From assembly GCA_013415695.1 (NCBI GenBank), contig JAAEEP010000014.1:1-64000 (forward strand): a stretch of DNA of 64,000 nucleotides. The letters run 5' to 3'. The position numbers and the translations under genes were made by a program. Under the pieces are notes generated by a model that saw nothing but the letters and a program-made list of their open reading frames with translations, was not told the origin of the DNA and ran no database searches. Source of the stretch: Methanomassiliicoccales archaeon (GTDB taxonomy: Archaea; Thermoplasmatota; Thermoplasmata; Methanomassiliicoccales; JAAEEP01). Positions within the stretch are counted from its first letter, which is position 1, and every line of letters starts with the position of its first letter. Of the stretch, positions 1 through 64,000 are shown piece after piece.

Positions 1-34
1 ATACCTTTCCAGATATCGGTAGGAGGACACAAAA

Positions 35-91
35 ATGATAAATACCCACAACAAATTGTGTTCAATGGGGATGCAAAGCATTGGAAGATAG
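35..91 (+). CDS. possible 18-codon leader ORF
   Basis: A perfect AGGAGG (21-26) sits 8 nt before an ATG that opens an 18-codon frame, ending in TAG at 89-91 and overlapping the TTG start (81) of the downstream glycosyltransferase. The peptide (MINTHNKLCSMGMQSIGR) resembles nothing I know. The strong ribosome site followed by a short overlapping frame suggests translational coupling, where ribosomes finishing the leader reinitiate at the weak TTG. It could also be the remnant of a broken gene. No protein evidence is possible from the sequence alone. Confidence 0.3.
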   Translation: MINTHNKLCSMGMQSIGR

Positions 92-1187
92 CGATACGCA
101 CAGATTCACGATCGTCCTCCCCACTCTAAACGAAGGGGCAACAATAGTTAAAATGCTAGACACTCTAACTCGCCTCTATCCTGATTCGAGAGTGGTGGTG
201 GTTGACGATTCGTCAACTGATGGTACTATCAAGAAAGTGCAGAAATACTCTATCTCCAACAGCATGGTGTCCCTTGTTGAAAGGACGGGAAAGAAGAGAG
301 GGCTCAATGCCAGCATCATCGAAGGGATTCTGAACTCCAATACAGAGTTCTATGTGGTAATTGATGCAGATTTCCAGCATCCCCCAGAGAGTATCAAAGA
401 TGTCATGAACTCTCTAATGGAAGGCAATGACATCGTTGTCGGCGTAAGGAGAAACAGAGAGTCCCTGTCGAGGGGGAGGAAACTGTCCTCAATGGGGGCT
501 CACGGTCTAGCCAACACTTATCTCTGGTGGAAGGGGCAACCCAGGACCTCGGATACAATGAGTGGTTTCTTCGGGGGAGGGACCCAGCTTTGTAAGGAAA
601 TCATAGAGGAGTATTCGGACCTATTTGAAGGCCAGGGATTCAAAGCCCTGTTCGATCTGCTCAAATTCGCTCCAAATGATATTAGGGTTGGTGAGATCTC
701 ATTCGAGTTCGGTGAGAGGCAGGGTGGTGAGTCGAAGCTCAGCTCTAAGATCGTCCTCTCCATTCTCAACCAGTGTGGCATTCTGGGAAAAAGTGTGGCT
801 GCTGTAACGGGTTTCTTCCTACTCCACATGTTGGGAAGATTCATCGCGACCTTCATCTTGGGATTGTTCGCCACCTTTGCCCTTCTAGAATGGATTGGTG
901 CACCTATCAATGTGTATTCATTCTTCCCCACAATCACCTCATTCATCGTGGGTGTTGTCTACCTTGTCATTGCGACGGAGCTTCTTTTCTCCAACAGAAA
1001 GCAAGACAGCCTACTCGGAAGTATCAAGCTGATCTCGGTCGCATCAGCCGGATATCTTTTCACCATATACATGTTCACTGTCTTCGCTGGAACAGAGGTT
1101 GAGATCCTTCAGGCTATCTGTATGTTCGTTGGCTTTGGGGTGGCTCTAAGCTGGGACGTGATAGGCTGCTCAATACCCTCGAGTTGA
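81..1187 (+). CDS. GT2 dolichol-phosphate sugar synthase-like with C-terminal membrane domain
   Basis: Family 2 glycosyltransferase, probably moving a sugar from an NDP-sugar to a polyprenyl phosphate at the inner face of the membrane. Residues 9-230 form the GT-A domain: the nucleotide-binding DDSSTDGT is near 42-49 and the metal-binding DAD of IDADFQHPP is at 95-97, as in dolichol-phosphate mannose/glucose synthases. Residues about 240-360 contain four hydrophobic segments resembling the GtrA/DPM3-like tail of long DPM synthases. The start is TTG at 81; the frame is closed upstream by TAA at 39-41, so no ATG start exists, and a leader ORF with a strong ribosome site overlaps it. The next gene is another GT2, which supports a role in surface glycan or N-glycan assembly. 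The sugar cannot be told from the sequence. Confidence 0.85.
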   Translation: MEDSDTHRFTIVLPTLNEGATIVKMLDTLTRLYPDSRVVVVDDSSTDGTIKKVQKYSISNSMVSLVERTGKKRGLNASIIEGILNSNTEFYVVIDADFQHPPESIKDVMNSLMEGNDIVVGVRRNRESLSRGRKLSSMGAHGLANTYLWWKGQPRTSDTMSGFFGGGTQLCKEIIEEYSDLFEGQGFKALFDLLKFAPNDIRVGEISFEFGERQGGESKLSSKIVLSILNQCGILGKSVAAVTGFFLLHMLGRFIATFILGLFATFALLEWIGAPINVYSFFPTITSFIVGVVYLVIATELLFSNRKQDSLLGSIKLISVASAGYLFTIYMFTVFAGTEVEILQAICMFVGFGVALSWDVIGCSIPSS

Positions 1188-1236
1188 AGTTCTTGGAGAG
1201 AATCTTATTTATCAACAACCTTATTGCTGCATCAGA

Positions 1237-2118
1237 ATGATTGAGGTATCTGTAGGCGTGTGTGCATACAACGAGGAAGGGAATATCAGACAGTGCCTTG
1301 AATCAATCACCTCACAGGTACTCAAGGAATTCAGTATTATCGAGATCATAGTTGTTTCCAGTGCCAGCACTGACAGGACCGACCGGATTGTAGAGAATTA
1401 CGCATCGATTGATCCAAGGGTAAGGCTTGTCCGCCAGCAGACCAGGGAAGGTAAGTCTTCAGCTGTGAATCTTTTCATGAGTGAATCAGTCGGGGATGTG
1501 CTCATCCTGGTCAACGCCGACAACAGGCTGGAAGAATATACTCTCAATCATCTATTATCTCCATTCATGGACGAGCGCATTGGGATGACTGGTGGACATC
1601 CTGTACCTGTTAATAGCAAAGACACCTTGGTGGGCTTTGCCGTCTACATGCTTTGGGACATGCATCACAGATTATCCTTGATAAGCCCGAAGACGGGGGA
1701 GTTGGTAGCATTTCGCAACCTAGATATGCAGATCACACCTGGCATTAACACAGATGAGGACTGGATCAGGATGGAGACCGAAAAGAAAGGGCTTATGACG
1801 GTATACGTTCCAGAGGCTCTGGTATGGAACAAAGGACCCGAGACGCTACCCGACTTCTGGGCACAAAGAACACGGGTGAATATTGGAGAGAAGTACATGA
1901 AGCGCAGATATCAATTCGAAGTTCCCACCTGGCAAGGTAAATACCTTCTTCCTTCATTCCTCTCATTCATCAGAGACAACCGTAGAAACCTGGGAAAGGC
2001 TATCGCTGCAATGTCAATAGAAGCTATGTCACGAATTTTTGCGTCAATCTACGTAGCCTTGGACAGAGGAGATCCTTACATCTGGGAAATAGTATCTTCC
2101 ACGAAGAAACTGGACTAG
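1237..2118 (+). CDS. glycosyltransferase family 2
   Basis: Soluble GT-A type glycosyltransferase of 293 residues. The N-terminus has the first beta strand and CAYNEEGNI motif (9-17), the SSASTDRT nucleotide-binding loop (41-48) and the NAD metal site (93-95). A later TDEDW (about 170) fits the acceptor/catalytic acid region. There is no transmembrane segment. It lies 49 bp after the preceding GT2 in the same direction, with an AT-rich TTATTTATC element about 30 nt before the ATG, so it probably has its own promoter. Its last four bases overlap the convergent exported-protein gene. Donor and acceptor are unknown. Confidence 0.82.
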   Translation: MIEVSVGVCAYNEEGNIRQCLESITSQVLKEFSIIEIIVVSSASTDRTDRIVENYASIDPRVRLVRQQTREGKSSAVNLFMSESVGDVLILVNADNRLEEYTLNHLLSPFMDERIGMTGGHPVPVNSKDTLVGFAVYMLWDMHHRLSLISPKTGELVAFRNLDMQITPGINTDEDWIRMETEKKGLMTVYVPEALVWNKGPETLPDFWAQRTRVNIGEKYMKRRYQFEVPTWQGKYLLPSFLSFIRDNRRNLGKAIAAMSIEAMSRIFASIYVALDRGDPYIWEIVSSTKKLD

Positions 2119-3149
2119 GTTACTATGGTCACGAAGTTTCTCTGGAAAACATCCTGAAACTCATCTGCGTCAAGAGAGATAGCAACAACATGTTCTGCTA
2201 TGGGTAACTCAGTAACAATGATCCCATTGGTCGACTCAGGTCCGCAGGTTATCTTCTTCAAGAACGGTTCGCCCTCCATCCATAAAGCCCAACTAGCCAA
2301 CAACTTAGCTATGTCATTGGCATAGGCTTCCTCCCCACTTGTCAATATTGGAGTGGACATATCACCAGACATGGTGAGAAGTCTACCATTTCCTATTCGG
2401 AAGAGCGCTGACGATGTTAGCAATCGATCCCTGTCATACGTGTATCCTATGACCTTTCCCCCTTGTGACTCTACATCGTCGACCACAATACCCTTCGTGG
2501 GTGCAACGGTCTCAAATTGAAAAGCATCGGCCATGGTCGAGACTGACATTCCCTCACCAGACCTGAAGGTCAAGTTCTCATATCTTAGAGCATAGTAATC
2601 TTCTCCCCCTTCATCGTATCTGGGATCATAGACGAAGGGGACCGAGTTCCCGATACCGATCAGAATCCCGCCTCCCGTGACCCAACTTAAGGCTGCCTGG
2701 GCAAGTGATGTGGAATTCGAAGGTTGACTCGCAATTATCAGGGTAGAGTTGGGGCCCATGAATATGTCTTCCAGTCCCTCTCTGTCCACCAATGAGACCG
2801 ACCCCTCATAACCATAAAGTTGAAGTTTCGGGTTCATGTGGTCATAGAGTCCAAATATCCTGGGGACATACTGACTCTCGGTCCCGGAGGGATCATAGAA
2901 GATATAGATTGGATCATCCCTGGTCTCAGTTGCTGGGTAGGTCAATATGTTGACGGACTTGGAATAACCAGTGGAACCTAGAGTGTAATCCAGTCTGACC
3001 TGCAATTGTTCGTTCACTGTAACATCAATCTTGGTTGTGATGACCAAATCACCTCCGCCAGTTTGAGCCAGGCATGCGAGGACAACTAAGAGAACGACCA
3101 TGATGCTAAGAATGGGCTTCTCAATCCTCAGTTCCAACCCTCCATTCAC
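2115..3149 (-). CDS. exported/anchored protein of unknown function in glycosyltransferase operon
   Basis: Not recognised. After a short N-terminus there is one hydrophobic stretch (about residues 11-30), then about 310 residues that look extracytoplasmic, with several N-glycosylation sequons. Motifs such as IYIFYDPSG and ALSWVTGGGILIGIGN recall the DUF4350/GATase-like fold seen in some membrane-anchored archaeal proteins, but the resemblance is weak. It is the last gene of a three-gene minus-strand operon and overlaps the GT-C gene by 29 bp. The annotated start is GTG at 3149. The strong GGAGGG (3143-3138), however, lies inside the frame and is correctly spaced for a CTG codon at 3131, so the true N-terminus may be six residues shorter. 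It may bind or present the glycan made by its neighbours; that is inference. Confidence 0.65.
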   Translation of the reverse strand: MNGGLELRIEKPILSIMVVLLVVLACLAQTGGGDLVITTKIDVTVNEQLQVRLDYTLGSTGYSKSVNILTYPATETRDDPIYIFYDPSGTESQYVPRIFGLYDHMNPKLQLYGYEGSVSLVDREGLEDIFMGPNSTLIIASQPSNSTSLAQAALSWVTGGGILIGIGNSVPFVYDPRYDEGGEDYYALRYENLTFRSGEGMSVSTMADAFQFETVAPTKGIVVDDVESQGGKVIGYTYDRDRLLTSSALFRIGNGRLLTMSGDMSTPILTSGEEAYANDIAKLLASWALWMEGEPFLKKITCGPESTNGIIVTELPIAEHVVAISLDADEFQDVFQRNFVTIVT

Positions 3150-4581
3150 GAATTCTAAGATATGCCAACTCTAGGAGGTCATACTTCTCCGGCAGGTAAA
3201 TGGTGACCAGTGTGAAGACCCCGACAGCTGTTACTGATAGTAGGATAAGATTGCGAGCCCAGTAGTCGAATGCGGTGAAGAAGTCTATTATGGAACTGCT
3301 GAGGGCAGAGGGGTCGAGAAGAGGAGTGTAGACTGCGGCTGGATATAGAACAGCACTAAACGACTGCAGACCTATCAGGAAGAGCAACCCGAGGACTGTC
3401 AGAAGGTATACCTTCCTTACCATCCTCCCTTCCCATAAGGCGAATATCATAAGGAATGGGAATATCCAGAGAAAATGCTGAGGATTAGTGACCGGTTGAA
3501 GCAGGAGAATCGTGACCAGCACGAACAAGTTGCCCATTATCAAGGTCTTCATGAGGTTGCCATTCTTACTCCGAATTAGTGAGAATATTATCCCGTAGCA
3601 AACCGTCACACCAATCAATATGATGAAGAGAAGAAGCGAGATATCGATCGAGTACACCGAGGTGGGAACGGTTGCATCCGATGACTTGAAGTAAGGAGCA
3701 ATGAAGAATATATTGAATCCGCCGAAGTTTGGAGATCCAGATCTCCTCAAAATGAAGTCGAACATCCAACCGGAAGTGAGTAGGACGGGCAGGACGGTGA
3801 TGAGGCTCACAAGGCCTCCGGTAATGAACTTGATCACATTCCTGATTGCGACGCCCTTCCAATTTTGGTTGTAGGTCTTGAACTCCCATCCAATTACAAG
3901 GATGAGATAGAAAATGATTAGATACATCGGATAGAGCTTGAAGAAGAATCCAATGCCCAAGGCGAGACCTGCAAGAAAGAATCTCTTTCGATAGAAACAA
4001 ATGAATGCCAATATGGTCAAGATAGCTGGGAAAACATCTATCTGGGCAGAGATCGAGCTGACCCATATCACCAGTGGATTCAGGAACCACAGTATGAAAA
4101 CGCGCCTTGCCCAGATCTTATCCTTCCACTCTGCCACGAAATCGTAGAGGATGAGGGCCATCAAAAGGTCCCCGAGTATGATGGGAATCTTCACCGCCAG
4201 GTTGAAGGCGGGATGGGTCACCGTTGGTATCAACATTCCAGTCATTTGGGCTGCGTCCACCATTTCGAAGACGATCGTACCCCACATGGTTGGATCAAGG
4301 AACAGGGAAAGTAACCAAACGAAAGGATAAAGTAGGAAAGCAAAGAGGGGAGGATAAGAGAACACGGCATGACCGTATACCCCAACGCCGGTCAGCATGT
4401 CCACTGATGTCCGGTAGAAAGGATAGATGTCCTCCGTCCAAGAAGTCCAGGGTGCTAGTGCAAACCTCACTGCCAACCCGATAATTATCAAGAGCAGTAT
4501 CTTCCGGGAGGGAATTAGGAACTTGGAGAAACCCCTGAGCAGATCTTGTATTTGGCCAGCGGCATTAGTCAGTGGTCGCAC
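3121..4581 (-). CDS. polytopic GT-C type glycosyltransferase (GT87/mannosyltransferase-like)
   Basis: A 486-residue integral membrane protein with about ten to twelve hydrophobic helices. The first loop after helix 1 carries TEDIYPFY (about 49-56), the acidic motif expected of GT-C enzymes that use polyprenyl-phosphate-linked sugars outside the membrane. A YPPLFAFLLYP stretch follows, typical of GT87/DUF2029-like proteins. It overlaps its upstream GT2 partner by 17 bp and the downstream exported protein by 29 bp, so the three are translated together. The predicted GTG start at 4581 lies inside a GGAGG; a CTG codon at 4572, 8 nt after the GGAGG, is an alternative. Likely role: adding lipid-linked sugars to an external glycan. 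Confidence 0.78.
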   Translation of the reverse strand: MRPLTNAAGQIQDLLRGFSKFLIPSRKILLLIIIGLAVRFALAPWTSWTEDIYPFYRTSVDMLTGVGVYGHAVFSYPPLFAFLLYPFVWLLSLFLDPTMWGTIVFEMVDAAQMTGMLIPTVTHPAFNLAVKIPIILGDLLMALILYDFVAEWKDKIWARRVFILWFLNPLVIWVSSISAQIDVFPAILTILAFICFYRKRFFLAGLALGIGFFFKLYPMYLIIFYLILVIGWEFKTYNQNWKGVAIRNVIKFITGGLVSLITVLPVLLTSGWMFDFILRRSGSPNFGGFNIFFIAPYFKSSDATVPTSVYSIDISLLLFIILIGVTVCYGIIFSLIRSKNGNLMKTLIMGNLFVLVTILLLQPVTNPQHFLWIFPFLMIFALWEGRMVRKVYLLTVLGLLFLIGLQSFSAVLYPAAVYTPLLDPSALSSSIIDFFTAFDYWARNLILLSVTAVGVFTLVTIYLPEKYDLLELAYLRIREWRVGTED

Positions 4582-5560
4582 CTCCCCTCAGGATCACCCT
4601 GAACCCATCGATCATTCCTCGGAGATACGATCTCAATCCCCCCTTCACGCCCTGGAGTGATATCTGGAGAGTATAATACGGAAGTCTTACCACAACCTGT
4701 CCTAAGAGTCGCGTATAGGATCCCTTTGACCAAGGTATATTCTTCACGAGAATTAGCATATTCTTTGCATAATAGTACGAGCGCATTCGAGTCATCACAT
4801 TCGAGCCTTTCACACCCGATGACGCAGATACTTTATGATGGGCCACCGCTGATGGAATTACCCAGCTCTCCCATCCCTTTATGAGCGCTTTAAGGCAGAA
4901 ATCGAGATCCTCTGCGTACATCCAATAGCCCTCGTCAAAGAGACCAATCTCCTCGAAGACCTCCCTCCTTACCATCATTACGCAACCAGTTATGAAATCG
5001 ACCTTCTCCTCTTTGTCTTCAGTAACATCCGCCTCGTCCATGCCTGGGTGGGAGGAAAACCCCCATCTCCAGTTGAATCTCCCTCCTGCAAACCAGATTA
5101 CATTTCTACCGGAGTAGAGTATCTTGGGGCCTAGAATCCCCGCTTCCTTCCTCCGTTCGGCGGCCTCCAACATAATATCGATTGCATCATGATCAATCGT
5201 GGCATCATTGTTTATAAGGAGAATCGTCTGGGCGCCGTTCTCAAGTGCCCGTGATATTCCACGGTTCACCCCTTTGATGTACCCGAGGTTCTCGTCCATT
5301 TTCATAATTTGGATAGATGGCATTTCCCTGGAGATAAGCTCCACCGAACCATCTGTGGACCCGTTGTCCACGACAATTATCGAACTGGTTTTCACTCCTG
5401 ATTTCACAAGGGAGTCTAGACACTCTAAAGTGTCATCAGCCCTGTTCCAATTGACGGTGATGGCGAAGATTCTCCCGGACAGGACCATTGCCAGGAGATG
5501 CAAATATGCCTTCTTAACCCCTTCTTCGAACCGTAAGTTGCCCAAAAGTGGAGACGCCAC
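4565..5560 (-). CDS. glycosyltransferase family 2 (rhamnosyltransferase-like)
   Basis: GT-A glycosyltransferase of the RfbF/WcaA-like group. It has VNWNRADDTLECLDSL (about 37-52), VVDNGSTDGS (about 64-73), LLINNDATI with the metal-binding DA (about 115-123), and the family's FDEGYWMYAEDLDFCLK catalytic region. A weakly amphipathic C-terminus follows. It is the first gene of the operon containing the GT-C enzyme. The ATG at 5560 adds 25 residues not typical of the family; the ATG at 5485 (MVLSGRIFAITVNW), with an AT-rich GGCATATTTGC about 20 nt upstream, is an equally good start. The family suits extension of cell-surface polysaccharide. Confidence 0.83.
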   Translation of the reverse strand: MASPLLGNLRFEEGVKKAYLHLLAMVLSGRIFAITVNWNRADDTLECLDSLVKSGVKTSSIIVVDNGSTDGSVELISREMPSIQIMKMDENLGYIKGVNRGISRALENGAQTILLINNDATIDHDAIDIMLEAAERRKEAGILGPKILYSGRNVIWFAGGRFNWRWGFSSHPGMDEADVTEDKEEKVDFITGCVMMVRREVFEEIGLFDEGYWMYAEDLDFCLKALIKGWESWVIPSAVAHHKVSASSGVKGSNVMTRMRSYYYAKNMLILVKNIPWSKGSYTRLLGQVVVRLPYYTLQISLQGVKGGLRSYLRGMIDGFRVILRGGATTD

Positions 5561-5813
5561 TTCGGATTCTTATGGCGTTGCCCAAAGACGTCGACCTAAA
5601 TTTGAGATCCGCATAAAACCTAAGTCCGATTGCAGTTCATCGGATAATTGGTACGAAGCATTCATCGAGTATATCAGACTGCCAGCAGCAAAGATTTATA
5701 CTGATGTATCATGTTCGGTTTTTCACTATCTCATGTAAATTGAAAGTAAAAATGATAATGATCGATTCGAGGGGTTTGGAGAAACGAAGGATAGGAATTC
5801 AATCAGTGGTCCT

Positions 5814-6257
5814 ATGAAGATTGCATTGATCTGTTCTATGGGGGGTCATCTCACTGAGATGATGCGTCTTATGGATGCGTTTGAAAGCCATGATATCTTC
5901 TTCGTCACTCATCAAAGCCCTCGCACGGAATTGATTGCTGCGAGGAAGTACTTCATCAAGGAACTTGGTAACAATTGGCTCAGGGTTTTTCTATCGATCA
6001 TAACCTTCATGAGAATCTTCATGAAGGAGAAACCTTCCGTTATCATCAGTACTGGGTCTGAGATTGCTATTCCTGCATTCTATGCAGCCAAGCTCCTTAA
6101 GATCCCTAGCATCTTCATTGAAAGCTGGTGCTGCGTGTACAATACCACTGGTGCTGGTAGGCTTGTTTACCCTGTTTCGGATGTTTTTCTAGTCCAATGG
6201 CCATCTCTGATCGAGAAATACGGCAGTAAGGCCAAATTCAAAGGTGGGGTGATCTAA
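5814..6257 (+). CDS. PssD/Alg14-like glycosyltransferase membrane subunit
   Basis: Alg14-type partner of a split GT-B enzyme. Residues 1-10 give the KIALICSMGGHL start with the glycine loop. SPRTE and a basic amphipathic/hydrophobic helix (about 60-80) fit membrane association, and STGSEIAIPAFYAAKLL plus FIESWCC match the conserved Alg14/PssD core. At 147 residues it has normal length. In eukaryotes Alg14 recruits Alg13 to form the UDP-GlcNAc transferase; bacterial PssD/PssE act in exopolysaccharide synthesis. The next gene encodes the catalytic half, and the stop codon overlaps its proposed start (TAATT), so the two are translationally coupled. Confidence 0.85.
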   Translation: MKIALICSMGGHLTEMMRLMDAFESHDIFFVTHQSPRTELIAARKYFIKELGNNWLRVFLSIITFMRIFMKEKPSVIISTGSEIAIPAFYAAKLLKIPSIFIESWCCVYNTTGAGRLVYPVSDVFLVQWPSLIEKYGSKAKFKGGVI

Positions 6258-6739
6258 TTATTTTCGTGACAGTTGGGTGGCACAATCAGCCATTCTTGCG
6301 ACTCGTCACGAAGATGGATGAGATCGCAGGAAGAATTGAAGAGGAAGTGGTCATACAAAAAGGCCATACAGAGTACGAGACGAAACATGCGATATCTTTC
6401 GACTTTCTCCCTTCAGATGAAGAGTATCTAGAGTATTTCAAGAAAGCAAGGATCATTGTCTGCCACGCTGGAGCTGGAACTCTTTTAAATTCCCTTTCGT
6501 TTGGAAAGACAACGATTGTCATGCCCAGACTGAGGAAATATGACGAACACATGAATGATCATCAGCTTGAGTTGGTCGGCGCTCTTAAAGTGAAGAAAGG
6601 CTTAACTGTGGTACTTGAGGCGGATGCACTTGAGGAAGCCATTGCGAATGCGAATACCAACTCCACTATACCAATTGAGTCCGATCTATCACTGTGCAAA
6701 TATATTCGAAAGTGCCTGCAGGATCTTACAGGATCTTGA
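6257..6739 (+). CDS. PssE/Alg13-like glycosyltransferase catalytic subunit, probable ATT start
   Basis: The C-terminal, nucleotide-sugar-binding half of a split GT28/GT-B enzyme. CHAGAGTLLNSLSFGKT carries the donor-binding glycine loop, and VMPRLRKYDEHMNDHQLEL the conserved family signature. The first standard in-frame start is GTG at 6266, but that removes the opening beta strand: the codons before it read I-I-F before VTVG, matching the usual MIFVTVG start of the family. ATT at 6257 lies 7 nt after the last G of an extended GGTGATC ribosome site (6248-6254) and overlaps the PssD stop as TAATT, in the position of a normal TAATG. I therefore place the start at ATT; GTG 6266 is the conservative alternative. 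Confidence 0.85.
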   Translation: MIFVTVGWHNQPFLRLVTKMDEIAGRIEEEVVIQKGHTEYETKHAISFDFLPSDEEYLEYFKKARIIVCHAGAGTLLNSLSFGKTTIVMPRLRKYDEHMNDHQLELVGALKVKKGLTVVLEADALEEAIANANTNSTIPIESDLSLCKYIRKCLQDLTGS

Positions 6740-6884
6740 TCTCATTTCACAGTATCAGAAACGGTTCAAGACCAGCCATTCTTGCCATTGATGAATAATT
6801 GCTTGGCGCTACGCAATCAACTACATTGAGATTATGAACAATCTGAGTCAGCACTTATTTAAGGAGAAATCACCAATAGAATAG

Positions 6885-7283
6885 ATGATGACGCTGATGC
6901 AGTTTGAGATCAGTGTTCAGAACAAACCAGGGGAAATTGCCAGGATTGCTGAACTGTTGGGACGCAATTCTGTAAACATCCAGGGAATTAGCACGGAACT
7001 GAACGCCAAGAAGGGCTTTATCAGAGTGATAACCGATGATGAGGCCACCGCTCGCAGGTCCCTCCAGGTTGGAGGATTGGATTTCTTAGAAAGAGAAGTA
7101 TTAGAGATCTCCTTGCCAGATCGACCTGGGGAGCTTGCCAAGATGACTAGAACACTGGCCAGGGCTGGAATCAACATCGAATCTCTGTTCATTATGGGAT
7201 CTGGGACCGCTTTTGAAAAGGTTGCCCTAGGTGTCAATGATTTAGACAGAGCGAAAGAGGTTCTCTGGAAATACCTTGTCTAG
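6885..7283 (+). CDS. tandem ACT-domain protein
   Basis: A 132-residue protein made of two ACT domains in a row (about 5-60 and 70-130). Each starts with the amino-acid-binding loop: NKPGEIARIAELL in the first, DRPGELAKMTRTL in the second. ACT pairs usually sense an amino acid and regulate a partner enzyme or act alone. No biosynthetic enzyme lies beside it, so the ligand is unknown. A TTATTTAA element (6855-6862) about 25 nt before the ATG suggests a leaderless transcript. Its end overlaps the convergent transporter gene by 4 bp. Confidence 0.85.
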   Translation: MMTLMQFEISVQNKPGEIARIAELLGRNSVNIQGISTELNAKKGFIRVITDDEATARRSLQVGGLDFLEREVLEISLPDRPGELAKMTRTLARAGINIESLFIMGSGTAFEKVALGVNDLDRAKEVLWKYLV

Positions 7284-8185
7284 TCAACCTCGAGCTCCGG
7301 ATCACGAAGTTGATTGTTGTTCCATAGTGAGATTGCCGCAATTGCCAGAACAATCAGCGATCCACCCAAGATGACTGGTAAAGTTGGAATCTCAGATAGT
7401 ATGAGGTAGGCGAAAATCACCGCGAAGACAATCTCTAAAAGGAGGATTATCGAAGAGACCGTAGCACCAACCTTCATTAGACCTGCGTTGTAAAGGATAA
7501 AGGCGAGCCCGGAACAGAAAATACCAGTGTAAACAGCGCTCGCCATTCCCAAATCGGTCACCGAGAAATTCGATGTGAATGGGAGGCTCATGGGCACCAG
7601 GAAGATCGTAGTTAGAATCATGACCACCGCTGTGATCATCAGCACGTTGACCTCCCTCATGAGCACCATTTTTTGATACACTATATAGAAAGCCCAAAGG
7701 ATGCCCGAGATGAAAACGAGCATATTCCCCAGGAATGTCCCAGATAATACGATGGACAGATCCCCACCGGTAGTGACCACCACAACACCGGTGAGACCCA
7801 AACCCAAACCAAGGCCGATTCGGTAGTTAAGCCTCTCACCCAATATGAACACCGCCAGGATGGCAACGAACACGGCGTTAATATCTACCAGAAGAGCGGC
7901 GTTCGTGGCTGTGGTCATTGATATCCCTACATGCTGGAAGTTGTATGCAATAGCGTTGACAAGGGCGATCCCCCAGATGATACGATCCTTGAAGAGTCGT
8001 GGCTCGTATCTCTTGGCAACCAGTACTACGACCATAAGAAACAAAGAACCTATCAGGAACCGGAGGAAGGAATAGAAAAAAGGGTCGATCTCCTCCACAC
8101 CGATCTTAGCCGACACGAATGAAGTTCCCCAAAGCAAGCTGGCCAGAATGATATATCCCTCGTGGCGGAACCCCTTTGTCGCCAT
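7280..8185 (-). CDS. EamA/DMT-superfamily permease
   Basis: A 301-residue membrane protein with ten hydrophobic helices arranged as two EamA repeats (about 10-140 and 150-290). The first repeat opens with LLWGTSFVSAKIG, the second with LVFISGILWAFYIVYQK, both characteristic of drug/metabolite transporters. Members export or import amino acids, nucleotides or other metabolites, and the substrate cannot be read from the sequence. The ATG at 8185 lies just downstream of GTTAAATACACG on the minus strand, which fits a leaderless promoter. Confidence 0.85.
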   Translation of the reverse strand: MATKGFRHEGYIILASLLWGTSFVSAKIGVEEIDPFFYSFLRFLIGSLFLMVVVLVAKRYEPRLFKDRIIWGIALVNAIAYNFQHVGISMTTATNAALLVDINAVFVAILAVFILGERLNYRIGLGLGLGLTGVVVVTTGGDLSIVLSGTFLGNMLVFISGILWAFYIVYQKMVLMREVNVLMITAVVMILTTIFLVPMSLPFTSNFSVTDLGMASAVYTGIFCSGLAFILYNAGLMKVGATVSSIILLLEIVFAVIFAYLILSEIPTLPVILGGSLIVLAIAAISLWNNNQLRDPELEVD

Positions 8186-8230
8186 CCGTTGGCAATTAAG
8201 ATGCGTGTATTTAACGGGTGGGTGGCGACT

Positions 8231-9256
8231 CTAGTCCAACTGTTCTCCGATCAAGGTTGTACCTGGTGATATCTCGGTACCATCATCTAGTACGCATCCA
8301 ACGAGTCTAGAGCCTTTCCCGATCATGCATCCTATCCCGAGGGCGCTCTTCTCAATATGACATTGATTCCCGATCTCACAGCGGTCCATCAACAGGGAGT
8401 CGACTATCTCAGCTCCCATATGGACATGAATCGAAACGCCAAGCACAGATCGCCTTATGATCGAGCCGCTCTCGACAACAGTATCACATCCAATGTGGAC
8501 TGGGGGATCGATGCCATCCATCCGGGGATATTTGCCTTTCTTCGAAGCCATCTCAATGTTGGCCTCTATGAGGTCAGATGGTCGACCTATGTCCTTCCAC
8601 ATTCCATGAATCGGGGCGCCAAATAGAGCCTTGCCCATGCCCATGAGTTTAGGAAATAGATTCTTTGAAAAGTCGAACATCTCCCCTTCAGGTATGTGTT
8701 CAACCACACCCCTTTCCAAGATGTATATACCAGCATTGACAAGGTTGGAAAAGACCTCATGGCGGGCAGGTTTCTCTTTGAACTTCACTATCCTGTTGTT
8801 GGGATCAAGTCCGACAATACCAAACTCTTCTGGCCTGTCCACAGTGGTGAGGGCCATTGTAGCGAAGGCTTCCTTTGCCCGATGTCGCTCTATCAAGTCC
8901 TTCATGTCCACATCAGCCAGGACATCACCGCTGGCCACCACAAATGTCCCGACAATCCTTGATTCAAGGAGCTTCACGGCTCCGGCCGTGCCCGCTGGCT
9001 CGTCCTCGTAAGCAACTGTGATCTCCGCACCTTTGGAGTCGAATCTGCGAAGTGCGTTCGAGAGATCGTCGGCTCTGTAGCCACAGGCCACGAATATCTG
9101 TCCAATCCCCGCATCGATTAGAGCACTCAGGATGTATTCGATGCAGGGCTTTCCAAGCACTGGAAGCAGGGGTTTAGGCCGATTGTTAGTAAGCGGCCTG
9201 AGCCTGGTTCCCCTTCCACCAGCCAGAACGATTGCCTGTTCGACGTCCTTGGCCAA
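8231..9256 (-). CDS. sugar-1-phosphate nucleotidylyltransferase with left-handed beta-helix tail
   Basis: Two domains. Residues 1-235 are a nucleotidyltransferase domain with LAGGRGTRLRPLT (11-23), the PKPLLPV lysine motif (28-34), and VASGDVLADVD. Residues about 250-341 form hexapeptide repeats of a left-handed beta helix (IGCDTVVESGSIIRRSVLG). This is the architecture of archaeal glucose-1-phosphate thymidylyl/uridylyl, mannose-1-phosphate guanylyl and GlmU-like enzymes; which sugar it activates is not decidable here. The start is TTG at 9256, 7 nt after a perfect GGAGG that overlaps the end of the epimerase gene. It probably supplies donors for the glycosyltransferases of this window. Confidence 0.87.
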   Translation of the reverse strand: MAKDVEQAIVLAGGRGTRLRPLTNNRPKPLLPVLGKPCIEYILSALIDAGIGQIFVACGYRADDLSNALRRFDSKGAEITVAYEDEPAGTAGAVKLLESRIVGTFVVASGDVLADVDMKDLIERHRAKEAFATMALTTVDRPEEFGIVGLDPNNRIVKFKEKPARHEVFSNLVNAGIYILERGVVEHIPEGEMFDFSKNLFPKLMGMGKALFGAPIHGMWKDIGRPSDLIEANIEMASKKGKYPRMDGIDPPVHIGCDTVVESGSIIRRSVLGVSIHVHMGAEIVDSLLMDRCEIGNQCHIEKSALGIGCMIGKGSRLVGCVLDDGTEISPGTTLIGEQLD

Positions 9257-9268
9257 CAGTTAACCTCC

Positions 9269-10399
9269 TCACCAGCCATTGAATTTCTCATATCTAATTG
9301 CTTTCCAATCAATATGTGATCCTTCAATCGATTGACGGTCTGTGCTCCCAAGATCGATGCCCAAGCCCGGAAGCGGAAGGGTGGAGAGGAATCCCTTTTC
9401 CATGGATATTGCCGATGTGGGATCATCGATGAGTGAGAGGTGAGAGTCCAGGTCTGCATATTCCACGCAATCTTGGGAAAGAGCAAAGTGGAGTCCGGCC
9501 GATATTGACGCCTCGCACTCCGACATGCAGCCCACCATCGCCTTCATTCCATGAAATTCACATCTTCTTGACAATTCAATAGCTGGTAGTATCCCCCCGA
9601 CCTTGGCGAGCTTGATGTTTACCAATCTCACTCCTTGAAGGCGGCCAATTCTTTCGATGTCCTCCGCTGATCTAACAGACTCATCGGCCATAACCGGTAT
9701 CTTGGAAGACCGACCCACTTCGCAGAGACCTTCGACATCATCAGCGTCGACAGGCTGTTCAACGAATTGGATTCCAATTGGCGTGATCGCTTCCATGAAA
9801 GCATTGGCTTCCTCCGTGGTGAATGCCTGGTTGCAGTCGACCCTTAACACCATTTTGGGATAGCGTCGTCTGACCTCATTAATGATGTAGAGGTCACGAT
9901 CAAGGTCAAGGCCGACCTTAAGTTTCAGGATCTGGAATCCGGCCATAGAACGCTGATGGATAGCCGCAAGGGACTCTTGAATGCCCATGATGCCTATTGT
10001 TACTGAGGTCTCGATTCGATCCTTGACCCGTCCCAATAGGTCGCATAGTGGCTTTCCTTCCATTCGAGCGAGAAGATCATGAAAGGCTGTGTCCACTCCG
10101 CACTTGGCAGCGTTGTCCTCCTCGGAGATGGAGGACATGAGATCGTGCAACTGGGCAACAGTCAACTCCTCGGATGGTAGAACCCCTATTAAATCCTGAA
10201 GAAAATGGATGGCTGACTCCGGTGTATCACCGGTGACGATGTTAGGAGCAACGACTCCTATGCCCTCGTTACCACCAGACCTCACCCTCAATAGAACATT
10301 GACCACCTCCTGAGAGCGGTGGGTAGCGATGACAAAGGGTCGCTCCCTCGCCATCCTGATGAACACATAATCCAATCCATCGATGCGAGCCTTACTCAT
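9269..10399 (-). CDS. enolase-superfamily dipeptide epimerase-like protein
   Basis: Muconate-lactonizing-type enolase superfamily member. The catalytic set is present: KLK (Lys159, Lys161), Asp188 in VDCN, Glu214 in VEQP, Asp239 in ADES and Lys263 in NIKLAK. The late ADLDSHLSL matches the DxD motif that holds the substrate amino group in Ala-Glu and related dipeptide epimerases. The expected reaction is epimerisation of an L-amino acid in a dipeptide, but related enzymes racemise N-acyl amino acids. Its ATG overlaps the stop of the DUF89 gene by 8 bp and its stop lies 12 bp before the nucleotidyltransferase TTG, so it is the middle gene of an operon. A murein-peptide role is unlikely in an archaeon. 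Confidence 0.8.
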   Translation of the reverse strand: MSKARIDGLDYVFIRMARERPFVIATHRSQEVVNVLLRVRSGGNEGIGVVAPNIVTGDTPESAIHFLQDLIGVLPSEELTVAQLHDLMSSISEEDNAAKCGVDTAFHDLLARMEGKPLCDLLGRVKDRIETSVTIGIMGIQESLAAIHQRSMAGFQILKLKVGLDLDRDLYIINEVRRRYPKMVLRVDCNQAFTTEEANAFMEAITPIGIQFVEQPVDADDVEGLCEVGRSSKIPVMADESVRSAEDIERIGRLQGVRLVNIKLAKVGGILPAIELSRRCEFHGMKAMVGCMSECEASISAGLHFALSQDCVEYADLDSHLSLIDDPTSAISMEKGFLSTLPLPGLGIDLGSTDRQSIEGSHIDWKAIRYEKFNGW

Positions 10400-11252
10400 A
10401 AAGCTTCACAACGTTGTCATCCTTCTTAGCTCCAATGGCCTTGGCAACGGGTCGGCATTTGGCCCTCATGACGTAAGCAATAGGGCGGAAATCGTGATCC
10501 GACAGGGCCTCGAAGTTGGCCATTCCTTTGGCAATTATGAGGTCCGCCCCTTTCATATATTCTAGGAGGGTATTACTCATTCTCTCCAGGCTGACTCCGA
10601 CAGCGAAGGTTCCCGTGTCCAGGACTCTGTCGAACTGGTCCAGGATTGAAGATCGCCTGGCATCCTCTAAGGTTACATCGGTGAGCACTGGCCTTCCCTT
10701 GACCACGCCTGTAACCTCGACCCCGATCGACTGGATCTCCCTGACCAGGAGCTTGTCGAAAACCTGCTCCCCACAGTTGTCCAAGAAGTACAGCACCTTC
10801 TCCGAAGATTCCAGCAACCTCTCGATCTCTGGAAGATCGTTGATGCCAAGAGGCTGGGCAAGAATGGAATCGAACGCCTCCACCAGATCCTCAGGGTCGT
10901 CGAAGCCCTTCCCGATACCGAAGTCCATGACATTCCCAGCAATGGCGCAGAGAATGGCTGCATTCAACCTGTCCGTCGATGCATCGATGTACTCTTCGGC
11001 TCGGGGTAGCAACGAGAGCGCAACCTCGTCCGCCCTGATCTTGAGTTCCAAGTATGGATCCTCTGATCCCATGAGGTGATAAGCTCTCCTGTGTACCTCA
11101 GTTGCCAACTCTGCTGAGTTCACGCCTTCATAGAATCCATTGTTAAGGATCTCTAGACTTTCCTTCATGACCCCCAGTGCCCTATTCGGGGCCACAAGCT
11201 CGGTCTCGAAGAATACCCGTCCCAGTAGGCAAGGGATGCACTCGGGGTCCAT
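10392..11252 (-). CDS. DUF89/ARMT1-like damage-control phosphatase family protein
   Basis: Archaeal DUF89 protein, about 286 residues. It starts MDPECIPCLLGR, with the N-terminal cysteine pair typical of archaeal members, and contains LYFLDNCGEQVFDKLL, whose Asp-Asn is the metal site of the family, and a GMANFEAL segment. Characterised DUF89 enzymes are metal-dependent phosphatases acting on sugar phosphates or damaged metabolites. The frame is open further upstream to 11414, but that extension would run into the promoter of the divergent CDC48 gene. The ATG at 11252 has GGGAG about 7 nt upstream, with the ATG at 11258 as alternative. First gene of the operon with the epimerase and nucleotidyltransferase. 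Confidence 0.83.
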   Translation of the reverse strand: MDPECIPCLLGRVFFETELVAPNRALGVMKESLEILNNGFYEGVNSAELATEVHRRAYHLMGSEDPYLELKIRADEVALSLLPRAEEYIDASTDRLNAAILCAIAGNVMDFGIGKGFDDPEDLVEAFDSILAQPLGINDLPEIERLLESSEKVLYFLDNCGEQVFDKLLVREIQSIGVEVTGVVKGRPVLTDVTLEDARRSSILDQFDRVLDTGTFAVGVSLERMSNTLLEYMKGADLIIAKGMANFEALSDHDFRPIAYVMRAKCRPVAKAIGAKKDDNVVKLYE

Positions 11253-11372
11253 CTTCATGCTCCCTGGAGGTATCTGATTGGTGAAGAACTCTTCTATCAA
11301 TATCCAGGATGAGCGGGAAATGGTCGCAATACCTTTATGAGGAACACTAGAGATTTGCCGAAAGGGACCAAG

Positions 11373-13574
11373 ATGGCGGATTCTTTGACTCTGAGGGTTG
11401 CCCGTGCCCACCACCAGTCTGAGGTGGGCCTGGGGAGAGCGAGGATCGATTCCAAGACCCGGAAGCAGCTGGGGGTGGAAGTTGGTGACTTCATCGAGAT
11501 TGTTGGAAAGAGGACCACAGCGGCCAAGATCTTCAGGGCTTCCCAGGATGATGAGGGAAAGGGAATCATTAGAATCGACGGCATGATCAGATCAAACGCT
11601 GGGGTTTCGATAGGCGAGAAGGTGTCGGTAATCAAAGCGGATTCTCAACCTGCATCCAGGATCGTGGTGGCTCCCAAAATACCCCAGGGAAAGAGGGTCC
11701 GTTTTGGTCAAGGAGTGGAGAGCCTTTTCAAGAAGGGACTCCTGAACCGTCCCCTGGTCAAGGGGGACGAGATCATCATTCCGAACATCGCGCTTATGGG
11801 CGGCTACCTACCCTTCATGGTAACAGCCACCACCCCCAATGGCGTGGTCGTTGTAGGAGATCACACAGAATTGGTCGTGAAGACGGAGCCCATGGAGATG
11901 ATTGGAGCGCCCACTGTTTCCGTGACATATGACGACGTTGGGGGACTCGAGGAAGAGCTCCAGAGGGTAAGAGAAATGATCGAGCTTCCACTCAAGAACC
12001 CTGAGTTATTCGACCGTCTTGGCATAGATCCACCAAAGGGTGTTCTCCTTTACGGCCCGCCGGGAACTGGGAAGACGCTCATGGCAAAAGCGGTGGCAAA
12101 CGAGGCAGGGGCTAGCTTCTACTCGATCCAAGGACCTGAGATCATATCAAAGTACTACGGGCAGAGCGAGGAGAAGCTAAGGGAGCGATTCGAAGAGGCG
12201 GAGAAGAATGCTCCATCGATAATCTTCATTGATGAGATCGACTCCATCGCTCCCAGAAGGGAGGATGTCCATGGAGAAGTGGAAAGAAGGGTGGTGGCGC
12301 AGCTCCTCACCTTGATGGACGGCCTAAGCGGGAGGGGTCAGGTGATCGTCATCGGAGCCACCAACCGGGAGGATGCCATAGATCCCGCCCTCAGAAGACC
12401 TGGTAGATTCGACAGGGAAATCGAGATCGGAGTTCCCTCCAGTGATGGCAGGATGGTTATCCTTGAGATACACACTCGCGGAATGCCCATGGAAGATGAT
12501 GTGGACCTGGAGGAGTTCGCCAGGACCACCCATGGTTTCGTGGGGGCTGATCTGGCAGCCCTTGCCCGCGAGGCTGCAATGAACTGCTTGGCACGTCTTG
12601 TTCCAGAATTAGAGCTGGGAAACCCGATACCAACAGAAGTCCTAGAGAAGATGAGGGTGACCCTTGAAGACTTCAATGGGGCCCTAAGGGAGATCGAACC
12701 CAGCGCCATGCGTGAGGTGCTTGTGGAGATCCCGCGGGTCACATGGGATGATGTGGGAGGCTTGGATGATGTGAAGAGGCAGTTGAAGGAGATGGTGGAG
12801 CTGCCTATAGAAAAGCCCGAATCCTTCAAGAGACTGGGCATCAAGCCCGCCAAGGGCATATTGCTCTATGGCCCACCAGGAACCGGGAAAACTCTCATGG
12901 CCAAGGCCTTGGCCAATGAGTCCAATGCAAACTTCATCTCCATAAAGGGGCCAGAGATCATGAGCAAGTGGGTTGGCGAGAGCGAGAAGGCGGTGCGCCG
13001 GGTCTTCAAGAAGGCAAAGCAGGTCTCGCCCGCGATCGTATTCCTGGATGAATTGGATTCTATCGCCCCTAAAAGGGGTAGTGATGGCGACAACAACGTG
13101 ACAGAGAGGGTGGTGAACCAACTTCTGACCTCTTTAGATGGATTGGAGGGACTTGGCAAGGTGACGGTCATGGCGGCCACCAACAGGCCAGATATCGTAG
13201 ATCCGGCTTTGCTTAGACCGGGAAGATTCGACCTGCTGGTCCTGATCCCGATCCCTGACGCAGTTGCGAGGAAGAGTATACTGGAGATACACACCCGCGA
13301 GATGCCTTTGGCCGAGGATGTTGATCTTGAGTCCATTGTAAGAAGGACTGAGGGATTCGTTGGAGCAGATATCGAATCGCTTTGCCGGGAATCAGGTCTC
13401 AACGCAATGAGGGAGAATGAAGAAGCGGAAAAGGTCGAGATGAGGCATTTTGAGGCCGCCCTGGAGAAAGCTTGCCCCTCCGTGGACAAGGATATCATGC
13501 GGCGTTATGAAGAGATGTCAAAAAGGCTAGAGAGGGTTCAATTGGACTTCGATAGCCTTGGTCCTTACAGATGA
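11373..13574 (+). CDS. CDC48/VCP-type AAA+ ATPase
   Basis: Archaeal homologue of p97/VCP, a homohexameric unfoldase that feeds substrates to the proteasome or remodels complexes in the cytosol. Order: N domain (about 1-190, double-psi barrel beginning [20 protein letters not shown]); D1 AAA domain with Walker A GPPGTGKT (about 227) and Walker [11 protein letters not shown]2 AAA domain with Walker A GPPGTGKT (about 499) and IVFLDELDS; arginine-finger regions [10 protein letters not shown] and RPGRFDLLV. The length (733) matches the family. The ATG at 11373 is preferred over 11337 because the latter lies inside a TATA-like stretch (about 11327-11338) and 11373 matches the usual N-terminus. Divergent from the DUF89 operon. 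Confidence 0.95.
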
Positions 13575-13647
13575 GCGGGGTTAAAAGGCCAGCTAATCGA
13601 TTGAGGACTCATTTCCGGTCCAAGGCCAGGGTACGAAATCGACAGGA

Positions 13648-13654
13648 TTATATA
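13648..13654 (+). promoter_or_regulatory. TATA box for PRC-barrel gene
   Basis: TTATATA followed by C, preceded by A-rich/purine bases, 53 nt before the ATG at 13707. The spacing predicts a transcript with a leader of about 25-30 nt. Confidence 0.5.
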
Positions 13655-13706
13655 CAGACACTCTCATTCTTTATCCAGTCTTCCTGACTATCTGGCAGGT
13701 GCTGGG

Positions 13707-13946
13707 ATGAGGAAATTTATTACCGAGCTAAGAGGCAAGACCGTAATGACCAATGATGGTCAGATTCTGGGCATGATCGACAACTTCGTTGTGGACACCG
13801 ACTCCGGAGAGATCCAGCACGTCCTGGTGGTTCCGGCCGAGGAGATCGAGGCCAGGCTGTTTAGGAACGACTCTCAGGGAAGGCTAGTTCTACCCTTTAG
13901 CGAGATGAGGGCTGTTCGAGACGTCGTGGTCATGAACATCGCCTGA
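13707..13946 (+). CDS. PRC-barrel domain protein
   Basis: A 79-residue single-domain PRC-barrel protein: GKTVMTNDGQILGMIDNFVVD, then a strand-rich middle and LPFSEMRAVRDVVVMN at the end. Small archaeal PRC-barrel proteins of this form are thought to bind partner proteins or RNA and are often seen near cell-division or RNA-processing genes; none has a firm biochemical role that I can assign here. It has its own promoter and is followed by a convergent TPR gene. A second PRC-barrel gene lies at 24549. Confidence 0.85.
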   Translation: MRKFITELRGKTVMTNDGQILGMIDNFVVDTDSGEIQHVLVVPAEEIEARLFRNDSQGRLVLPFSEMRAVRDVVVMNIA

Positions 13947-13990
13947 TCATTAATCAGGAGAACCCCATCATTCCAAATGGGCACAATACT

Positions 13991-16195
13991 CTATTCTTCC
14001 AGGAGCTTGGCTACTCTTTCCTTGTTCATCCTGGCATCGCTGAACCCTGGGGCTCTTTGCAGTGCTACCTCGTAGAACTCGATTGCTCTGACAAGTTCCT
14101 TGTTTCTCTCGGAGACTATGCCCATTCCATTGATCGCCTCTGGGGTCTGCTCCATCCTCAGCGCTGAGATGAAAGATTCTCTTGCGCCCTCAATATCTTC
14201 GAGCGCCAGTTGACAAAATCCAAGATTTGTGAGATAAAGAGGCATCTGTTTGGTCAGCAAAGACTGTCTGAAACATTTCTCTGCATCCTCGTTCTCACCC
14301 TTTAAATACAGGGTGCAACCGAGGTTGTTCCATGCATCCGAATACCCAGGTTCGATTTCGACAGCTTCTCTGAAGATGCTTTCAGCCCTGTCCAAGTCCC
14401 CCTTCATCCTCGTTGCGACACCTTGAGCACTCATGAGCCATGGGCTTCGAGGATAGATCTTGAGCAGTCTATCGAGGTTCAACAGGGCGTATTCAGCCTT
14501 TCCTTCCCCTATCAATGCGATAGCACTTATCGACTCCTCAAGCTCCCCCTCCCCCAGACGCTTGGCACACTCCATAGCTCGTCTTGAGTCCCGCTGCTCC
14601 AGAAGAACAATACATTTCCTTCTAAGAGCCTCGGGCGAATCCTTGACCAGTTCAAGAATGCCTGAGGACTCGGCTAAACGACCCATCCTGTGCATAAGCG
14701 CTTCAAGATCGAGCAGGGATTCAGTTGAGGCTGAACGCCTTCCGCTGTCTCCCACGGAGGCCAACGCCTCCTCAAAGTTTCCAGTCTCCATCAAGATGTG
14801 GGACCTTCTCAGAAGTGCTTGTGGATTGCTAGGTTCCAGTTCAAGACACTTATCCACCTCGCTGAGCGAGGCCTCGAGGTCTCCCATTGCCTCAAGCAGG
14901 AGCGAGGCATCCATGTATCTACGGCAGATAGTGTCCTCCCCCGTCTCCCCGCCTTCGATTATTCCCGCGGCTTCCAGAGCCTTGTCCCTATGATCTGATG
15001 CATCCTCAAGGTCGGGATCAAGTGATGCGGCAACCGCGAATGACCTGGCGGCATCCTCGAAGAGGCCTGCATCCATCTGTACCCTTCCCAGCTCCATCCA
15101 TATCCTTGGCTTCGATCTGTCCAAGGCGAGTGTGTCCCTCCAGGCTTGAATTGCCTCCTCCTCTTCCCCCCTGTCAGTGAAGATGGAAGCCCGGTTCTGA
15201 AGAGCGTCCATATTGTCGGGATCGATGGAAAGGGCCTTGTCGAGATCGGCGAGGGCTTTCTGATGCTGTCCCATTGCTTTCCGCACCAGCGCCCTGTTGT
15301 TATATCCCATTGGATCCCTAGGAAAGAGTTGGACCAATCGATCGAAGGTCTTCAGTGATTCATCCAAACGTCCCAACTCGAAAAGGGTGGCACCCTTGTT
15401 GATCAATGCATATGCCATCCTTGGATTCAATCTGAGCGTGGAATCATAGGCGACCAGTTCCTCCTCAAAGTCGCCATTCTCATGCAATAATAAGGCCAGA
15501 AGATACCAGTTGCTCGGATTTGATGAATCCAATTGAGAAGCCCATCTGCAAGAGACAATGGCACCCTCAAGGTCCCCCTTGGCTTGCAATGCCCTAGCTT
15601 TCATTCTCCATACCGAATCCTGATTTGGCTTGAGTTCGATGGCTTTCTCGAGCTTGTTAAGAGATTCCCCGTACCGCCCCTCCTTCATATCATTCTCTGC
15701 AGTCTTGATCAGAGAATCGTACCTGCCGCGGCTGGGAAGGTAGCGGCCTCCCTCCTCCTCCAAGATGTGCCTGTCGACATCGCTGAGCACCCTGTCTTCC
15801 ATACCAAACTTGCTCAGAAGATCAATGAGCTTGGAGAGGTCAGCATATGCAATGTCATTCTCATCGGCGAAGAACTTCGCCTCCTCACTCATCTCATGAG
15901 TGGATACAATCACAGGAAGTCTTTCCACGAAATCCGCTTTCTCCCTCAGCTTTCTGAGGGAGTTGATCGATATCTTCTCCTTCCTCTGAGAAGCCGTGAC
16001 AAGATATGGACCATCTTTTCCACGGGCTTCAATTCTCACCGTGTCTTCTGATATCACTGCAGCGTTAACCTCAAGTCCTAGGTTCTCAAGCACGGCGATC
16101 ACTAATGACTTGAACCGATCTTCATCGAGCTTGTTGAGTCCTGAGACGACCCTTTCCCTCAACCTCTCATCCAGGACCTCGTCAAGACTCCTCAT
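13991..16195 (-). CDS. TPR-repeat protein with degenerate Mrr-like nuclease-fold head
   Basis: A 734-residue protein. Residues about 20-140 resemble the Mrr-type PD-(D/E)XK fold: FKSLVIAVLENLGLEV, then TVRIEARGKDGPYLVTASQRK, then LPVIVSTHEMSEEAKFFA and an aspartate-containing helix. The expected acidic residue and Q-x-K are only partly present (IEA ... SQRK), so catalysis is doubtful. Residues about 165-734 hold some 14 or more tetratricopeptide repeats (for example AIELKPNQDSVWRMKA, LFPRDPMGYNNRALVRKAMG). No signal peptide. It overlaps the upstream zinc-ribbon gene by 4 bp (ATGA), so the two are co-translated. A scaffold that binds nucleic acid or protein is possible; the function is unknown. 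Confidence 0.85.
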   Translation of the reverse strand: MRSLDEVLDERLRERVVSGLNKLDEDRFKSLVIAVLENLGLEVNAAVISEDTVRIEARGKDGPYLVTASQRKEKISINSLRKLREKADFVERLPVIVSTHEMSEEAKFFADENDIAYADLSKLIDLLSKFGMEDRVLSDVDRHILEEEGGRYLPSRGRYDSLIKTAENDMKEGRYGESLNKLEKAIELKPNQDSVWRMKARALQAKGDLEGAIVSCRWASQLDSSNPSNWYLLALLLHENGDFEEELVAYDSTLRLNPRMAYALINKGATLFELGRLDESLKTFDRLVQLFPRDPMGYNNRALVRKAMGQHQKALADLDKALSIDPDNMDALQNRASIFTDRGEEEEAIQAWRDTLALDRSKPRIWMELGRVQMDAGLFEDAARSFAVAASLDPDLEDASDHRDKALEAAGIIEGGETGEDTICRRYMDASLLLEAMGDLEASLSEVDKCLELEPSNPQALLRRSHILMETGNFEEALASVGDSGRRSASTESLLDLEALMHRMGRLAESSGILELVKDSPEALRRKCIVLLEQRDSRRAMECAKRLGEGELEESISAIALIGEGKAEYALLNLDRLLKIYPRSPWLMSAQGVATRMKGDLDRAESIFREAVEIEPGYSDAWNNLGCTLYLKGENEDAEKCFRQSLLTKQMPLYLTNLGFCQLALEDIEGARESFISALRMEQTPEAINGMGIVSERNKELVRAIEFYEVALQRAPGFSDARMNKERVAKLLEE

Positions 16196-16956
16196 TCCCC
16201 ACCACCCAGCACTTGTTTTATTAAGCTCAATCTAAAATCGACGAGGTCATCAGGAACCTTTGCTATCAGCTTCCCAGCTTCCTGAACTCGGTCGATGTCC
16301 ATAAGCACTGATGCCTTCTTAATGATGGCCTCCAAACGATCCTGGTCGCTCAGCTTTTTCTTCATCACATACTCTAAAAGGGATAATGCCTGATCGTGAT
16401 CGCCACACCAGTGCTCGAGTAGAGCCTGGTTGGAAATAGCTACCCATCTAAGCTGAGGGAAAGCATCCCCTCTCTCGTACATGCCCTTCGCCATACCTGC
16501 CCATCTTTCGATGAACGCAACCTTAGCCTCTTCGATCACTGGAAGAGATCTCACTCGACGAACAACGAGGGATATCAGGTTTCCCATGCGTATGGATGCT
16601 CTGGCCCAGGGAAGTACATCGTAGTCCAGGGTTAGGGATGCCTCCAGAAAATCGGAGATTATGTCCCTTCGTGGGACACGCTCATCCCCCCTCAATCTAA
16701 TGCCCACACCCATGAAAGAAAGATAGCGGTCCATTATATTGGGGACCTCCCTCTGGTCGCCCTCCATCGACGATCTGAATCTCACAGCAACCTCTGGACC
16801 CTTATTGAACACCACTCCTTTCGAAGGAGAAGGACCTATCATCATGGAAGGAGAGCACACCCTCATGAATCTGCGGTCAGAGTATGGGTCAAAGGCCCGG
16901 GGCAGGAAGATGAACGGATCCTTGATGCCCTCGAAGCAACTAGTGCAGAGCAACAT
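16192..16956 (-). CDS. hypothetical protein with N-terminal zinc ribbon (start uncertain)
   Basis: Not recognised. From the first ATG (16956) it is 254 residues, beginning MLLCTSCFEG. Extending the frame upstream adds CLGCGSGISEG, giving a complete CxxC-x9-CxxC zinc ribbon, so translation very probably starts earlier. There is no ATG, GTG or TTG before the stop at 17026-17028; ATT at 17001 and CTG at 16995 follow a strong AAGGAG at 17011-17006. The rest is helical with no clear motif, and the segment around AISNQALLEHWCGDHDQALSLLEYV looks TPR-like. Co-translated with the TPR protein by a 4-bp overlap, suggesting the two act together. Confidence 0.65.
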   Translation of the reverse strand: MLLCTSCFEGIKDPFIFLPRAFDPYSDRRFMRVCSPSMMIGPSPSKGVVFNKGPEVAVRFRSSMEGDQREVPNIMDRYLSFMGVGIRLRGDERVPRRDIISDFLEASLTLDYDVLPWARASIRMGNLISLVVRRVRSLPVIEEAKVAFIERWAGMAKGMYERGDAFPQLRWVAISNQALLEHWCGDHDQALSLLEYVMKKKLSDQDRLEAIIKKASVLMDIDRVQEAGKLIAKVPDDLVDFRLSLIKQVLGGGE

Positions 16957-17062
16957 TCCTTCCGATATTCCAGAACCGCAGCCAAGGCAGTGCAGAGAAA
17001 TCCCTCTCCTTGATGTATGTTGAGATTATTTTAAAACATTAATTGATTCGTTACGGAAAGGG

Positions 17063-18607
17063 CTAGAGCCTCTTGCTCATGTACACTCCCTTCCTTGAGT
17101 AACCAAGGGAGGCATAGTATCTTCGCACACCCACCCCGCTTGTCACATGCATCTCTCGACACCCCTCCTCGCGACTGATTGATTCTGCGATCTCGAGAAG
17201 ACCCTTGCCGAACCCCTTGTGCTGCCATTCATCGCTGCCTGGTTCAAGCGGAGCCATCCTCCCAAAGACCTTGAGCTCTCTCAGGCGTGCCAGGCTGTCT
17301 TCTTTGGGCTCGATTCGCAAGCGAGCGTAGCCCACCAGCGGACCATTTTCATCGAGCACGAATGATATGAAATGCTCCATGCCGCCAGAGGCATCGTAAC
17401 TCATGATCTCCGTCTGGACCTCCTCCTCGGATGGATCTAAGCCCAACAAACCTACCTCCCGGCACCGGATGCACTTGCATCCTCCTCCCATTTGGGCAAG
17501 ACGTTCGGCGACCAACTGTCTAAGATGTCCCTTATCGACCCCATCTTCTATCAGGGGGACCGGTATGTCCCTCTGTATCCTTTGTATCCTCACATATGAG
17601 GGCACAATGGCCTTCATCTGGGCGATCACCTCCGCAGCCTGGTCGGTCGAGTAAGGGAGGTATTCTCCATGCTCCCACATCTCGTATAGTTTGGTGCCCT
17701 TGACGACCAATGTAGGATATATCTTCAGCATATCCGGTCTGAATCTAGTATCGGAAAATACTCTCCTGAAGCACTCCAGATCGTTCTCAGGAGATGAGCC
17801 TGGAAGTCCAGGCATGATGTGGTAGCAGACCTTCAGACCTCTTTTCTTAGCCACTTTTGTCGCTTGAGCGACCTCCTCGATGCCGTGGCCTCGTTCCACC
17901 CCGGTAAGAACATCATCATCCAGTATCTGGACGCCGAATTCGACACGAGTGGTGCCCATGTACATTGAGAGGTCGGCGGTCTCATCATCAAAGGCATCGG
18001 GCCTCGTCTCCACGGTCATGCCAATACAGCGATGTCTCGCCGTTTCGTTGAGGGCATGGGCATCTTCCAGATCATTGGAATGGATCCCATTCATGGCATC
18101 GAAGCACCCCTTGACAAAGGATTGCTGGTAGTCAGGCTCGCGTTTGGTGAATGTGCCCCCCATCACGATGAGATCGATCTTGTCGGTCCTGTGACCGATG
18201 GCCTCCAGCTGCTTGATACGATCGATGGTCTGCCTGTATGGATCAAAATCATTTCTCAGGGCTCGTCTGGCCGCTGGCTCCTTGCCAGTGTATGACTGCG
18301 GAGATCCATTGGTAACCCCCCCAGGACAGTAGATGCAACGACCATGGGGACAGTCGGCGGGGGAAGTCATGACGGCAACAACTGCAACCCCACTGAGAGT
18401 ACGTACCGGCTTTCGCTGCAATAGAGGGATTAACAAAGGTAGGATTTCCTCGTCGGCCCACCTCAAAGTTGCTGAATTCGGAGGTACGCTGGATAGCCCT
18501 AGCTCACGACAGAGTTCTATCTTGCTCCTCTGAAGTTCCAGCTTGTCCCTCACCCGTCCTTCCAAGATGAGGGATATGAGTTTCTGGTGGTACTCGGCCT
18601 CGACCAT
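17063..18607 (-). CDS. elp3: archaeal Elp3, tRNA wobble-uridine modifying radical SAM/acetyltransferase
   Basis: The enzyme makes carboxymethyl-type modification at U34 of tRNAs using SAM and acetyl-CoA. Residues about 80-350 hold the radical SAM domain with cluster motif CPHGRCIYCPGG (about 86), followed by GTGs and the Elp3-type FDADETADLSMYMG region. The last 150 residues are a GNAT acetyltransferase (CREMHVTSGVGVRRYYASLG near the end). The ATG at 18607 (MVEAEYHQKLIS), 14 nt after the stop of the upstream gene, gives 514 residues, close to the family size; the open frame up to 18829 overlaps another gene and is low in likeness to Elp3. It is third in an operon with a regulator and a small protein. 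Confidence 0.92.
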   Translation of the reverse strand: MVEAEYHQKLISLILEGRVRDKLELQRSKIELCRELGLSSVPPNSATLRWADEEILPLLIPLLQRKPVRTLSGVAVVAVMTSPADCPHGRCIYCPGGVTNGSPQSYTGKEPAARRALRNDFDPYRQTIDRIKQLEAIGHRTDKIDLIVMGGTFTKREPDYQQSFVKGCFDAMNGIHSNDLEDAHALNETARHRCIGMTVETRPDAFDDETADLSMYMGTTRVEFGVQILDDDVLTGVERGHGIEEVAQATKVAKKRGLKVCYHIMPGLPGSSPENDLECFRRVFSDTRFRPDMLKIYPTLVVKGTKLYEMWEHGEYLPYSTDQAAEVIAQMKAIVPSYVRIQRIQRDIPVPLIEDGVDKGHLRQLVAERLAQMGGGCKCIRCREVGLLGLDPSEEEVQTEIMSYDASGGMEHFISFVLDENGPLVGYARLRIEPKEDSLARLRELKVFGRMAPLEPGSDEWQHKGFGKGLLEIAESISREEGCREMHVTSGVGVRRYYASLGYSRKGVYMSKRL

Positions 18608-18623
18608 GTTTTCTCGGTCCAGC

Positions 18624-18893
18624 TCATCCGAAATATACCCTTGTGGCTTCCGTGTCCTCTTTCTCTGGCTCCTTGGACTCGATGACATCGATAGCATAGA
18701 TAGCCATGAGCGGGATGATCCTGATCCCACCCTGCCCCTCTTCCGAATCCAGCTCGATGCATATCGCGGTCCCGTTGCCGAAAGAGGTATAGTACTTGAA
18801 CTCACCAAAGCTGACAAGGAATTCATCACCTGGCCCCTTGCTCATGATCCTGTATTTGGATCCCTTGGTGAAGGTCGGTTCTATATCCTTCAT
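18624..18893 (-). CDS. small protein of unknown function upstream of Elp3
   Basis: An 89-residue, mostly beta protein (MKDIEPTFTKGSKYRIMSKG ... GGIRIIPLMAIYAIDVIE), without cysteines except one and without a signal. I do not recognise the family; the strand pattern could be a small barrel. Its ATG overlaps the stop of the upstream regulator by 4 bp and Elp3 starts 14 nt after its stop, so it is a firm member of that operon. Confidence 0.75.
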   Translation of the reverse strand: MKDIEPTFTKGSKYRIMSKGPGDEFLVSFGEFKYYTSFGNGTAICIELDSEEGQGGIRIIPLMAIYAIDVIESKEPEKEDTEATRVYFG

Positions 18894-19288
18894 TCCCTCG
18901 CCTCCTTCTCCGCAAGCTCCTGGAAATGATCAATGGTCTTGCGGTAGCTCTCCATGGCCATCTCCACATTGGCTTCGGTGAAGCTCCACGCCTTGCGAAG
19001 GTCGCCATATCGTATCCTGTAACCCTTCTTCATCTGTCCATCCCGTTCGGTTTCCGACTCCTCAATGACATCCATCCCTTTCAGCTTGTTCAGATGCCGG
19101 TAAATGGTAGGGCGGGTGGTCTCAAGATATATGGCCATCTCATCAACCAGCCAGACACGTTTGATGTTACGCATGAAGCAGTCCATGAAGAGCCGGTATG
19201 GAACGCTTTCCTGGACGGTCCTGGCTTCCGTCTTGGGATCGTATCCTTTGGGGAGATAACCGATCTGTCTTAGAAACTGAAGAGCCAC
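18890..19288 (-). CDS. winged-helix transcriptional regulator, start uncertain
   Basis: A 132-residue protein with a winged helix-turn-helix in the middle (VWLVDEMAIYLETTRPTIYRHLNKLKGMDVIEE) and a charged helical C-terminus. It may control its own operon, which continues with the small protein and Elp3. The first standard start is GTG at 19288, but the frame remains open upstream to a stop at 19361-19363 and encodes plausible protein (for example PLTPLTNIDDVALQFLRQI) with no ATG, GTG or TTG. The true start may be non-standard, or the extra sequence is chance. Confidence 0.75.
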   Translation of the reverse strand: MALQFLRQIGYLPKGYDPKTEARTVQESVPYRLFMDCFMRNIKRVWLVDEMAIYLETTRPTIYRHLNKLKGMDVIEESETERDGQMKKGYRIRYGDLRKAWSFTEANVEMAMESYRKTIDHFQELAEKEARE

Positions 19289-19544
19289 ATCATCGATGTT
19301 GGTGAGTGGTGTCAGTGGGGTGTTGCTAATAACACTTAACTCGAAAATTTCATCACCAGATCACCACTAATGAAGTCATTGAATTTAATTATTTTTAATT
19401 CACCTAATTATTGAAAGGTGTATCATTCACTATGCATGTGATCGTCTTTTCCGTCGTGATTAATGATAGGTTATCACACTTGGGTACAATAAGGACTAGC
19501 AACCTGTACATATAGGATAACATATTCCTAATTATAAAAAAATG

Positions 19545-19555
19545 ATAAATATACC
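19545..19555 (+). promoter_or_regulatory. TATA box of ABC substrate-binding protein gene
   Basis: ATAAATATACC about 33 nt before the ATG at 19585, in a strongly AT-rich 296-bp intergenic stretch that holds no recognisable gene. A TAGGTG just before the ATG can act as a weak ribosome site. The distance predicts a leader of only a few bases. Confidence 0.5.
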
Positions 19556-19584
19556 CTTTTTATTCCAGATTAGTAGGTGTTAAT

Positions 19585-20673
19585 ATGAATTTCAAGACAA
19601 TATTGGCAGCGGTGATAGTCGCGGTTATTGTGATTGCTGGAATTGCCGGTGCGTATTGGCTTACTCAGGAGGAGGAGGGAAATGTTGTCTACTGGACGCC
19701 TATTGCCCCAAACCTCCAGAAAGCCGCCGTTGCGTCCGGAGAGGTTGATGGTGGGGTTGCTTGGGAACCCTACTGCTCAGACGGATTCCTAGACGGCACC
19801 ACCAATGTCTGGAAGTGGTCTGACGAGCTTTGGCCGGGGCATCCATGTTGCGTAGTCGCAGTGGATAACCAATTTGCCGTTGATCATCCTGATTTGGTGA
19901 AGAGAGTAGTGAAAGTCCATGTCGAAGCCAACCGTTGGATTGCCGAGGCTCTCTCCAACACCTCAAGTGCCAACTATACAATGCTCTTGGAGATGGGTGC
20001 TGATTTCAGCAACAGGAACACAACAGTTATTGCGAGCTCCCTTGAGCATCTGAAGTTCCAGTACGAATTCGATCAGGAGTTCATGGACGGTCTTGAGGTC
20101 ATTACTGAGAAGTACATCGAGCAGGGACTAGTAGCAGAATCGAAGATTCAGGAGAGAGGTTACTCCAATATTAGCGACTTCGTTGCCTCCTTCATCAACC
20201 CGGCATGGTTGGTGGACATCGATGATGTTCAGCCAAGCGAAACCATCTTGGGTCAGGTGAGACTCGCATATCTCACTGGGGATGTTCATCAGCTAGCAAG
20301 AGTGGTCGCGATGAACACCACTGTCGGTGGCGGGGAGAACCTATTCGTGAAGTACGGTATCGGCATCATTGATCCCAATCCTGGTGGTTATGCGAACGGT
20401 GGTGCGGTCATGACCGCTTTTGCCGGAGGCCAGTGTGATATTGGTTTCCTGGGAAGCCCACCTGCGATCCTTCAACATCTGAACGCAGGGGTTGACATAA
20501 GTCTCGCATCTGTCGTAAACACAGAGGGATCTGCTATTTTCGTAAACCCCTCGATTACATCGATAGATGATTTCAAAGGGAAGACCTTTGCCACGCCTGG
20601 GGTTTCATCCATCCAGCATCTGATGCTACTGGACTACCTGACCGGCCAGGGTTTTGAGGTCAAACAGGCGTGA
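19585..20673 (+). CDS. NitT/TauT-type ABC substrate-binding protein, circularly permuted
   Basis: Membrane-anchored binding protein (hydrophobic anchor about residues 5-26). All landmarks of the NMT1/SsuA family are present but in the wrong order. VDGGVAWEPY (54-63) and HPDLVKRVVK (101-110), which belong to the second half, come first. They are followed by QVRLAYLTGDVHQL (224-237), CDIGFLGSPPAIL (284-296) and IDDFKGKTFATPGVSS (327-342), which belong to the first half. The protein ends at YLTGQGFEVKQA, just where VVYWTPIAP at residues 34-42 should follow. New termini therefore fall in the second lobe, and the old N- and C-termini are joined around residues 205-224. The reading frame is unbroken across both joints. 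Permease and ATPase genes follow, so it probably serves an importer of nitrate, sulfonate, thiamine precursor or a similar small molecule. Confidence 0.85.
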   Translation: MNFKTILAAVIVAVIVIAGIAGAYWLTQEEEGNVVYWTPIAPNLQKAAVASGEVDGGVAWEPYCSDGFLDGTTNVWKWSDELWPGHPCCVVAVDNQFAVDHPDLVKRVVKVHVEANRWIAEALSNTSSANYTMLLEMGADFSNRNTTVIASSLEHLKFQYEFDQEFMDGLEVITEKYIEQGLVAESKIQERGYSNISDFVASFINPAWLVDIDDVQPSETILGQVRLAYLTGDVHQLARVVAMNTTVGGGENLFVKYGIGIIDPNPGGYANGGAVMTAFAGGQCDIGFLGSPPAILQHLNAGVDISLASVVNTEGSAIFVNPSITSIDDFKGKTFATPGVSSIQHLMLLDYLTGQGFEVKQA

Positions 20674-20727
20674 TAGCTGCACTTCCTCAAACCCCTTTTC
20701 AAACCTTTTAACAAACTTTTTAAATCT

Positions 20728-20737
20728 GTTAAATATA
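20728..20737 (+). promoter_or_regulatory. internal TATA box before ABC permease gene
   Basis: GTTAAATATA, 24-33 nt before the ATG at 20761. Immediately upstream are three T-rich runs after C-rich bases (20692-20722), which could end transcription of the binding-protein gene. Together they suggest that the binding protein and the permease/ATPase pair are transcribed partly separately. Confidence 0.4.
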
Positions 20738-20760
20738 GTCCCGTGAGAGGCTGGGGTTAG

Positions 20761-21621
20761 ATGAATAGACCCGTGGTAGATGATAACAAGACCAATGGGG
20801 ATCGTCCTTCTCGCAATGGAATTGTGAAATGGTTCACGAGGCTTTTCGATCTTAAGGTCATCAGGACTATCGTAATCACCATCATATCGCTCACGGCATT
20901 CGTAGTGGTCTGGCAGGTAATAGCCAATGCATTGTCCAGCGAGTTCTTACCCCCGCCTGGTGATGTCTTTGACGCTTTCATTATCGTTTTCCAAGGACCA
21001 GATCCAGCCACAGGTCTCTCGATGTGGGACCACATCTGGGCAAGCCTTCAACGCTTCATTCTTGGTTTCATATTGGCCTTTGTTATTGCAGTCCCGCTTG
21101 GTTTAATAATGGGATTCTCGAAGATCGCCGAGGATTTCGGTAAGCCAATCGTTGAGATATTCCGCCCAATACCGCCTATCGCCTGGATTCCTTTTCTCCT
21201 CATCGTTCTTGGCTCCATACTCGGTCCAGTCGTCGCTATCTTCATCGGTGTATTCTTTCCAGTCCTGTCCAATGTCATCTTCGGAGTGAAGAGTGTGGAT
21301 CCTATCCTAATGGATGCGGCAAGAACGCTTGGTTCAAGCAAGCCCACGCTCTTCAGAAAGGTCATTTTCCCGTCGACTGTTCCCTATCTGATGACCGGGA
21401 TAACAATAGGATTGGGCATAGGGTGGATGTGCATAGTTGCAGCGGAGTTCTTTGGAGCTAGAGGAGGGGGGGTGGGTCAATTCATCATTCAACAGAGCAA
21501 CATTGGAAGATGGGATTGGATGTTCGCGGGACTGATCGTGATCGCCATCCTTGGTTTCGTCACAACCGGATTCAGTCGTTTCATTGAAAGGAGGGTGTCT
21601 AATTGGATGGGACAAATGTAG
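20761..21621 (+). CDS. ABC transporter permease, NitT/TauT (SsuC/TauC) type
   Basis: A 286-residue membrane protein with six hydrophobic segments after a cytoplasmic N-terminus. The EAA loop that contacts the ATPase is clear: DAARTLGSSKPTLFRKVIFP (about residues 183-202). PIPPIAWIPFLLI before it and GIGWMCIVAAEFFGARGG after it are typical of the SsuC/TauC/NrtB group. It is the channel of the importer whose binding protein lies 87 bp upstream, and its ATPase overlaps its 3' end by 19 bp. Confidence 0.92.
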   Translation: MNRPVVDDNKTNGDRPSRNGIVKWFTRLFDLKVIRTIVITIISLTAFVVVWQVIANALSSEFLPPPGDVFDAFIIVFQGPDPATGLSMWDHIWASLQRFILGFILAFVIAVPLGLIMGFSKIAEDFGKPIVEIFRPIPPIAWIPFLLIVLGSILGPVVAIFIGVFFPVLSNVIFGVKSVDPILMDAARTLGSSKPTLFRKVIFPSTVPYLMTGITIGLGIGWMCIVAAEFFGARGGGVGQFIIQQSNIGRWDWMFAGLIVIAILGFVTTGFSRFIERRVSNWMGQM

Positions 21622-22400
21622 TGCTTTCCATAGAGAATCTGAAGAAGGTCTTCGAGAAGGACGAGGACACCCTGGTTGCCATCCATGATTTCAATCTTAA
21701 TGTGAGTAATGGTGAGTTTGTCTGCGTACTTGGTCCCTCGGGTTGTGGAAAGACCACACTCCTGAGGATAATTGCGGGCTTAGTCGAACCATCAGGTGGG
21801 CGAATCCTACTCAACGGAAAAAAGATAGAAGGACCGGGTTCTGATAGAGGGATGGTGTTTCAGGAATTCGCCTTATTCCCTTGGAGAACGGTCAGGAAGA
21901 ACATTGAGTTTGGGCTTGAAATCAAGAACATTACCAAGGAGGTCAGGCACGCTACATCTCAGAAATACATAGAATTGGTTGGCCTCTCTGGATTCGAGAA
22001 CTCTCACCCCTATGAGCTTTCTGGTGGAATGAAACAGAGAGTGGGTATAGCTCGAGCCCTTGCTAATGACCCGTCAATCCTATTGATGGACGAACCATTC
22101 GGTGCCCTGGATGCCCAGACAAGGAATCAAATGCAGAAAGAGCTCCTAAGAATCTGGAAGGAGACAGGTAAAACTGTGGTATTCATCACTCATTCCGTGG
22201 ATGAGGCAGTTTATCTTTCTGACAGAATAGTGGTGATGAGCCCCAGACCAGGTACTGTAGCGGATATTTTCGAGATTACCCTCCCTCGACCGCGGGACAG
22301 GGCCGATGTCGAATTCGCTTCTCTAAGGAAGAGTATCCTCTCGGAGATCGAGAACATGGCAAATGCATCTAAGCCGACTTCTCCGCCGCATCCTCAATAG
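21603..22400 (+). CDS. ABC transporter ATPase, NitT/TauT (SsuB/TauB) type
   Basis: A 265-residue ATP-binding subunit. Walker A is GPSGCGKTT (about 44-52), the Q-loop is in VFQEFALFPWRTV, the signature ELSGGMKQRVGIARAL follows, Walker B is ILLMDEPFGALD, and the switch histidine is in FITHSVDEAVYLSDRI. FPWRTV and RPGTVADI are characteristic of the nitrate/sulfonate/taurine group. The start is TTG at 21603, 7 nt after AAAGGAGGG; a GTG at 21621 is possible but poorly spaced. It couples ATP hydrolysis to the permease. The last 32 bp overlap the convergent regulator gene. Confidence 0.93.
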   Translation: MDGTNVVLSIENLKKVFEKDEDTLVAIHDFNLNVSNGEFVCVLGPSGCGKTTLLRIIAGLVEPSGGRILLNGKKIEGPGSDRGMVFQEFALFPWRTVRKNIEFGLEIKNITKEVRHATSQKYIELVGLSGFENSHPYELSGGMKQRVGIARALANDPSILLMDEPFGALDAQTRNQMQKELLRIWKETGKTVVFITHSVDEAVYLSDRIVVMSPRPGTVADIFEITLPRPRDRADVEFASLRKSILSEIENMANASKPTSPPHPQ

Positions 22401-22890
22401 CCTTGAGCATACTCGCTTTGGGGATGATCACGGTAACAGGGACAGTCAGAAGCTTTTCAATTGTCGGGGCAACTATTGGGGCACATACCACCGCTATCGC
22501 GCCATCCTTTTCCGCATTCACGGCGGCGATTATTGCCTCCTCAATTGTGGTTGCGGGGTATTCCTTGACCCTGACATTCTTTTCGCCAATTCGAACGATA
22601 CGTTCCACTATCGTGTTGAGGACTGGGCGACTAGCGATAACCGCTATGAAGTTGCCTCCTGGGTGGTTCTCAAGCTTCCTTACGGCATATATGATGCTCC
22701 TGACGGTCCGAAGGTTGGGTTCTCTCTCCTCCTGCATGATCTTGTAGACCGTGCTCTGGGATATCCCAGTACGGGAGCAGAACTCATGAATGCTCATCTC
22801 TAGATCTTCGTCCAGAACTTTGCGCAGAGAAGTCTTAAACCCTCCCGAACCGCGAAGGATGCCGGCTATCAGCTCGTCGACTAGTGACAT
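22369..22890 (-). CDS. helix-turn-helix regulator (COG1709-like)
   Basis: A 173-residue protein. Residues about 30-65 form a lambda-repressor/Xre-type helix-turn-helix (MSIHEFCSRTGISQSTVYKI), followed by a conserved hinge (REPNLRTVRSIIYAV). The C-terminal 100 residues (FIAVIASRPVLNTIV ... VRVKEYPATTIEEAIIAA) have the alternating strand-helix pattern of a ligand-sensing domain found in predicted archaeal regulators of COG1709. It starts 5 nt after the thioredoxin reductase stop, so they are probably co-transcribed, and it may respond to redox state. The neighbouring transporter is a second possible target. Confidence 0.75.
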   Translation of the reverse strand: MSLVDELIAGILRGSGGFKTSLRKVLDEDLEMSIHEFCSRTGISQSTVYKIMQEEREPNLRTVRSIIYAVRKLENHPGGNFIAVIASRPVLNTIVERIVRIGEKNVRVKEYPATTIEEAIIAAVNAEKDGAIAVVCAPIVAPTIEKLLTVPVTVIIPKASMLKAIEDAAEKSA

Positions 22891-22895
22891 TTGAT

Positions 22896-23780
22896 CTATT
22901 CCCCTTTCACCATCTTGGCGGCGTTGTCACCAGCGATGCATCCCTGACCCACCGCCCGGGCCAACTGCCATGGTTTTCCAGTGACGTCTCCGCACGCGAA
23001 GGCCCCCTTCACCTCGGTCTGGCAATCCTCATCAACCTTGATCTTACCAGATGGATCTGGGATAATATCGATATCCAGAGCAAGCTCCATGGAGCCTTTG
23101 GCTCCAAGCTCGATGAAAACCCCGTTGACCTCGATGATCCTACCGCCTTCGAGTTCGATCCCAGTGACCAGCTTCTCACCGAGAATCCTCTCGATCCTCC
23201 CCGGGTGAATGACCTCAATGTCACTTTTCTCGACCTTCGCCATCAGAGGTTTGGCCACCTGCATTTCATCTGCTATCCAGTAGACCTTGGATGCGTACTC
23301 CTTCAACAGCAATGCAGAGGCAGCCGCCTCACTCTCCCCTCCCACTACGGCTACCACCTTTCCCCTGAAGAAGTTGCAGTCGCACTGAGCACAGTAGCTT
23401 ACCCCACGACCATAATACTCTTTCTCGCCCTCTGCTCCAAGCTTCTTACGAGAAATACCAGGGGCCAGGATGATCGCTTTTGTGGTAATCTCTGTGTCGT
23501 GGTCTGTAAGGACCTTGAATCCATTATCGATTTTCTCTAGCTTCACTACCTCTTCCCTTAGCACCTCAGTACCGAATCGCTCTGCCTGGTGAACACCTGC
23601 ATCCACCAGATCTCTTCCATTAATGAGCTTTATTCCGAAGTAGTTCTCCACTTCATGACCAAATATGGCACTCTTCTCAGGATGCCCGATCATTATTGTA
23701 TCAGCTTTCTTCCTTGATGAATGAATAGCGGCCTGGATCCCAGCTGGACCGCAACCGATTATTGTAACATCTGCCTGCAA
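22896..23780 (-). CDS. thioredoxin reductase-like flavoprotein
   Basis: FAD-dependent dithiol-disulfide reductase, 294 residues. FAD is bound by GCGPAGIQAA (9-18) and GAFACGDVTGKPWQLARAVGQG near the end. The redox-active pair is Cys130/Cys133 in SYCAQCDC. The second Rossmann motif is VVGGESEAAASA (146-157). The usual NADPH 2'-phosphate motif HRRxxxR is absent; the equivalent region reads WIADEMQVAKP. Thermoplasma thioredoxin reductase also fails to use NADPH and a methanogen homologue uses F420H2, so the electron donor here may be unusual. A thioredoxin gene lies just upstream (23941-24336). Confidence 0.88.
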   Translation of the reverse strand: MQADVTIIGCGPAGIQAAIHSSRKKADTIMIGHPEKSAIFGHEVENYFGIKLINGRDLVDAGVHQAERFGTEVLREEVVKLEKIDNGFKVLTDHDTEITTKAIILAPGISRKKLGAEGEKEYYGRGVSYCAQCDCNFFRGKVVAVVGGESEAAASALLLKEYASKVYWIADEMQVAKPLMAKVEKSDIEVIHPGRIERILGEKLVTGIELEGGRIIEVNGVFIELGAKGSMELALDIDIIPDPSGKIKVDEDCQTEVKGAFACGDVTGKPWQLARAVGQGCIAGDNAAKMVKGE

Positions 23781-23940
23781 AGCATCTCCCCACTTCCTAT
23801 TGTCTTAAGTGCCTCTTAGAGATTTCGAGTAGATGGATTTGAAGTGAGCTTGAAAATTGTAAAATCGATGGTCTAGCCAATCAAGGCCATGAGAAAGGCT
23901 AGACCACGTTTTTCAGGATGAATTAGGATTTTCAATTGGT

Positions 23941-24336
23941 TCAGATGAAGGTGTTCAGCTTCTGCTTGAGCGCTTCTTTGGGAAAGGCTCCAACGATCTG
24001 ATCAATGATATGACCTTCCCTGAACACCAGCAAAGTGGGAATAGCGTAGATGTTGAAATCTCTCGCAATGCCTTGGTTCTCGTCGGTGTTGAGCTTTCCG
24101 AAGGCGATCTTGCCTTTCATCTCGTGTGAAAGCTCCTCGATAATGGGGGCTATCATCTTGCAGGGCCCACACCAAGGAGCCCAGCAGTCGACTACCGTTA
24201 TGGGATACTTACTTACAAAATCGCCGAAGTTACCGTCATTCACCTCGACCGGTCCAGTGGGCCAACCGTTGCCCTTAGAAGCCTCATTCATGATATCATC
24301 CATCATCTTCTTCTTGATCTTATCAATCTCGTCCAT
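23941..24336 (-). CDS. thioredoxin
   Basis: A classical thioredoxin with active site WCGPCK (about Cys56/Cys59 of 131), the cis-proline in YAIPTLLVF, and VGAFPKEALKQKL at the end. A 45-residue charged N-terminal extension (DEIDKIKKKMMDDIM ...) precedes the thioredoxin fold, as in several archaeal members. The ATG at 24336 has GGAG 9 nt upstream; the ATG at 24351 would add five residues. It is the probable substrate of the reductase 160 bp downstream. Confidence 0.92.
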   Translation of the reverse strand: MDEIDKIKKKMMDDIMNEASKGNGWPTGPVEVNDGNFGDFVSKYPITVVDCWAPWCGPCKMIAPIIEELSHEMKGKIAFGKLNTDENQGIARDFNIYAIPTLLVFREGHIIDQIVGAFPKEALKQKLNTFI

Positions 24337-24548
24337 AAGGATACACTCCATCGGTTGTGCAATCCTGGTGCAAAACCAAATCCACAGAATCTATTAAAAA
24401 CCTTTTGCTCCGACAGCCTATGAATATTGAACGAAATTTCTTCTTCGAAAAATGGATTTCTGGTAATGAAATCGAGGAATTGCTGCATTGGGGCCAGTTC
24501 CGAAGCATTTTTAAGAAGCAATTGCAATACGAGCGACTGTGATTGCAG

Positions 24549-24812
24549 ATGTTGGAGGAAGCGTCTGAGTTCATTGGGCTCCAGGTGTACACCCCAAAGG
24601 GAATCTTCTTGGGGAACGTAAACAACCTCGTAATTGACCTCGAGAAGAAGCTGATCGACGGTCTGTTCGTCAGCGAGACCAACCCCCTACTGGTGGAAGA
24701 TTCGAAGCCGGTCAATGTGCCATTCAGATGGATCCAATCCGTGGGAGACATAATCCTTCTGAAGTACTTCCCGAAACGGGTGAGCACTAGACCGCAGGGT
24801 CCCCCTCTGTGA
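24549..24812 (+). CDS. PRC-barrel domain protein
   Basis: An 87-residue PRC-barrel protein (FIGLQVYTPKGIFLGNVNNL ... FRWIQSVGDIILLKYFPKR). It has the same general form as the 13707 gene but is divergent and has a basic C-terminus. The ATG at 24549 is preferred over TTG at 24543; CATTTTTAAG (24506-24515) about 34 nt upstream is a plausible TATA element. Function unknown; adaptor or RNA-associated roles are proposed for the family. The 190 bp between it and the thioredoxin gene otherwise look like two divergent promoters. Confidence 0.8.
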   Translation: MLEEASEFIGLQVYTPKGIFLGNVNNLVIDLEKKLIDGLFVSETNPLLVEDSKPVNVPFRWIQSVGDIILLKYFPKRVSTRPQGPPL

Positions 24813-24855
24813 TCGGGTAAAATCTTTTTCTATTCATACCCCTCTAGCTTCCAGT

Positions 24856-25365
24856 ATGTGCTTTAGTTTTGCCGAAGGGATCTATATCGATCCCACTGCA
24901 ATTATTATCGGAAATGTCAAGATCCATGAGGGAGCTAGCATCTGGCCGTATGCCGTGATCCGCGGGGACGCGAATTCTATAGAAATCGGAGAAGGGTCTA
25001 ACATTCAGGAGCATGTCATGATCCACGTTGATCACATCGATACAGCATTCATTGGCAAGGATGTTTCGGTGGGCCATGGGGCCGTGATTCACGGTGCCCA
25101 TATAGGCAACAGATGCATCATTGGAATGCATAGCACGATCCTCAATGGAGCCGAGATAGGAGATGACTCCATCATTGGGGCGGGAACCGTGGTAACCAGC
25201 GGAATGAAGATCCCGCCAAAATCGATTGTGGTGGGTGTGCCCGGTAAGATAATCAAGGAAAATCAGGAATCTAACAGGGAGGCTGCAGAGACGAATGCGA
25301 AGGCTTACCACAAGTTCAGGGACGAGTATATCGCGGGGAAACATAAGCGCTACATGGGCCCCTAA
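24856..25365 (+). CDS. gamma-class carbonic anhydrase family protein
   Basis: Left-handed beta-helix trimer protein, 169 residues. The signature run is SIWPYAVIRGDANSIEIG, then SNIQEHVMIHVD and VGHGAVIHGAHIGN, whose histidines are the three metal ligands of gamma carbonic anhydrases. IIGAGTVVTSG and VVGVPGKII close the helix, and the last 35 residues form the C-terminal helix. It may hydrate CO2 in the cytosol, but many family members have other or no known activity. Its last 50 bp overlap the convergent HD-domain gene. Confidence 0.88.
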   Translation: MCFSFAEGIYIDPTAIIIGNVKIHEGASIWPYAVIRGDANSIEIGEGSNIQEHVMIHVDHIDTAFIGKDVSVGHGAVIHGAHIGNRCIIGMHSTILNGAEIGDDSIIGAGTVVTSGMKIPPKSIVVGVPGKIIKENQESNREAAETNAKAYHKFRDEYIAGKHKRYMGP

Positions 25366-25912
25366 GCCCAGACGAAGGGTCTGCCTCCATCAGTAGGATG
25401 TCGGGCCTTTTTCCTACCAGAGCGGTGATCTCCTCGCTCATGGCCTTCATTCTCTTTGCTGCCTCAAAAAGCCCTTTTGATTCGAAGAACGCCACGGAAT
25501 CCTCAAGTGTGGTAATCTCGTCGCCATCAATCAGGTTGTCAGAATGGCAGACTATCTTCTCCTCAATGGTTACTGGTAGATAATCCCCGTCCGGAAGGTC
25601 AAGAGCCTCCACCTCATCTTTCAAGAGTCCGGCACCAATGTGTCTCTGTATAATCCTCACGACTGGATCAGGCAACCCAATAGAGCGAGCGATCTCCGCA
25701 CTAGCAGCCACGTGCCCTATACCGTGTGTTCTTGACCTTCCGATATCATGTAGAAGAGCCCCTGCTCTAACCAGTTCGACATCGGCTCCGCATCTATCGG
25801 CCAGTAGGGCGGCAGCGGCGCTGACCACACAGCAGTGTCTGATGACCTTTCCTGAGCACCCGGCCTCCTTCAGAAACCGGAGGCATTCCTTCTCACTCGG
25901 TATCGCCTTCAA
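25316..25912 (-). CDS. HD-domain (HDIG) metal-dependent phosphohydrolase
   Basis: A 198-residue HD-superfamily protein. Metal ligands: [14 protein letters not shown] (His near 26), ALLHDIGRS (HD about 54-55), the HGIGH pair and a downstream acidic residue in [11 protein letters not shown]. Archaeal members of this group (TIGR00295-like) have unknown nucleotide substrates. It starts at a TTG inside the end of the Trm56 gene (20-bp overlap) after a purine-rich GAGGGGGAAGAGGG. Its C-terminus runs 50 bp into the convergent carbonic anhydrase gene. Confidence 0.82.
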
Positions 25913-26408
25913 CCCTCTTCCCCCTCTCGGTGGGGATTATCCTTAGTCTTCCATTGAAGTCCTGGCGTAAACCCTCACCGCCGGTGAACCTGTCCATCAC
26001 TACAGCTAGTGCAGCCACTTCAGAATGTGGCTGGTTACCCACGGCCAGGTTGATATCTGCAATCTGGTAGACCTCAGCAGGGACCTTTTCCGCCCCAACC
26101 ACGATGCAGACCCTTCCTGATTCAATCCGCTCGAGAGCGTCATCGATGTGCAATCCATACATCGTCAGATGGACAACCTGCCCATCGAAATCTTTCAGGA
26201 ACTCCTTCCATTTGACACCGGTCCTGATCTCGAAGTCCCCTCCGAATCGGCTCACCACGTCCCGTATCCCGGTTTCCAGCTCCTCATCCTTTGTGGAGAT
26301 GATGATTCCCCTGGCGCCCATTGCTCGAGCAGTTAGAGCCACGTGGGTGGTGACCCGCTTATCCCTCGAGGGACGATGGCCTAGCCTCAGAATCCAAATA
26401 TCCTGCAT
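25893..26408 (-). CDS. tRNA (cytidine-56 2'-O)-methyltransferase, archaeal Trm56
   Basis: SPOUT-class RNA methyltransferase of 171 residues found only in archaea, which methylates C56 in the T-loop of tRNAs. The opening [21 protein letters not shown] is the family signature. [35 protein letters not shown] forms the trefoil-knot SAM site with the GAEKVP and [13 protein letters not shown] motifs. It overlaps the HD gene and follows a regulator gene by 19 bp in the same direction, so the three form an operon. Confidence 0.93.
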
Positions 26409-26427
26409 TAGAACGACCAGATATGTC

Positions 26428-26925
26428 TCAACTTTTCAACCTTTCTATCCGATGGCCCCTGTAATCCAAAAGGATGGATCTCTTGACTAAGGAACGAAGC
26501 ATTGTGGATGTGATACCCAACAACTCCGCTACATCTCCAGCGAAACGGCCATCTGGTCCCACCTCATCAAGTATTCTCTGCTCGATGCTCTTGAAATCCT
26601 CCTCGGCCATCATGGCAACTGCGAGCACGTCTGATATCTCATATACGGGCCATGAGGCGTTGATGTGGAATGAGGTATAATATGTATGATAGGATTTTTC
26701 AGGATATGAGCCATCGGTCGACTGCCATCGAGTCTCCACAAGCTTCATCTTTTCAAAGAAGGTCAGCGCCTCCTTTCCCTCGGGACCATACTTCTCCTCG
26801 ACCTCTTTCGCGGTCCTCCACTCCAAGGTCACCTCCTTGAGAACCTCTCTTTTAACCTTAGTATCAACCGCCCTCAACATCGGAACCAGTTCCGAGGGTT
26901 CGTTGATGACCTTGATCCTGTTCAT
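26428..26925 (-). CDS. ArsR-like winged-helix regulator
   Basis: A 165-residue protein with two DNA-binding-like parts. An N-terminal winged helix ([20 protein letters not shown], then [17 protein letters not shown] and a wing with [12 protein letters not shown]) is followed by a C-terminal helix-turn-helix ([23 protein letters not shown]). This fits archaeal ArsR-type predicted regulators (COG4738-like). First gene of the operon with Trm56 and the HD protein; target unknown. Confidence 0.78.
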
Positions 26926-27047
26926 CCCTACCTAATTGGGTTTGCTAGATATAAAATGCTAATGGAAAGGCTTGGATGTGGACCTTTGGCTTCCCTAAAT
27001 CGTTCCATGGATAAGCATATTAACGGGTTCCGACTTTCGGGTTTCAG

Positions 27048-27194
27048 ATGGAGAGGAAGAAGAGATATCAATGCCTCGTGTGCAACAAGCTGCATGACAC
27101 CGAGGATGCCGCTCGTTCCTGCCACAATGGTCCTATTCAGGGCATAGTGCAGGGTTACGAGGACTACAAGAAATCTTGGGTTGGAGCACATTAG
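27048..27194 (+). CDS. 48-residue zinc-finger-like protein
   Basis: A short gene: ATG at 27048, stop TAG at 27192-27194. The product starts MERKKRYQCLVCNKLHDTED, continues AARSCHNGP and ends with a tyrosine-rich YEDYKKSW segment. CxxC plus a later C-H pair can bind one zinc, like half-C2H2 archaeal small proteins. A CATATTAAC element about 30 nt upstream suggests a leaderless promoter. The stop overlaps the convergent membrane-protein gene by 4 bp, a common arrangement for real genes in this genome. Function unknown; DNA or RNA binding is possible. Confidence 0.65.
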   Translation: MERKKRYQCLVCNKLHDTEDAARSCHNGPIQGIVQGYEDYKKSWVGAH

Positions 27195-27802
27195 ATCGGA
27201 ACTAGTTCGAACACACCCCATATTCCGATGAGTGGCACCACCAACATCAGGAAGTCATCGTCCAGGTACTTCAATCTTGGTTTCTCAATGGCGATGGCCA
27301 GTATCGTGGCGACGATGCTTGCGAGTACGACCTGAATGTTGAATCCAATCAAATAGGTCATGGTGAACAAGGCGATAATGAAATAGGCGGTGAGCGGCAG
27401 TGCTGGATATAATCTGCTCTCGACCTTTCTCAGTTCACCGCACAGAGGGTCGACCCACCCCATCCCTACGACCACAGGAGCAGCGTACTCCAGGGGAAAG
27501 AAGAGGAAAGTGAAGGTCAATCCCAGAGCCGCCCAAGTTGCAGCTGATACTCTCTGGTACTCGTAACTCCGAATCCCCAAGATCTTCGGCTTGAAGGTCA
27601 GCCGATACGCCTCGAAAACCAATATGATTATGAGGGCGCAGATTAGCAGAAACTCCTTGCTCGGACCCCCCTCCCAAATTGGACTGGGTACAGCATAGTA
27701 CACAAGGAAGAGAGGGGCGAGCATATGGATGAATCGCCTTAACCAGTGCCCCCTATCCATGAATGGGAGAAGGACCCCCATATAAAAAATCGTTCCCCTC
27801 AC
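27191..27802 (-). CDS. dolichol kinase/SEC59-VTE5-like membrane protein
   Basis: A 203-residue protein with six or seven hydrophobic helices. HWLRRFIHMLAPLFLVYYAVP matches the RK-x-x-H N-terminal motif of CTP-dependent polyprenol and phosphatidate kinases, and MGWVDPLCGELRKVESR corresponds to the family's GD/D-x-x-G-R-x-x-G nucleotide-binding loop. This would make it a kinase for dolichol, phytol or a similar isoprenoid alcohol, useful for lipid-carrier recycling in glycosylation; the assignment is by motif only. The start could be at residue 8 or 15. Last gene of the ABC exporter operon, 2 bp after the permease. Confidence 0.65.
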   Translation of the reverse strand: MRGTIFYMGVLLPFMDRGHWLRRFIHMLAPLFLVYYAVPSPIWEGGPSKEFLLICALIIILVFEAYRLTFKPKILGIRSYEYQRVSAATWAALGLTFTFLFFPLEYAAPVVVGMGWVDPLCGELRKVESRLYPALPLTAYFIIALFTMTYLIGFNIQVVLASIVATILAIAIEKPRLKYLDDDFLMLVVPLIGIWGVFELVPI

Positions 27803-27804
27803 TT

Positions 27805-29271
27805 CTATGAGAATGATTTAGCTGACCACTTCCGTTCAATACCCAAATAGAAGAACAGAGTGCTTAACAGGAGCACGATACAGACTATCGAGATGCCTAC
27901 TGCCGCCAGGTATGGCGAGGTGTCCAAGATGAATGACAGAATCGTGAGGCAGAGGTCAGGAAGCAGTGATATGATGGTGAACTTGATGAGTATCTGCGGG
28001 TTGAAAAGGAACGATTGCGGGCTGATGCCTGTCAAGTAAGCCGTGGCAATCACCATGTATGTGGACATGATGAAGAGTACCGGTAGTGCCAGCCAAAGGA
28101 TGCTCAGCTCGTTATTGGCCAGGGCGATCATCAGGACGAACGCAGTGGAGATGCCGTAGGTGAGAAGAAAGTAGGTTATGAGTTTCGTTCTTATTAGCTC
28201 GGGAACCGTGACCGGCAGAGTCTCGTAATAATCGACCATATCCACATTCGTGAGCCAGCTGTACAGAATCACCCCAAAGAAACCTACCATTGCTGCATAG
28301 AAAACAGTGTTGAATCCCACCGGGATTCCAAGTCCATTGTTCACGTACCAGGTAGTCAGGCTGAGAAACACCAGCGGAGCTACGAAGGAAAAGGTCATTT
28401 TCCATATCGTCCCGCTGCGTATCAGGTCCACGAACTCCTTTGAAATGAGGGATTGATATCCACGGGTGAAGGTGAACTTGGGAAAGTAGGACGGAAGAAT
28501 ATCCTCGTAGCTGGAACGCGCGTTCTCGTAGCTCTCCCTGACGAACAGTACGGCAATGTCCAGGAAGATCAACACCAAAGATACGCACAGGATGGCGTAT
28601 ATAAGGGCGGCGGCGGGATTGAAGGTGAATGGTGGAAGTACGAACTGTAGCCCATATGATGGCAGCACCAGGTCCATTCCGTACAGGCCAAATGCGTGTC
28701 CAATGATGACAAGGATGAATGAGGTCACAAGGATCATGAACGCTATTAGGCTACGGGTGAAGATCACAGAGATGGCGAAGCTGAGCGAAATACCGAATAA
28801 GAAGGAGAGGAGGATAGGTATGAAGACCACGCCCACCGATACATATGAGAATCCGGCCAGGGGAGCGACCAGGATTAGACCGACGAACGCTGGAATAAGA
28901 ATGAGGGCCAGGTAGAATATGACATCTCGAAGGTACATCCCCAGGAAGGCTTTCCTGAAAGATATGGGTAGAAAGGAGGGCGTTGCAATAAGATAATTAT
29001 CCTTTCCATGTCTCCTCTCGATGTATGTGCGCCCGAGAAATCCGAATGCGCCCACGCTCAAACCGTACAGGAATATGCCCATGTTGGCTAGCGTGAGAAG
29101 TTCCACCAAAGAGACGTTCTGTTCAAGAGTACGGAGTGTCAAACCCAGGAAGAATGAGACGGTGGCAACGAAGAATGGAATGGCCAGGAATATGCTCCGG
29201 GAGGAGTAGGATACATGCATCCTATACTCTTCCTTCAGCATCAGACTAAGGAGCGACTCCATCCCTCCCAA
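27805..29271 (-). CDS. ABC-2 type exporter membrane subunit
   Basis: A 488-residue membrane protein with about twelve hydrophobic segments in two similar halves (about 20-250 and 270-480), as expected for a fused ABC-2 permease. The N-terminal amphipathic LLSLMLKEEYRMHVSYSSRS is typical of these exporters. It overlaps the ATPase gene by 26 bp and starts at ATG 29271 or 29262. Together with the ATPase it probably moves a hydrophobic or amphipathic compound out of the cell; substrate unknown. Confidence 0.82.
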   Translation of the reverse strand: MGGMESLLSLMLKEEYRMHVSYSSRSIFLAIPFFVATVSFFLGLTLRTLEQNVSLVELLTLANMGIFLYGLSVGAFGFLGRTYIERRHGKDNYLIATPSFLPISFRKAFLGMYLRDVIFYLALILIPAFVGLILVAPLAGFSYVSVGVVFIPILLSFLFGISLSFAISVIFTRSLIAFMILVTSFILVIIGHAFGLYGMDLVLPSYGLQFVLPPFTFNPAAALIYAILCVSLVLIFLDIAVLFVRESYENARSSYEDILPSYFPKFTFTRGYQSLISKEFVDLIRSGTIWKMTFSFVAPLVFLSLTTWYVNNGLGIPVGFNTVFYAAMVGFFGVILYSWLTNVDMVDYYETLPVTVPELIRTKLITYFLLTYGISTAFVLMIALANNELSILWLALPVLFIMSTYMVIATAYLTGISPQSFLFNPQILIKFTIISLLPDLCLTILSFILDTSPYLAAVGISIVCIVLLLSTLFFYLGIERKWSAKSFS

Positions 29272-29971
29272 CGCATCGGAGGAACACGGTCTCGAGGGTG
29301 TCCCCCCTTTCCTTCATTTCAGCTATGCTCATGTGGCCCATGATCTTTCCCTTGTCCAGAATGACCACTTCCTCGCAGAGCCTTTCCGCGATTTCCAGAA
29401 TATGAGAGCACATGAAGATAGTCCGTCCGTTGTCCCTTAGGTCCAAGAGGTAGTCCCTGAGCTTTCGCTGGTAAAGTGGATCAAGATTAATGAAGGGCTC
29501 ATCCAGAAAAAGCAACTTAGGCTCATGAATGAAGGCGGCTGCCAGCATTACCTTCTGCCTCATGCCTTTGGATAGGTCCTTACATAACTTCCCCCTAGCC
29601 TCATCCAAATCGAAGAAATCTAGCCACTTATCGATCCTGTGGTCGATGTCATCGAGAGCCCGGATCTTGCCAACGAAGTAGAGGAACTCGGATGCGGTGA
29701 GATAACTGGGGGGACTCTCGACTTCAGGAACCAGTCCTATTGCCTTCTTTATTTCCTTTCCCTGGGATCTCGCATCCAGCCCTAGCACTTTGGCCATTCC
29801 AACGGTCGGCTTGAGTTGACCAGTAAGAATCCGTAGAAGTGTGGTCTTGCCAGCACCATTTGGGCCAAAACATCCAAAGAACTTGCCCTCGTTGACTTTG
29901 AAGCTAACATCGTCAAGAGCGACGGTTTCTCCAAAACGCTTGACGATGTTGCTCACTTCGATGGCAGACAT
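29246..29971 (-). CDS. ABC-2 type exporter ATPase
   Basis: A 241-residue ATPase of the CcmA/NatA type. Walker A GPNGAGKTT (about 37-45), the Q-loop equivalent in IGLVPEVESPPSYLT, signature LSKGMRQKVMLAAAFIHEP, Walker B LLFLDEPFINLDP and the switch histidine in FMCSHILEIAERL are all intact. The first gene after the structured leader RNA at 30013-30140, it starts with ATG at 29971, 42 nt after the leader's T-tract. Confidence 0.92.
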   Translation of the reverse strand: MSAIEVSNIVKRFGETVALDDVSFKVNEGKFFGCFGPNGAGKTTLLRILTGQLKPTVGMAKVLGLDARSQGKEIKKAIGLVPEVESPPSYLTASEFLYFVGKIRALDDIDHRIDKWLDFFDLDEARGKLCKDLSKGMRQKVMLAAAFIHEPKLLFLDEPFINLDPLYQRKLRDYLLDLRDNGRTIFMCSHILEIAERLCEEVVILDKGKIMGHMSIAEMKERGDTLETVFLRCVGRDGVAP

Positions 29972-30012
29972 TCATCGGTGCATTCCATGGACGGTTATTT
30001 AATTTCTGTCAT

Positions 30013-30140
30013 CAAAAAAAAGGGGTCTGGGGGCCTCTCCCCCACTGGCGATGCTGGGGAGAGGAAAAGGAGGTAATGGCTTTCAGGACAGGTTCTGACA
30101 TCTAGTCGAGCCCGACTCTCCCCGCATCTGAACCTCCTAT
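30013..30140 (-). ncRNA. candidate structured leader RNA/attenuator or small RNA before ABC exporter
   Basis: Reading on the minus strand, AGGAGGT (30138-30132) pairs perfectly with ACCTCCT (30074-30068). A small hairpin AGTCG/CGACT with a GGCT loop lies inside (30117-30104). CCTCTCCCC (30064-30056) can pair with either the upstream GGGGAGAG (30123-30116, 8 bp, making a pseudoknot with the first helix) or the downstream GGGGAGAGG (30042-30034, 9 bp). The 3' side also has TGGGGG/CCCCCA (30044-30028), and everything ends in eight T residues (30021-30014). A TATA-like TTAAAATCATATTAG lies just upstream. AGGAGG also precedes an ATG (30127) with a 14-codon frame. Competing helices plus a U-tract look like an expression platform or an intrinsically terminated small RNA. 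No known RNA family is recognised. Confidence 0.45.
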
Positions 30141-30398
30141 GTTGCAACTAATATGATTTTAACTTTACTATATGAATTCGTAGGTGGGAAAAAGAAATCA
30201 CAGAATATCATCTATTAAGAAACGATTTTCAAATCTTTGATTCCCTTTCCATTCATACGTGTCAAAGTATATCACGTTCCCGTATGTTATATGGCGTGCT
30301 TCAAATTTGGATGGTTGTGATAATTGCTATGGGATTTAGAGACTTATGAATATCGTCAAATATGTCAAACGCTATCACGTCACTATCCGAGGGGGCAC

Positions 30399-30707
30399 AT
30401 GAAAGGAAGAAGCGTGTTAACCAGCAAGATCGAGGGGGAGATCGATCTTCTATGTAGACATGTCCAGATGCTTCAAGCAATTATGGAGCACGAACCCATT
30501 GGTATCATCAGACTATCCGAGCAGCTCAACATCCCCCAGCATAAGGTACGATACTCTCTTCGAATACTGGAGCAAGAAGGGTTGATCCAGCCCTCACCGG
30601 ACGGTGCCATAATCACAGATAAAGTACAAGTCTTCCTTGATCACCTGAAGGATATTCTGGATTCACTTTCTCAGACCGTTAAGAAGCTCAGGGACACCCT
30701 GGACTGA
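30399..30707 (+). CDS. winged-helix DNA-binding protein
   Basis: A 102-residue protein: helical N-terminus (SVLTSKIEGEIDLLCRHVQM), a winged helix (GIIRLSEQLNIPQHKVRYSLRILEQEGLIQPSPDGAIIT) and a C-terminal coiled helix (LDHLKDILDSLSQTVKKLRDTLD) that could dimerise. The frame is open to a TTG at 30324, but the ATG at 30399 follows a G-run and gives the natural domain boundary. It is divergent from the exporter operon and may regulate it; tRNA-Asn follows. The 250 bp before it hold only AT-rich sequence without an evident gene. Confidence 0.72.
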   Translation: MKGRSVLTSKIEGEIDLLCRHVQMLQAIMEHEPIGIIRLSEQLNIPQHKVRYSLRILEQEGLIQPSPDGAIITDKVQVFLDHLKDILDSLSQTVKKLRDTLD

Positions 30708-30764
30708 AGTGCGATAGGAGCGTAAAGGCTTAATAGAAGACTAATATTCTCCAACCCAAGTCAA

Positions 30765-30864
30765 GCCGTCGTAGCTCAGTCGGTAGAGCGTGTGGCTGTT
30801 ATTCCCCGACCAAAGGGGAGTGGAGACCACAAGGCCGGCGGTTCGAGCCCGCCCGACGGCGCCA
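30765..30864 (+). tRNA. tRNA-Asn (GTT) with intron
   Basis: Acceptor GCCGTCG pairs with CGACGGC (30854-30860); the D arm is GCTC/GAGC, the anticodon stem TGTGG/CCACA, the loop CTGTTA|A with anticodon GTT at 30798-30800, and the T arm GGCGG/CCGCC with TTCGAGC. The discriminator is G, and CCA is encoded at 30862-30864. A 24-nt intron interrupts the loop after position 37. Confidence 0.93.
30802..30825 (+). other. tRNA-Asn intron (37/38)
   Basis: A 24-nt insert between positions 37 and 38 of the anticodon loop, the standard archaeal site. It carries a CCCC/GGGG hairpin that with the anticodon stem can form the bulge-helix-bulge cut by the splicing endonuclease. Confidence 0.85.
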
Positions 30865-30906
30865 ATTCTCGACCGATCATCGGCCAAATCGATTAATTAC
30901 ATTCGT

Positions 30907-31539
30907 TCATTCTACTAGGAGCAGTCCTGTCCAATATGCATCCTTTCCATTCTGTCCTTTCAAAGGCATACCCGCGTTTTCCGCGGTCTTGAACACGTCA
31001 ATGCCAAGGGCTTCCATAGATGGACGGGCCTTGAGCGGATTCTTACATGGTGCTCCGGTCTTCTGACCCACGCATCTCTCGCACAGCTCACAGGGGCCAC
31101 CAGAGAGGCCAGCGGAGAACCTGTAACCCATGTTCACCGAGTCCCGCTCCAGCTTGCAGATCAAATCTATGAAGTCAACGAGACTTTTCCTAATGGTCCT
31201 TGGATAAGCGGACTCGGCCCTGAGTACCTCAAGAGATCTTCCTCCCATGAATTCTTCTATCTTCTCAGGATCGTTGCATATTGGAAATTGAATCACTATT
31301 GTGTGATTGTATTTGGCCAGTATCTTAGAGAACTCATCTGGACTCATCATTTTTGGTGGACACATTAAGTTCACACCATAGTTGGGACATACAGGTACCA
31401 GGCACTTTAAGCGGACCCTCTTATCTACAACTACTTCACTAGCGGGCAGGACGGAGACTCTTGCCGCCCCGTATGCTTTTGCCTTCGAACAGAGTTCTGA
31501 AAGGTCCTCTTCGATTCTTGACATCTCCTTTCTCCCCAA
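30907..31539 (-). CDS. DUF2284 metal-binding protein
   Basis: A 210-residue cysteine-rich protein of the DUF2284 family. It has VVVDKRVRLKCLVPVCPNYG and NLMCPPKMMSPDEF in the first half, and GGPCELCERC ... GAPCKNPLKARPSMEALGIDV in the second, the conserved cysteine sets thought to bind metal or a Fe-S cluster. The function of the family is unknown; it is common in anaerobes. The ATG at 31539 or the one five residues later may be the start. It stands alone between two tRNA genes. Confidence 0.87.
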   Translation of the reverse strand: MGRKEMSRIEEDLSELCSKAKAYGAARVSVLPASEVVVDKRVRLKCLVPVCPNYGVNLMCPPKMMSPDEFSKILAKYNHTIVIQFPICNDPEKIEEFMGGRSLEVLRAESAYPRTIRKSLVDFIDLICKLERDSVNMGYRFSAGLSGGPCELCERCVGQKTGAPCKNPLKARPSMEALGIDVFKTAENAGMPLKGQNGKDAYWTGLLLVE

Positions 31540-31697
31540 GATGCGCGGAAAATCGACTGACCCCTATTTCTTACTTACCACATGATTGCCTGAATCCGCT
31601 ATTTGAAAAGGCTTGAAATATGATAAGAAGAGCCAGGCTTTCACTCGAACCGACAATAGATTTATATCAAACATGTTATTAACCAAACTGGCAACAA

Positions 31698-31786
31698 GGG
31701 CCCGTAGCTTAGTCTGGCGGAGCGTCTGGCTCATAGGATCCAGCTGGGAAACCAGATGGTCGTCGGTTCAAATCCGGCCGGGCCCA
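31698..31786 (+). tRNA. tRNA with CAT anticodon (Ile2 or elongator Met) with intron
   Basis: Acceptor GGGCCCG/CGGGCCC, D arm GCTT/GAGC with a G-T pair, anticodon stem TCTGG/CCAGA, loop CTCATA|A with CAT at 31732-31734, T arm GTCGG/CCGGC, discriminator A; CCA is not encoded. A 15-nt intron follows position 37. The acceptor stem starting GGGCCCG resembles archaeal tRNA-Ile2 (C34 modified to agmatidine) more than elongator tRNA-Met as I recall them, but the identity is not settled. It is not an initiator. Confidence 0.9.
31736..31750 (+). other. tRNA(CAT) intron (37/38)
   Basis: A 15-nt intron at the standard archaeal position between 37 and 38. It is bounded by the intact TCTGG/CCAGA anticodon stem and a loop that becomes CTCATAA after removal. 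Confidence 0.8.
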
Positions 31787-31875
31787 CATTACCCTTTTGA
31801 CCCTTTGAAAACATGACATCCTCTTCAGCATCTAGAGCGGGTTCCGACGTAATCGCATATGTCCGATCGATCATG

Positions 31876-32265
31876 CTAATGGATCTTGATTAGTACGTTG
31901 AATCCATTTCGAAGCAAGAGTGGGGCTATTATGAACACCAACCCTGTGCAAATAAGAATAATCCCCAGATGTTGGAATTCTTCATTCACCTGTCCAATGA
32001 ACACAGAAAAAAGCCCCCAGAAGACAAATAGAATTCCGGCTGACAGAAATCGTCTTTTCACCAGATTCAGAAGCATCGATGCGAAGTAACCCACAGTGAG
32101 AGAAAGGATGATTATGATTGGGTTGAAATAGGCCGGAATCCAGACGCCTTCTCCATATATATGAAAGAATTCGAATACAATAACTATGGAAATATAGAAC
32201 ACTATCAAGATTAAGATAATCTTCCCAATTCTTCCCCACTTCGACTGTGATTTCGTAGAAATCAC
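31876..32265 (-). CDS. small four-helix membrane protein
   Basis: A 129-residue protein with four hydrophobic helices (about 14-33, 44-64, 72-91 and 98-118) and short charged loops. I do not recognise the family. The GTG start at 32265 lies about 27 nt after TTATATATAT on the minus strand, so the gene appears to be transcribed without a leader. It is alone between the tRNA and the giant surface protein. Confidence 0.68.
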   Translation of the reverse strand: MISTKSQSKWGRIGKIILILIVFYISIVIVFEFFHIYGEGVWIPAYFNPIIIILSLTVGYFASMLLNLVKRRFLSAGILFVFWGLFSVFIGQVNEEFQHLGIILICTGLVFIIAPLLLRNGFNVLIKIH

Positions 32266-32291
32266 CTGCCATCATATCTGGTCCTATGCAG

Positions 32292-32301
32292 ATATATATA
32301 A
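32292..32301 (-). promoter_or_regulatory. TATA box of small membrane protein gene
   Basis: TTATATATAT on the minus strand, 27-36 nt before the GTG at 32265, which predicts transcription starting at or near the start codon. Confidence 0.55.
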
Positions 32302-32446
32302 CGTCTCTCCCAATCATATATCAGTTGAATATTCGTTTGAAGTGAATCGATGAGTCTCTGGGTGAGGGTCCACTTGAACAATGAGAGGAGAGTGGGAATG
32401 AAAATCTATTTCTTTACTCATTGACAATTAGTTGGGGGGATTTGAG

Positions 32447-35400
32447 ATGAAAAGGGCAAGGTTCTGCTTCTTCATCGCCTGGATTCTACTTTTTTCTCTA
32501 ATCGCGGTTTCTATTTCATTCACTACTTGCCTGGCTGCTGATACCATCATAGTGGCTCCAAATCCAGCAGACGGTGACTACACTAGCATACAAACGGCGA
32601 TCGATAACGCCCAGCCTGGCGATACGATAATGGTGCTATCTGGTACGTATGTTGAGACGATTATCGTCGATAAGAGCCTCTCTATCATCAGTGAGGATGT
32701 GGACGCCGTTCTCATAGACGGTGGAGCTGCAGAAAGCGTGGTAACCATCACTTCAAGCTGGGTGAACCTCACAAATTTCAGCATCATGAACTCCCTTTCC
32801 TTTGGTTCGGGCATCCTGGCGATTGGTATTTCCCATCTGAATTTATCAGGTAACTACCTTACACAGGTGGGAAACGGCATTCATTTGGTGAATGTCAGTA
32901 ACTCTACAATATCCAGCAATACTATCTACGATAGTCAGCTGGACGGTATGAGAGTTCAGAGCGGTCACAATAATACCATCGTGGAGAATCTGCTATCCGA
33001 CTGCAATGGATTTGGTGTCAACCTGACATCATCCAATTCCAACCTCCTGTTCCACAACAACTTCCTGTCGAACGCTGGGGGGGCGAGTGACGATTCGAGC
33101 AACTTCTGGAATTGGAGCTACCCATATGGTGGGAACTACTGGTCAGATCTGGATCCCAACGATCTCATGGGCGGTCCGGACCAGGACTTACTAGGATCAG
33201 ATGGCATAGTTGATGATCCATACACCAACATCAGCGGTGGGATGGTATGGGATCGTTTTCCCCTAGCCTCGTCATGGCCATTCTCAGACACATTTGAACC
33301 TGTTCTTAGGCTGAACTCACCATCGAATGACTCTATGATCGTGCCGGGTGTGGCAATAGATTTCGATGCCTGGGATATGAACCTTCTCGCTGTGTCTTAC
33401 CACCTGGATGGAGTGTTTAGGTCCGAATTACCATGCCCATACCTCATAGACTCATCATCCTGGAGCGATGGAGTTCACTACGTTTCCATCAAAGCCAACG
33501 ATACACTGGGAAATGTTGGATACCTGAACCTGACCTACACGGTAGATTCCACCGCTCCAACCGTCATGATGACCTCACCGTTGAATGGCTCCACTAATGT
33601 GCCCCTTGAGACGCCCATCTTCATCGTCTTTTCAGAACCGATCGACCCGCTGACGATCGATGTTGATTCCGTTCTTACGAGCCCTCTCCTCGACCTTTCA
33701 CTGGTCCTTTCGGAGAACGATACCAACCTCTCCGTCGCCACGTCAGCAGCCCTTTCATACGGCACATCCTATGAACTGACACTCACTTCTGCCATTACTG
33801 ATCTGGTCGGTAACCCCCTGGAGGAAATGAAAATCGTTTTCAGCACTGAGCCCGTTCCGGAGGGGATCGTAAGGGGAACATTGCTCGATGTTTATGGAGA
33901 TCCTGTTGAGGAAGTCTGGATTGTCTTCAACGATACTGAAGGCAGCACGGTAGGGAATACCACCACAGATGTGGATGGCTCGTTCAACATTACCCTGCCC
34001 TTCGACCATTACAACATGACCGCCCTGAAAGATGGCGAGATCATATTGGAGACCGGGGTGGAAGTGGACTGGATCGGTCCGATAGAACTCGGTGACATGG
34101 ACACTATGTGGGACCCGGGCGTGATCGATTATGGATCCGTGACCGGGAGATTGCTGGACGTGAACGGAGACCCGGTCAACGGGGCAGAGGTTTCGTTCAG
34201 GGATAGTGAAGGAGATACCGTTGCCAGCGAGTTCACGGGGGAGGATGGTAACTTCAACTTCACGGTGCCATATGGCCTGTACAACATCACGGCCGTCAAG
34301 GAGAACGAGACCATACTCGATGAGGGGGTGAACGTGACACTCCCGAGCATCGATCTCGGTGACATTGACACCATGTGGGATCCGGGCCCACTGCCGCAAC
34401 CTCCCTTTGATCCGACGATCCCACTGCTGATCCTGATCATCCTGATCATAATCGGCATACTGGGATATCTCGGGATACGGAAATGGGGTGAGAAGCCTCC
34501 AAGGACCTTCGAGGAACCGCCACCTATTGATATTGAAACGGGTGCCGAGAGGGTTGAAGAGCCCTCCTATCTCGAGCCTGAGCTCAGAGGGCCTATAGTC
34601 GCTCGATATCCACCATCAGGTCGAGCGCAACCACCCGCTTCATCGGAAGCCGTGCCCGAGGGGAAGGGCAGGCCCTGCAGGGAGATCATGGAGGACAGAG
34701 GTCGATCAGCACTGGGCGAGGCAACGGCCAATGCAAGGGAGGCGCAGCGTCGTGCAGAGGAAGCCCGAAGGGCAGCCGAGGAGGCGGAAAGAACGGCGGA
34801 AGAGGCTCGACGTAGAGCCGATGAAGCCGAGGAGTCCGTGAGGGAGGCCGAGGAGGAATTCGATCGAGAGGTCACCCAACCAATGGAACGGGCGAGGCAG
34901 GCCGAGGAGAGAGTCCGTGATATCCAGAGGCGCCTTCAGGAGATGAGGGAGAATATCCCTGGGGGGTATGGCATTTCCTTCGAGCCCCGGCCCGGTTGGA
35001 TAGAGGGAGGAATAGGCCTGGGCGATATGCTCAGACCGATAAGCATCTGGTACAGGGACCAGCAAACCTGGAACGAACATGCGGACAGACTTCGCGATAT
35101 CTACTACAACGAGTACAAGCCCCTCAAGGCGGAGCTGGAGAGAGCCATTAGCGAACTGGAGGAGATCAGGAGATCTGCAGAGGAAGCGGCCGCCAAGGAG
35201 CAAAGACTGAGTCAGCGAATCGAGGAGCTAAGGCAAGAGGCCGAGGAAGCCCGCAGGACGGCGGAGGAGGCGGAAAGAGCGGCGGAGGAGGCAAAGAAAG
35301 CCGCTGAGCAAGCGAGGGAAGAAGAACGGAGGGCGAACGAGGCCGTTGAGAACGCTCGAGGAGGGGCAGATGAAGCTGAAGCGCAAGCACGGCTGTGCGA

Positions 35401-36580
35401 GGAATGCCTCAGCCAGGTTCAAGCCCTTCTGGAGGAGATAGCACGCCTCAGAGAGAGATATCAAGAACTGTTGTCTGGAGATGACCTGAGGGAAGCCCAG
35501 GACCAGCTGGATGGCATTGATGGAGAGGGAGTCTGGGCTTCATGGTGGGACTCATTCAAGCGTTTCAGGGACGAGGTAAAGGCCATGGCCGATATCAAGA
35601 ATCTGACTGATGCTGACCTGCCTTCCGAGTTCACAGGGATTTGGGATTGGGGAGGACCAGTCGGAACCGCCGTCGGATACGGGGTCGAGGATGTGGCTGG
35701 TGCGGTCATTCCGACCTACACCATTAACGCCGTGGGAGAGCTCTACAGGGTGTTCCAGGCACTCTTTGATCCAGATACCGCCCTGGGGGCCAGAATACTC
35801 ATGGAGCAGCTCGGAGCCGCAGACGCACCCAAAGCCGCGGATGCTTTCAACGACTTCCCAGATGTGATGAGAGATGCCATAGAATCATTTGAAAAGCTAG
35901 AAGAACTACGCGGTCTGGAGAACGAGATCTCGTCACTCCTGAATGGTTGGGGCAATTGTCTCGATACTCTTCCTGAGATCCCCGACATGCCGATAGTAGA
36001 CCTGGACTCACTGTGTCTTGAACAATGTCGGGATATAAGGGATGAGCTTGAGAAATTGAAAGACAGGTTGGAGAGCTTGATCGAGCAGGCTGAGAACTGT
36101 CGCCCTGAAGGACTGGACGACAAGTTCGGTGAGATTGAATCACTCAAGAGACAGCTAAGGGGCATCAGTGGCAGGATGGACCGGACGAGAGAGGGGCTTC
36201 AACTCTACCGGAGGGCGTACAGTCAGCACTTCAAGAGCAGGGGATGTTTCATCTCGACCGCAGTGTATGGGACTTCGCTCGCACCTGAATTGGATACCCT
36301 TAGATGGTTCAGGGACGAATTAATGGGGTCCAATCTAATAGGAAATATTCTTGTCAAACACTATTTACGCTTCTCTCCCGAAACCGCCGATCGAATGATA
36401 TCAAGACCTCTGGCCAGAGAGAAGATCGCTCCATATGTGGCTCTTTCATTGTCATTGATTAGGAACATAATGAGATCTGGGAAGTTATCCAGAAGCATCC
36501 TGACTGGATTTGCAGTAGTGGTTTACGCTTTGGGTTGCCTCAAGGCTTGGCTTCTCACAAGGGGAGACATTGAGGAATGA
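32447..36580 (+). CDS. giant surface protein: beta-helix, Ig-like, regulatory-like repeats, coiled coils, CFI-box
   Basis: A 1377-residue exported protein. Order: signal peptide (about 1-30); right-handed parallel beta helix with NosD/PbH1 repeats (about 38-275, closing with GGNYWSDL); Ig-like domain with SPLNGSTNVPLETPIFIVFSEPI (about 375-465); two tandem carboxypeptidase-regulatory-like repeats (about 474-560 and 563-648) sharing GDPV, DGSFN/DGNFN and DMDTMWDPG/DIDTMWDPG; a membrane helix (about 658-678); a proline-rich linker; two Ala/Glu/Arg coiled coils (about 760-825 and 905-985); a helical region; a CFI box (CFISTAVYG, about 1266) with LAPELDTLRWFRDELMG; and a final hydrophobic helix (about 1350-1372). 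The ATG at 32447 follows GGGGGGA at suitable spacing. It may link an external adhesin-like part to a long rod; the ligand is unknown. Confidence 0.85.
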   Translation: MKRARFCFFIAWILLFSLIAVSISFTTCLAADTIIVAPNPADGDYTSIQTAIDNAQPGDTIMVLSGTYVETIIVDKSLSIISEDVDAVLIDGGAAESVVTITSSWVNLTNFSIMNSLSFGSGILAIGISHLNLSGNYLTQVGNGIHLVNVSNSTISSNTIYDSQLDGMRVQSGHNNTIVENLLSDCNGFGVNLTSSNSNLLFHNNFLSNAGGASDDSSNFWNWSYPYGGNYWSDLDPNDLMGGPDQDLLGSDGIVDDPYTNISGGMVWDRFPLASSWPFSDTFEPVLRLNSPSNDSMIVPGVAIDFDAWDMNLLAVSYHLDGVFRSELPCPYLIDSSSWSDGVHYVSIKANDTLGNVGYLNLTYTVDSTAPTVMMTSPLNGSTNVPLETPIFIVFSEPIDPLTIDVDSVLTSPLLDLSLVLSENDTNLSVATSAALSYGTSYELTLTSAITDLVGNPLEEMKIVFSTEPVPEGIVRGTLLDVYGDPVEEVWIVFNDTEGSTVGNTTTDVDGSFNITLPFDHYNMTALKDGEIILETGVEVDWIGPIELGDMDTMWDPGVIDYGSVTGRLLDVNGDPVNGAEVSFRDSEGDTVASEFTGEDGNFNFTVPYGLYNITAVKENETILDEGVNVTLPSIDLGDIDTMWDPGPLPQPPFDPTIPLLILIILIIIGILGYLGIRKWGEKPPRTFEEPPPIDIETGAERVEEPSYLEPELRGPIVARYPPSGRAQPPASSEAVPEGKGRPCREIMEDRGRSALGEATANAREAQRRAEEARRAAEEAERTAEEARRRADEAEESVREAEEEFDREVTQPMERARQAEERVRDIQRRLQEMRENIPGGYGISFEPRPGWIEGGIGLGDMLRPISIWYRDQQTWNEHADRLRDIYYNEYKPLKAELERAISELEEIRRSAEEAAAKEQRLSQRIEELRQEAEEARRTAEEAERAAEEAKKAAEQAREEERRANEAVENARGGADEAEAQARLCEECLSQVQALLEEIARLRERYQELLSGDDLREAQDQLDGIDGEGVWASWWDSFKRFRDEVKAMADIKNLTDADLPSEFTGIWDWGGPVGTAVGYGVEDVAGAVIPTYTINAVGELYRVFQALFDPDTALGARILMEQLGAADAPKAADAFNDFPDVMRDAIESFEKLEELRGLENEISSLLNGWGNCLDTLPEIPDMPIVDLDSLCLEQCRDIRDELEKLKDRLESLIEQAENCRPEGLDDKFGEIESLKRQLRGISGRMDRTREGLQLYRRAYSQHFKSRGCFISTAVYGTSLAPELDTLRWFRDELMGSNLIGNILVKHYLRFSPETADRMISRPLAREKIAPYVALSLSLIRNIMRSGKLSRSILTGFAVVVYALGCLKAWLLTRGDIEE

Positions 36581-36650
36581 ATTCCTGAATCAGAAGAGAT
36601 GATTGGAAGAATGAAAATAGCTCCAGTATCTATTCCAACATGGGAGGGAC

Positions 36651-37544
36651 ATGATCGAATTTAAAGGAATCATAGTGCCGATGTTGACACCATTTCGACC
36701 GAATGGGGAAATCGATCAGCAGATGCTTGAGAAATTGGGTGCCTTCCTGATAGAGAGAGGCGTTCACGGTCTTTTTCCATCCTCTTCTATCGGGGAGGCT
36801 TCAAGCATGAGCCCCGCTGAACGGAGGGTTGTGATTGAGAAGGTCTTTGAAACGGCAGGCGATAGGGTTCCCGTAATCCCAGGGACAGGGTCAAGCGACC
36901 TCACAACCACCCTGGAGCTTACAAGGTTCGCAGAGGATCTCGGCTGTGACGGCGCAATAGTGGTGACAACGTACTATTTGAAGCCGGATCAGGATGGCTT
37001 GATCGATTACTACTCCAAGGTGGCAGAATCCGTGAACATCCCGATCTTCCTATATCAGATACCTATGGCCACGGGGGTGGCTATCAGCCCAGAGACGGTT
37101 TCACGGCTTGCGGAGGAACACGACAACATCATAGGAATGAAGGACAGCTCCGGAGACTTAGCTGGCCTCATGAGGATCAAGAGCATGGTCAAAGATGATT
37201 TCTTGATTTTCCAGGGATCGGACACCTTGCTGCTTCCGAGCCTGCTCATAGGCTGTTCCGGCGGAATGGTGGGAACGTCGAATATCGTTCCAAGGCTGGC
37301 TCTTGATCTATTCAGTGCATTTGGGACGGGGGATATCGCAAAGGCAAAGGAGATACAGATGAAGAAACTGGGCCCCTTTTTCCAGGCATGCATGGGAAAT
37401 GGAGTCTTCCCGGCAGGATTCAAGGAGGCATCAAGATTGATCAGCCTTGATATGGGACCGGCTCGCACACCCGTAAGGAGACTTAGTCGTAAAGAGAAAG
37501 AAAAGCTGAAGAAGGATCTGAGATCCTTGGACTTCATGAGCTGA
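36651..37544 (+). CDS. dihydrodipicolinate synthase/N-acetylneuraminate lyase family aldolase
   Basis: A class I (Schiff-base) aldolase of the DapA/NAL superfamily, 297 residues. The (beta/alpha)8 barrel shows GVHGLFPSSSIGEASSMS, then PVIPGTGSSDLTTTLEL, the catalytic tyrosine in FLYQIPMATG (about 133) and the Schiff-base lysine in IGMKDSSGD (about 160). Members condense or cleave pyruvate-containing compounds: dihydrodipicolinate, sialic acid, 2-keto-3-deoxygluconate. The usual GTTGE substrate motif reads SSIGE, so lysine synthesis is not assured and sugar-acid metabolism is as likely. It stands alone, 70 bp after the surface protein, with GGGAGG just before the ATG. Confidence 0.85.
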   Translation: MIEFKGIIVPMLTPFRPNGEIDQQMLEKLGAFLIERGVHGLFPSSSIGEASSMSPAERRVVIEKVFETAGDRVPVIPGTGSSDLTTTLELTRFAEDLGCDGAIVVTTYYLKPDQDGLIDYYSKVAESVNIPIFLYQIPMATGVAISPETVSRLAEEHDNIIGMKDSSGDLAGLMRIKSMVKDDFLIFQGSDTLLLPSLLIGCSGGMVGTSNIVPRLALDLFSAFGTGDIAKAKEIQMKKLGPFFQACMGNGVFPAGFKEASRLISLDMGPARTPVRRLSRKEKEKLKKDLRSLDFMS

Positions 37545-37545
37545 T

Positions 37546-37935
37546 TCAACCAAACATATCGATATTGTATCGAATCGGGGAGGATTTAGATAAACAGTCC
37601 TTCCTTCGAAGCATCATGTCCCCTATCGTGTTCCTTAGAGCTGTGACATTCATGAAGCCCACACTCTCACCTACCGAGCGGACTTGGCAGAAGAATTTGA
37701 AAGTGGGTGTTCCAACCACATTGAATCTCTTGGTGAGAAGAGGGTTCTGATCGACGTCGACTCTGAAGAACAGGGCTTCGTTGACCATCTCTTCGGCTAC
37801 CAGTTCATATATGGGGGCGACTGCCTGACAATGAGGGCATGTTGTAAGATAGAACTCGACCACGACCAACTTGTCCGCAGATTCCAAGGTGGAATCTATG
37901 TCCAAAGTGGAGAGATCTCTCACATGCCCGTTCAT
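37546..37935 (-). CDS. thioredoxin-like protein with CPHC active site
   Basis: A 129-residue thioredoxin fold protein. The active site is TTCPHCQ (Cys33/Cys36), the cis-proline is in VGTPTFKFF, and DVDQNPLLTKRFNV is the usual preceding helix. CPHC, rather than CGPC, favours oxidising or isomerising partners of the DsbA/glutaredoxin kind. No signal peptide, so it acts in the cytosol. Its stop lies 2 bp from that of the aldolase gene (convergent). Confidence 0.85.
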   Translation of the reverse strand: MNGHVRDLSTLDIDSTLESADKLVVVEFYLTTCPHCQAVAPIYELVAEEMVNEALFFRVDVDQNPLLTKRFNVVGTPTFKFFCQVRSVGESVGFMNVTALRNTIGDMMLRRKDCLSKSSPIRYNIDMFG

Positions 37936-38064
37936 GAGTCGGCGCTATCCTTGAGACTTATTATAAAAATTATTCTTTTAAATTCAAATTTTGAATCCGA
38001 TCTAAATTAATAAAAATGAAAAGTGTTGGCCCCGTTAGGGGCTCAACTCCTTTGGGTTTCTTGA

Positions 38065-39954
38065 TCAGAAGAGACCATCGACCACCGGGAAGGTCTTGAT
38101 GTCCTTGGCGGTATCACCGATGCCGAACTTCTTGAGTGTCTTGACGGTCGGAACGCCGTTCACCCAACCCCTGGCATCGTAGTACTCGGCGAGCATCTTG
38201 GTGAAGGGTGGGACCTTACCGGCCGCACCGCCCTCGGCAAGAGGCTGGTACATCTTGGGTGGAATCACGTCGTTCTTTGTGGGTATCAACCCATGCTTGA
38301 GACCGAACATTCTGCACATCTGGCAGACTCTTCCCCCGACCTCGACTATGAGTTCCTTGGTGTCTGTGTCCCATCCTGTGATGGCGTTGACTATGTCAGC
38401 CTTCCACTGATGCGAGTAACCGGCAAAGTCGTAGAACAGGCAGTAGGTCAGCGAGTTGTCGAACATTGCCATGTCCTGCCAGGCCACGGCGGCCTTTCCC
38501 TTCAGGTCTGGACTGAACCTGTCCATTCCCGGAAGGTCATACTCTGGGAAGGGCACTCCAAGTTCGGAACCCTCTGAGAATCCGGTCACGTGACATGGTC
38601 CGCGGGGTCCAGTGGCGTAGTTGACAGCCATGGAGTAGAACGCCCTACCATCGTGGGCAGGAATGATCGCGTTGTTGACGGTCACTGCAAGCTCTGGGCA
38701 GCCAAGCTTCTCGGCTGCTATTCCTACGCCCTCTCCGAGCAACTTGCCCATCTCGTTCTTCCTGAAGGCGATGAGCTCAAGGAGCTTGACCATTCCCTCG
38801 CCGTCTCCCCACTCAAGGGTGAAACCGAGATCCTTCTTCTTGATGAAGCCCTTCTCGTAGGCCTCCATTGCAAAGCCGACCACTCCGCCGAAATCGATGG
38901 TGTCGATGCTCCACATGTTGCAGAGGTGCCCGGCGTAATTGATGGCCTTCAGATCGTCGACGAGACAGTTGCTGCCCATCATTCCCAAGGTCTCGTACTC
39001 CGGACCGTAACCATCCATGTCAAATGCTGTTCCCTCCTTGATGGTCACGCGACGGTGGCAACCCATAACGCAGTTGGAGCAGGTATCCGGCTTTGGCTTC
39101 AAAGTGGGATTGAAATCTCCGCCAGCGGAGCCGATCTTCTTGGCGCCATCTGCCCAGGTTCCAAGGTCGAAGTTCTTCATGGGAAGCAGACCGAGCTTCT
39201 CCCTATCGATGACGGCCATGGCCTGGCCCTCCTCACGGTTGGCCTTGGCAAAGTCATTGGCCTTGACGGCATCGGCAACGTCCTTCTTTATGGCCTTCAG
39301 CTTCTCTGAATCCTTGACATCAATGGCTTTGTCGCCCTGGATGACTATGGCCTTCAGCTTCTTGGAACCCATGACCGCACCGCCGCCCATTCGGCCGGCA
39401 TTTCCATGTCCATCTTCGATGGTGAGCGCCGCGTACCTTACAAGGTTCTCGGCACCCTGACCAATGGGCACTACCTGCGCCTTGGGGTCACCGACCTCTT
39501 TGCGAAGTGCTTCTTGGGTCTCGCGGATGTCCTTCCCCCAGAGGGCCGAAGCGTCCTTGATCTCCACCTTGTTCTCATTTATGTGGATGTATACCGGCTT
39601 CTTAGCCGCTCCCTTTACCGCGATTCCATCCCATCCTGCTTTCTTTACCGCCTCTGCCAGATGGCCTCCACCAGTGGAGCTGCCCCAGAATCCGGTCAGA
39701 GGGGATTTGAAGCAAATGGTGAATCGGCCAGAACCCAAGACGCCCGTCTTCCCCTGAATGGGACCTACCCCAAGGAAGAAGATGTTGTCAGGTCCTAGCG
39801 GATCGGCACCTGCCGGAATGTTATCGTAAAGGAGTTTCACTCCAAATCCGGCTCCGCCGAGCCACTTCCTTGCGAAAGCCTCGTCGAATTCCTGGGTGGA
39901 AATTTTCTTGGTGGACAGGTCCACCCAAAGTATCTTTCCCCAGTATCCATACAT
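38065..39954 (-). CDS. tungsten-containing aldehyde:ferredoxin oxidoreductase
   Basis: A 629-residue AOR-family enzyme that oxidises aldehydes to acids with ferredoxin as acceptor, using a tungsto-bis-pterin and one [4Fe-4S] cluster. The N-terminal domain (MYGYWGKILWVDLSTKKIS ... KWLGGAGFGVKLLYD ... RFTICFKSPLTGFWGSST) binds the cofactor. CSNCVMGC (about 296-303) with a late cysteine in RVCQMCRMFG forms the cluster site. GNAGRMGGGAVMGSKKLKAI and ATGPRGPCHVTGFSEG are pterin motifs. AGGAGG lies about 9 nt before the ATG at 39954. It is divergent from an HdrD/GlpC-like Fe-S protein that may pass its electrons on. Confidence 0.93.
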   Translation of the reverse strand: MYGYWGKILWVDLSTKKISTQEFDEAFARKWLGGAGFGVKLLYDNIPAGADPLGPDNIFFLGVGPIQGKTGVLGSGRFTICFKSPLTGFWGSSTGGGHLAEAVKKAGWDGIAVKGAAKKPVYIHINENKVEIKDASALWGKDIRETQEALRKEVGDPKAQVVPIGQGAENLVRYAALTIEDGHGNAGRMGGGAVMGSKKLKAIVIQGDKAIDVKDSEKLKAIKKDVADAVKANDFAKANREEGQAMAVIDREKLGLLPMKNFDLGTWADGAKKIGSAGGDFNPTLKPKPDTCSNCVMGCHRRVTIKEGTAFDMDGYGPEYETLGMMGSNCLVDDLKAINYAGHLCNMWSIDTIDFGGVVGFAMEAYEKGFIKKKDLGFTLEWGDGEGMVKLLELIAFRKNEMGKLLGEGVGIAAEKLGCPELAVTVNNAIIPAHDGRAFYSMAVNYATGPRGPCHVTGFSEGSELGVPFPEYDLPGMDRFSPDLKGKAAVAWQDMAMFDNSLTYCLFYDFAGYSHQWKADIVNAITGWDTDTKELIVEVGGRVCQMCRMFGLKHGLIPTKNDVIPPKMYQPLAEGGAAGKVPPFTKMLAEYYDARGWVNGVPTVKTLKKFGIGDTAKDIKTFPVVDGLF

Positions 39955-40111
39955 TTTTCAATTCCTCCTATATGTCCAGATCGAACCAGACATTCTACAT
40001 CCATCTGAAAAGCAATCTGGTTTAGAGTGTCCCCGCTAGCGCACGTCCCCCTTGATTTGATGTACGATAGACCGCAATGTCCCCCAGTAGCTCCTCAAAT
40101 GAAGGTATCCT

Positions 40112-40126
40112 AATCTAAATTAGATT
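40112..40126. promoter_or_regulatory. palindromic candidate operator
   Basis: AATCTAA-A-TTAGATT, a perfect 7-bp inverted repeat around one base, in the AOR/Fe-S protein divergent region, about 160 bp before the AOR start. The symmetry and length suit a dimeric regulator. A related half (ATCTAAATTA) lies near 38000 between the thioredoxin-like and AOR genes. Being AT-only at the centre, it could be a chance element. Confidence 0.35.
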
Positions 40127-40485
40127 TCATGTGTAATATTAAACGTTTCGATTGCTATCGTTAACATTACTCATACCTTGAAGATAATAGCAATTGTATT
40201 CGAAAAAACAAATAAATAATATACAAAATCATCTAGTCGACCGGGTGTAATGTCTTCTGGTCCACGGAAGTCAATAGAACTTAGGAAACGATCGAAACAC
40301 ATGAAAAAGGACAAATTTTCACATCGAATTTTGAATAGCATAAGAACATCGCACCCTCCTTTCGAAATTATCAGATGATAGGCCTTTACGGTGCGAAAAG
40401 GATAGATCGCTCTATCGTGATATGCGTTCAATTCGGTATCTGGCTTCCAAGAAACCACGAAAATCGGAAAGGTAGATGCAGAAAG

Positions 40486-40495
40486 CATAAATATG
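40486..40495 (+). promoter_or_regulatory. TATA box of HdrD/GlpC-like gene
   Basis: CATAAATATG, 88 nt before the ATG at 40583. This predicts a leader of about 60 nt, in which GGGG occurs 10-13 nt before the start. Confidence 0.4.
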
Positions 40496-40582
40496 CGATT
40501 TCCATCCATTAGCCCGCATTAACGTCAGTAATGGATTGACGTTACGGCACCGAGTCCGATATGTTCCCGACGGGGTATTGAA

Positions 40583-41761
40583 ATGGTTAAGATGCCAGAT
40601 ATAAACAGGGAGTTGCTTGCCTGTCTCCAGTGTGGTTATTGTGTCAAGGTATGCCCGGCCTACAGCCAGATGCCCTGGGAGTCGGTGACACCTAGAGGCA
40701 AGGTCTACTACCTGAATCAGCTGGCCAACAGATCTCCAATGGATAAATGGCTGGGACGGAAGGTGGAGGTCGATGACGAGTTCGTGGACGCAGTGTATCA
40801 ATGCACTGGGTGCGCAAGGTGTCATACAGTATGCCACGTTGGGATCGAGTTCGCCGAATTCTGGGAGAAAGTCAGGGAGTGGATCGTGGACCAGGGTGCT
40901 GGTCCCAAGCCGGTGCATCGCAAGATCGACGAGCGCATCTCCCAAGTGAGAAACCCATACGGGGAACCAATGGAAAAGAGGGATGCATGGTGGCCATCTG
41001 ATGTTCCAAGAACCGAGATACCAGATGTGATCTTCTTTGCTGGCTGCACCGCATCCTATAGAGAGCAGGATATCGCCCTGGCGAGCGTTCGAGTCCTGGA
41101 CAGAGCAGGAGTCGGCGTCAACGTCCTTGGGGAGGCGGAATACTGCTGCACATCACCTTCGCTGAGAACAGGACAGACGGGAAATGCTTACGATTGCGCA
41201 GAAAGCATCGTGAGCACCACGGAGAAAATGGGTGCAAAGACCATGGTTACAGCTTGCGCTGGGTGTTTCAAGACCATTTCCCATGACTTCGAGCGTTTCT
41301 ATTCCAGCCCGACGTTCGAAGTGATGCACTTCACAGAGTATGTCCTGAAGTTGCTCAAGGAGAAGAGGCTCATGTTCTCGAGTGAGTTCAACAAGAAGGT
41401 GACCTACCATGACCCGTGCCACCTTGGTCGACACGGTGGAGTCTTCGAACCCCCCAGAGAGGTTTTGAAGCGAATGCCGGGGGTGGATCTGGTGGAAATG
41501 CCCCACAACCGTATGGACTCGAGGTGCTGCGGTGCTGGCGGTGGATACAAATCTGGCTACAACGCCTTCGCCACTAACATTGCTGCAGATAGAGTGGAGG
41601 AGGCTCTCTCGGTTGGAGCTGAGGTAATAGCTACTGCATGTCCCTTCTGCGTTCTGAACCTTCAGCATGGCGCTAATCAGATCGGCTCTGATATCCAGAT
41701 TGTGGATATCGCTGAGCTTATCGAGGAGCTCACCAGGCCGGTGGAAGCGAAAGAAGAGTAA
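40583..41761 (+). CDS. HdrD/GlpC-like (Fe-S)-binding electron transfer protein
   Basis: A 392-residue cytosolic protein with two [4Fe-4S] ferredoxin motifs at the N-terminus (CLQCGYCVKVCP, about 14-25, and CTGCARCHTVCH, about 73-84). Two CCG domains follow: one contains AGCTASYREQ and YCCTSP, the other HDPCHLGRHGG and RCCGAGGG. CCG domains bind the non-cubane cluster of heterodisulfide reductase HdrD/HdrB and are shared with GlpC and LldE-like subunits. No heterodisulfide reductase or methanogenesis partner is in the window. The divergent AOR makes it a candidate electron acceptor or linker to a quinone or thiol pool. Confidence 0.87.
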   Translation: MVKMPDINRELLACLQCGYCVKVCPAYSQMPWESVTPRGKVYYLNQLANRSPMDKWLGRKVEVDDEFVDAVYQCTGCARCHTVCHVGIEFAEFWEKVREWIVDQGAGPKPVHRKIDERISQVRNPYGEPMEKRDAWWPSDVPRTEIPDVIFFAGCTASYREQDIALASVRVLDRAGVGVNVLGEAEYCCTSPSLRTGQTGNAYDCAESIVSTTEKMGAKTMVTACAGCFKTISHDFERFYSSPTFEVMHFTEYVLKLLKEKRLMFSSEFNKKVTYHDPCHLGRHGGVFEPPREVLKRMPGVDLVEMPHNRMDSRCCGAGGGYKSGYNAFATNIAADRVEEALSVGAEVIATACPFCVLNLQHGANQIGSDIQIVDIAELIEELTRPVEAKEE

Positions 41762-41809
41762 GAAATATTATGAACACATCTCCTGCCCAAACAGACAGCG
41801 GGTTGGGAG

Positions 41810-43531
41810 ATGAGCGTCAATCCAGGGACAGATAGGAGTCCGATCCACATTATCGAGAGCAGACTCACCCAACTTCTGACCCTCAATGTCCGGGAATATC
41901 TCAGGAAGTGGCTTCCCCTCAGCATCTTCATAGGCATCGTGGGTGGGATAGGAGCCATCATTTTTCAGATCCTTCTCGATATTGTGTGGACGCTCTGCTA
42001 CGGCCAGGGGACGGTGCCATGGTACCTGATACTCCTTTTTCCTGCCGCCGGCGGCTTGATCGTGGGATTGATCGTACACAGGTTCGCCCCCGAGGCCGCT
42101 GGACACGGTACCGATTCGGTGATTGATGCCTTGCACCAAAAGGGTGGGAAGATCAGGATACGGGTAGTTCCAGTCAAGATCATCGCCAGCGCCATAACCA
42201 TCGGTACTGGTGGCAGCGCTGGTAGAGAGGGACCAATAGCCCAGATCGGTGCTGGACTAGCATCTTGGCTGGGGACAAAGCTCAAGCTGAGCCGTTCCGA
42301 CCTGAGGATATTCGTGGTCAGCGGGATGGCCGCTGGATTCTCGGCCATATTCAAGGCCCCCCTTGGCTCGGCCATCTTCGCCATGGAGGTCCCCTACAAG
42401 AACGACCTGGAGACGAACGCCGTAATCCCTGCCATGATATCGAGCGTGGTTGCCTACCTCACGTTCATACCGTTCTACGGGACGAAGCCCATCTTTAATG
42501 TGCCGGTCTCGGAGCTGGCGATATCCAGCAGCAACATTTTTCTCGTGTTCCTAGTGGGGATACTAGTGGGAGTGTTGGGAATCGTTTTCGTCAAGGTGTT
42601 CTATGGGGCCAGGAACTTCTTCCGATCCTTGAACATGCCATTCTTTCTCAAGACCGGTTTCGGGGGGCTGATGGTGGGCGTCCTAGGTCTGGCCCTCCCC
42701 GAGGTGCTCGGTCTTGGATCCAGTACCATTCAGGGAATACTGAGCGGATCGTACACCTCGATCACATTCCTCCTGGCGATCGTGGTTGGCAAGATGGTCG
42801 CTACCTCCTTCAGTATCGGCTCTGGGGGGAGCGGGGGTGTGTTCTTTCCCTCGCTGCTCATAGGTGGAGCCCTGGGAGGGGCGGTGGCCTCCTTGTTCGG
42901 AATGGAATATCTTCCTCTTTGCGTGCTTGTGGGGATGGGGGCCATGATGGCCGGGGTTACCAAGACCCCTGTGTCCACTTCCATCATGATCACGGAAATG
43001 GTAGGGGGATACATGGCCCTTATCCCCATCATGATAGGCTCGGTGATAAGCTACATCATCACTGGAAGATGCACCATTTACGAGAAACAGATTGCCCAGA
43101 AATCATTCTCAATGGACGTTTCCTGCCTTAGTATGGTCAAGGTAAGCGAGGCCATGAACGACAGGATCATCACTATACCCTACAACGTGTCGATCGATGA
43201 GGCTTACCGGATCGCGAGAGACAATCCACACTACCTTTACCCTGTCGTCGATGACAACGGCAGGATCCTGGGGGTGGCCCCCAGGGAGAGGATAGACGAG
43301 GTCCATCAAAGGCTCCCGGACTCCTCCGTGATGCAGGTACTCCAGACCCACTTCGAGCCCGTGGACTCCGACAAGGAGGTCCTCACGGCCTTCGAGATCA
43401 TGAACAACAAGCAGATCTCACGTATGATAGTTGTTGATCCAGAGGACCGAAGGAGGGTGGTGGGGACCATCACAAGGTACGACATCCTGAACATTATGGA
43501 GCATCTCGATGAGAGGCACCACGAGTACTGA
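41810..43531 (+). CDS. ClC-family chloride channel/antiporter with CBS pair
   Basis: A 573-residue membrane protein. ClC motifs: GTGGSAGREGPIAQIG (about 131-146) with the gating glutamate in GREGP, FKAPLGSAIFAMEVPY, and GSGGSGGVFFPSLLIGGALGG (about 337) for anion coordination. About ten to eleven helices are followed by two CBS domains (about 437-573: AMNDRIITIPYNVSIDEAYR and VLQTHFEPVDSDKEVLTAFE), which usually bind adenine nucleotides and gate transport. It begins 48 bp after the Fe-S protein gene, with GGGAG overlapping the start region, so they may be co-transcribed. Confidence 0.93.
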   Translation: MSVNPGTDRSPIHIIESRLTQLLTLNVREYLRKWLPLSIFIGIVGGIGAIIFQILLDIVWTLCYGQGTVPWYLILLFPAAGGLIVGLIVHRFAPEAAGHGTDSVIDALHQKGGKIRIRVVPVKIIASAITIGTGGSAGREGPIAQIGAGLASWLGTKLKLSRSDLRIFVVSGMAAGFSAIFKAPLGSAIFAMEVPYKNDLETNAVIPAMISSVVAYLTFIPFYGTKPIFNVPVSELAISSSNIFLVFLVGILVGVLGIVFVKVFYGARNFFRSLNMPFFLKTGFGGLMVGVLGLALPEVLGLGSSTIQGILSGSYTSITFLLAIVVGKMVATSFSIGSGGSGGVFFPSLLIGGALGGAVASLFGMEYLPLCVLVGMGAMMAGVTKTPVSTSIMITEMVGGYMALIPIMIGSVISYIITGRCTIYEKQIAQKSFSMDVSCLSMVKVSEAMNDRIITIPYNVSIDEAYRIARDNPHYLYPVVDDNGRILGVAPRERIDEVHQRLPDSSVMQVLQTHFEPVDSDKEVLTAFEIMNNKQISRMIVVDPEDRRRVVGTITRYDILNIMEHLDERHHEY

Positions 43532-43592
43532 TGTCCTTCGGTAATCCCGATAAGTTGAAATACGGCAAGCCCCTGAAAGCGATTTGCTGGCT

Positions 43593-46334
43593 ATGGTGTT
43601 CGAACTTCTGGATGAGCGGATACAGAGTGTCCTCGACGGAAAGGGTATAGGGGAGCCTACGGGCCCCCAGCGCGCCGCCATACCAGTGATACTAAGCGGA
43701 AAGAATGTCCTCCTGGTTGCCCCAACCGGAATTGGAAAGACCGAAGCGGCCATGCTCCCCATATTGCACAATCTTCTGGGGTTGGAAGGAAAGGGCATCA
43801 AGTGCCTATACATCACTCCCTTGAGGGCTCTGAACAGGGACATGCTTCGTCGACTGGAGGAGTTTGGTCAGCAGCTGGGAATAAGCGTGGCCGTCAGGCA
43901 CGGAGATACCACACAGTCAGAGAGGAACAGGCAGTCCAGGAAACCGCCGGATGTCCTAATCACCACCCCCGAGACACTTCAGATATTGTTCACGGGAAGG
44001 AGGTTGAGAGAACATTTAGCCAACATCCGATATCTCGTGGTTGACGAGATTCACGAACTGGCAGATGACGAGAGAGGCGCTCAGCTCTCGGTGAGCATGG
44101 AGCGATTGGTGAGCCTGACCGGTGAGTATCAGCGTGTCGGCCTCTCGGCAACTGTGGGAACCATCGAAGAGGTAGCACGGTTTCTTGGAGGCAACGGCAG
44201 GAAAGTCTCCATCATCAGAGGTGACATCACCAAGGAGATGTCGGTTCAGGTGCAGAGCCCTGGAACAACCGATGCTGATAGGGATCTTGCAGGTACCCTT
44301 CAAAGCGATCCTCAGCTGGTTTCCTGCATGAGACGATGCCGTGAACTGGTTGAGAGGCACAGGTCCACGCTCGTGTTCGTGAACACCCGTGACACGGCGG
44401 AGGCTCTCGCCGCACGGTATCACGTCTGGGACGAGAATTTCCCGATCGGGGTTCACCACGGTTCATTGTCCAAGGACATTCGTATCCAGATGGAGGATGA
44501 CTTCAAGGAGGAGAGATTGAGGGGCCTCATATCAACCTCCTCCTTGGAGATGGGGATTGACATTGGTTCGGCGGATTTCGCGATCCAGTACAACTCTCCG
44601 CGACAAGTTACCAGATTGATACAGAGGATGGGTAGAGCAGGTCACAAGGTCGGACTTCTTTCAGAGGGTGCGGTAGTGGCTTCCAATCCCGATGAGGTCG
44701 GGGAGGGCCTCGTCATATCCCGGAGAGCGATAACGGGGGAGATCGAGCCCTTGAGGGTCCGGGAGAATCCTCTTACGGTGGTGGCGAACCAATTGTTGTC
44801 GATGGGGATGGTCGGTGAGGTGGAAACCGATTGGGCTTATGAGACCATCAGGAAGGCGTACCCGTTCAGGAACCTGGCACGGTCGCGGTTCGATGAGGTT
44901 TTGGAGCAGCTCTCCCGTATTGGGCTGGTTTTTGTTGGCAGCGAGAGCTACCGCAGATCACGTAGGGGGATGAAATACTTCTACGACAACATCTCCATGA
45001 TTCCCGATGAGCGCACCTTCAAGATCAGGGATATTGGCACCAGGAAGATTGTGGGCACCCTGGACGAGAGCTTCGTGATAACCTTCGCCGAACCCTTCGC
45101 CACGTTCATCACCCGTGGAAGAAGCTGGAGGATCGTGGAAATCGGAGAGGACGAGTTGCTGGTGGAGCAGGTGAACGAGATAGGCTCTGTCCCTTCATGG
45201 GTGGGAGAGGATATCCCCGTACCCATGGAGGTGGCAATGGAGGTGGGAAGGTTGCGAAGAACCCTTGATCTGGAGGGATATCCAGGTGACGAGGGAGCGC
45301 TGACGGTATTCCGTGATTTCGTCGAGGAGGGGGGCGAAGACTTCCCAGTGCCCACGGACAAGCTAATCACGATTGAGGTAGGAAGGAAGATGGTCATCAT
45401 CAACGCGTGTTTCGGCACCCGTGTAAATGAGACCATCTCCAAGATACTGTCAGTGCTGCTTACTGCAAGATTGGGGGAGAGTGTAGGCGTCCGTACCGAC
45501 CCTTACAGGATCATATTGGAATTACCGAGAGATCTGAACCCCCAGATCATTGTGAATACAATGAAATCCATCAGGGCAGACAGCATTGAATCCCTTATGA
45601 AGCTCGTCCTCAGGAACTCGAGTTATCTACGGTGGAGATTCGTATACGTTGCGAAGAAGTTCGGGGTTATAGAGAGGGATGCAGACCACAGGACAATACG
45701 CTTCCAGAGGCTGGTGGAAACATTCGAGGACACCGTCCTGGTCCAGGAGGCTATTGACAAGGTACTCTGGGAAGATCTGGACCTGGAATCCACTAGGGAG
45801 TTATCCAGGAAGATCGAGGAAGGGGAGATAGAGTTCCAGGTTTGTGGGATATCTCCATTCGGCAGGGCTGGACTGCAGCATTCAAAGGATATGATTATGC
45901 CCCAAAGGGCTGACCACTCCATACTCATGGCTCTCAAGAAGCGACTGGAGGTAGAGCCCCTATATCTGACATGCCTCAACTGCCACAAGCAGTGGAGAAC
46001 CACACCGCTGAACGCGGAAAAGAAGATAGTGTGCCCTCATTGCGGAGGACACATGGTAGCCGCTCTTCACGGGTACAATAAGGAGGATGTGAAGCTCCTT
46101 AAAAAGAAGGATCCCAACGAGGAGGAGGGGCGTGAGGTGCGCCGTATGTACAAGAACGCGAACCTCGTCAAGGAAAATGGAAGACAGGCTCTCCTGGCGC
46201 TTGCCGGGAGAGGGATTGGCCCTGACGCTGCCGCCAGAATCCTCTCGGGGTTCTATGATAATGAGGACGAGTTCCTGAGGGACATCCTCAGCGCGGAGAT
46301 CAACTATGCCAGGACCAAACGATTCTGGGATTGA
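43593..46334 (+). CDS. Lhr-type superfamily 2 helicase
   Basis: A large ATP-dependent helicase of the Lhr-Core type, about 913 residues. Motif I is APTGIGKTEA (about 44-53), Ia TPLRALNRDM, II DEIHELADDERG (DEIH), III SATVG, IV VFVNTRDTAEALA, and VI QRMGRAGHKVG. The middle holds the winged helix and Lhr-specific domain. A zinc knuckle CLNCHKQW ... CPHCGG lies about 790-820, and a helix-hairpin-helix-like GRGIGPDAAARILSG at the C-terminus. Archaeal Lhr proteins unwind DNA or RNA:DNA forks in repair. The ATG at 43593 is preferred over TTG at 43584. Confidence 0.92.
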   Translation: MVFELLDERIQSVLDGKGIGEPTGPQRAAIPVILSGKNVLLVAPTGIGKTEAAMLPILHNLLGLEGKGIKCLYITPLRALNRDMLRRLEEFGQQLGISVAVRHGDTTQSERNRQSRKPPDVLITTPETLQILFTGRRLREHLANIRYLVVDEIHELADDERGAQLSVSMERLVSLTGEYQRVGLSATVGTIEEVARFLGGNGRKVSIIRGDITKEMSVQVQSPGTTDADRDLAGTLQSDPQLVSCMRRCRELVERHRSTLVFVNTRDTAEALAARYHVWDENFPIGVHHGSLSKDIRIQMEDDFKEERLRGLISTSSLEMGIDIGSADFAIQYNSPRQVTRLIQRMGRAGHKVGLLSEGAVVASNPDEVGEGLVISRRAITGEIEPLRVRENPLTVVANQLLSMGMVGEVETDWAYETIRKAYPFRNLARSRFDEVLEQLSRIGLVFVGSESYRRSRRGMKYFYDNISMIPDERTFKIRDIGTRKIVGTLDESFVITFAEPFATFITRGRSWRIVEIGEDELLVEQVNEIGSVPSWVGEDIPVPMEVAMEVGRLRRTLDLEGYPGDEGALTVFRDFVEEGGEDFPVPTDKLITIEVGRKMVIINACFGTRVNETISKILSVLLTARLGESVGVRTDPYRIILELPRDLNPQIIVNTMKSIRADSIESLMKLVLRNSSYLRWRFVYVAKKFGVIERDADHRTIRFQRLVETFEDTVLVQEAIDKVLWEDLDLESTRELSRKIEEGEIEFQVCGISPFGRAGLQHSKDMIMPQRADHSILMALKKRLEVEPLYLTCLNCHKQWRTTPLNAEKKIVCPHCGGHMVAALHGYNKEDVKLLKKKDPNEEEGREVRRMYKNANLVKENGRQALLALAGRGIGPDAAARILSGFYDNEDEFLRDILSAEINYARTKRFWD

Positions 46335-46357
46335 TCACCCCTATAGGCCGGGTTCTA

Positions 46358-47596
46358 TCAGAACGGAAGAACGCCCTTTGCTATCTCCTCAAACTCTTCG
46401 TTCGTCAGTTTCCGCTTCTTCTCTATCGCGAATTCTTTCACCTTGGCCAAGATATCCATCGCTTGATCATCGGTTGGTTCCGGGAATCCAAGCTCCTCGG
46501 CTTTCATCCGGATGGATGAGATCCCTGATTTCTTTCCGAGTACGATATGCACATCATCCTGCCCGATCGTCTTAGGATGAATGGGGAACATGACCAGCGG
46601 CATTCCAAGCTTCTTGAGCCGCTCCCACCAGCCTATTACGATCCCAGATTCGCTGGCATAGAAGTTGTCTCCAACTATCGGCTTGTTGTCTGGCATGATG
46701 ACATTGGTTCTTTCCTGTACCAATTTGGATAGTTCGTAGAGCTTGTCGAATTTGATATGTGAGAGATCGACACCATACAACATTTGCAGAGCACACAGGA
46801 TCTCTTCGAGGGAACAGTTACCAAGTCTCTCTCCTATTGCGTTGACTGTGGTATGTACCACTTGACCTCCGGCCTGCAATCCAGCGATGGAGTTGGCCAC
46901 AGCAAGGCCGAAATCATTGTGCATGTGCATCTCAACTGGTTTCCCAAGCCGCTTGATGATCTTCTTTGTCATGTATCTGATAGTTTCTGGAGTGCAAACA
47001 CCGAAGGTATCGACGAGCGCAAAGGAATCTGCATGACCTTCGGTACTGACCTTCTCCATCAGATCGAGATACCAATTGATATCTGCCCGGGTGGAATCGA
47101 TGCAGAAGAAGCAAGTGTAGAGACCGTGTTCGCCAGCATATGCGGTTGCCTCGATCGATTTTCTCATCGCAGTTTCCATGGTCCAACCATAAGCATACTC
47201 GACAATTTGGGTTGAACTAGGGATCTCCATGATGACTCCGTCGACACCGCATTCAAGGGCCAATTCAACATCACTCTTCATACACCGAGTGAAGGCGAAG
47301 ACCTTGGCGTCCACCTCCTTGGCAATCTCCTTGACGGCTGCCTTATCATCTTCCGATACGGCGGGCATTCCTGCCTCGATGCGCTCAACTCCGACCTCGG
47401 CCAGTTTCAGGGCTATTGCCATTTTATCTTCTTTTCTAAGTACCACACCGGCCTGTTGTTCACCATCTCTAAGCGTTATGTCCTCAAATTCAATGTTTTT
47501 GGGAAAATCCACGAATGTCTCTTCGATGAAATTGTATGGTGATACCCACCATGAATCATTTTTCCACCTTGAATCGTCTTTCATTCCTGATACCAT
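46358..47596 (-). CDS. DRE-TIM metallolyase, homocitrate/isopropylmalate synthase-like
   Basis: About 412 residues of the LeuA/NifV/homocitrate synthase superfamily. DITLRDGEQQAGV has the catalytic arginine and metal aspartate, GVERIEAGMPAVS follows, and VEMHMHNDFGLAVANS holds the HxH metal ligands; NAIGERLGNCSLEEIL is conserved too. The C-terminus (HIVLGKKSGISSI) is the short post-barrel domain without a leucine-regulation region. It condenses a 2-oxo acid with acetyl-CoA or a similar donor; which one cannot be said. The frame is open to 47650, but the ATGs at 47596 and 47584 (MKDDSRWKNDSWWVSPYNF) are more likely starts. A GTTAAATATG element is about 90 bp upstream. Confidence 0.83.
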   Translation of the reverse strand: MVSGMKDDSRWKNDSWWVSPYNFIEETFVDFPKNIEFEDITLRDGEQQAGVVLRKEDKMAIALKLAEVGVERIEAGMPAVSEDDKAAVKEIAKEVDAKVFAFTRCMKSDVELALECGVDGVIMEIPSSTQIVEYAYGWTMETAMRKSIEATAYAGEHGLYTCFFCIDSTRADINWYLDLMEKVSTEGHADSFALVDTFGVCTPETIRYMTKKIIKRLGKPVEMHMHNDFGLAVANSIAGLQAGGQVVHTTVNAIGERLGNCSLEEILCALQMLYGVDLSHIKFDKLYELSKLVQERTNVIMPDNKPIVGDNFYASESGIVIGWWERLKKLGMPLVMFPIHPKTIGQDDVHIVLGKKSGISSIRMKAEELGFPEPTDDQAMDILAKVKEFAIEKKRKLTNEEFEEIAKGVLPF

Positions 47597-47843
47597 CCCA
47601 CTTGCGATTTCGACCTTATCGGATTGTGCATATCGTAAACACACAACCAAATATTGTGGTTTTCATGATGTTAGGGAACATATTTAACAATATCTTAGAA
47701 ATGAAACTGGCTATAGTTTTCCAAGCCTTCGACCTGCATATACCAATGTAATAAGTTCCTTTTCAACCACAAATTCGTAGCCCGAAGACACTATCATAAG
47801 AGGGCTTACCGCTGGCCTCAGAATTATCTAGAAGTGTTGGGTA

Positions 47844-48071
47844 TCAATCGTTTACGGTTTCCAGCTTGAACATGACTCCCATCCCCTTCAAGGTAGCCTG
47901 CACCCTGTCGGCGAGGTAGAGCGCCTCCTCAATCGTAGCCTTATCATCCCATCGGTAGACGCTGTCATAATTACCCGTGGTAGCCTCGAAACCGAGGTTG
48001 TGAAGGGCTTCGATGACCTTGGAGGGCCTTTCCCCCTCGGAGCTGAAGGTTATGGTCAGGTACGTGAGCAT
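47844..48071 (-). CDS. small conserved-looking hypothetical protein
   Basis: A 75-residue protein (MLTYLTITFSSEGERPSKVI ... YRWDDKATIEEALYLADRVQATLKGMGVMFKLE), with a strand-helix-strand-helix pattern suggesting a small ferredoxin-like fold. No motif or signal. The ATG at 48071 lies just after TTTATAGATTATG on the minus strand, so leaderless transcription is likely. I do not recognise the family. Confidence 0.65.
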   Translation of the reverse strand: MLTYLTITFSSEGERPSKVIEALHNLGFEATTGNYDSVYRWDDKATIEEALYLADRVQATLKGMGVMFKLETVND

Positions 48072-48107
48072 CAATAATCATAATCTATAAACGTGGATAA
48101 AAACCTA

Positions 48108-48749
48108 TCAACCCTGAGTCGGTATCTCATCGTCCAAGATGAGTTTTTCTGGTTGAAACCCTCGAGCTATGATGTAAATCTCGGAGCTGCTGGACCTCGA
48201 AGCCTTAGGAGAGTGAAGTTTGACTTCCTTGAAACATGACTCGACAACTCGACGGAGATCTCGGATCATATCCCCCTCGAACACCTTTGCCAGGAAACTT
48301 CCACCCGGACGAAGGGTTACCTTGGCGATGCTTAGGGCTGTTTCTACCAGACCGACCGATCTAGCGTGATCGGTCGAGTAGTGGCCGCTGATGTTGGGTG
48401 ACATGTCGGAGAGCACCACATCTGCCTCTCCCTCAAGAGCGGCGAGCAACCTTCCAACGGTCTCCTCCTTCCTGAGATCGCCCCTGATGGTTTCCACCCC
48501 ATCGATTGGAGGAATGGTTTGGAGATCGACGCCAACGACCTTTCCGCTTGGACCAACCGCCTCCTTGGCTACCTGGAGCCAACCTCCTGGGGCCGCACCG
48601 AGATCAACGACCCTGTATCCCTCCCTGAGCAGATGGAACTTGTTGTCTATCTGCTTCAATTTGAAGGCGGCTCGGCTCCTGTAATCCATCTGCTTGGCCT
48701 TCTTGTAGTAGTAATCGCTCCTCCTTGTTTGGAGCCAGCGCTTGGTCAT
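48108..48749 (-). CDS. rlmE: FtsJ/RrmJ-type rRNA 2'-O-methyltransferase
   Basis: SAM-dependent 2'-O-methyltransferase of the RrmJ family, 213 residues from the ATG at 48749, which matches the family size (U2552-type methylation of the A-loop in 23S rRNA). RSRAAFKLKQIDNKF contains the first catalytic lysine, VVDLGAAPGGWLQVA the SAM loop, VVLSDMSPNISGHYSTD the catalytic aspartate, FLAKVFEGD the second lysine, and SRSSSSEIYIIARGF the final serine/glutamate part. The extension to 48806 is not typical of the family. No neighbours suggest other functions; divergent from purM. Confidence 0.9.
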   Translation of the reverse strand: MTKRWLQTRRSDYYYKKAKQMDYRSRAAFKLKQIDNKFHLLREGYRVVDLGAAPGGWLQVAKEAVGPSGKVVGVDLQTIPPIDGVETIRGDLRKEETVGRLLAALEGEADVVLSDMSPNISGHYSTDHARSVGLVETALSIAKVTLRPGGSFLAKVFEGDMIRDLRRVVESCFKEVKLHSPKASRSSSSEIYIIARGFQPEKLILDDEIPTQG

Positions 48750-48844
48750 CCCACTCCGATTCACATGAGAAAGTGATAAACCTTTGGTCTCCGGCAACAG
48801 AAGCATTTTTCAGCCGGTGGTCCATTATCCCATGAGGTACCTGG

Positions 48845-49870
48845 ATGAGCCGCAAAGGTTGGACCTACGCCCAATCGGGAGTTGATATCGACCGCAAGTC
48901 GAAGGCCATAAGCACCCTGGTAGCCCAGCTAGCTTACAGGCGCAAAGGCCGGGGGACCATGGTCAAGGCAGAGGGGCAGTTCACCGGAATGATCGATTTC
49001 GGGGATGTTCTTCTGACCCTCTGCACTGACGGGGTGGGGACCAAGCTACTCGTGGCTGAGACAATGGGCCGTTGGGATACGGTGGGTATCGACTGCATAG
49101 CTATGAACGTCAACGACACCATCGTTGTTGGTGCAGAGCCGATGGCCTTCGTTGATTACATTGCTATAGACCGCCCTGACGAGGAGTTGACCTCGCAGAT
49201 AGGACTCGGTCTTGAGCGCGGGGCGGAGCTCGCCAACATGGACATCGTTGGTGGGGAGATAGCGGTCATGCCAGAAGTCGTGAACGGAGTGGATATCTCG
49301 GGAACCTGTCTTGGATTTGTTCCCAAGGAAAAAGTGGTGAATTCCGACAGCATAGAGGTGGGCGATATGATCATCGGTCTGCCGAGCTCGGGTATCCATT
49401 CCAACGGACTAACCCTTGCTAGGAAGATAATGGCCTCCGAGAATGTTGACTACTCGGAGAAACCATCCGTTCTGGAGAGATCCGTGGGCGAAGAGTTGCT
49501 CGTTCCTACTGAGATCTACGTTCGTAGCGTATTGAAGCTTCTAGATAGCTGCCAAGTGAGGGGCATGGTCAACATCACTGGGGGTGGACTTCGCAACTTC
49601 CTGCGCCTGAAGGGTGGTGTGAGCTTCGAAATCGAGAAGCCTTTGGATCCAAAACCAATATTCAGCTACCTCCAGGACCTGGGTTCGGTCGAGGACCGAG
49701 AGATGTACCAGACATTCAACATGGGAATGGGCTTCGCGATTATCGTCTCCGAAGCAGATTCCGGAACTGCTCTAGAAGCTCTTGGCAATGATGCGAGTAT
49801 TGTGGGCAGAGTCTGCGAGGGAAATGGCGTTGCCATCCCCCAGATGGCCATCTCTTATTTTGAATACTGA
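48845..49870 (+). CDS. purM: phosphoribosylformylglycinamidine cyclo-ligase (AIR synthase)
   Basis: Fifth step of purine synthesis: ATP-dependent ring closure of FGAM to aminoimidazole ribotide. 341 residues. TYAQSGVDIDRKS opens the family, LLTLCTDGVGTKLLVA and GIDCIAMNVNDTIVVGAEPM form the ATP and dimer core, DIVGGEIAVMPEV and SSGIHSNGLTLARKI follow, and NITGGGLRNFLRL plus FNMGMGFAIIV close the second domain. Other pur genes are not in the window. The ATG at 48845 gives the canonical N-terminus. Confidence 0.95.
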   Translation: MSRKGWTYAQSGVDIDRKSKAISTLVAQLAYRRKGRGTMVKAEGQFTGMIDFGDVLLTLCTDGVGTKLLVAETMGRWDTVGIDCIAMNVNDTIVVGAEPMAFVDYIAIDRPDEELTSQIGLGLERGAELANMDIVGGEIAVMPEVVNGVDISGTCLGFVPKEKVVNSDSIEVGDMIIGLPSSGIHSNGLTLARKIMASENVDYSEKPSVLERSVGEELLVPTEIYVRSVLKLLDSCQVRGMVNITGGGLRNFLRLKGGVSFEIEKPLDPKPIFSYLQDLGSVEDREMYQTFNMGMGFAIIVSEADSGTALEALGNDASIVGRVCEGNGVAIPQMAISYFEY

Positions 49871-49874
49871 TCCT

Positions 49875-50429
49875 TCATCGTGTTGACTGCCTCACGCCGT
49901 GGGCGATCACTGCAGAGACCGCTCCCATCGCTGTGCAGGTTTCCAGCGACATACCCCTCTCGCTTATGTCCAGGTGCGCCTTGGCTATCTCGTGAACATT
50001 CTTGGGAACTCCCCTTGGACCAAGTCCGAAGATGAGGCAAATGCCCTCCCCTCGAGAGAGCTTGTCTATCAGTTGCTGCACGCTCACTCTCTTATTCTCC
50101 TGGGGCTTACTGGTTGTCAGTATCACATCTCCAAGCTGGGGAGGGAATCCCCTGGCCGGATAGGAGAATGATTGGAAGCGCCCCTGTGAGGCTAGCTCTC
50201 TGAGATATCTCCCATCATCCCCAATGGTTGTAGTTTCGGCCACCCAATCGGCCAGCTCCCTCGGTGTAGATGGTCCATCTGGGAATGGAAAACCAAAGGT
50301 TGCCAGGTTCTGATCCAAAGCCAGTGCTAAGGCCCCGGCCCTAGCCAGTGCCCTGCGGTGAGCCTCCCTGAAGTTGTTAGGATCGTATGAATTGAAAAGG
50401 CCAATTGTGGCCCTACCTAGCCTTGCCAC
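49875..50429 (-). CDS. DUF531 family protein
   Basis: A 184-residue archaeal protein matching the DUF531 pattern: IGLFNSYDPNNFREAHRRAL at the start, LATFGFPFPDGPSTPRELADWV in the middle, and FGLGPRGVPKNVHEIAKAHLD then SLETCTAMGAVSAVI at the end. The C-terminal part resembles the knotted SAM-binding region of SPOUT methyltransferases, so an RNA methyltransferase role has been suspected but is not shown by sequence. The GTG start at 50429 follows GTTAATACTATG by about 25 nt (leaderless). Its stop lies 5 bp from that of purM. Confidence 0.82.
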   Translation of the reverse strand: MARLGRATIGLFNSYDPNNFREAHRRALARAGALALALDQNLATFGFPFPDGPSTPRELADWVAETTTIGDDGRYLRELASQGRFQSFSYPARGFPPQLGDVILTTSKPQENKRVSVQQLIDKLSRGEGICLIFGLGPRGVPKNVHEIAKAHLDISERGMSLETCTAMGAVSAVIAHGVRQSTR

Positions 50430-50468
50430 GGCATCTAGAAGGTTCTCATAGTATTAACCGTGAGCGGG

Positions 50469-51527
50469 CTATTCGAAAATCGGTACCTTCTTCACATTCA
50501 CCAGGGAGTCCCCCTCCCATTGGAACCTCAGTCGATCCCTTCCCTTCCACACTCCCTTCTTGAGGATGTACCCTACCATCAAGCTCATGCCAATGGTCGC
50601 CTCCACATATGCAACGCTCTTGGTGGCCTCCCTGTTGATTTTTCCCCAGGATTGGGCCTCCTCGAAGGTGCAGCCTGAGAGACCCCCCCAGAACGGCACA
50701 TCAGTCGTTATCTGGACAGCATAGTGGTGGCCCCCCTTGTCGTATCCCATGGTCTCGGCTATGACCTCTATCTGCTGGATGAAGTTCTTAGGTACCCCAC
50801 CACCGATGTATATGACGCCGGTCTTCTCCGATTTGAGCTTGATCTGGGTAAGCTCCCAATTATCTCGGATTGGGTCTAGACGCATGAACTCTTTGCCTTT
50901 CTCTCGATTCCGAACATGAGCGCCCGTTAGACCTATACCGATGGAGGAATCGTTCAAGGCTGGAACGAATATAGGGACGCCATATTTGTATGCGTTGTGC
51001 AGGATAGAATTCTCATCATCAATGGTGGATCCAAGAATTTTCATGAATTCCCGACTAGAATATGTTCTGGGTTCCAGAGTCTCGGCGATGTCCCCAATGA
51101 AGGCATCGGTCTCCCTGAACTTCTCCTCATCAACGAGAGTATCATATATGCGATCGATAAAGTGATCTCGAAGAAGGAGATCGTCAATATTTGGAGAGCA
51201 CTTATAGTGACTATATCCTCTTGCCTGGTAGAAATCCTGATAGGGGATAGCCCCGATAGAGACTATGGCGTCAACAATACCATAGCGGATCATGTCCGCT
51301 ATCACCTTTCTCAGACCGCCCGCCACCAAAGGACCTGCCAGGCCCATGATTATAGTTGGCCGTGATTCATCCAATAGAGCCCTTTCATAGGCTATAGCGC
51401 AGGTTGCCAGTGCCCTGCTTTGAATCGAGCTGTCCTTGAATGCCTCTACAAGATCCGCTACCGTACTTATCGATTCGAAATCGATCGATCTGACCTTTTC
51501 ATTCAGAAGGTTCTCCCTAGAGCCCAT
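50469..51527 (-). CDS. deoxyhypusine synthase-like protein lacking the usual catalytic lysine
   Basis: A COG1899 family protein, 352 residues from the ATG at 51527 (GAGGG about 7 nt upstream). NAD-binding and core motifs are present: MGLAGPLVAGGLRKVIADMI, VSIGAIPYQDFYQARG, IYIGGGVPKNF and EEAQSWGKI. Aligned without gaps to human deoxyhypusine synthase, the region after WGKI reads NREATKSVAYVEAT where the human enzyme has RVDAQPVKVYADAS. The Schiff-base lysine is therefore valine, with the nearest lysine two residues earlier. The His288 and Asp316 positions also differ (KNF; FWGGLSGC). It therefore belongs to the DHS-like branch, perhaps making homospermidine or another spermidine-linked product rather than modifying aIF5A. 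Confidence 0.8.
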   Translation of the reverse strand: MGSRENLLNEKVRSIDFESISTVADLVEAFKDSSIQSRALATCAIAYERALLDESRPTIIMGLAGPLVAGGLRKVIADMIRYGIVDAIVSIGAIPYQDFYQARGYSHYKCSPNIDDLLLRDHFIDRIYDTLVDEEKFRETDAFIGDIAETLEPRTYSSREFMKILGSTIDDENSILHNAYKYGVPIFVPALNDSSIGIGLTGAHVRNREKGKEFMRLDPIRDNWELTQIKLKSEKTGVIYIGGGVPKNFIQQIEVIAETMGYDKGGHHYAVQITTDVPFWGGLSGCTFEEAQSWGKINREATKSVAYVEATIGMSLMVGYILKKGVWKGRDRLRFQWEGDSLVNVKKVPIFE

Positions 51528-51593
51528 ACTAATTCCCTCTTTCAAGAATACATCTTACCAAAGAATATAAAAGTTCGATCCGGGGCTTGCCAT

Positions 51594-51761
51594 CTAGTCC
51601 GCTCCGCCCTTCCTGGGCCTGCTGCATATGGCATACTCATCACCATCAAAGAATACGTCGAGGTCTGGATGCTCTGCTTGGATCTCTTCGATCTTCTTGA
51701 GGACCTCGCGGAGTGTAAGGTCTCCGTGCTTATCAATCCTTACATGGACACGCTTCTCCAT
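51594..51761 (-). CDS. 55-residue small protein
   Basis: A short gene supported by signals: ATG at 51761 with GGAG 6 nt upstream, a TATA element (51809-51814) about 48 nt upstream, and a stop at 51594-51596. The product begins MEKRVHVRIDKHGDLTLREV, continues as an amphipathic helix, then DVFFDGDEYAICSRPRKGG. A basic strand followed by a helix and an acidic turn suggests a small alpha/beta fold. No known family. It lies upstream of the DHS-like gene in the same direction with a 66-bp gap. Confidence 0.65.
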   Translation of the reverse strand: MEKRVHVRIDKHGDLTLREVLKKIEEIQAEHPDLDVFFDGDEYAICSRPRKGGAD

Positions 51762-51808
51762 TTGCAACTCCTGGCCTCAGCCCGATTGCTAATTAGATGC
51801 ATAGACAG

Positions 51809-51814
51809 TATATA
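51809..51814 (-). promoter_or_regulatory. TATA box of 55-residue protein gene
   Basis: GATATATACT on the minus strand centred about 50 nt before the ATG at 51761. The predicted transcript has a leader of about 20 nt holding the GGAG ribosome site. Confidence 0.45.
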
Positions 51815-52011
51815 TCTTTTTGTCCATATTGGATGTAAAATTGATATCATTCATTGTCTTGAATGGTAACATTCAGAGATATTTCATGAACATATGCCAT
51901 GAGATAATACTTAATAATGAACGATTCACAAGAGCCGAGCCAGAGCGAAATCATAAAATAGGTACTGGGGTCTGCTTGACAAATACGAGCGAAGCCGATG
52001 GGTGAGTTCGA

Positions 52012-53817
52012 TTGAGCAATAAACGAGAGGAAGACGGTGACGGGCCTCGATCCAGCACCGACAAACCCATGCCGGGAGAATCAGGAGCCCTTGTGCAGCC
52101 AATGCCCGATCATGGCAGCATGGAGAGATTAAAGAACTGGCTTCTTGAGGATGACGAATCCACTGAATCCTGGATCGGAGATGTGGCAGATTCGATAGCC
52201 ATTTCAGACCAGACCTCTCATGTATTAGATGACGATATTGGCTCGAATTTGACTCATGCGGTTGCCTCAGACTCGGCACTAGTCGAGGAAATCAATGAGC
52301 TTCGGAAGCAGAATTCCGAAATGAGAGCGCGAATGGATATCGCGATTGAAGGACTTCCTAATGATCAGGCCAGCGTCCTAAAGAAGGAAATGGAACTGAT
52401 GGACCTGGAAATGAATCTCAGGGAAAGAGAGAAGAGTATCGAGGAGTCCATGAGCACCCTATCCAACAAGGAACCCGGATTGGAGGAGCGGTTCCAAGAG
52501 GAACTAAGGGAGAAGGAGGATGAGTTCCGTAAGAGGGAGGCTGAGTTCAACCAAAGGATCGAGCAAATGGAAAAGGAGCTCAAGGAAAAGGAATCTGAGA
52601 CCCGCTTAAGGGAAGAGGAACTCAGGCTGGCAAAGATGAACGGTCCAGAGGTTGAAAGGGAGTTCGAGGCGAAATTAAAAGATATAAAGAAGAAAGAGCA
52701 GTTCGTGGACCATCTTGAGGAAGAGGTGAAGAATCTCAAGGCGGAGATGGTCCAAAAGGATGAAGAGTTGAAAAAAATAAAGGAACTGCTGAGTTTCAAG
52801 GATTCTGAGTTCGGCCATAGGGAGGAGGATCTTCTATTCAGAGAGAGACGGATGGAAGAAGAGAGGCGAAGATTCGAAGAGGCGAAAAAGGAGGCTTCGG
52901 GTCTCGAAGAGGTGGAGATGAAGAAGCGCCTTGAGTCCCTGAAAGAGGAGATCCAAGCCAAGGAGGAAGAAATCCGCAACAAGGAAAAATATCTTTCCTC
53001 TAAAGAAAGTGAGCTGAGGAGGAGAGAGCATAAAATCATCAACGAGGAGATCGAAGCGCGTGATGAGGAAAGGGCCATCGAGATCCAACAGGCAAAGGTC
53101 AAAACGGGTAACCACAGGTTCGATGACCTGCTGTTGGGGGGCATTCCCTTCGGTTCGAACATCCTTGTTCACGGACCTCCATTCACTGGAAAAGAGGTCA
53201 TGATGGGGCAATTCGTTGCCGAAGGACTTACCAAAGGTGTTCCCTGCGTCTGGGTGCTCACTGACAAGACCCCCTCTGACATCAGAGAGGAAATGAAATT
53301 CATCATCTCCGGTTACGAGGAATACGAGAGGCTTGGTCTCGTGAGTTACATCGATACCTATTCGATGAGCATGGGTCAGACCACGGAGGACCCGTACACG
53401 GTCTTCATAGACGATCCGACAGACCATAAGAAGATCATGGACACTGTTGAGAATAAGACCCATGAGTACTTGGAAAGCGGCCACAAGTACTACCGTTTGG
53501 CTTTCCGGTCCTTATCAACTCTCATCGCTTATTCTGACCCTATCTCCACATTCAGATTCATGAGCCCGTTCTGTGGAAAGCGCAAGAGAGACAAGGCTGT
53601 TTCGTTGTTCGCAATGGAAAAAGGAATGCACGGGGAGCAGGAAATCCAAATGATCGGTTCAGTTATGGATGGCATGATCGACTTCAAGATAGATCAGCTC
53701 AAGACCTTCTTCTCGGTCAAGGGAATCACTGACGTTCAGTCTCGCTCCTATATACGATACACGGCCACCAAGTCTACCCTCAGCATAGGGTCCTTCTCGC
53801 TCGATCACATCAGGTGA
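52012..53817 (+). CDS. coiled-coil protein with KaiC-like ATPase domain
   Basis: A 601-residue protein. Residues about 1-80 are acidic and disordered; about 87-360 form a long charged coiled coil (repeated REKEDEFRKREAEF-like heptads); about 363-600 are a RecA/KaiC-like domain starting TGNHRFDDLLLGGIPFGSNI. The Walker A is GPPFTGKE (about 388-395), where the usual Ser/Thr after the lysine is Glu, so ATP hydrolysis may be lost. VWVLTDKTPSDIREEMK and VSYIDTYSMSMG resemble the Walker B strand region of the RAD55/FlaH-like group. The start is TTG at 52012 after GGGTGAG. It precedes the pilus locus by 2.7 kb; a signalling or filament-base role is possible. Confidence 0.75.
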   Translation: MSNKREEDGDGPRSSTDKPMPGESGALVQPMPDHGSMERLKNWLLEDDESTESWIGDVADSIAISDQTSHVLDDDIGSNLTHAVASDSALVEEINELRKQNSEMRARMDIAIEGLPNDQASVLKKEMELMDLEMNLREREKSIEESMSTLSNKEPGLEERFQEELREKEDEFRKREAEFNQRIEQMEKELKEKESETRLREEELRLAKMNGPEVEREFEAKLKDIKKKEQFVDHLEEEVKNLKAEMVQKDEELKKIKELLSFKDSEFGHREEDLLFRERRMEEERRRFEEAKKEASGLEEVEMKKRLESLKEEIQAKEEEIRNKEKYLSSKESELRRREHKIINEEIEARDEERAIEIQQAKVKTGNHRFDDLLLGGIPFGSNILVHGPPFTGKEVMMGQFVAEGLTKGVPCVWVLTDKTPSDIREEMKFIISGYEEYERLGLVSYIDTYSMSMGQTTEDPYTVFIDDPTDHKKIMDTVENKTHEYLESGHKYYRLAFRSLSTLIAYSDPISTFRFMSPFCGKRKRDKAVSLFAMEKGMHGEQEIQMIGSVMDGMIDFKIDQLKTFFSVKGITDVQSRSYIRYTATKSTLSIGSFSLDHIR

Positions 53818-54243
53818 TCAGGCAACCTCAATACCACCCTGGTGAGGTTTTCCGCCTTTCTTCTGGATGTCGACTCTCGGAAGGGGGAAGGGTGGAGGGA
53901 GCTTGACATCCCTTGAAACCAGAAGAGCCGTTGGCAGGCAGTTACTGACGATCACGTTGTGGACGATGTTGGCCTCCTCGACTGGCATCGTCGAGGTTTT
54001 GCTCCACTCATCGATAAGTGGATCGACCCCCTCACCGACCATCACTGAACCTTCGATCTTTATGTACCCCCTGTTGGCATAATTGATGAGAAGGCGGAAC
54101 ACGATGTTGGCGGAGTCCACACCAGTCTTCGTTATCTCTGTAATGGAGCTGTTCTGATCCACACGCACGTTCTGCGTTTTCTCGCTAGCTTGGGCAAATC
54201 TCTTGGCCTCTATTGCTAAAATCTCGAATGAAGTAACTTTCAT
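53818..54243 (-). CDS. hypothetical protein, 141 residues
   Basis: Not recognised. Starts MKVTSFEILAIEAKRFAQAS, has a strand-rich centre (NSSITEITKTGVDSANIVF, NYANRGYIKIEGSVMVG) and a proline-rich basic tail (LPPPFPLPRVDIQKKGG). The strand and helix order could fit a small dimeric fold. The frame is open upstream to 54405, but this passes through tRNA-Phe; the ATG at 54243 with GGTGAT just before it is the real start. Convergent with the KaiC-like gene: the two stops abut. Confidence 0.65.
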   Translation of the reverse strand: MKVTSFEILAIEAKRFAQASEKTQNVRVDQNSSITEITKTGVDSANIVFRLLINYANRGYIKIEGSVMVGEGVDPLIDEWSKTSTMPVEEANIVHNVIVSNCLPTALLVSRDVKLPPPFPLPRVDIQKKGGKPHQGGIEVA

Positions 54244-54323
54244 GGGATCACCGGAAAGGGCAGACCTCAATTGGCCTAGGAAGCTTAAGACCTTTACGAC
54301 AGTATGATAATAAGAAAGAGAAG

Positions 54324-54420
54324 TGCCGCGGGCCGGACTCGAACCAGCGACTTCAAGATTTCGGATCTCTCCGAGGGAGAGAACTTCAGTCTTGCACTCT
54401 CCCAACTGAGTTACCGCGGC
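54324..54420 (-). tRNA. tRNA-Phe (GAA) with intron
   Basis: On the minus strand: acceptor GCCGCGG/CCGCGGC, D arm ACTC/GAGT, anticodon stem CAAGA/TCTTG, loop CTGAAG|A with anticodon GAA, variable AAGTC, T arm GCTGG/CCGGC with TTCGAGT, discriminator A; CCA is not encoded. The intron is 24 nt after position 37. Confidence 0.93.
54360..54383 (-). other. tRNA-Phe intron (37/38)
   Basis: A 24-nt intron at the standard archaeal site between 37 and 38, with a CTCTCC/GGAGAG hairpin inside that can complete the bulge-helix-bulge splicing motif. Confidence 0.85.
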
Positions 54421-54752
54421 TTACTGGTTTGGGAAAAAGAGAATCGTTGTAATAAACTTTGGGAAGATTTAGACCAATGGTAATTCCTCAAAGTATCGAC
54501 GACCCTAACTGATAAAGAGGGTTTATGACCCAATATTACTGATCGACTAGAGGCAACGATCAGGCGGCGCAATTCCATTAAAAGTCCAATCAGGAGCATT
54601 AATCTATATCTTAAATGATAATAAATGAGGAAGTCGGACTCTTTGTCGTATTGCGCAGGTAGTAATTTTCAATATTTGGCCTGCAGCCAGTAGGTTATAA
54701 ATAGTCATAAATAGCTAGAATCCCAGAATCGGATGCCTGGCTAGGTGTATTG
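54421..54752 (+). promoter_or_regulatory. 332-bp promoter region of pilus locus
   Basis: No gene seen. AT-rich, with two tandem TATA-like boxes, GTTATAAATAG (54694-54704) and CATAAATAG (54706-54714), 39-59 nt before the pilin ATG at 54753. On the other strand it holds the promoter of tRNA-Phe. The doubled element could give two start sites or form part of a regulator site. Confidence 0.5.
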
Positions 54753-55691
54753 ATGTTGAGCTCTTCAATTCGTAGCAAAATACCGAAATCTAAGAGGCGA
54801 AGATTCCTCAAGCGGGATCGCGAAGGAGTAGCCTCAACTGTCGGTACAATCATGGCTCTCCTGGTGTTCCTAGCATTCCTTGGTCTTTTCACCAACACAT
54901 ATATCCCAATTTGGATGCTCGATAACGAGCGGGGGCATATGAACGAAGTGATGAATGAGTTCGGTGAATTCAAGTCCAGGATAGATGCGTTGATAGTTAA
55001 TCACCAGACCACTGGATCAAGTTCCATTACCATGTACACCCCATTCACCCTGGGAGCTGACGGTGTGCCCGTGTTTGCCTCACCGACTATCGGTCAAATG
55101 AGTTACGCGCCTAGCGGTACATCGAATGAAACAGGAATCGATGTAGACTTCAGCTATGACCCCGGAACAGGGACCGTAGAAGTCAATAACTCTGGTGGAG
55201 GAAAGATGGAGCTTTACGCCCCCAATAGATACTATGTCCAGCAGTGGGTAGCGTACGAGAACGGGGCAATATTTGTAAGACAAGTAGATGGCCAATCTAT
55301 TAGGGCGTACCCTAGCATCAATGTCCAAAAAATGAGTGCGGGTCAGGTCAATCTCAGCCTAACGCAAATCGATTTCATAGGCTTGAACTCCTCGGTTTCG
55401 GGAACAGGATCCGTGGGAGTGACCATCCAGCTGGACTATCTTGATTCACAGTATTATACTTCGATAGCAGGCGAGGTTCGAGTTACAATAACTACGCTTT
55501 ACAACTCATCGTGGATGAGTTACTTCACCGGAATATGCTCCAATGCGGGGTTGGTAGAGGGTGTCTCCGGTAACTACACACTGACGGATGTGCAAGTGAC
55601 CGACGAGATACACAGTATCGAATTCACCATACTGGATTGTGGTTCACTGACCTATAATCGTGCGTATGTGACGGCCACCATTCAGACCTGA
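54753..55691 (+). CDS. archaeal type IV pilin-like protein
   Basis: A 312-residue secreted filament or minor subunit. The class III signal is clear: a very basic stretch (SKRRRFLKRDREG), then a hydrophobic VASTVGTIMALLVFLAFLGLF helix, with cleavage expected after RDREG by an EppA/PibD-like prepilin peptidase. The rest is a beta-rich, Ser/Thr/Gly/Asn-rich extracellular domain with many N-glycosylation sequons (for example NNSGGG, LNSSV, YNSSW). It is larger than a typical archaellin or major pilin, so it may be a minor or tip pilin. First gene of the locus with two secretion ATPases and two platform proteins; the ATPase gene starts 8 bp after its stop. Confidence 0.82.
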   Translation: MLSSSIRSKIPKSKRRRFLKRDREGVASTVGTIMALLVFLAFLGLFTNTYIPIWMLDNERGHMNEVMNEFGEFKSRIDALIVNHQTTGSSSITMYTPFTLGADGVPVFASPTIGQMSYAPSGTSNETGIDVDFSYDPGTGTVEVNNSGGGKMELYAPNRYYVQQWVAYENGAIFVRQVDGQSIRAYPSINVQKMSAGQVNLSLTQIDFIGLNSSVSGTGSVGVTIQLDYLDSQYYTSIAGEVRVTITTLYNSSWMSYFTGICSNAGLVEGVSGNYTLTDVQVTDEIHSIEFTILDCGSLTYNRAYVTATIQT

Positions 55692-55699
55692 GGAACGGT

Positions 55700-57478
55700 G
55701 TGAATATGGAGGAAGTGGAATCAATAGGCCCTGGGGAAACCAGGGGGACAGAACCTTTCGAGGATAGCGGAGAGGACTTCGAGTACTTCTCAGGTAAAAC
55801 GACCTTCAAAGATAGGGTCAGAGACTCATATCTCAAATTCCTCAGAAGGGTTTCTCACAACAAGGCTTCACGAGTAAGGCTTCCTATTGGCGAACTGGCC
55901 CAGAGAATTGAATGGTCCAAAGGCCGTGGATCGGTCATCACCGAGATTCCTCAGATAGATGACCCTGAGATCGAGACGATTGATGTCTATCAGGTATCTG
56001 AACCCTACTCATACATCCGCGTCATGTTCAATAACAGGAACAACGAGTATCTTGTGGAACCGATTGAACCCAGACTCTCTGAGAAGGAGGATAAGCTCTT
56101 AAAACTCATCAAGGACACATTGCATCGTACACTGGGTTATGAGTGGGATAAACTCTCGGAATTCGATAAGGAAGAGTACTTGACAGAGAGTGTTGAAAGT
56201 TACATCTCCAGCAGGGGTACTAAAGTTGATCCTATCACCAAGAAGAAGATCGAATATTATATCATACGGGATTTTGTCGGATATGGATCTATAGATGTCT
56301 TCATCAAGGATGAATGGGTGGAGGACATTTCCTGCGACGGTGTGGAGGTCCCGCTATTCATATTCCACAGGAAATACGAGAGTGTCAAGACCTCCCTCAT
56401 ATTCAACAAGGAAGATGCCCTCAACTCATATGTCGTCGCCCTTGGCCAAAGATGTGGAAAGCAGATTTCGGTTTCCAATCCAATACTTGACGGGACGACA
56501 CCCGAGGGTCACAGGATCCAGGCCACCTATGCTCGAGAGATCACTACTAGGGGCTCCACCTTCACCATCAGGCGCTTCAAGGAAAAACCATTCACACCAG
56601 TGGATCTTGTATCCTCGGGGACGGCGAGCCCAGAGATGATGGCATATTTCTGGCTCGGGGTAGAGCATGGAGAATCAATGATAATTGCGGGCGGTACGGC
56701 GAGCGGCAAGACATCTACACTCAATTCAGTCGCCCTATTCATCCCTCCTGGTGCCAAGGTAGTCACCATGGAGGACACTAGGGAGATAAATCTCCCGCAC
56801 GAGAACTGGATACCTGGAACCACCAGAACTGGGACCGGGGAAAAGGGTCCAGATGGTAAACATCCGGGCGAAATAGACATGTACGATCTGGTCCGTGCAT
56901 CACTGAGGCAGAGACCTAATTACATCATCGTCGGTGAGGTGAGGGGACGTGAGACCTACATCATGTTCCAGGCGATGGCGACTGGGCACACTACATATTC
57001 TACCATGCACGCCGATTCAGTCAAGTCCATGGTCAACAGGCTTGAGAATCCACCGATCAACTGCCCAAGGATCCTCCTAACCGCATTGAGAAATGTGGTA
57101 ATCCAGAGCCATGCAAGGGTTGGAACGGATCTGGTTAGGCGTATCAAGCAGGTGATTGAAATCGTGGGTTTTGAACCTGAAACGAACGAGCTGATCAGCA
57201 ACACAGTATATGAGTGGGATCAGGCCACTGACAAATTCATCTTTAAGGGTCACAGCTTCCTGTTCGACAAGATAATGGAGATGAAGAGCCTCACCCATGA
57301 GGAGATGTCGACGGAGTTCGAGAGAAGGGTTGACATAATCCGCTACATGGTATTCAAAGATATCAACGATCATCGGGAGTTATGGTCCCTGATCAACAAT
57401 TATTATAAGAATCCAGAAAAGACACTGGCAAGGATTAGGGAAGAGATGAGAGAAGGAGGGTTGGACATTGTCGCCTGA
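55700..57478 (+). CDS. type IV pilus/archaellum-type secretion ATPase 1 (FlaI/TadA-like)
   Basis: A 592-residue hexameric ATPase of the type II/IV secretion family that powers pilus assembly at the cytoplasmic side. An N-terminal region (DPEIETIDVYQVSEPYSYIR, PRLSEKEDKLLKLIKDTL) is followed by FlaI-like DFVGYGSIDVFIKDEWVEDI. The catalytic core has Walker A GGTASGKTSTL (about 331), an Asp box in EDTREINLPHENWIPG, Walker B RPNYIIVGEVRGRE and a His box GHTTYSTMHAD. GTG at 55700 or ATG at 55706 can start it. It overlaps the next gene by 11 bp. A second, clearly related ATPase closes the same locus. Confidence 0.92.
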   Translation: MNMEEVESIGPGETRGTEPFEDSGEDFEYFSGKTTFKDRVRDSYLKFLRRVSHNKASRVRLPIGELAQRIEWSKGRGSVITEIPQIDDPEIETIDVYQVSEPYSYIRVMFNNRNNEYLVEPIEPRLSEKEDKLLKLIKDTLHRTLGYEWDKLSEFDKEEYLTESVESYISSRGTKVDPITKKKIEYYIIRDFVGYGSIDVFIKDEWVEDISCDGVEVPLFIFHRKYESVKTSLIFNKEDALNSYVVALGQRCGKQISVSNPILDGTTPEGHRIQATYAREITTRGSTFTIRRFKEKPFTPVDLVSSGTASPEMMAYFWLGVEHGESMIIAGGTASGKTSTLNSVALFIPPGAKVVTMEDTREINLPHENWIPGTTRTGTGEKGPDGKHPGEIDMYDLVRASLRQRPNYIIVGEVRGRETYIMFQAMATGHTTYSTMHADSVKSMVNRLENPPINCPRILLTALRNVVIQSHARVGTDLVRRIKQVIEIVGFEPETNELISNTVYEWDQATDKFIFKGHSFLFDKIMEMKSLTHEEMSTEFERRVDIIRYMVFKDINDHRELWSLINNYYKNPEKTLARIREEMREGGLDIVA

Positions 57479-58508
57479 GATTTCCGACATATTTGCCAGG
57501 ATGGAATCCACGAAGACGGAGTACCTGAAGACAAAGAGAACGGAAGATAAGAGAATGGACTACGGCCCTCACCAGATTCGCCTTCCCGTTGGCGCGACAC
57601 CAACTTACATCAAGCTGACGAAGTACCAAGAGTTCTGCTGGAGGATTCTTGGCGGATTTGTACGAATGAGGACCAAGCCCAGTCCTAAGCTCGAGCAGTC
57701 ATTGCTTGAAGCGCATATCAGGATGAGGCCCGAGGAGTACCAGGCGTACGCCTGGATGAGCGCCATCCTTGTATTGATCGTCATGGCCATCATTTCGGCT
57801 GTGGCCGGAGGAATTATCTGGGGGTTCATAGGAGTAGATGCCAGCCTCGTTCTCATACTGACAATAATGCTCATCGCAATCCCACCGGTTGTGACATATG
57901 CTATTCTGATGGGATCGCCATCATCCAAAGCGAAGTCGAGGGGCAGGGACATCGACAAGAGGATAGGTCCAGCCATGAGCTTCATCTCGGCAATGGCCTC
58001 GGCTGATGTCAACGTTGATGTGATATTCAAGGAGCTGTCGAGACAGGATATTTACGGGGAGATCCGGAATGAGGCCGAGTGGATTACCCGCGACACCGAG
58101 CTCCTGGGCACCGACATTCTAACTGCAATTAGCAAAGCGGCGCAGAGGACTCCTTCGACAAAGTTCCAGGAGTTCCTGCAGGGGGTTGTCACCACCTCCA
58201 CCTCAGGAGGTCAGCTGAAGCCCTATTTCCTCCAGAAGGCAGAACAGTTCGAGAAGGAGTATAAGCTTGAAATGAGGTCCCAGCTGGAGACCCTGGGGCT
58301 GATGGCGGAGTCCTTCGTGACCGTAGTGGTGGCATTTCCGCTATTCCTGGTGGTAATCATGGCCATCATGGCAATAGTGCCAAGTGGAGGGGCAAGCGGG
58401 GAAATGACGGTGACTCTACTGTACCTGGTAGTGTTCCTGATGATTCCCATCTCACAATTCGGTTTCATCTTCTTTATTTGGAATATGACGAAGGAGTCAC
58501 AGATGTAG
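57468..58508 (+). CDS. pilus platform protein 1 (T2SF/TadB-FlaJ half)
   Basis: A 346-residue membrane protein. A cytoplasmic N-terminus (about 1-95) is followed by two helices (about 96-150), a cytoplasmic T2SSF domain (KRIGPAMSFISAMASADVNVDVIFKEL, TDILTAISKAAQRTPSTKFQEFLQGVV) and two C-terminal helices (about 275-340). This is one half of what FlaJ or PilC carries in tandem, as in Tad TadB/TadC pairs. The start is TTG at 57468, 7 nt after GGAGGG, overlapping ATPase 1. It should form a complex with the next gene's product. Confidence 0.9.
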   Translation: MSPEISDIFARMESTKTEYLKTKRTEDKRMDYGPHQIRLPVGATPTYIKLTKYQEFCWRILGGFVRMRTKPSPKLEQSLLEAHIRMRPEEYQAYAWMSAILVLIVMAIISAVAGGIIWGFIGVDASLVLILTIMLIAIPPVVTYAILMGSPSSKAKSRGRDIDKRIGPAMSFISAMASADVNVDVIFKELSRQDIYGEIRNEAEWITRDTELLGTDILTAISKAAQRTPSTKFQEFLQGVVTTSTSGGQLKPYFLQKAEQFEKEYKLEMRSQLETLGLMAESFVTVVVAFPLFLVVIMAIMAIVPSGGASGEMTVTLLYLVVFLMIPISQFGFIFFIWNMTKESQM

Positions 58509-58520
58509 GGAGGTTTGGAA

Positions 58521-59423
58521 ATGGCGGATAAGGATATCATAGATATAAACCAGCTAAAGGTTGCCAATAAGGATCACGCCAATACAATCCTCATCATCAG
58601 CGTGATCGGCGCGATCATATTGTTCGTGATCGGCGCCCTCGATGCAATCGGGGGTATAGAGACCCCCATTGACTGGATTCAATTTGCAGCCTTGGGTCTG
58701 ATGGTGATCTGTGGTCCCTACGGATTCTACGTGTCAATGAAGCACAAGAGGATAAAGGAGATTGAGATGCGGCTGCCCGACTTCCTGAGGGACGTCGCGG
58801 AGGCGGGTAGGTTTGGAATGACCCTAGCGGAAGCGGTCGTCGTTGCATCCGGAGGGCGATACGGAAAGCTGACCCCAGAAATCCGCAGGATGGCTGCCCA
58901 GATCGACTGGGGAGTTCCGGCTGCTGAAGCTATGAGGCTCTTCACTATGCGTGTGAACACTCCCCTTGTAAATCGAATGATGTCCATCATCATAAAGGCC
59001 AACGACGCCGGAGGGAATGTCGCTGATGTACTCACCATGGTGGCCCATGATGCAAGGGAGACCATGCTCAACCAAGAGGAGAGGAAGATCGCCATGTCCA
59101 CATACATGGTGGTGACTTACATTGCGTTCTTCGTTTTCATCGCTACCATAATCATCCTGAACTCCACTTTCTTGCCTAGGATGGTGGAGGCGGGCTCCCA
59201 GGTCGCCGAGGGAGCTGAAGGAATGAATGTTGACAACATGCCCACCACCATTCAGACGGATATTATACCCCAGGTTCAGTTCATTTTCATAGCTGCTGTG
59301 GTAATACACGGTTTTGGAGATGGCATCCTCGCGGGTGTTCTCCAGGATGGAAGGATCAGTAATGGAATGAGGCATAGTTTCATCATGTTGTTAATTGGGC
59401 TGATCGGTACGAGTTTATTGTGA
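58521..59423 (+). CDS. pilus platform protein 2 (T2SF/TadC half)
   Basis: A 300-residue membrane protein with the same layout as platform 1: two helices near the N-terminus, a T2SSF domain (RLPDFLRDVAEAGRFGMTLAEAVVVASGG ... AAEAMRLFTMRVNTPLVNRMMSIIIKANDAGG) and two C-terminal helices. ATG at 58521, 7 nt after GGGAGG, is preferred over TTG at 58515. Together the two halves make the inner-membrane platform on which the ATPase acts. Starts 12 bp after platform 1. Confidence 0.9.
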   Translation: MADKDIIDINQLKVANKDHANTILIISVIGAIILFVIGALDAIGGIETPIDWIQFAALGLMVICGPYGFYVSMKHKRIKEIEMRLPDFLRDVAEAGRFGMTLAEAVVVASGGRYGKLTPEIRRMAAQIDWGVPAAEAMRLFTMRVNTPLVNRMMSIIIKANDAGGNVADVLTMVAHDARETMLNQEERKIAMSTYMVVTYIAFFVFIATIIILNSTFLPRMVEAGSQVAEGAEGMNVDNMPTTIQTDIIPQVQFIFIAAVVIHGFGDGILAGVLQDGRISNGMRHSFIMLLIGLIGTSLL

Positions 59424-59433
59424 GGTGATACAA

Positions 59434-61140
59434 ATGGTCGAAGCCGTAGAGCAGACATCCGAGGAGATCCTTGACGAAGAAGAGGAAGAGGGACGCAAAG
59501 TCAAAGCTGGCTTCACAGGAAAGTACCTCTCGTTGCTGCTCAAGATCCGTAATAAACCGATGAAGGTCAGGATACCTTCTGGTCTAGAGGCGCTTAGTAT
59601 AGACAATGTCACGGACGTTCCAAAGATATCTGATCCAAACATAGATGAAGTTGAGATGAGTGCCGTCACAGACCCATATTCCTACGTGAGGATCAAGTAC
59701 GACAACAAGGACGGTGATTATCTTTACGAGGTCATCGAGCCCAGTCTGGCAGTTGATGAGCAGAACCTACTGGAGATCCTTAAGAGCGCTCTGGTTATGA
59801 CCTTGAATTTGGTCGAGAAGAAGACCCTGGAGGAGAAGGAAAAGCTTCTCGCATCGGCAATGGATCTGCTCCTCAAGGACTTCGGTGTCACCCTACACCC
59901 ACTATCGAGGGAGAGGATCCTTTACTACCTGAAAAGGGACTTCATTGGATTTGGGGTCATCGATGTGATGATGATAGACCCAAACGTGGAGGATGCATCC
60001 TGTGATGGGGTTAACATACCTCTGTACATTTTCCATCGCAAGTACGGATCAATTCGATCCAACATCATATTCGAGAAAGAGGAGGAGCTTGATTCCTTTG
60101 TCGTCTGGCTAGCACAGAAGAGTGGTAAGCACATATCTGTTGCAGACCCTCTACTGGACGCCACCACACCAGATGGTTCGAGACTTAACGCAACCCTTGG
60201 TAAGCACGTAACAAAGAGAGGCTCTTCCTTCACCATCAGGCGATTCAAGGAGAACCCTTTCACACCAGTCGATCTCTTGAAGTTCAAGACAATGAGCACT
60301 GACATGATGGCATACCTATGGACTGCGACTGAATATGGAAGTTCCATGCTGGTCTGTGGAGGAACGGCGAGCGGAAAGACCACAACCCTGAACGCCGTGT
60401 TGCTGTTTATTCCACCCCAGATGAAGATCGTTTCAATTGAGGATACAAGGGAACTTAACCTCCCACACGAGAACTGGATACCTGGTCTCACCAGGGAAGG
60501 TTTTGGAGGTAAAGCCTCTGGAAGCGGTGGAGGATCCATAGACATGTTCGATCTTCTGACAGCTTCCATGAGACAGAGACCTCAATACCTGATGGTGGGA
60601 GAGGTAAGAGGAAAGGAAGCATATGTTGTCTTCCAGGCAATGGCCACCGGAAAGACCGCATATTCCACATTCCATGCGGAAGATGTTCAGGCCATGGTCC
60701 ACAGGATGGAGAATGACCCCATCAACCTCCCCCGGGCTCTAATGACGGCCCTTGACATAGTCCTTCTCCAGGCACAGGTGAAGGTCGGTACAAAGATGAC
60801 CAGGAGGGTGAAATCTCTAACCGAGATAGTAGGAATGGACCCTGAGACGAGCGAATTGATCACCAATTCCGTTTACTCCTGGAACCCGGCTGATGACACT
60901 TTCAATTTCAGTGGACACTCGTATGTTTACGAGAAAGTCAGGACAATAAGGAACTGGTCTCCCCGTGAGATGGAGAGAGAGATCAAAAGGCGTGTGGACA
61001 TTCTTGACTACATGAAGCTCACTGGAGTGGACAACTACCGTCAGGTCGCAAAGATTGTCTCGGCTTACTACAGGGATCCAAAGAGAATTATGGAAGAGGT
61101 AACGAATACGCTTGAGGACATAGAAGATAGACAGGCTTGA
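59434..61140 (+). CDS. type IV pilus/archaellum-type secretion ATPase 2 (FlaI/TadA-like)
   Basis: A 568-residue second ATPase, colinear with ATPase 1: N-terminal DPNIDEVEMSAVTDPYSYVR, DFIGFGVIDVMMIDPNVEDA, Walker A GGTASGKTTTL (about 306), EDTRELNLPHENWIPG, Walker B RPQYLMVGEVRGKE and His box GKTAYSTFHAED. All catalytic motifs are intact, so neither copy looks dead. The ATG at 59434 follows GAGGTGAT at the proper distance, so 59434 is preferred over GTG 59425. Ends the locus 163 bp from the convergent CARDB gene. It could drive retraction, a second filament, or mix with ATPase 1. Confidence 0.92.
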   Translation: MVEAVEQTSEEILDEEEEEGRKVKAGFTGKYLSLLLKIRNKPMKVRIPSGLEALSIDNVTDVPKISDPNIDEVEMSAVTDPYSYVRIKYDNKDGDYLYEVIEPSLAVDEQNLLEILKSALVMTLNLVEKKTLEEKEKLLASAMDLLLKDFGVTLHPLSRERILYYLKRDFIGFGVIDVMMIDPNVEDASCDGVNIPLYIFHRKYGSIRSNIIFEKEEELDSFVVWLAQKSGKHISVADPLLDATTPDGSRLNATLGKHVTKRGSSFTIRRFKENPFTPVDLLKFKTMSTDMMAYLWTATEYGSSMLVCGGTASGKTTTLNAVLLFIPPQMKIVSIEDTRELNLPHENWIPGLTREGFGGKASGSGGGSIDMFDLLTASMRQRPQYLMVGEVRGKEAYVVFQAMATGKTAYSTFHAEDVQAMVHRMENDPINLPRALMTALDIVLLQAQVKVGTKMTRRVKSLTEIVGMDPETSELITNSVYSWNPADDTFNFSGHSYVYEKVRTIRNWSPREMEREIKRRVDILDYMKLTGVDNYRQVAKIVSAYYRDPKRIMEEVTNTLEDIEDRQA

Positions 61141-61303
61141 TCCGTTTACCCATATTCCGTTGACCTCAGATTGAGTCAGATTAGATTCTCATTCACGTCT
61201 GGATATATTTGAAGATCACTTACTCTATAATAAGAATGTGAAAAAGAGAAAGGGGGTTAAGGGGTTTGTTACGGCTCAGCGGATCTGTATCAATCGCCTT
61301 CGC

Positions 61304-64000
61304 TTAGGCCTCCTTTGAATCATCGGAAGTTGACTCTGAGGATTCATCAGTAGATCCCGTGGGCGTTTCGGATCCCTCTTCGGAGGATTCCGTTTCCTCA
61401 CCTATCTCGCCTTCTTCAGCTTGGTCGGCCTTGGACTTACCTGCGGGTCTCCTGACAATTCTCCTAAGTGGCCTCTTCTTGGGCTCTTCCTTCTCGGCGA
61501 CCTTGGTCTCGAAGAGGGTGCCGCACTTGTGGCATATTGACGAACCCCTTGGATTCAGAGTACTGCATACTGGGCATGGGAAGGCTCCGCTCTTTCTCTT
61601 CTCCTCCTCCTCGCTGAGCCAGCTCTCAAAGGAGACATAGTTGGGTTGCTTCTTCCACCATGCAATGAACTTTGCCTCGGAGTACTTCTTGCCAATCTCC
61701 TCCTTGGCCCGACTCCTCTCGTCATCGAGCATGGAGTCGTACTGTTCGCGCATTTTCTTGATGTACTCATCCTCTTCCTCACCAATGGCTTCACCTATGA
61801 ACTTGGCTCCGCACTCTGGACAGACGTTCGCACTCGCTGGTATCCACGCACCACATTCGCTGCATTTTGCGGTTCCTGTCTCGAACAATACCCCGCACTT
61901 GGGGCATTTCTTAGAGTTCTCTGGTATTAGGGACCCACACTCTCCGCATTCCACCATCTTGCCCAGACCATACTTGTAGAGGTACAGGGAGAAACCGATG
62001 ATGACCGCTGCGACGACAACGATGATGATCAACCACACCCACCAAGGAATGGAAGACTCCTCGAATATCGGCTCGACGTAGATCTGCTGGGTATTGAAAT
62101 ACGCAGCTCCGCTGATCTCGACCTCGACCTTGATCATGTAGTCGCCCCTCTCAAGCCCCGGAGGGATGTAGACGAGCGTCTCAAAGTACCCTGTGCTGGT
62201 GGTTGATGTCGTACTAGCGTCTCCAATCTGGTTTCCAAGGACATCGGTGAGGCTCGTGGTCACCGTAAGTCCTGGCAGTGGCTGATCGCTAATCTCATTG
62301 GTGATCGTTCCCCTCACGAAGACATTGGTGTCTGGCTTGTAGTTGGTGATGCCTCCCAGATCGATGACGATGAGCGGTTGGGGCGGCGTCACATTGAATC
62401 CAGTACTGATGTTGTCGTTATCGTAGCGCCTCTCCTCGATAGACTTGTCGAAATTGACCCATGCTGCAATGTTGTTGTAACCCACAGTAGCATTGATTAC
62501 CCATGTCTCGTTGACGAAGGCTGTACCCTCGGCCGAGATGTCCAATGAAACTCTCGCAATGTCCACGATGTAGGAATCGTTGTCGATTGCATACAGCCAT
62601 ACCTCGACGCCGAGAACGGAGTTAAGGCCGTCGTTCTTGACAGTGGTCACGATGTTCACGATGTCGCCCACAGAGGCGTTATCAACTGCTTGTCCGTTGC
62701 CAAGTACCCGAACAGGTTCGGTGAATGAGAGATCTGGCCTGTAGTCGATCACGTTGATTGTGGCTGATGTGTTGTCGTTCGAATAATTGGTCTCCATTAT
62801 TGTGTGGTCTGGATTGACCTGTATGAATATGGTCCGAGTCTCCATCTTCTGGTAATTGGAGGTATTTGCCTGCCAAACACCTATCGCCGCCTCTGTCTCT
62901 GACGACATGATCTGCGGAATGATCACCTCATCAATGATCTCTCCCGTGGCTGGGTCACCTACCCAGAATCTGACAACGACATTGTTTGCCGTGCTCTCGC
63001 CATCATTCCTGACATCGACCTCGATCTCGAGCATGTGTCCGACTTCGACTTGACCGGCAGGAGAGAATTCCACATCGATTGGAACCAGATCAGCATAGTC
63101 CTTAACGAGGACTTCAATTATCACCTCGTTGTTGTCATCTCTGGCCTCCTCAATGAGCCCATCCTCATCCACGATTACCGTGATGGTGTGGTTGCCTGGA
63201 ATATTGGGCGTCCATGTAATGGTTGTCTGAGTCGTTGCGTTGGGGAATATCTCTGGGATGATAGCATATCCCACAAATGTTGGTGTCCCCGTTGGGGGGG
63301 TATCATAGACGCTCACATTCACGTTCGTAGCGGAAACATCGCCATCATTTGCTACCCTCACCGTGATTACCGCGCTTGTATTGGTGGTAGGTGAGGGAGG
63401 GTTAAACGATATGTCGCCTGCCTCGATTATCAGATCTGGTATGCCCCGGACATCGACCCAGGTGTAGTTCATGTTGTTGGTCTTATTGATCTCTGGAATG
63501 TTGCCATACGGATCCACAACCACTGATAGGTTGTGCCAACCGAGAGGATAGGCCGCGATCCATGTAACGTTGACGTATGCGGTCTCTCCAGGGTTTATCC
63601 TCGTGACCACGACGTCTTCGATGATGGCATCGTTATCTTTGAACCTGACCAGCACTGAGTTCGCGGGAACAACCCCGATATTGCTGACATTGGCCTGCAG
63701 GGCCACTGCCTCTCTTCTGGCTGGATTCAGGTCTGAGACATGGAAAGGCGGATCGAGATCTGGTAGAGCGCTGCTTATCTGAATGTCCGCCTCAAGATCG
63801 TCCCTGTAAACTGGTGGACTGTAGGGATCAAATGAGACCGGGGTGTCGATCTCACTATCATATCTCTCGCCATCATACCAGTACGTTGCATTGATCCTGT
63901 AAGTGCCATAGAACTGGAATCCATCAGATGTTATGCGGTCGCATAAGCACTGGAATAGGTAGAGACCATCCTCACCAGATACTCCGTATGAATAGTATGT
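61304..64000 (-). CDS. giant CARDB-repeat surface protein with three zinc ribbons (5' end outside window)
   Basis: At least 899 codons; the frame is open to the window edge, so the start lies beyond 64000. From the edge to about 62080 are CARDB/APHP-type immunoglobulin-like repeats (NVSNIGVVPANSVLVRFKD, VANDGDVSATNVNVSVYD, VDVRNDGESTANNVVVRFW, VKNDGLNSVLGVEVWLY), then a transthyretin-like domain and one membrane helix (WWVWLIIIVVVAAVIIGFSL). Inside the cell follow three zinc ribbons: CGECGSLIPENSKKCPKCG, CSECGAWIPASANVCPECG and CPVCSTLNPRGSSICHKCG. A basic stretch and a Ser/Glu/Thr-rich acidic tail end it. External repeats with an internal zinc-ribbon array suggest an envelope scaffold coupled to a cytoplasmic partner. 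Confidence 0.85.
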   Translation of the reverse strand, partial: TYYSYGVSGEDGLYLFQCLCDRITSDGFQFYGTYRINATYWYDGERYDSEIDTPVSFDPYSPPVYRDDLEADIQISSALPDLDPPFHVSDLNPARREAVALQANVSNIGVVPANSVLVRFKDNDAIIEDVVVTRINPGETAYVNVTWIAAYPLGWHNLSVVVDPYGNIPEINKTNNMNYTWVDVRGIPDLIIEAGDISFNPPSPTTNTSAVITVRVANDGDVSATNVNVSVYDTPPTGTPTFVGYAIIPEIFPNATTQTTITWTPNIPGNHTITVIVDEDGLIEEARDDNNEVIIEVLVKDYADLVPIDVEFSPAGQVEVGHMLEIEVDVRNDGESTANNVVVRFWVGDPATGEIIDEVIIPQIMSSETEAAIGVWQANTSNYQKMETRTIFIQVNPDHTIMETNYSNDNTSATINVIDYRPDLSFTEPVRVLGNGQAVDNASVGDIVNIVTTVKNDGLNSVLGVEVWLYAIDNDSYIVDIARVSLDISAEGTAFVNETWVINATVGYNNIAAWVNFDKSIEERRYDNDNISTGFNVTPPQPLIVIDLGGITNYKPDTNVFVRGTITNEISDQPLPGLTVTTSLTDVLGNQIGDASTTSTTSTGYFETLVYIPPGLERGDYMIKVEVEISGAAYFNTQQIYVEPIFEESSIPWWVWLIIIVVVAAVIIGFSLYLYKYGLGKMVECGECGSLIPENSKKCPKCGVLFETGTAKCSECGAWIPASANVCPECGAKFIGEAIGEEEDEYIKKMREQYDSMLDDERSRAKEEIGKKYSEAKFIAWWKKQPNYVSFESWLSEEEEKRKSGAFPCPVCSTLNPRGSSICHKCGTLFETKVAEKEEPKKRPLRRIVRRPAGKSKADQAEEGEIGEETESSEEGSETPTGSTDESSESTSDDSKEA

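Follow-up and report, generated by a model that had tools for sequence, protein, structure and literature searches.

Four circular orders of an NMT1/SsuA-type substrate-binding protein at one archaeal locus

The window, a stretch of 64,000 nucleotides, comes from a Methanomassiliicoccales genome of 1.99 Mb in 41 contigs (G000); the nearest named matches are likewise Methanomassiliicoccales. Its forward strand encodes at 19585–20673 a circularly permuted substrate-binding protein of 362 amino acids, starting with ATG. The frame is intact throughout, as the preliminary description had stated. A, B and C denote the consecutive parts of an NMT1/SsuA-type protein of normal order; the protein in the window is arranged as anchor-C-A-B. 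An N-terminal membrane anchor and an acidic linker (QEEEG) occupy 19585–19680 (+, residues 1–32), with a helix predicted at residues 3–26. Segment C, the C-terminal part of a normal protein, is placed first (19681–20238, +, residues 33–218) and holds the WEP and GHPCC motifs, residue 33 (nt 19681) being the new N-terminus of the permuted domain. The old C-to-N joint, with the short linker QPSETILG, lies at the rotation optimum (20236–20250, +, around residues 218–222). Segment A (20239–20490, +, residues 219–302) corresponds to the normal N-terminus, with QVRLAYLTGDVHQ and GFLGSPPAI. Segment B (20491–20670, +, residues 303–362) carries NTEGSAIFV, FKGKTFATPG and GFEVKQA and forms the new C-terminus; the last predicted strand (E) spans residues 358–361.

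Genes for a permease and an ATPase come after the binding-protein gene, again as described before. The permease (20761–21621, +) was TauC/SsuC-like, with a BPD_transp_1 match (E 8.3e-24) and 159.5 bits against the TauC model, under its cut-off of 342. The ATPase (21603–22400, +) was SaoA/TauB/NtrCD-like (ABC_tran E 5.2e-34), scoring 278 bits with the SaoA model and 271 bits with the taurine ATPase model, both under the cut-offs. Its first listed start codon is TTG, and its frame overlaps the permease. Upstream of the binding protein there was a divergent helix-turn-helix-like regulator (18890–19288, −), recognized by eye in the translation. A homologue adjoins the binding protein in the compared syntenic Methanomassiliicoccales loci (cluster 9), and the regulator may control the importer. 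Just downstream, a thioredoxin-reductase-like gene and a thioredoxin with a CGPC motif were read from the translations (22896–24351, −). The permuted protein is single-copy in its genome: a search there for a second, normal-order copy of the permuted family gave one match, to the window protein only. Elsewhere in the genome there was another NMT1_2-type protein in normal order, distant from the permuted family (L250, C10:17231–17899).

Sequence comparison confirmed the window protein as an NMT1/SsuA-type substrate-binding protein with its second half (C) before its first half (A-B). Pfam matched residues 32–122 to positions 151–240 of the NMT1_2 profile (65.8 bits, cut-off 24.7) and residues 270–360 to positions 29–120 of NMT1 (27.4 bits, cut-off 20.5). 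Since the match that comes first in the protein has the later profile positions, the halves stand in reversed order. In phmmer searches against the PDB, the native protein matched TauA (6ssy_A) as two out-of-order pieces (E 3.5e-8). After rotation, TauA (6ssy) was matched as a single collinear stretch (E 1.2e-12), and 7 distinct PDB sequences passed the threshold, compared with 3 before. An outgroup HMM was built from normal-order proteins only, from Asgard, other archaea and bacteria. Its best single domain scored 104.6 bits on the native protein and 210.4 bits on the protein rotated between WLVDIDDVQP and SETILG, a gain of 105.8. The gain across 55 C-A-B homologues had a median of 113.5 bits (range 75.5–154), and was about zero for normal-order (A-B-C) proteins. 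The distance from column 320 to column 1 in C-A-B proteins was 10–14 residues (10th–90th percentile). The homology spans both lobes of the window protein, and the normal N-to-C order is absent. With the SsuA_fam model the window protein reached 88 bits, under the cut-off of 163.5. The preliminary description held that the landmarks of such proteins are all present but rotated; Pfam, phmmer and the outgroup HMM agree on this, and rotating the residue order at the joints doubled the score against normal-order relatives.

AlphaFold gave a confident model of the C-A-B window protein (mean pLDDT 94.3, pTM 0.87), and likewise of a B-C-A protein (pLDDT 91.9, pTM 0.87). By Foldseek, the B-C-A model matched 3un6, NrtA, CmpA, TauA and SsuA. 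The C-A-B model had no match under E 0.001, its top match being a weak one to OpuAC, as is to be expected when a search depends on residue order. W60-E61-P62, H86-P87-C88-C89, D233 and H235 are conserved and common to most normal-order outgroups. The anchor would now be attached to the other lobe. This is inferred, without coordinates, from the agreement of such an attachment with the topology of type II proteins and with the secondary structure prediction.

Running a canonical-order HMM on all fetched loci, we assigned four circular orders, which goes beyond the preliminary description. The A-B-C order was found in the Asgard, Bathyarchaeota, Hadesarchaea and bacterial outgroups, and in L040, L041, L042 and L043. 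In the C-A-B order, the domain starts and ends near column 142. It was present at about 55 loci in Thermoplasmata genomes that are independent of each other, a few of them assembled as single contigs. Collinear matches fell in f1, f2, f3, f4 and f6, families within the window genome's own taxonomic order, and in f8, f20 and f24, families within its class. C-A-B with the identical cut site was also present in about 75 of the 150 Methanomicrobiales genomes sampled, as counted from the genome listing and then checked for domain order. The Methanomicrobiales proteins (L252, L254–L282) showed an apparent extra stretch within A. The B-C-A order, starting near column 80 and ending near 83, was found in nearly all f5 genomes, which, going by named records, include Methanomethylophilaceae.

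The fourth order (C2) is cut inside C at the second hinge, starting near column 185 and ending near 182 (medians). It was found at seven loci (L067, L127, L134, L135, L139, L140, L141). Rotating these proteins raised their scores against a B-C-A HMM from 256–281 to 401–416 bits, a gain of roughly 125–150; against the distant outgroup HMM most rows gained little (median 4.8 bits). For L140 there was no match to any NCBIfam model. An insert of roughly 20–30 residues follows the NSEGSG strand in fourth-order proteins (L067, L127, L134, L140) and in some B-C-A proteins of Methanomethylophilaceae.

Some genes were tandem fusions of the permuted domain. A (CAB)2 fusion was seen three times as one and the same gene (L023/L054/L167), and (BCA)2 fusions were found at L057, L058, L059 and L079. 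Other variants were also observed: a permuted binding domain fused to fibronectin type III domains, with a hydrophobic segment at the end (L055:1672–4437, G126), a frame of comparable length with 900 residues (L056:1–2700, G127), and a B-C-A protein with a C-terminal Ig-like/carboxypeptidase-regulatory-like domain (L121:2849–4399).

The different orders share their genomic surroundings. Over 19 kb stretches, common neighbours were found for the window, G134 and G011 (C-A-B), and G135, G136 and G012 (A-B-C). The same was true for the fourth-order G033 with the B-C-A G034, and for the fourth-order G091/G092 with the B-C-A G075. The BLAST clustering of neighbours took in every long open frame. 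Some of the listed frames were spurious antisense ones, which does not affect the reading, as the shared neighbour series is long enough. Having the same neighbours, the orders represent variants of a single orthologous locus.

With respect to the direction of change, a tree of 73 rows was calculated, with groups set by segment order and not by the tree; its bootstrap was not fully settled. B-C-A is nested inside C-A-B, and the fourth order has two separate origins, its placement as a single clade being rejected (AU p 3.6e-10). The Methanomicrobiales C-A-B proteins group separately, in a clade with a long stem. Their union with the Thermoplasmata family was not rejected (p 0.57), and it remains unresolved whether there was one origin with transfer or a second origin. 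Junction lengths are evidence independent of the tree. The B/C junction (columns 126–160) has 29–35 residues in A-B-C outgroups, 31 in L043, 40 in L040–L042, 40–46 in B-C-A and 41–45 in the fourth order. For the A/B junction (columns 70–98) the median is 29 in A-B-C and C-A-B, and the length is 38 in L139, the only fourth-order row with one match spanning it. We infer from these lengths that the extra residues are scars of former termini, and that B-C-A, the fourth order and L040–L042 descend from C-A-B. The inferred polarity, A-B-C to C-A-B to B-C-A to the fourth order, rests on the junction lengths and on the tree with its unsettled bootstrap.

The preliminary description had named two findings that would refute it, and one of them, the normal order at the syntenic locus, does exist, in G135, G136 and G012. 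These A-B-C proteins look like reversions and not like evidence against the permutation, because they are nested among permuted proteins and are about 8–9 residues longer at the C-A-B cut site. A return of C-A-B to A-B-C in a few Methanomassiliicoccales is thus probable. Alternatively, the Thermoplasmata A-B-C genes (L040–L043) could be retained ancestors, with C-A-B arising several times and A-B-C never regained. L043 lends this some weight, since its B/C junction is ordinary and short, with 31 residues; free of a scar, it may be ancestral. L040–L042, however, have the B-C-A-like junction of 40 residues, nest among C-A-B proteins and occupy the same locus, and the AU test rejects all A-B-C proteins on one side (p 2.7e-5). 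We regard general retention as unlikely, though it is the alternative that survives best.

As for the mechanism, permutation by duplication is the standard model, one of two for circular permutation, the other being fission and fusion (PMC3320104). Under the duplication model, the likely mechanism here, the binding-protein gene would have been duplicated in tandem and fused in frame. Surplus segments would then have been lost in frame, after the retained N-terminal anchor and at the C-terminus. In the window protein a short linker joins the normal termini, and the new termini are inferred to lie within a second-lobe loop. Re-permutation at the syntenic locus has most likely led from C-A-B to B-C-A in Methanomethylophilaceae, from B-C-A to the fourth order two times, and from C-A-B to A-B-C in a few Methanomassiliicoccales. 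Duplication, fusion and truncation would account for the rotated orders, the scars and the extant fused dimers. The fused tandems resemble intermediates of such a process, but may instead be late paralogous fusions.

By fission and fusion, the halves would have existed as separate genes and been joined in differing orders in each lineage. One C-A-B gene does have its parts on two overlapping frames (L062 in G009, identical in sequence to L208), by a frameshift, a sequencing error or a true split. Except for this frameshift-like case no stand-alone half genes were seen, and the residues added at old cut sites, together with the fused tandems, fit duplication and truncation better, so that we consider fission and fusion improbable. 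Returning to duplication and truncation, we lean, by a modest degree only, towards a hot spot. By this reading at least five permutations took place at one orthologous locus (A-B-C to C-A-B, on to B-C-A, two times to the fourth order, and back to A-B-C), each via a trimmed fused dimer that left scars. The anchor would thereby have changed its place among lobe 1, lobe 2 and the two hinges without loss of transport.

The importer context is kept at most loci. Permease and ATPase homologues lie downstream at 91 of 100 C-A-B loci, 67 of 80 B-C-A loci and 5 of 7 fourth-order loci, with a permease match upstream at two more of the latter. Many loci without downstream partners lie near the end of a contig or of the fetched sequence. 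Where the start of the protein is available, the anchor is nearly always N-terminal, according to the hydropathy scan, which is not a trained predictor; all C-A-B proteins have an N-terminal hydrophobic segment. The same scan found no C-terminal hydrophobic segment, except in the fibronectin-domain fusion L055. Most likely the two-lobed flytrap still works, capturing a small anionic solute and passing it to the permease and ATPase of the adjoining genes. This function is inferred from conservation, without expression, binding or transport data.

Our best guess for the substrate, in the absence of binding data, is a sulfonate-like anion; taurine, alkanesulfonate and SaoX-type models matched under their cut-offs, and so did SsuA_fam and TauA. 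The window genome carries McrA, and its organism is therefore a methanogen. Coenzyme M is a possible solute in methanogens. As the only substrate throughout the family it is not supported, as McrA was not found in eight carrier genomes of f8, f20 and f24. The ComA route was found in 0 of 22 genomes, by a test that, according to its control, also misses Methanosarcina.

It is very improbable that the permuted gene has lost its function and is decaying. A few relatives have stops inside the matched span, and nothing of the kind speaks against the window gene itself. Its frame is intact, the family is conserved across the order, operon partners are kept and the folds are confident; W60, E61, P62, H86–C89, D233 and H235 are invariant. 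An assembly error, the second refuting finding that had been named, by which a tandem pair that was collapsed or wrongly joined in a 41-contig draft would mimic the permutation, is ruled out by the independent genomes, since identical order and cut recur in dozens of independent assemblies from two archaeal groups, including the single-contig genomes G208, G201, G170 and G160, and synteny around the binding-protein gene is conserved.

The search for homologues in sister genomes thus bore out the claim of a natural, inherited circular permutation, supported by independent genomes, conserved gene order, conserved motifs and confident AlphaFold models of two orders. We are fairly sure that the gene encodes a working membrane-anchored binding protein of an ABC importer, and that its permutation is old, inherited and was later followed by re-permutation in place. 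The orders themselves, their synteny, the lengths of the junctions, the tree and the tandem fusions are direct observations; function, substrate, the duplication-truncation mechanism and the direction of change are inferred.

Natural permuted binding proteins are already known. The glycine-betaine-binding proteins of OpuAC and ProX type are related by circular permutation, with <24% identity, as compared by structure (PMC2395249). They too are type II binding proteins, and OpuAC was the top, though weak, Foldseek match of C-A-B; the OpuAC family was absent among the Pfam matches of the window protein. Those proteins are highly diverged, whereas the archaeal ones are orthologues with four orders at one locus. 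In Treponema, TpMglB-2 (Tp0684, 'Type Ic') is a naturally permuted, tethered ABC binding protein that retains ligand binding (PMC4990184). Unlike the archaeal family, it is bacterial, has a Type I sugar-binding fold and a single permuted order, and its permuted segment is poorly conserved with MglB. Type Ic membership was rejected for the window protein, as its sequence and the B-C-A model fall in the NMT1/SsuA group. With NMT1/SsuA/TauA type II proteins (PF13379, TIGR01728; PDB 6ssy, 3ksx, 3un6) the family shares homologous segments, motifs and importer partners. It differs in segment order, and no rotated-order member was among the PDB sequence matches. The fused tandems and leftover junction residues expected under the duplication model link the family with cases of permutation by duplication such as DNA methyltransferases and saposin/swaposin (PMC3320104), but in the archaeal family a single syntenic gene was permuted several times in succession, with a probable reversion. 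In open-licence papers, the only ones searched, neither permuted NMT1/SsuA-type proteins nor a series of permutations within one orthologous gene turned up.

The origin of circular permutations has mostly been inferred from distant single pairs; here one gene at one position has four orders. Convergent and probably reversed changes, fused dimers that resemble intermediates and residual stretches at old cuts make the duplication-truncation model directly testable. Rotated orders also explain why family models misread or miss such transporters, and the four orders show how far a two-lobed binding protein tolerates moved termini and a moved anchor.
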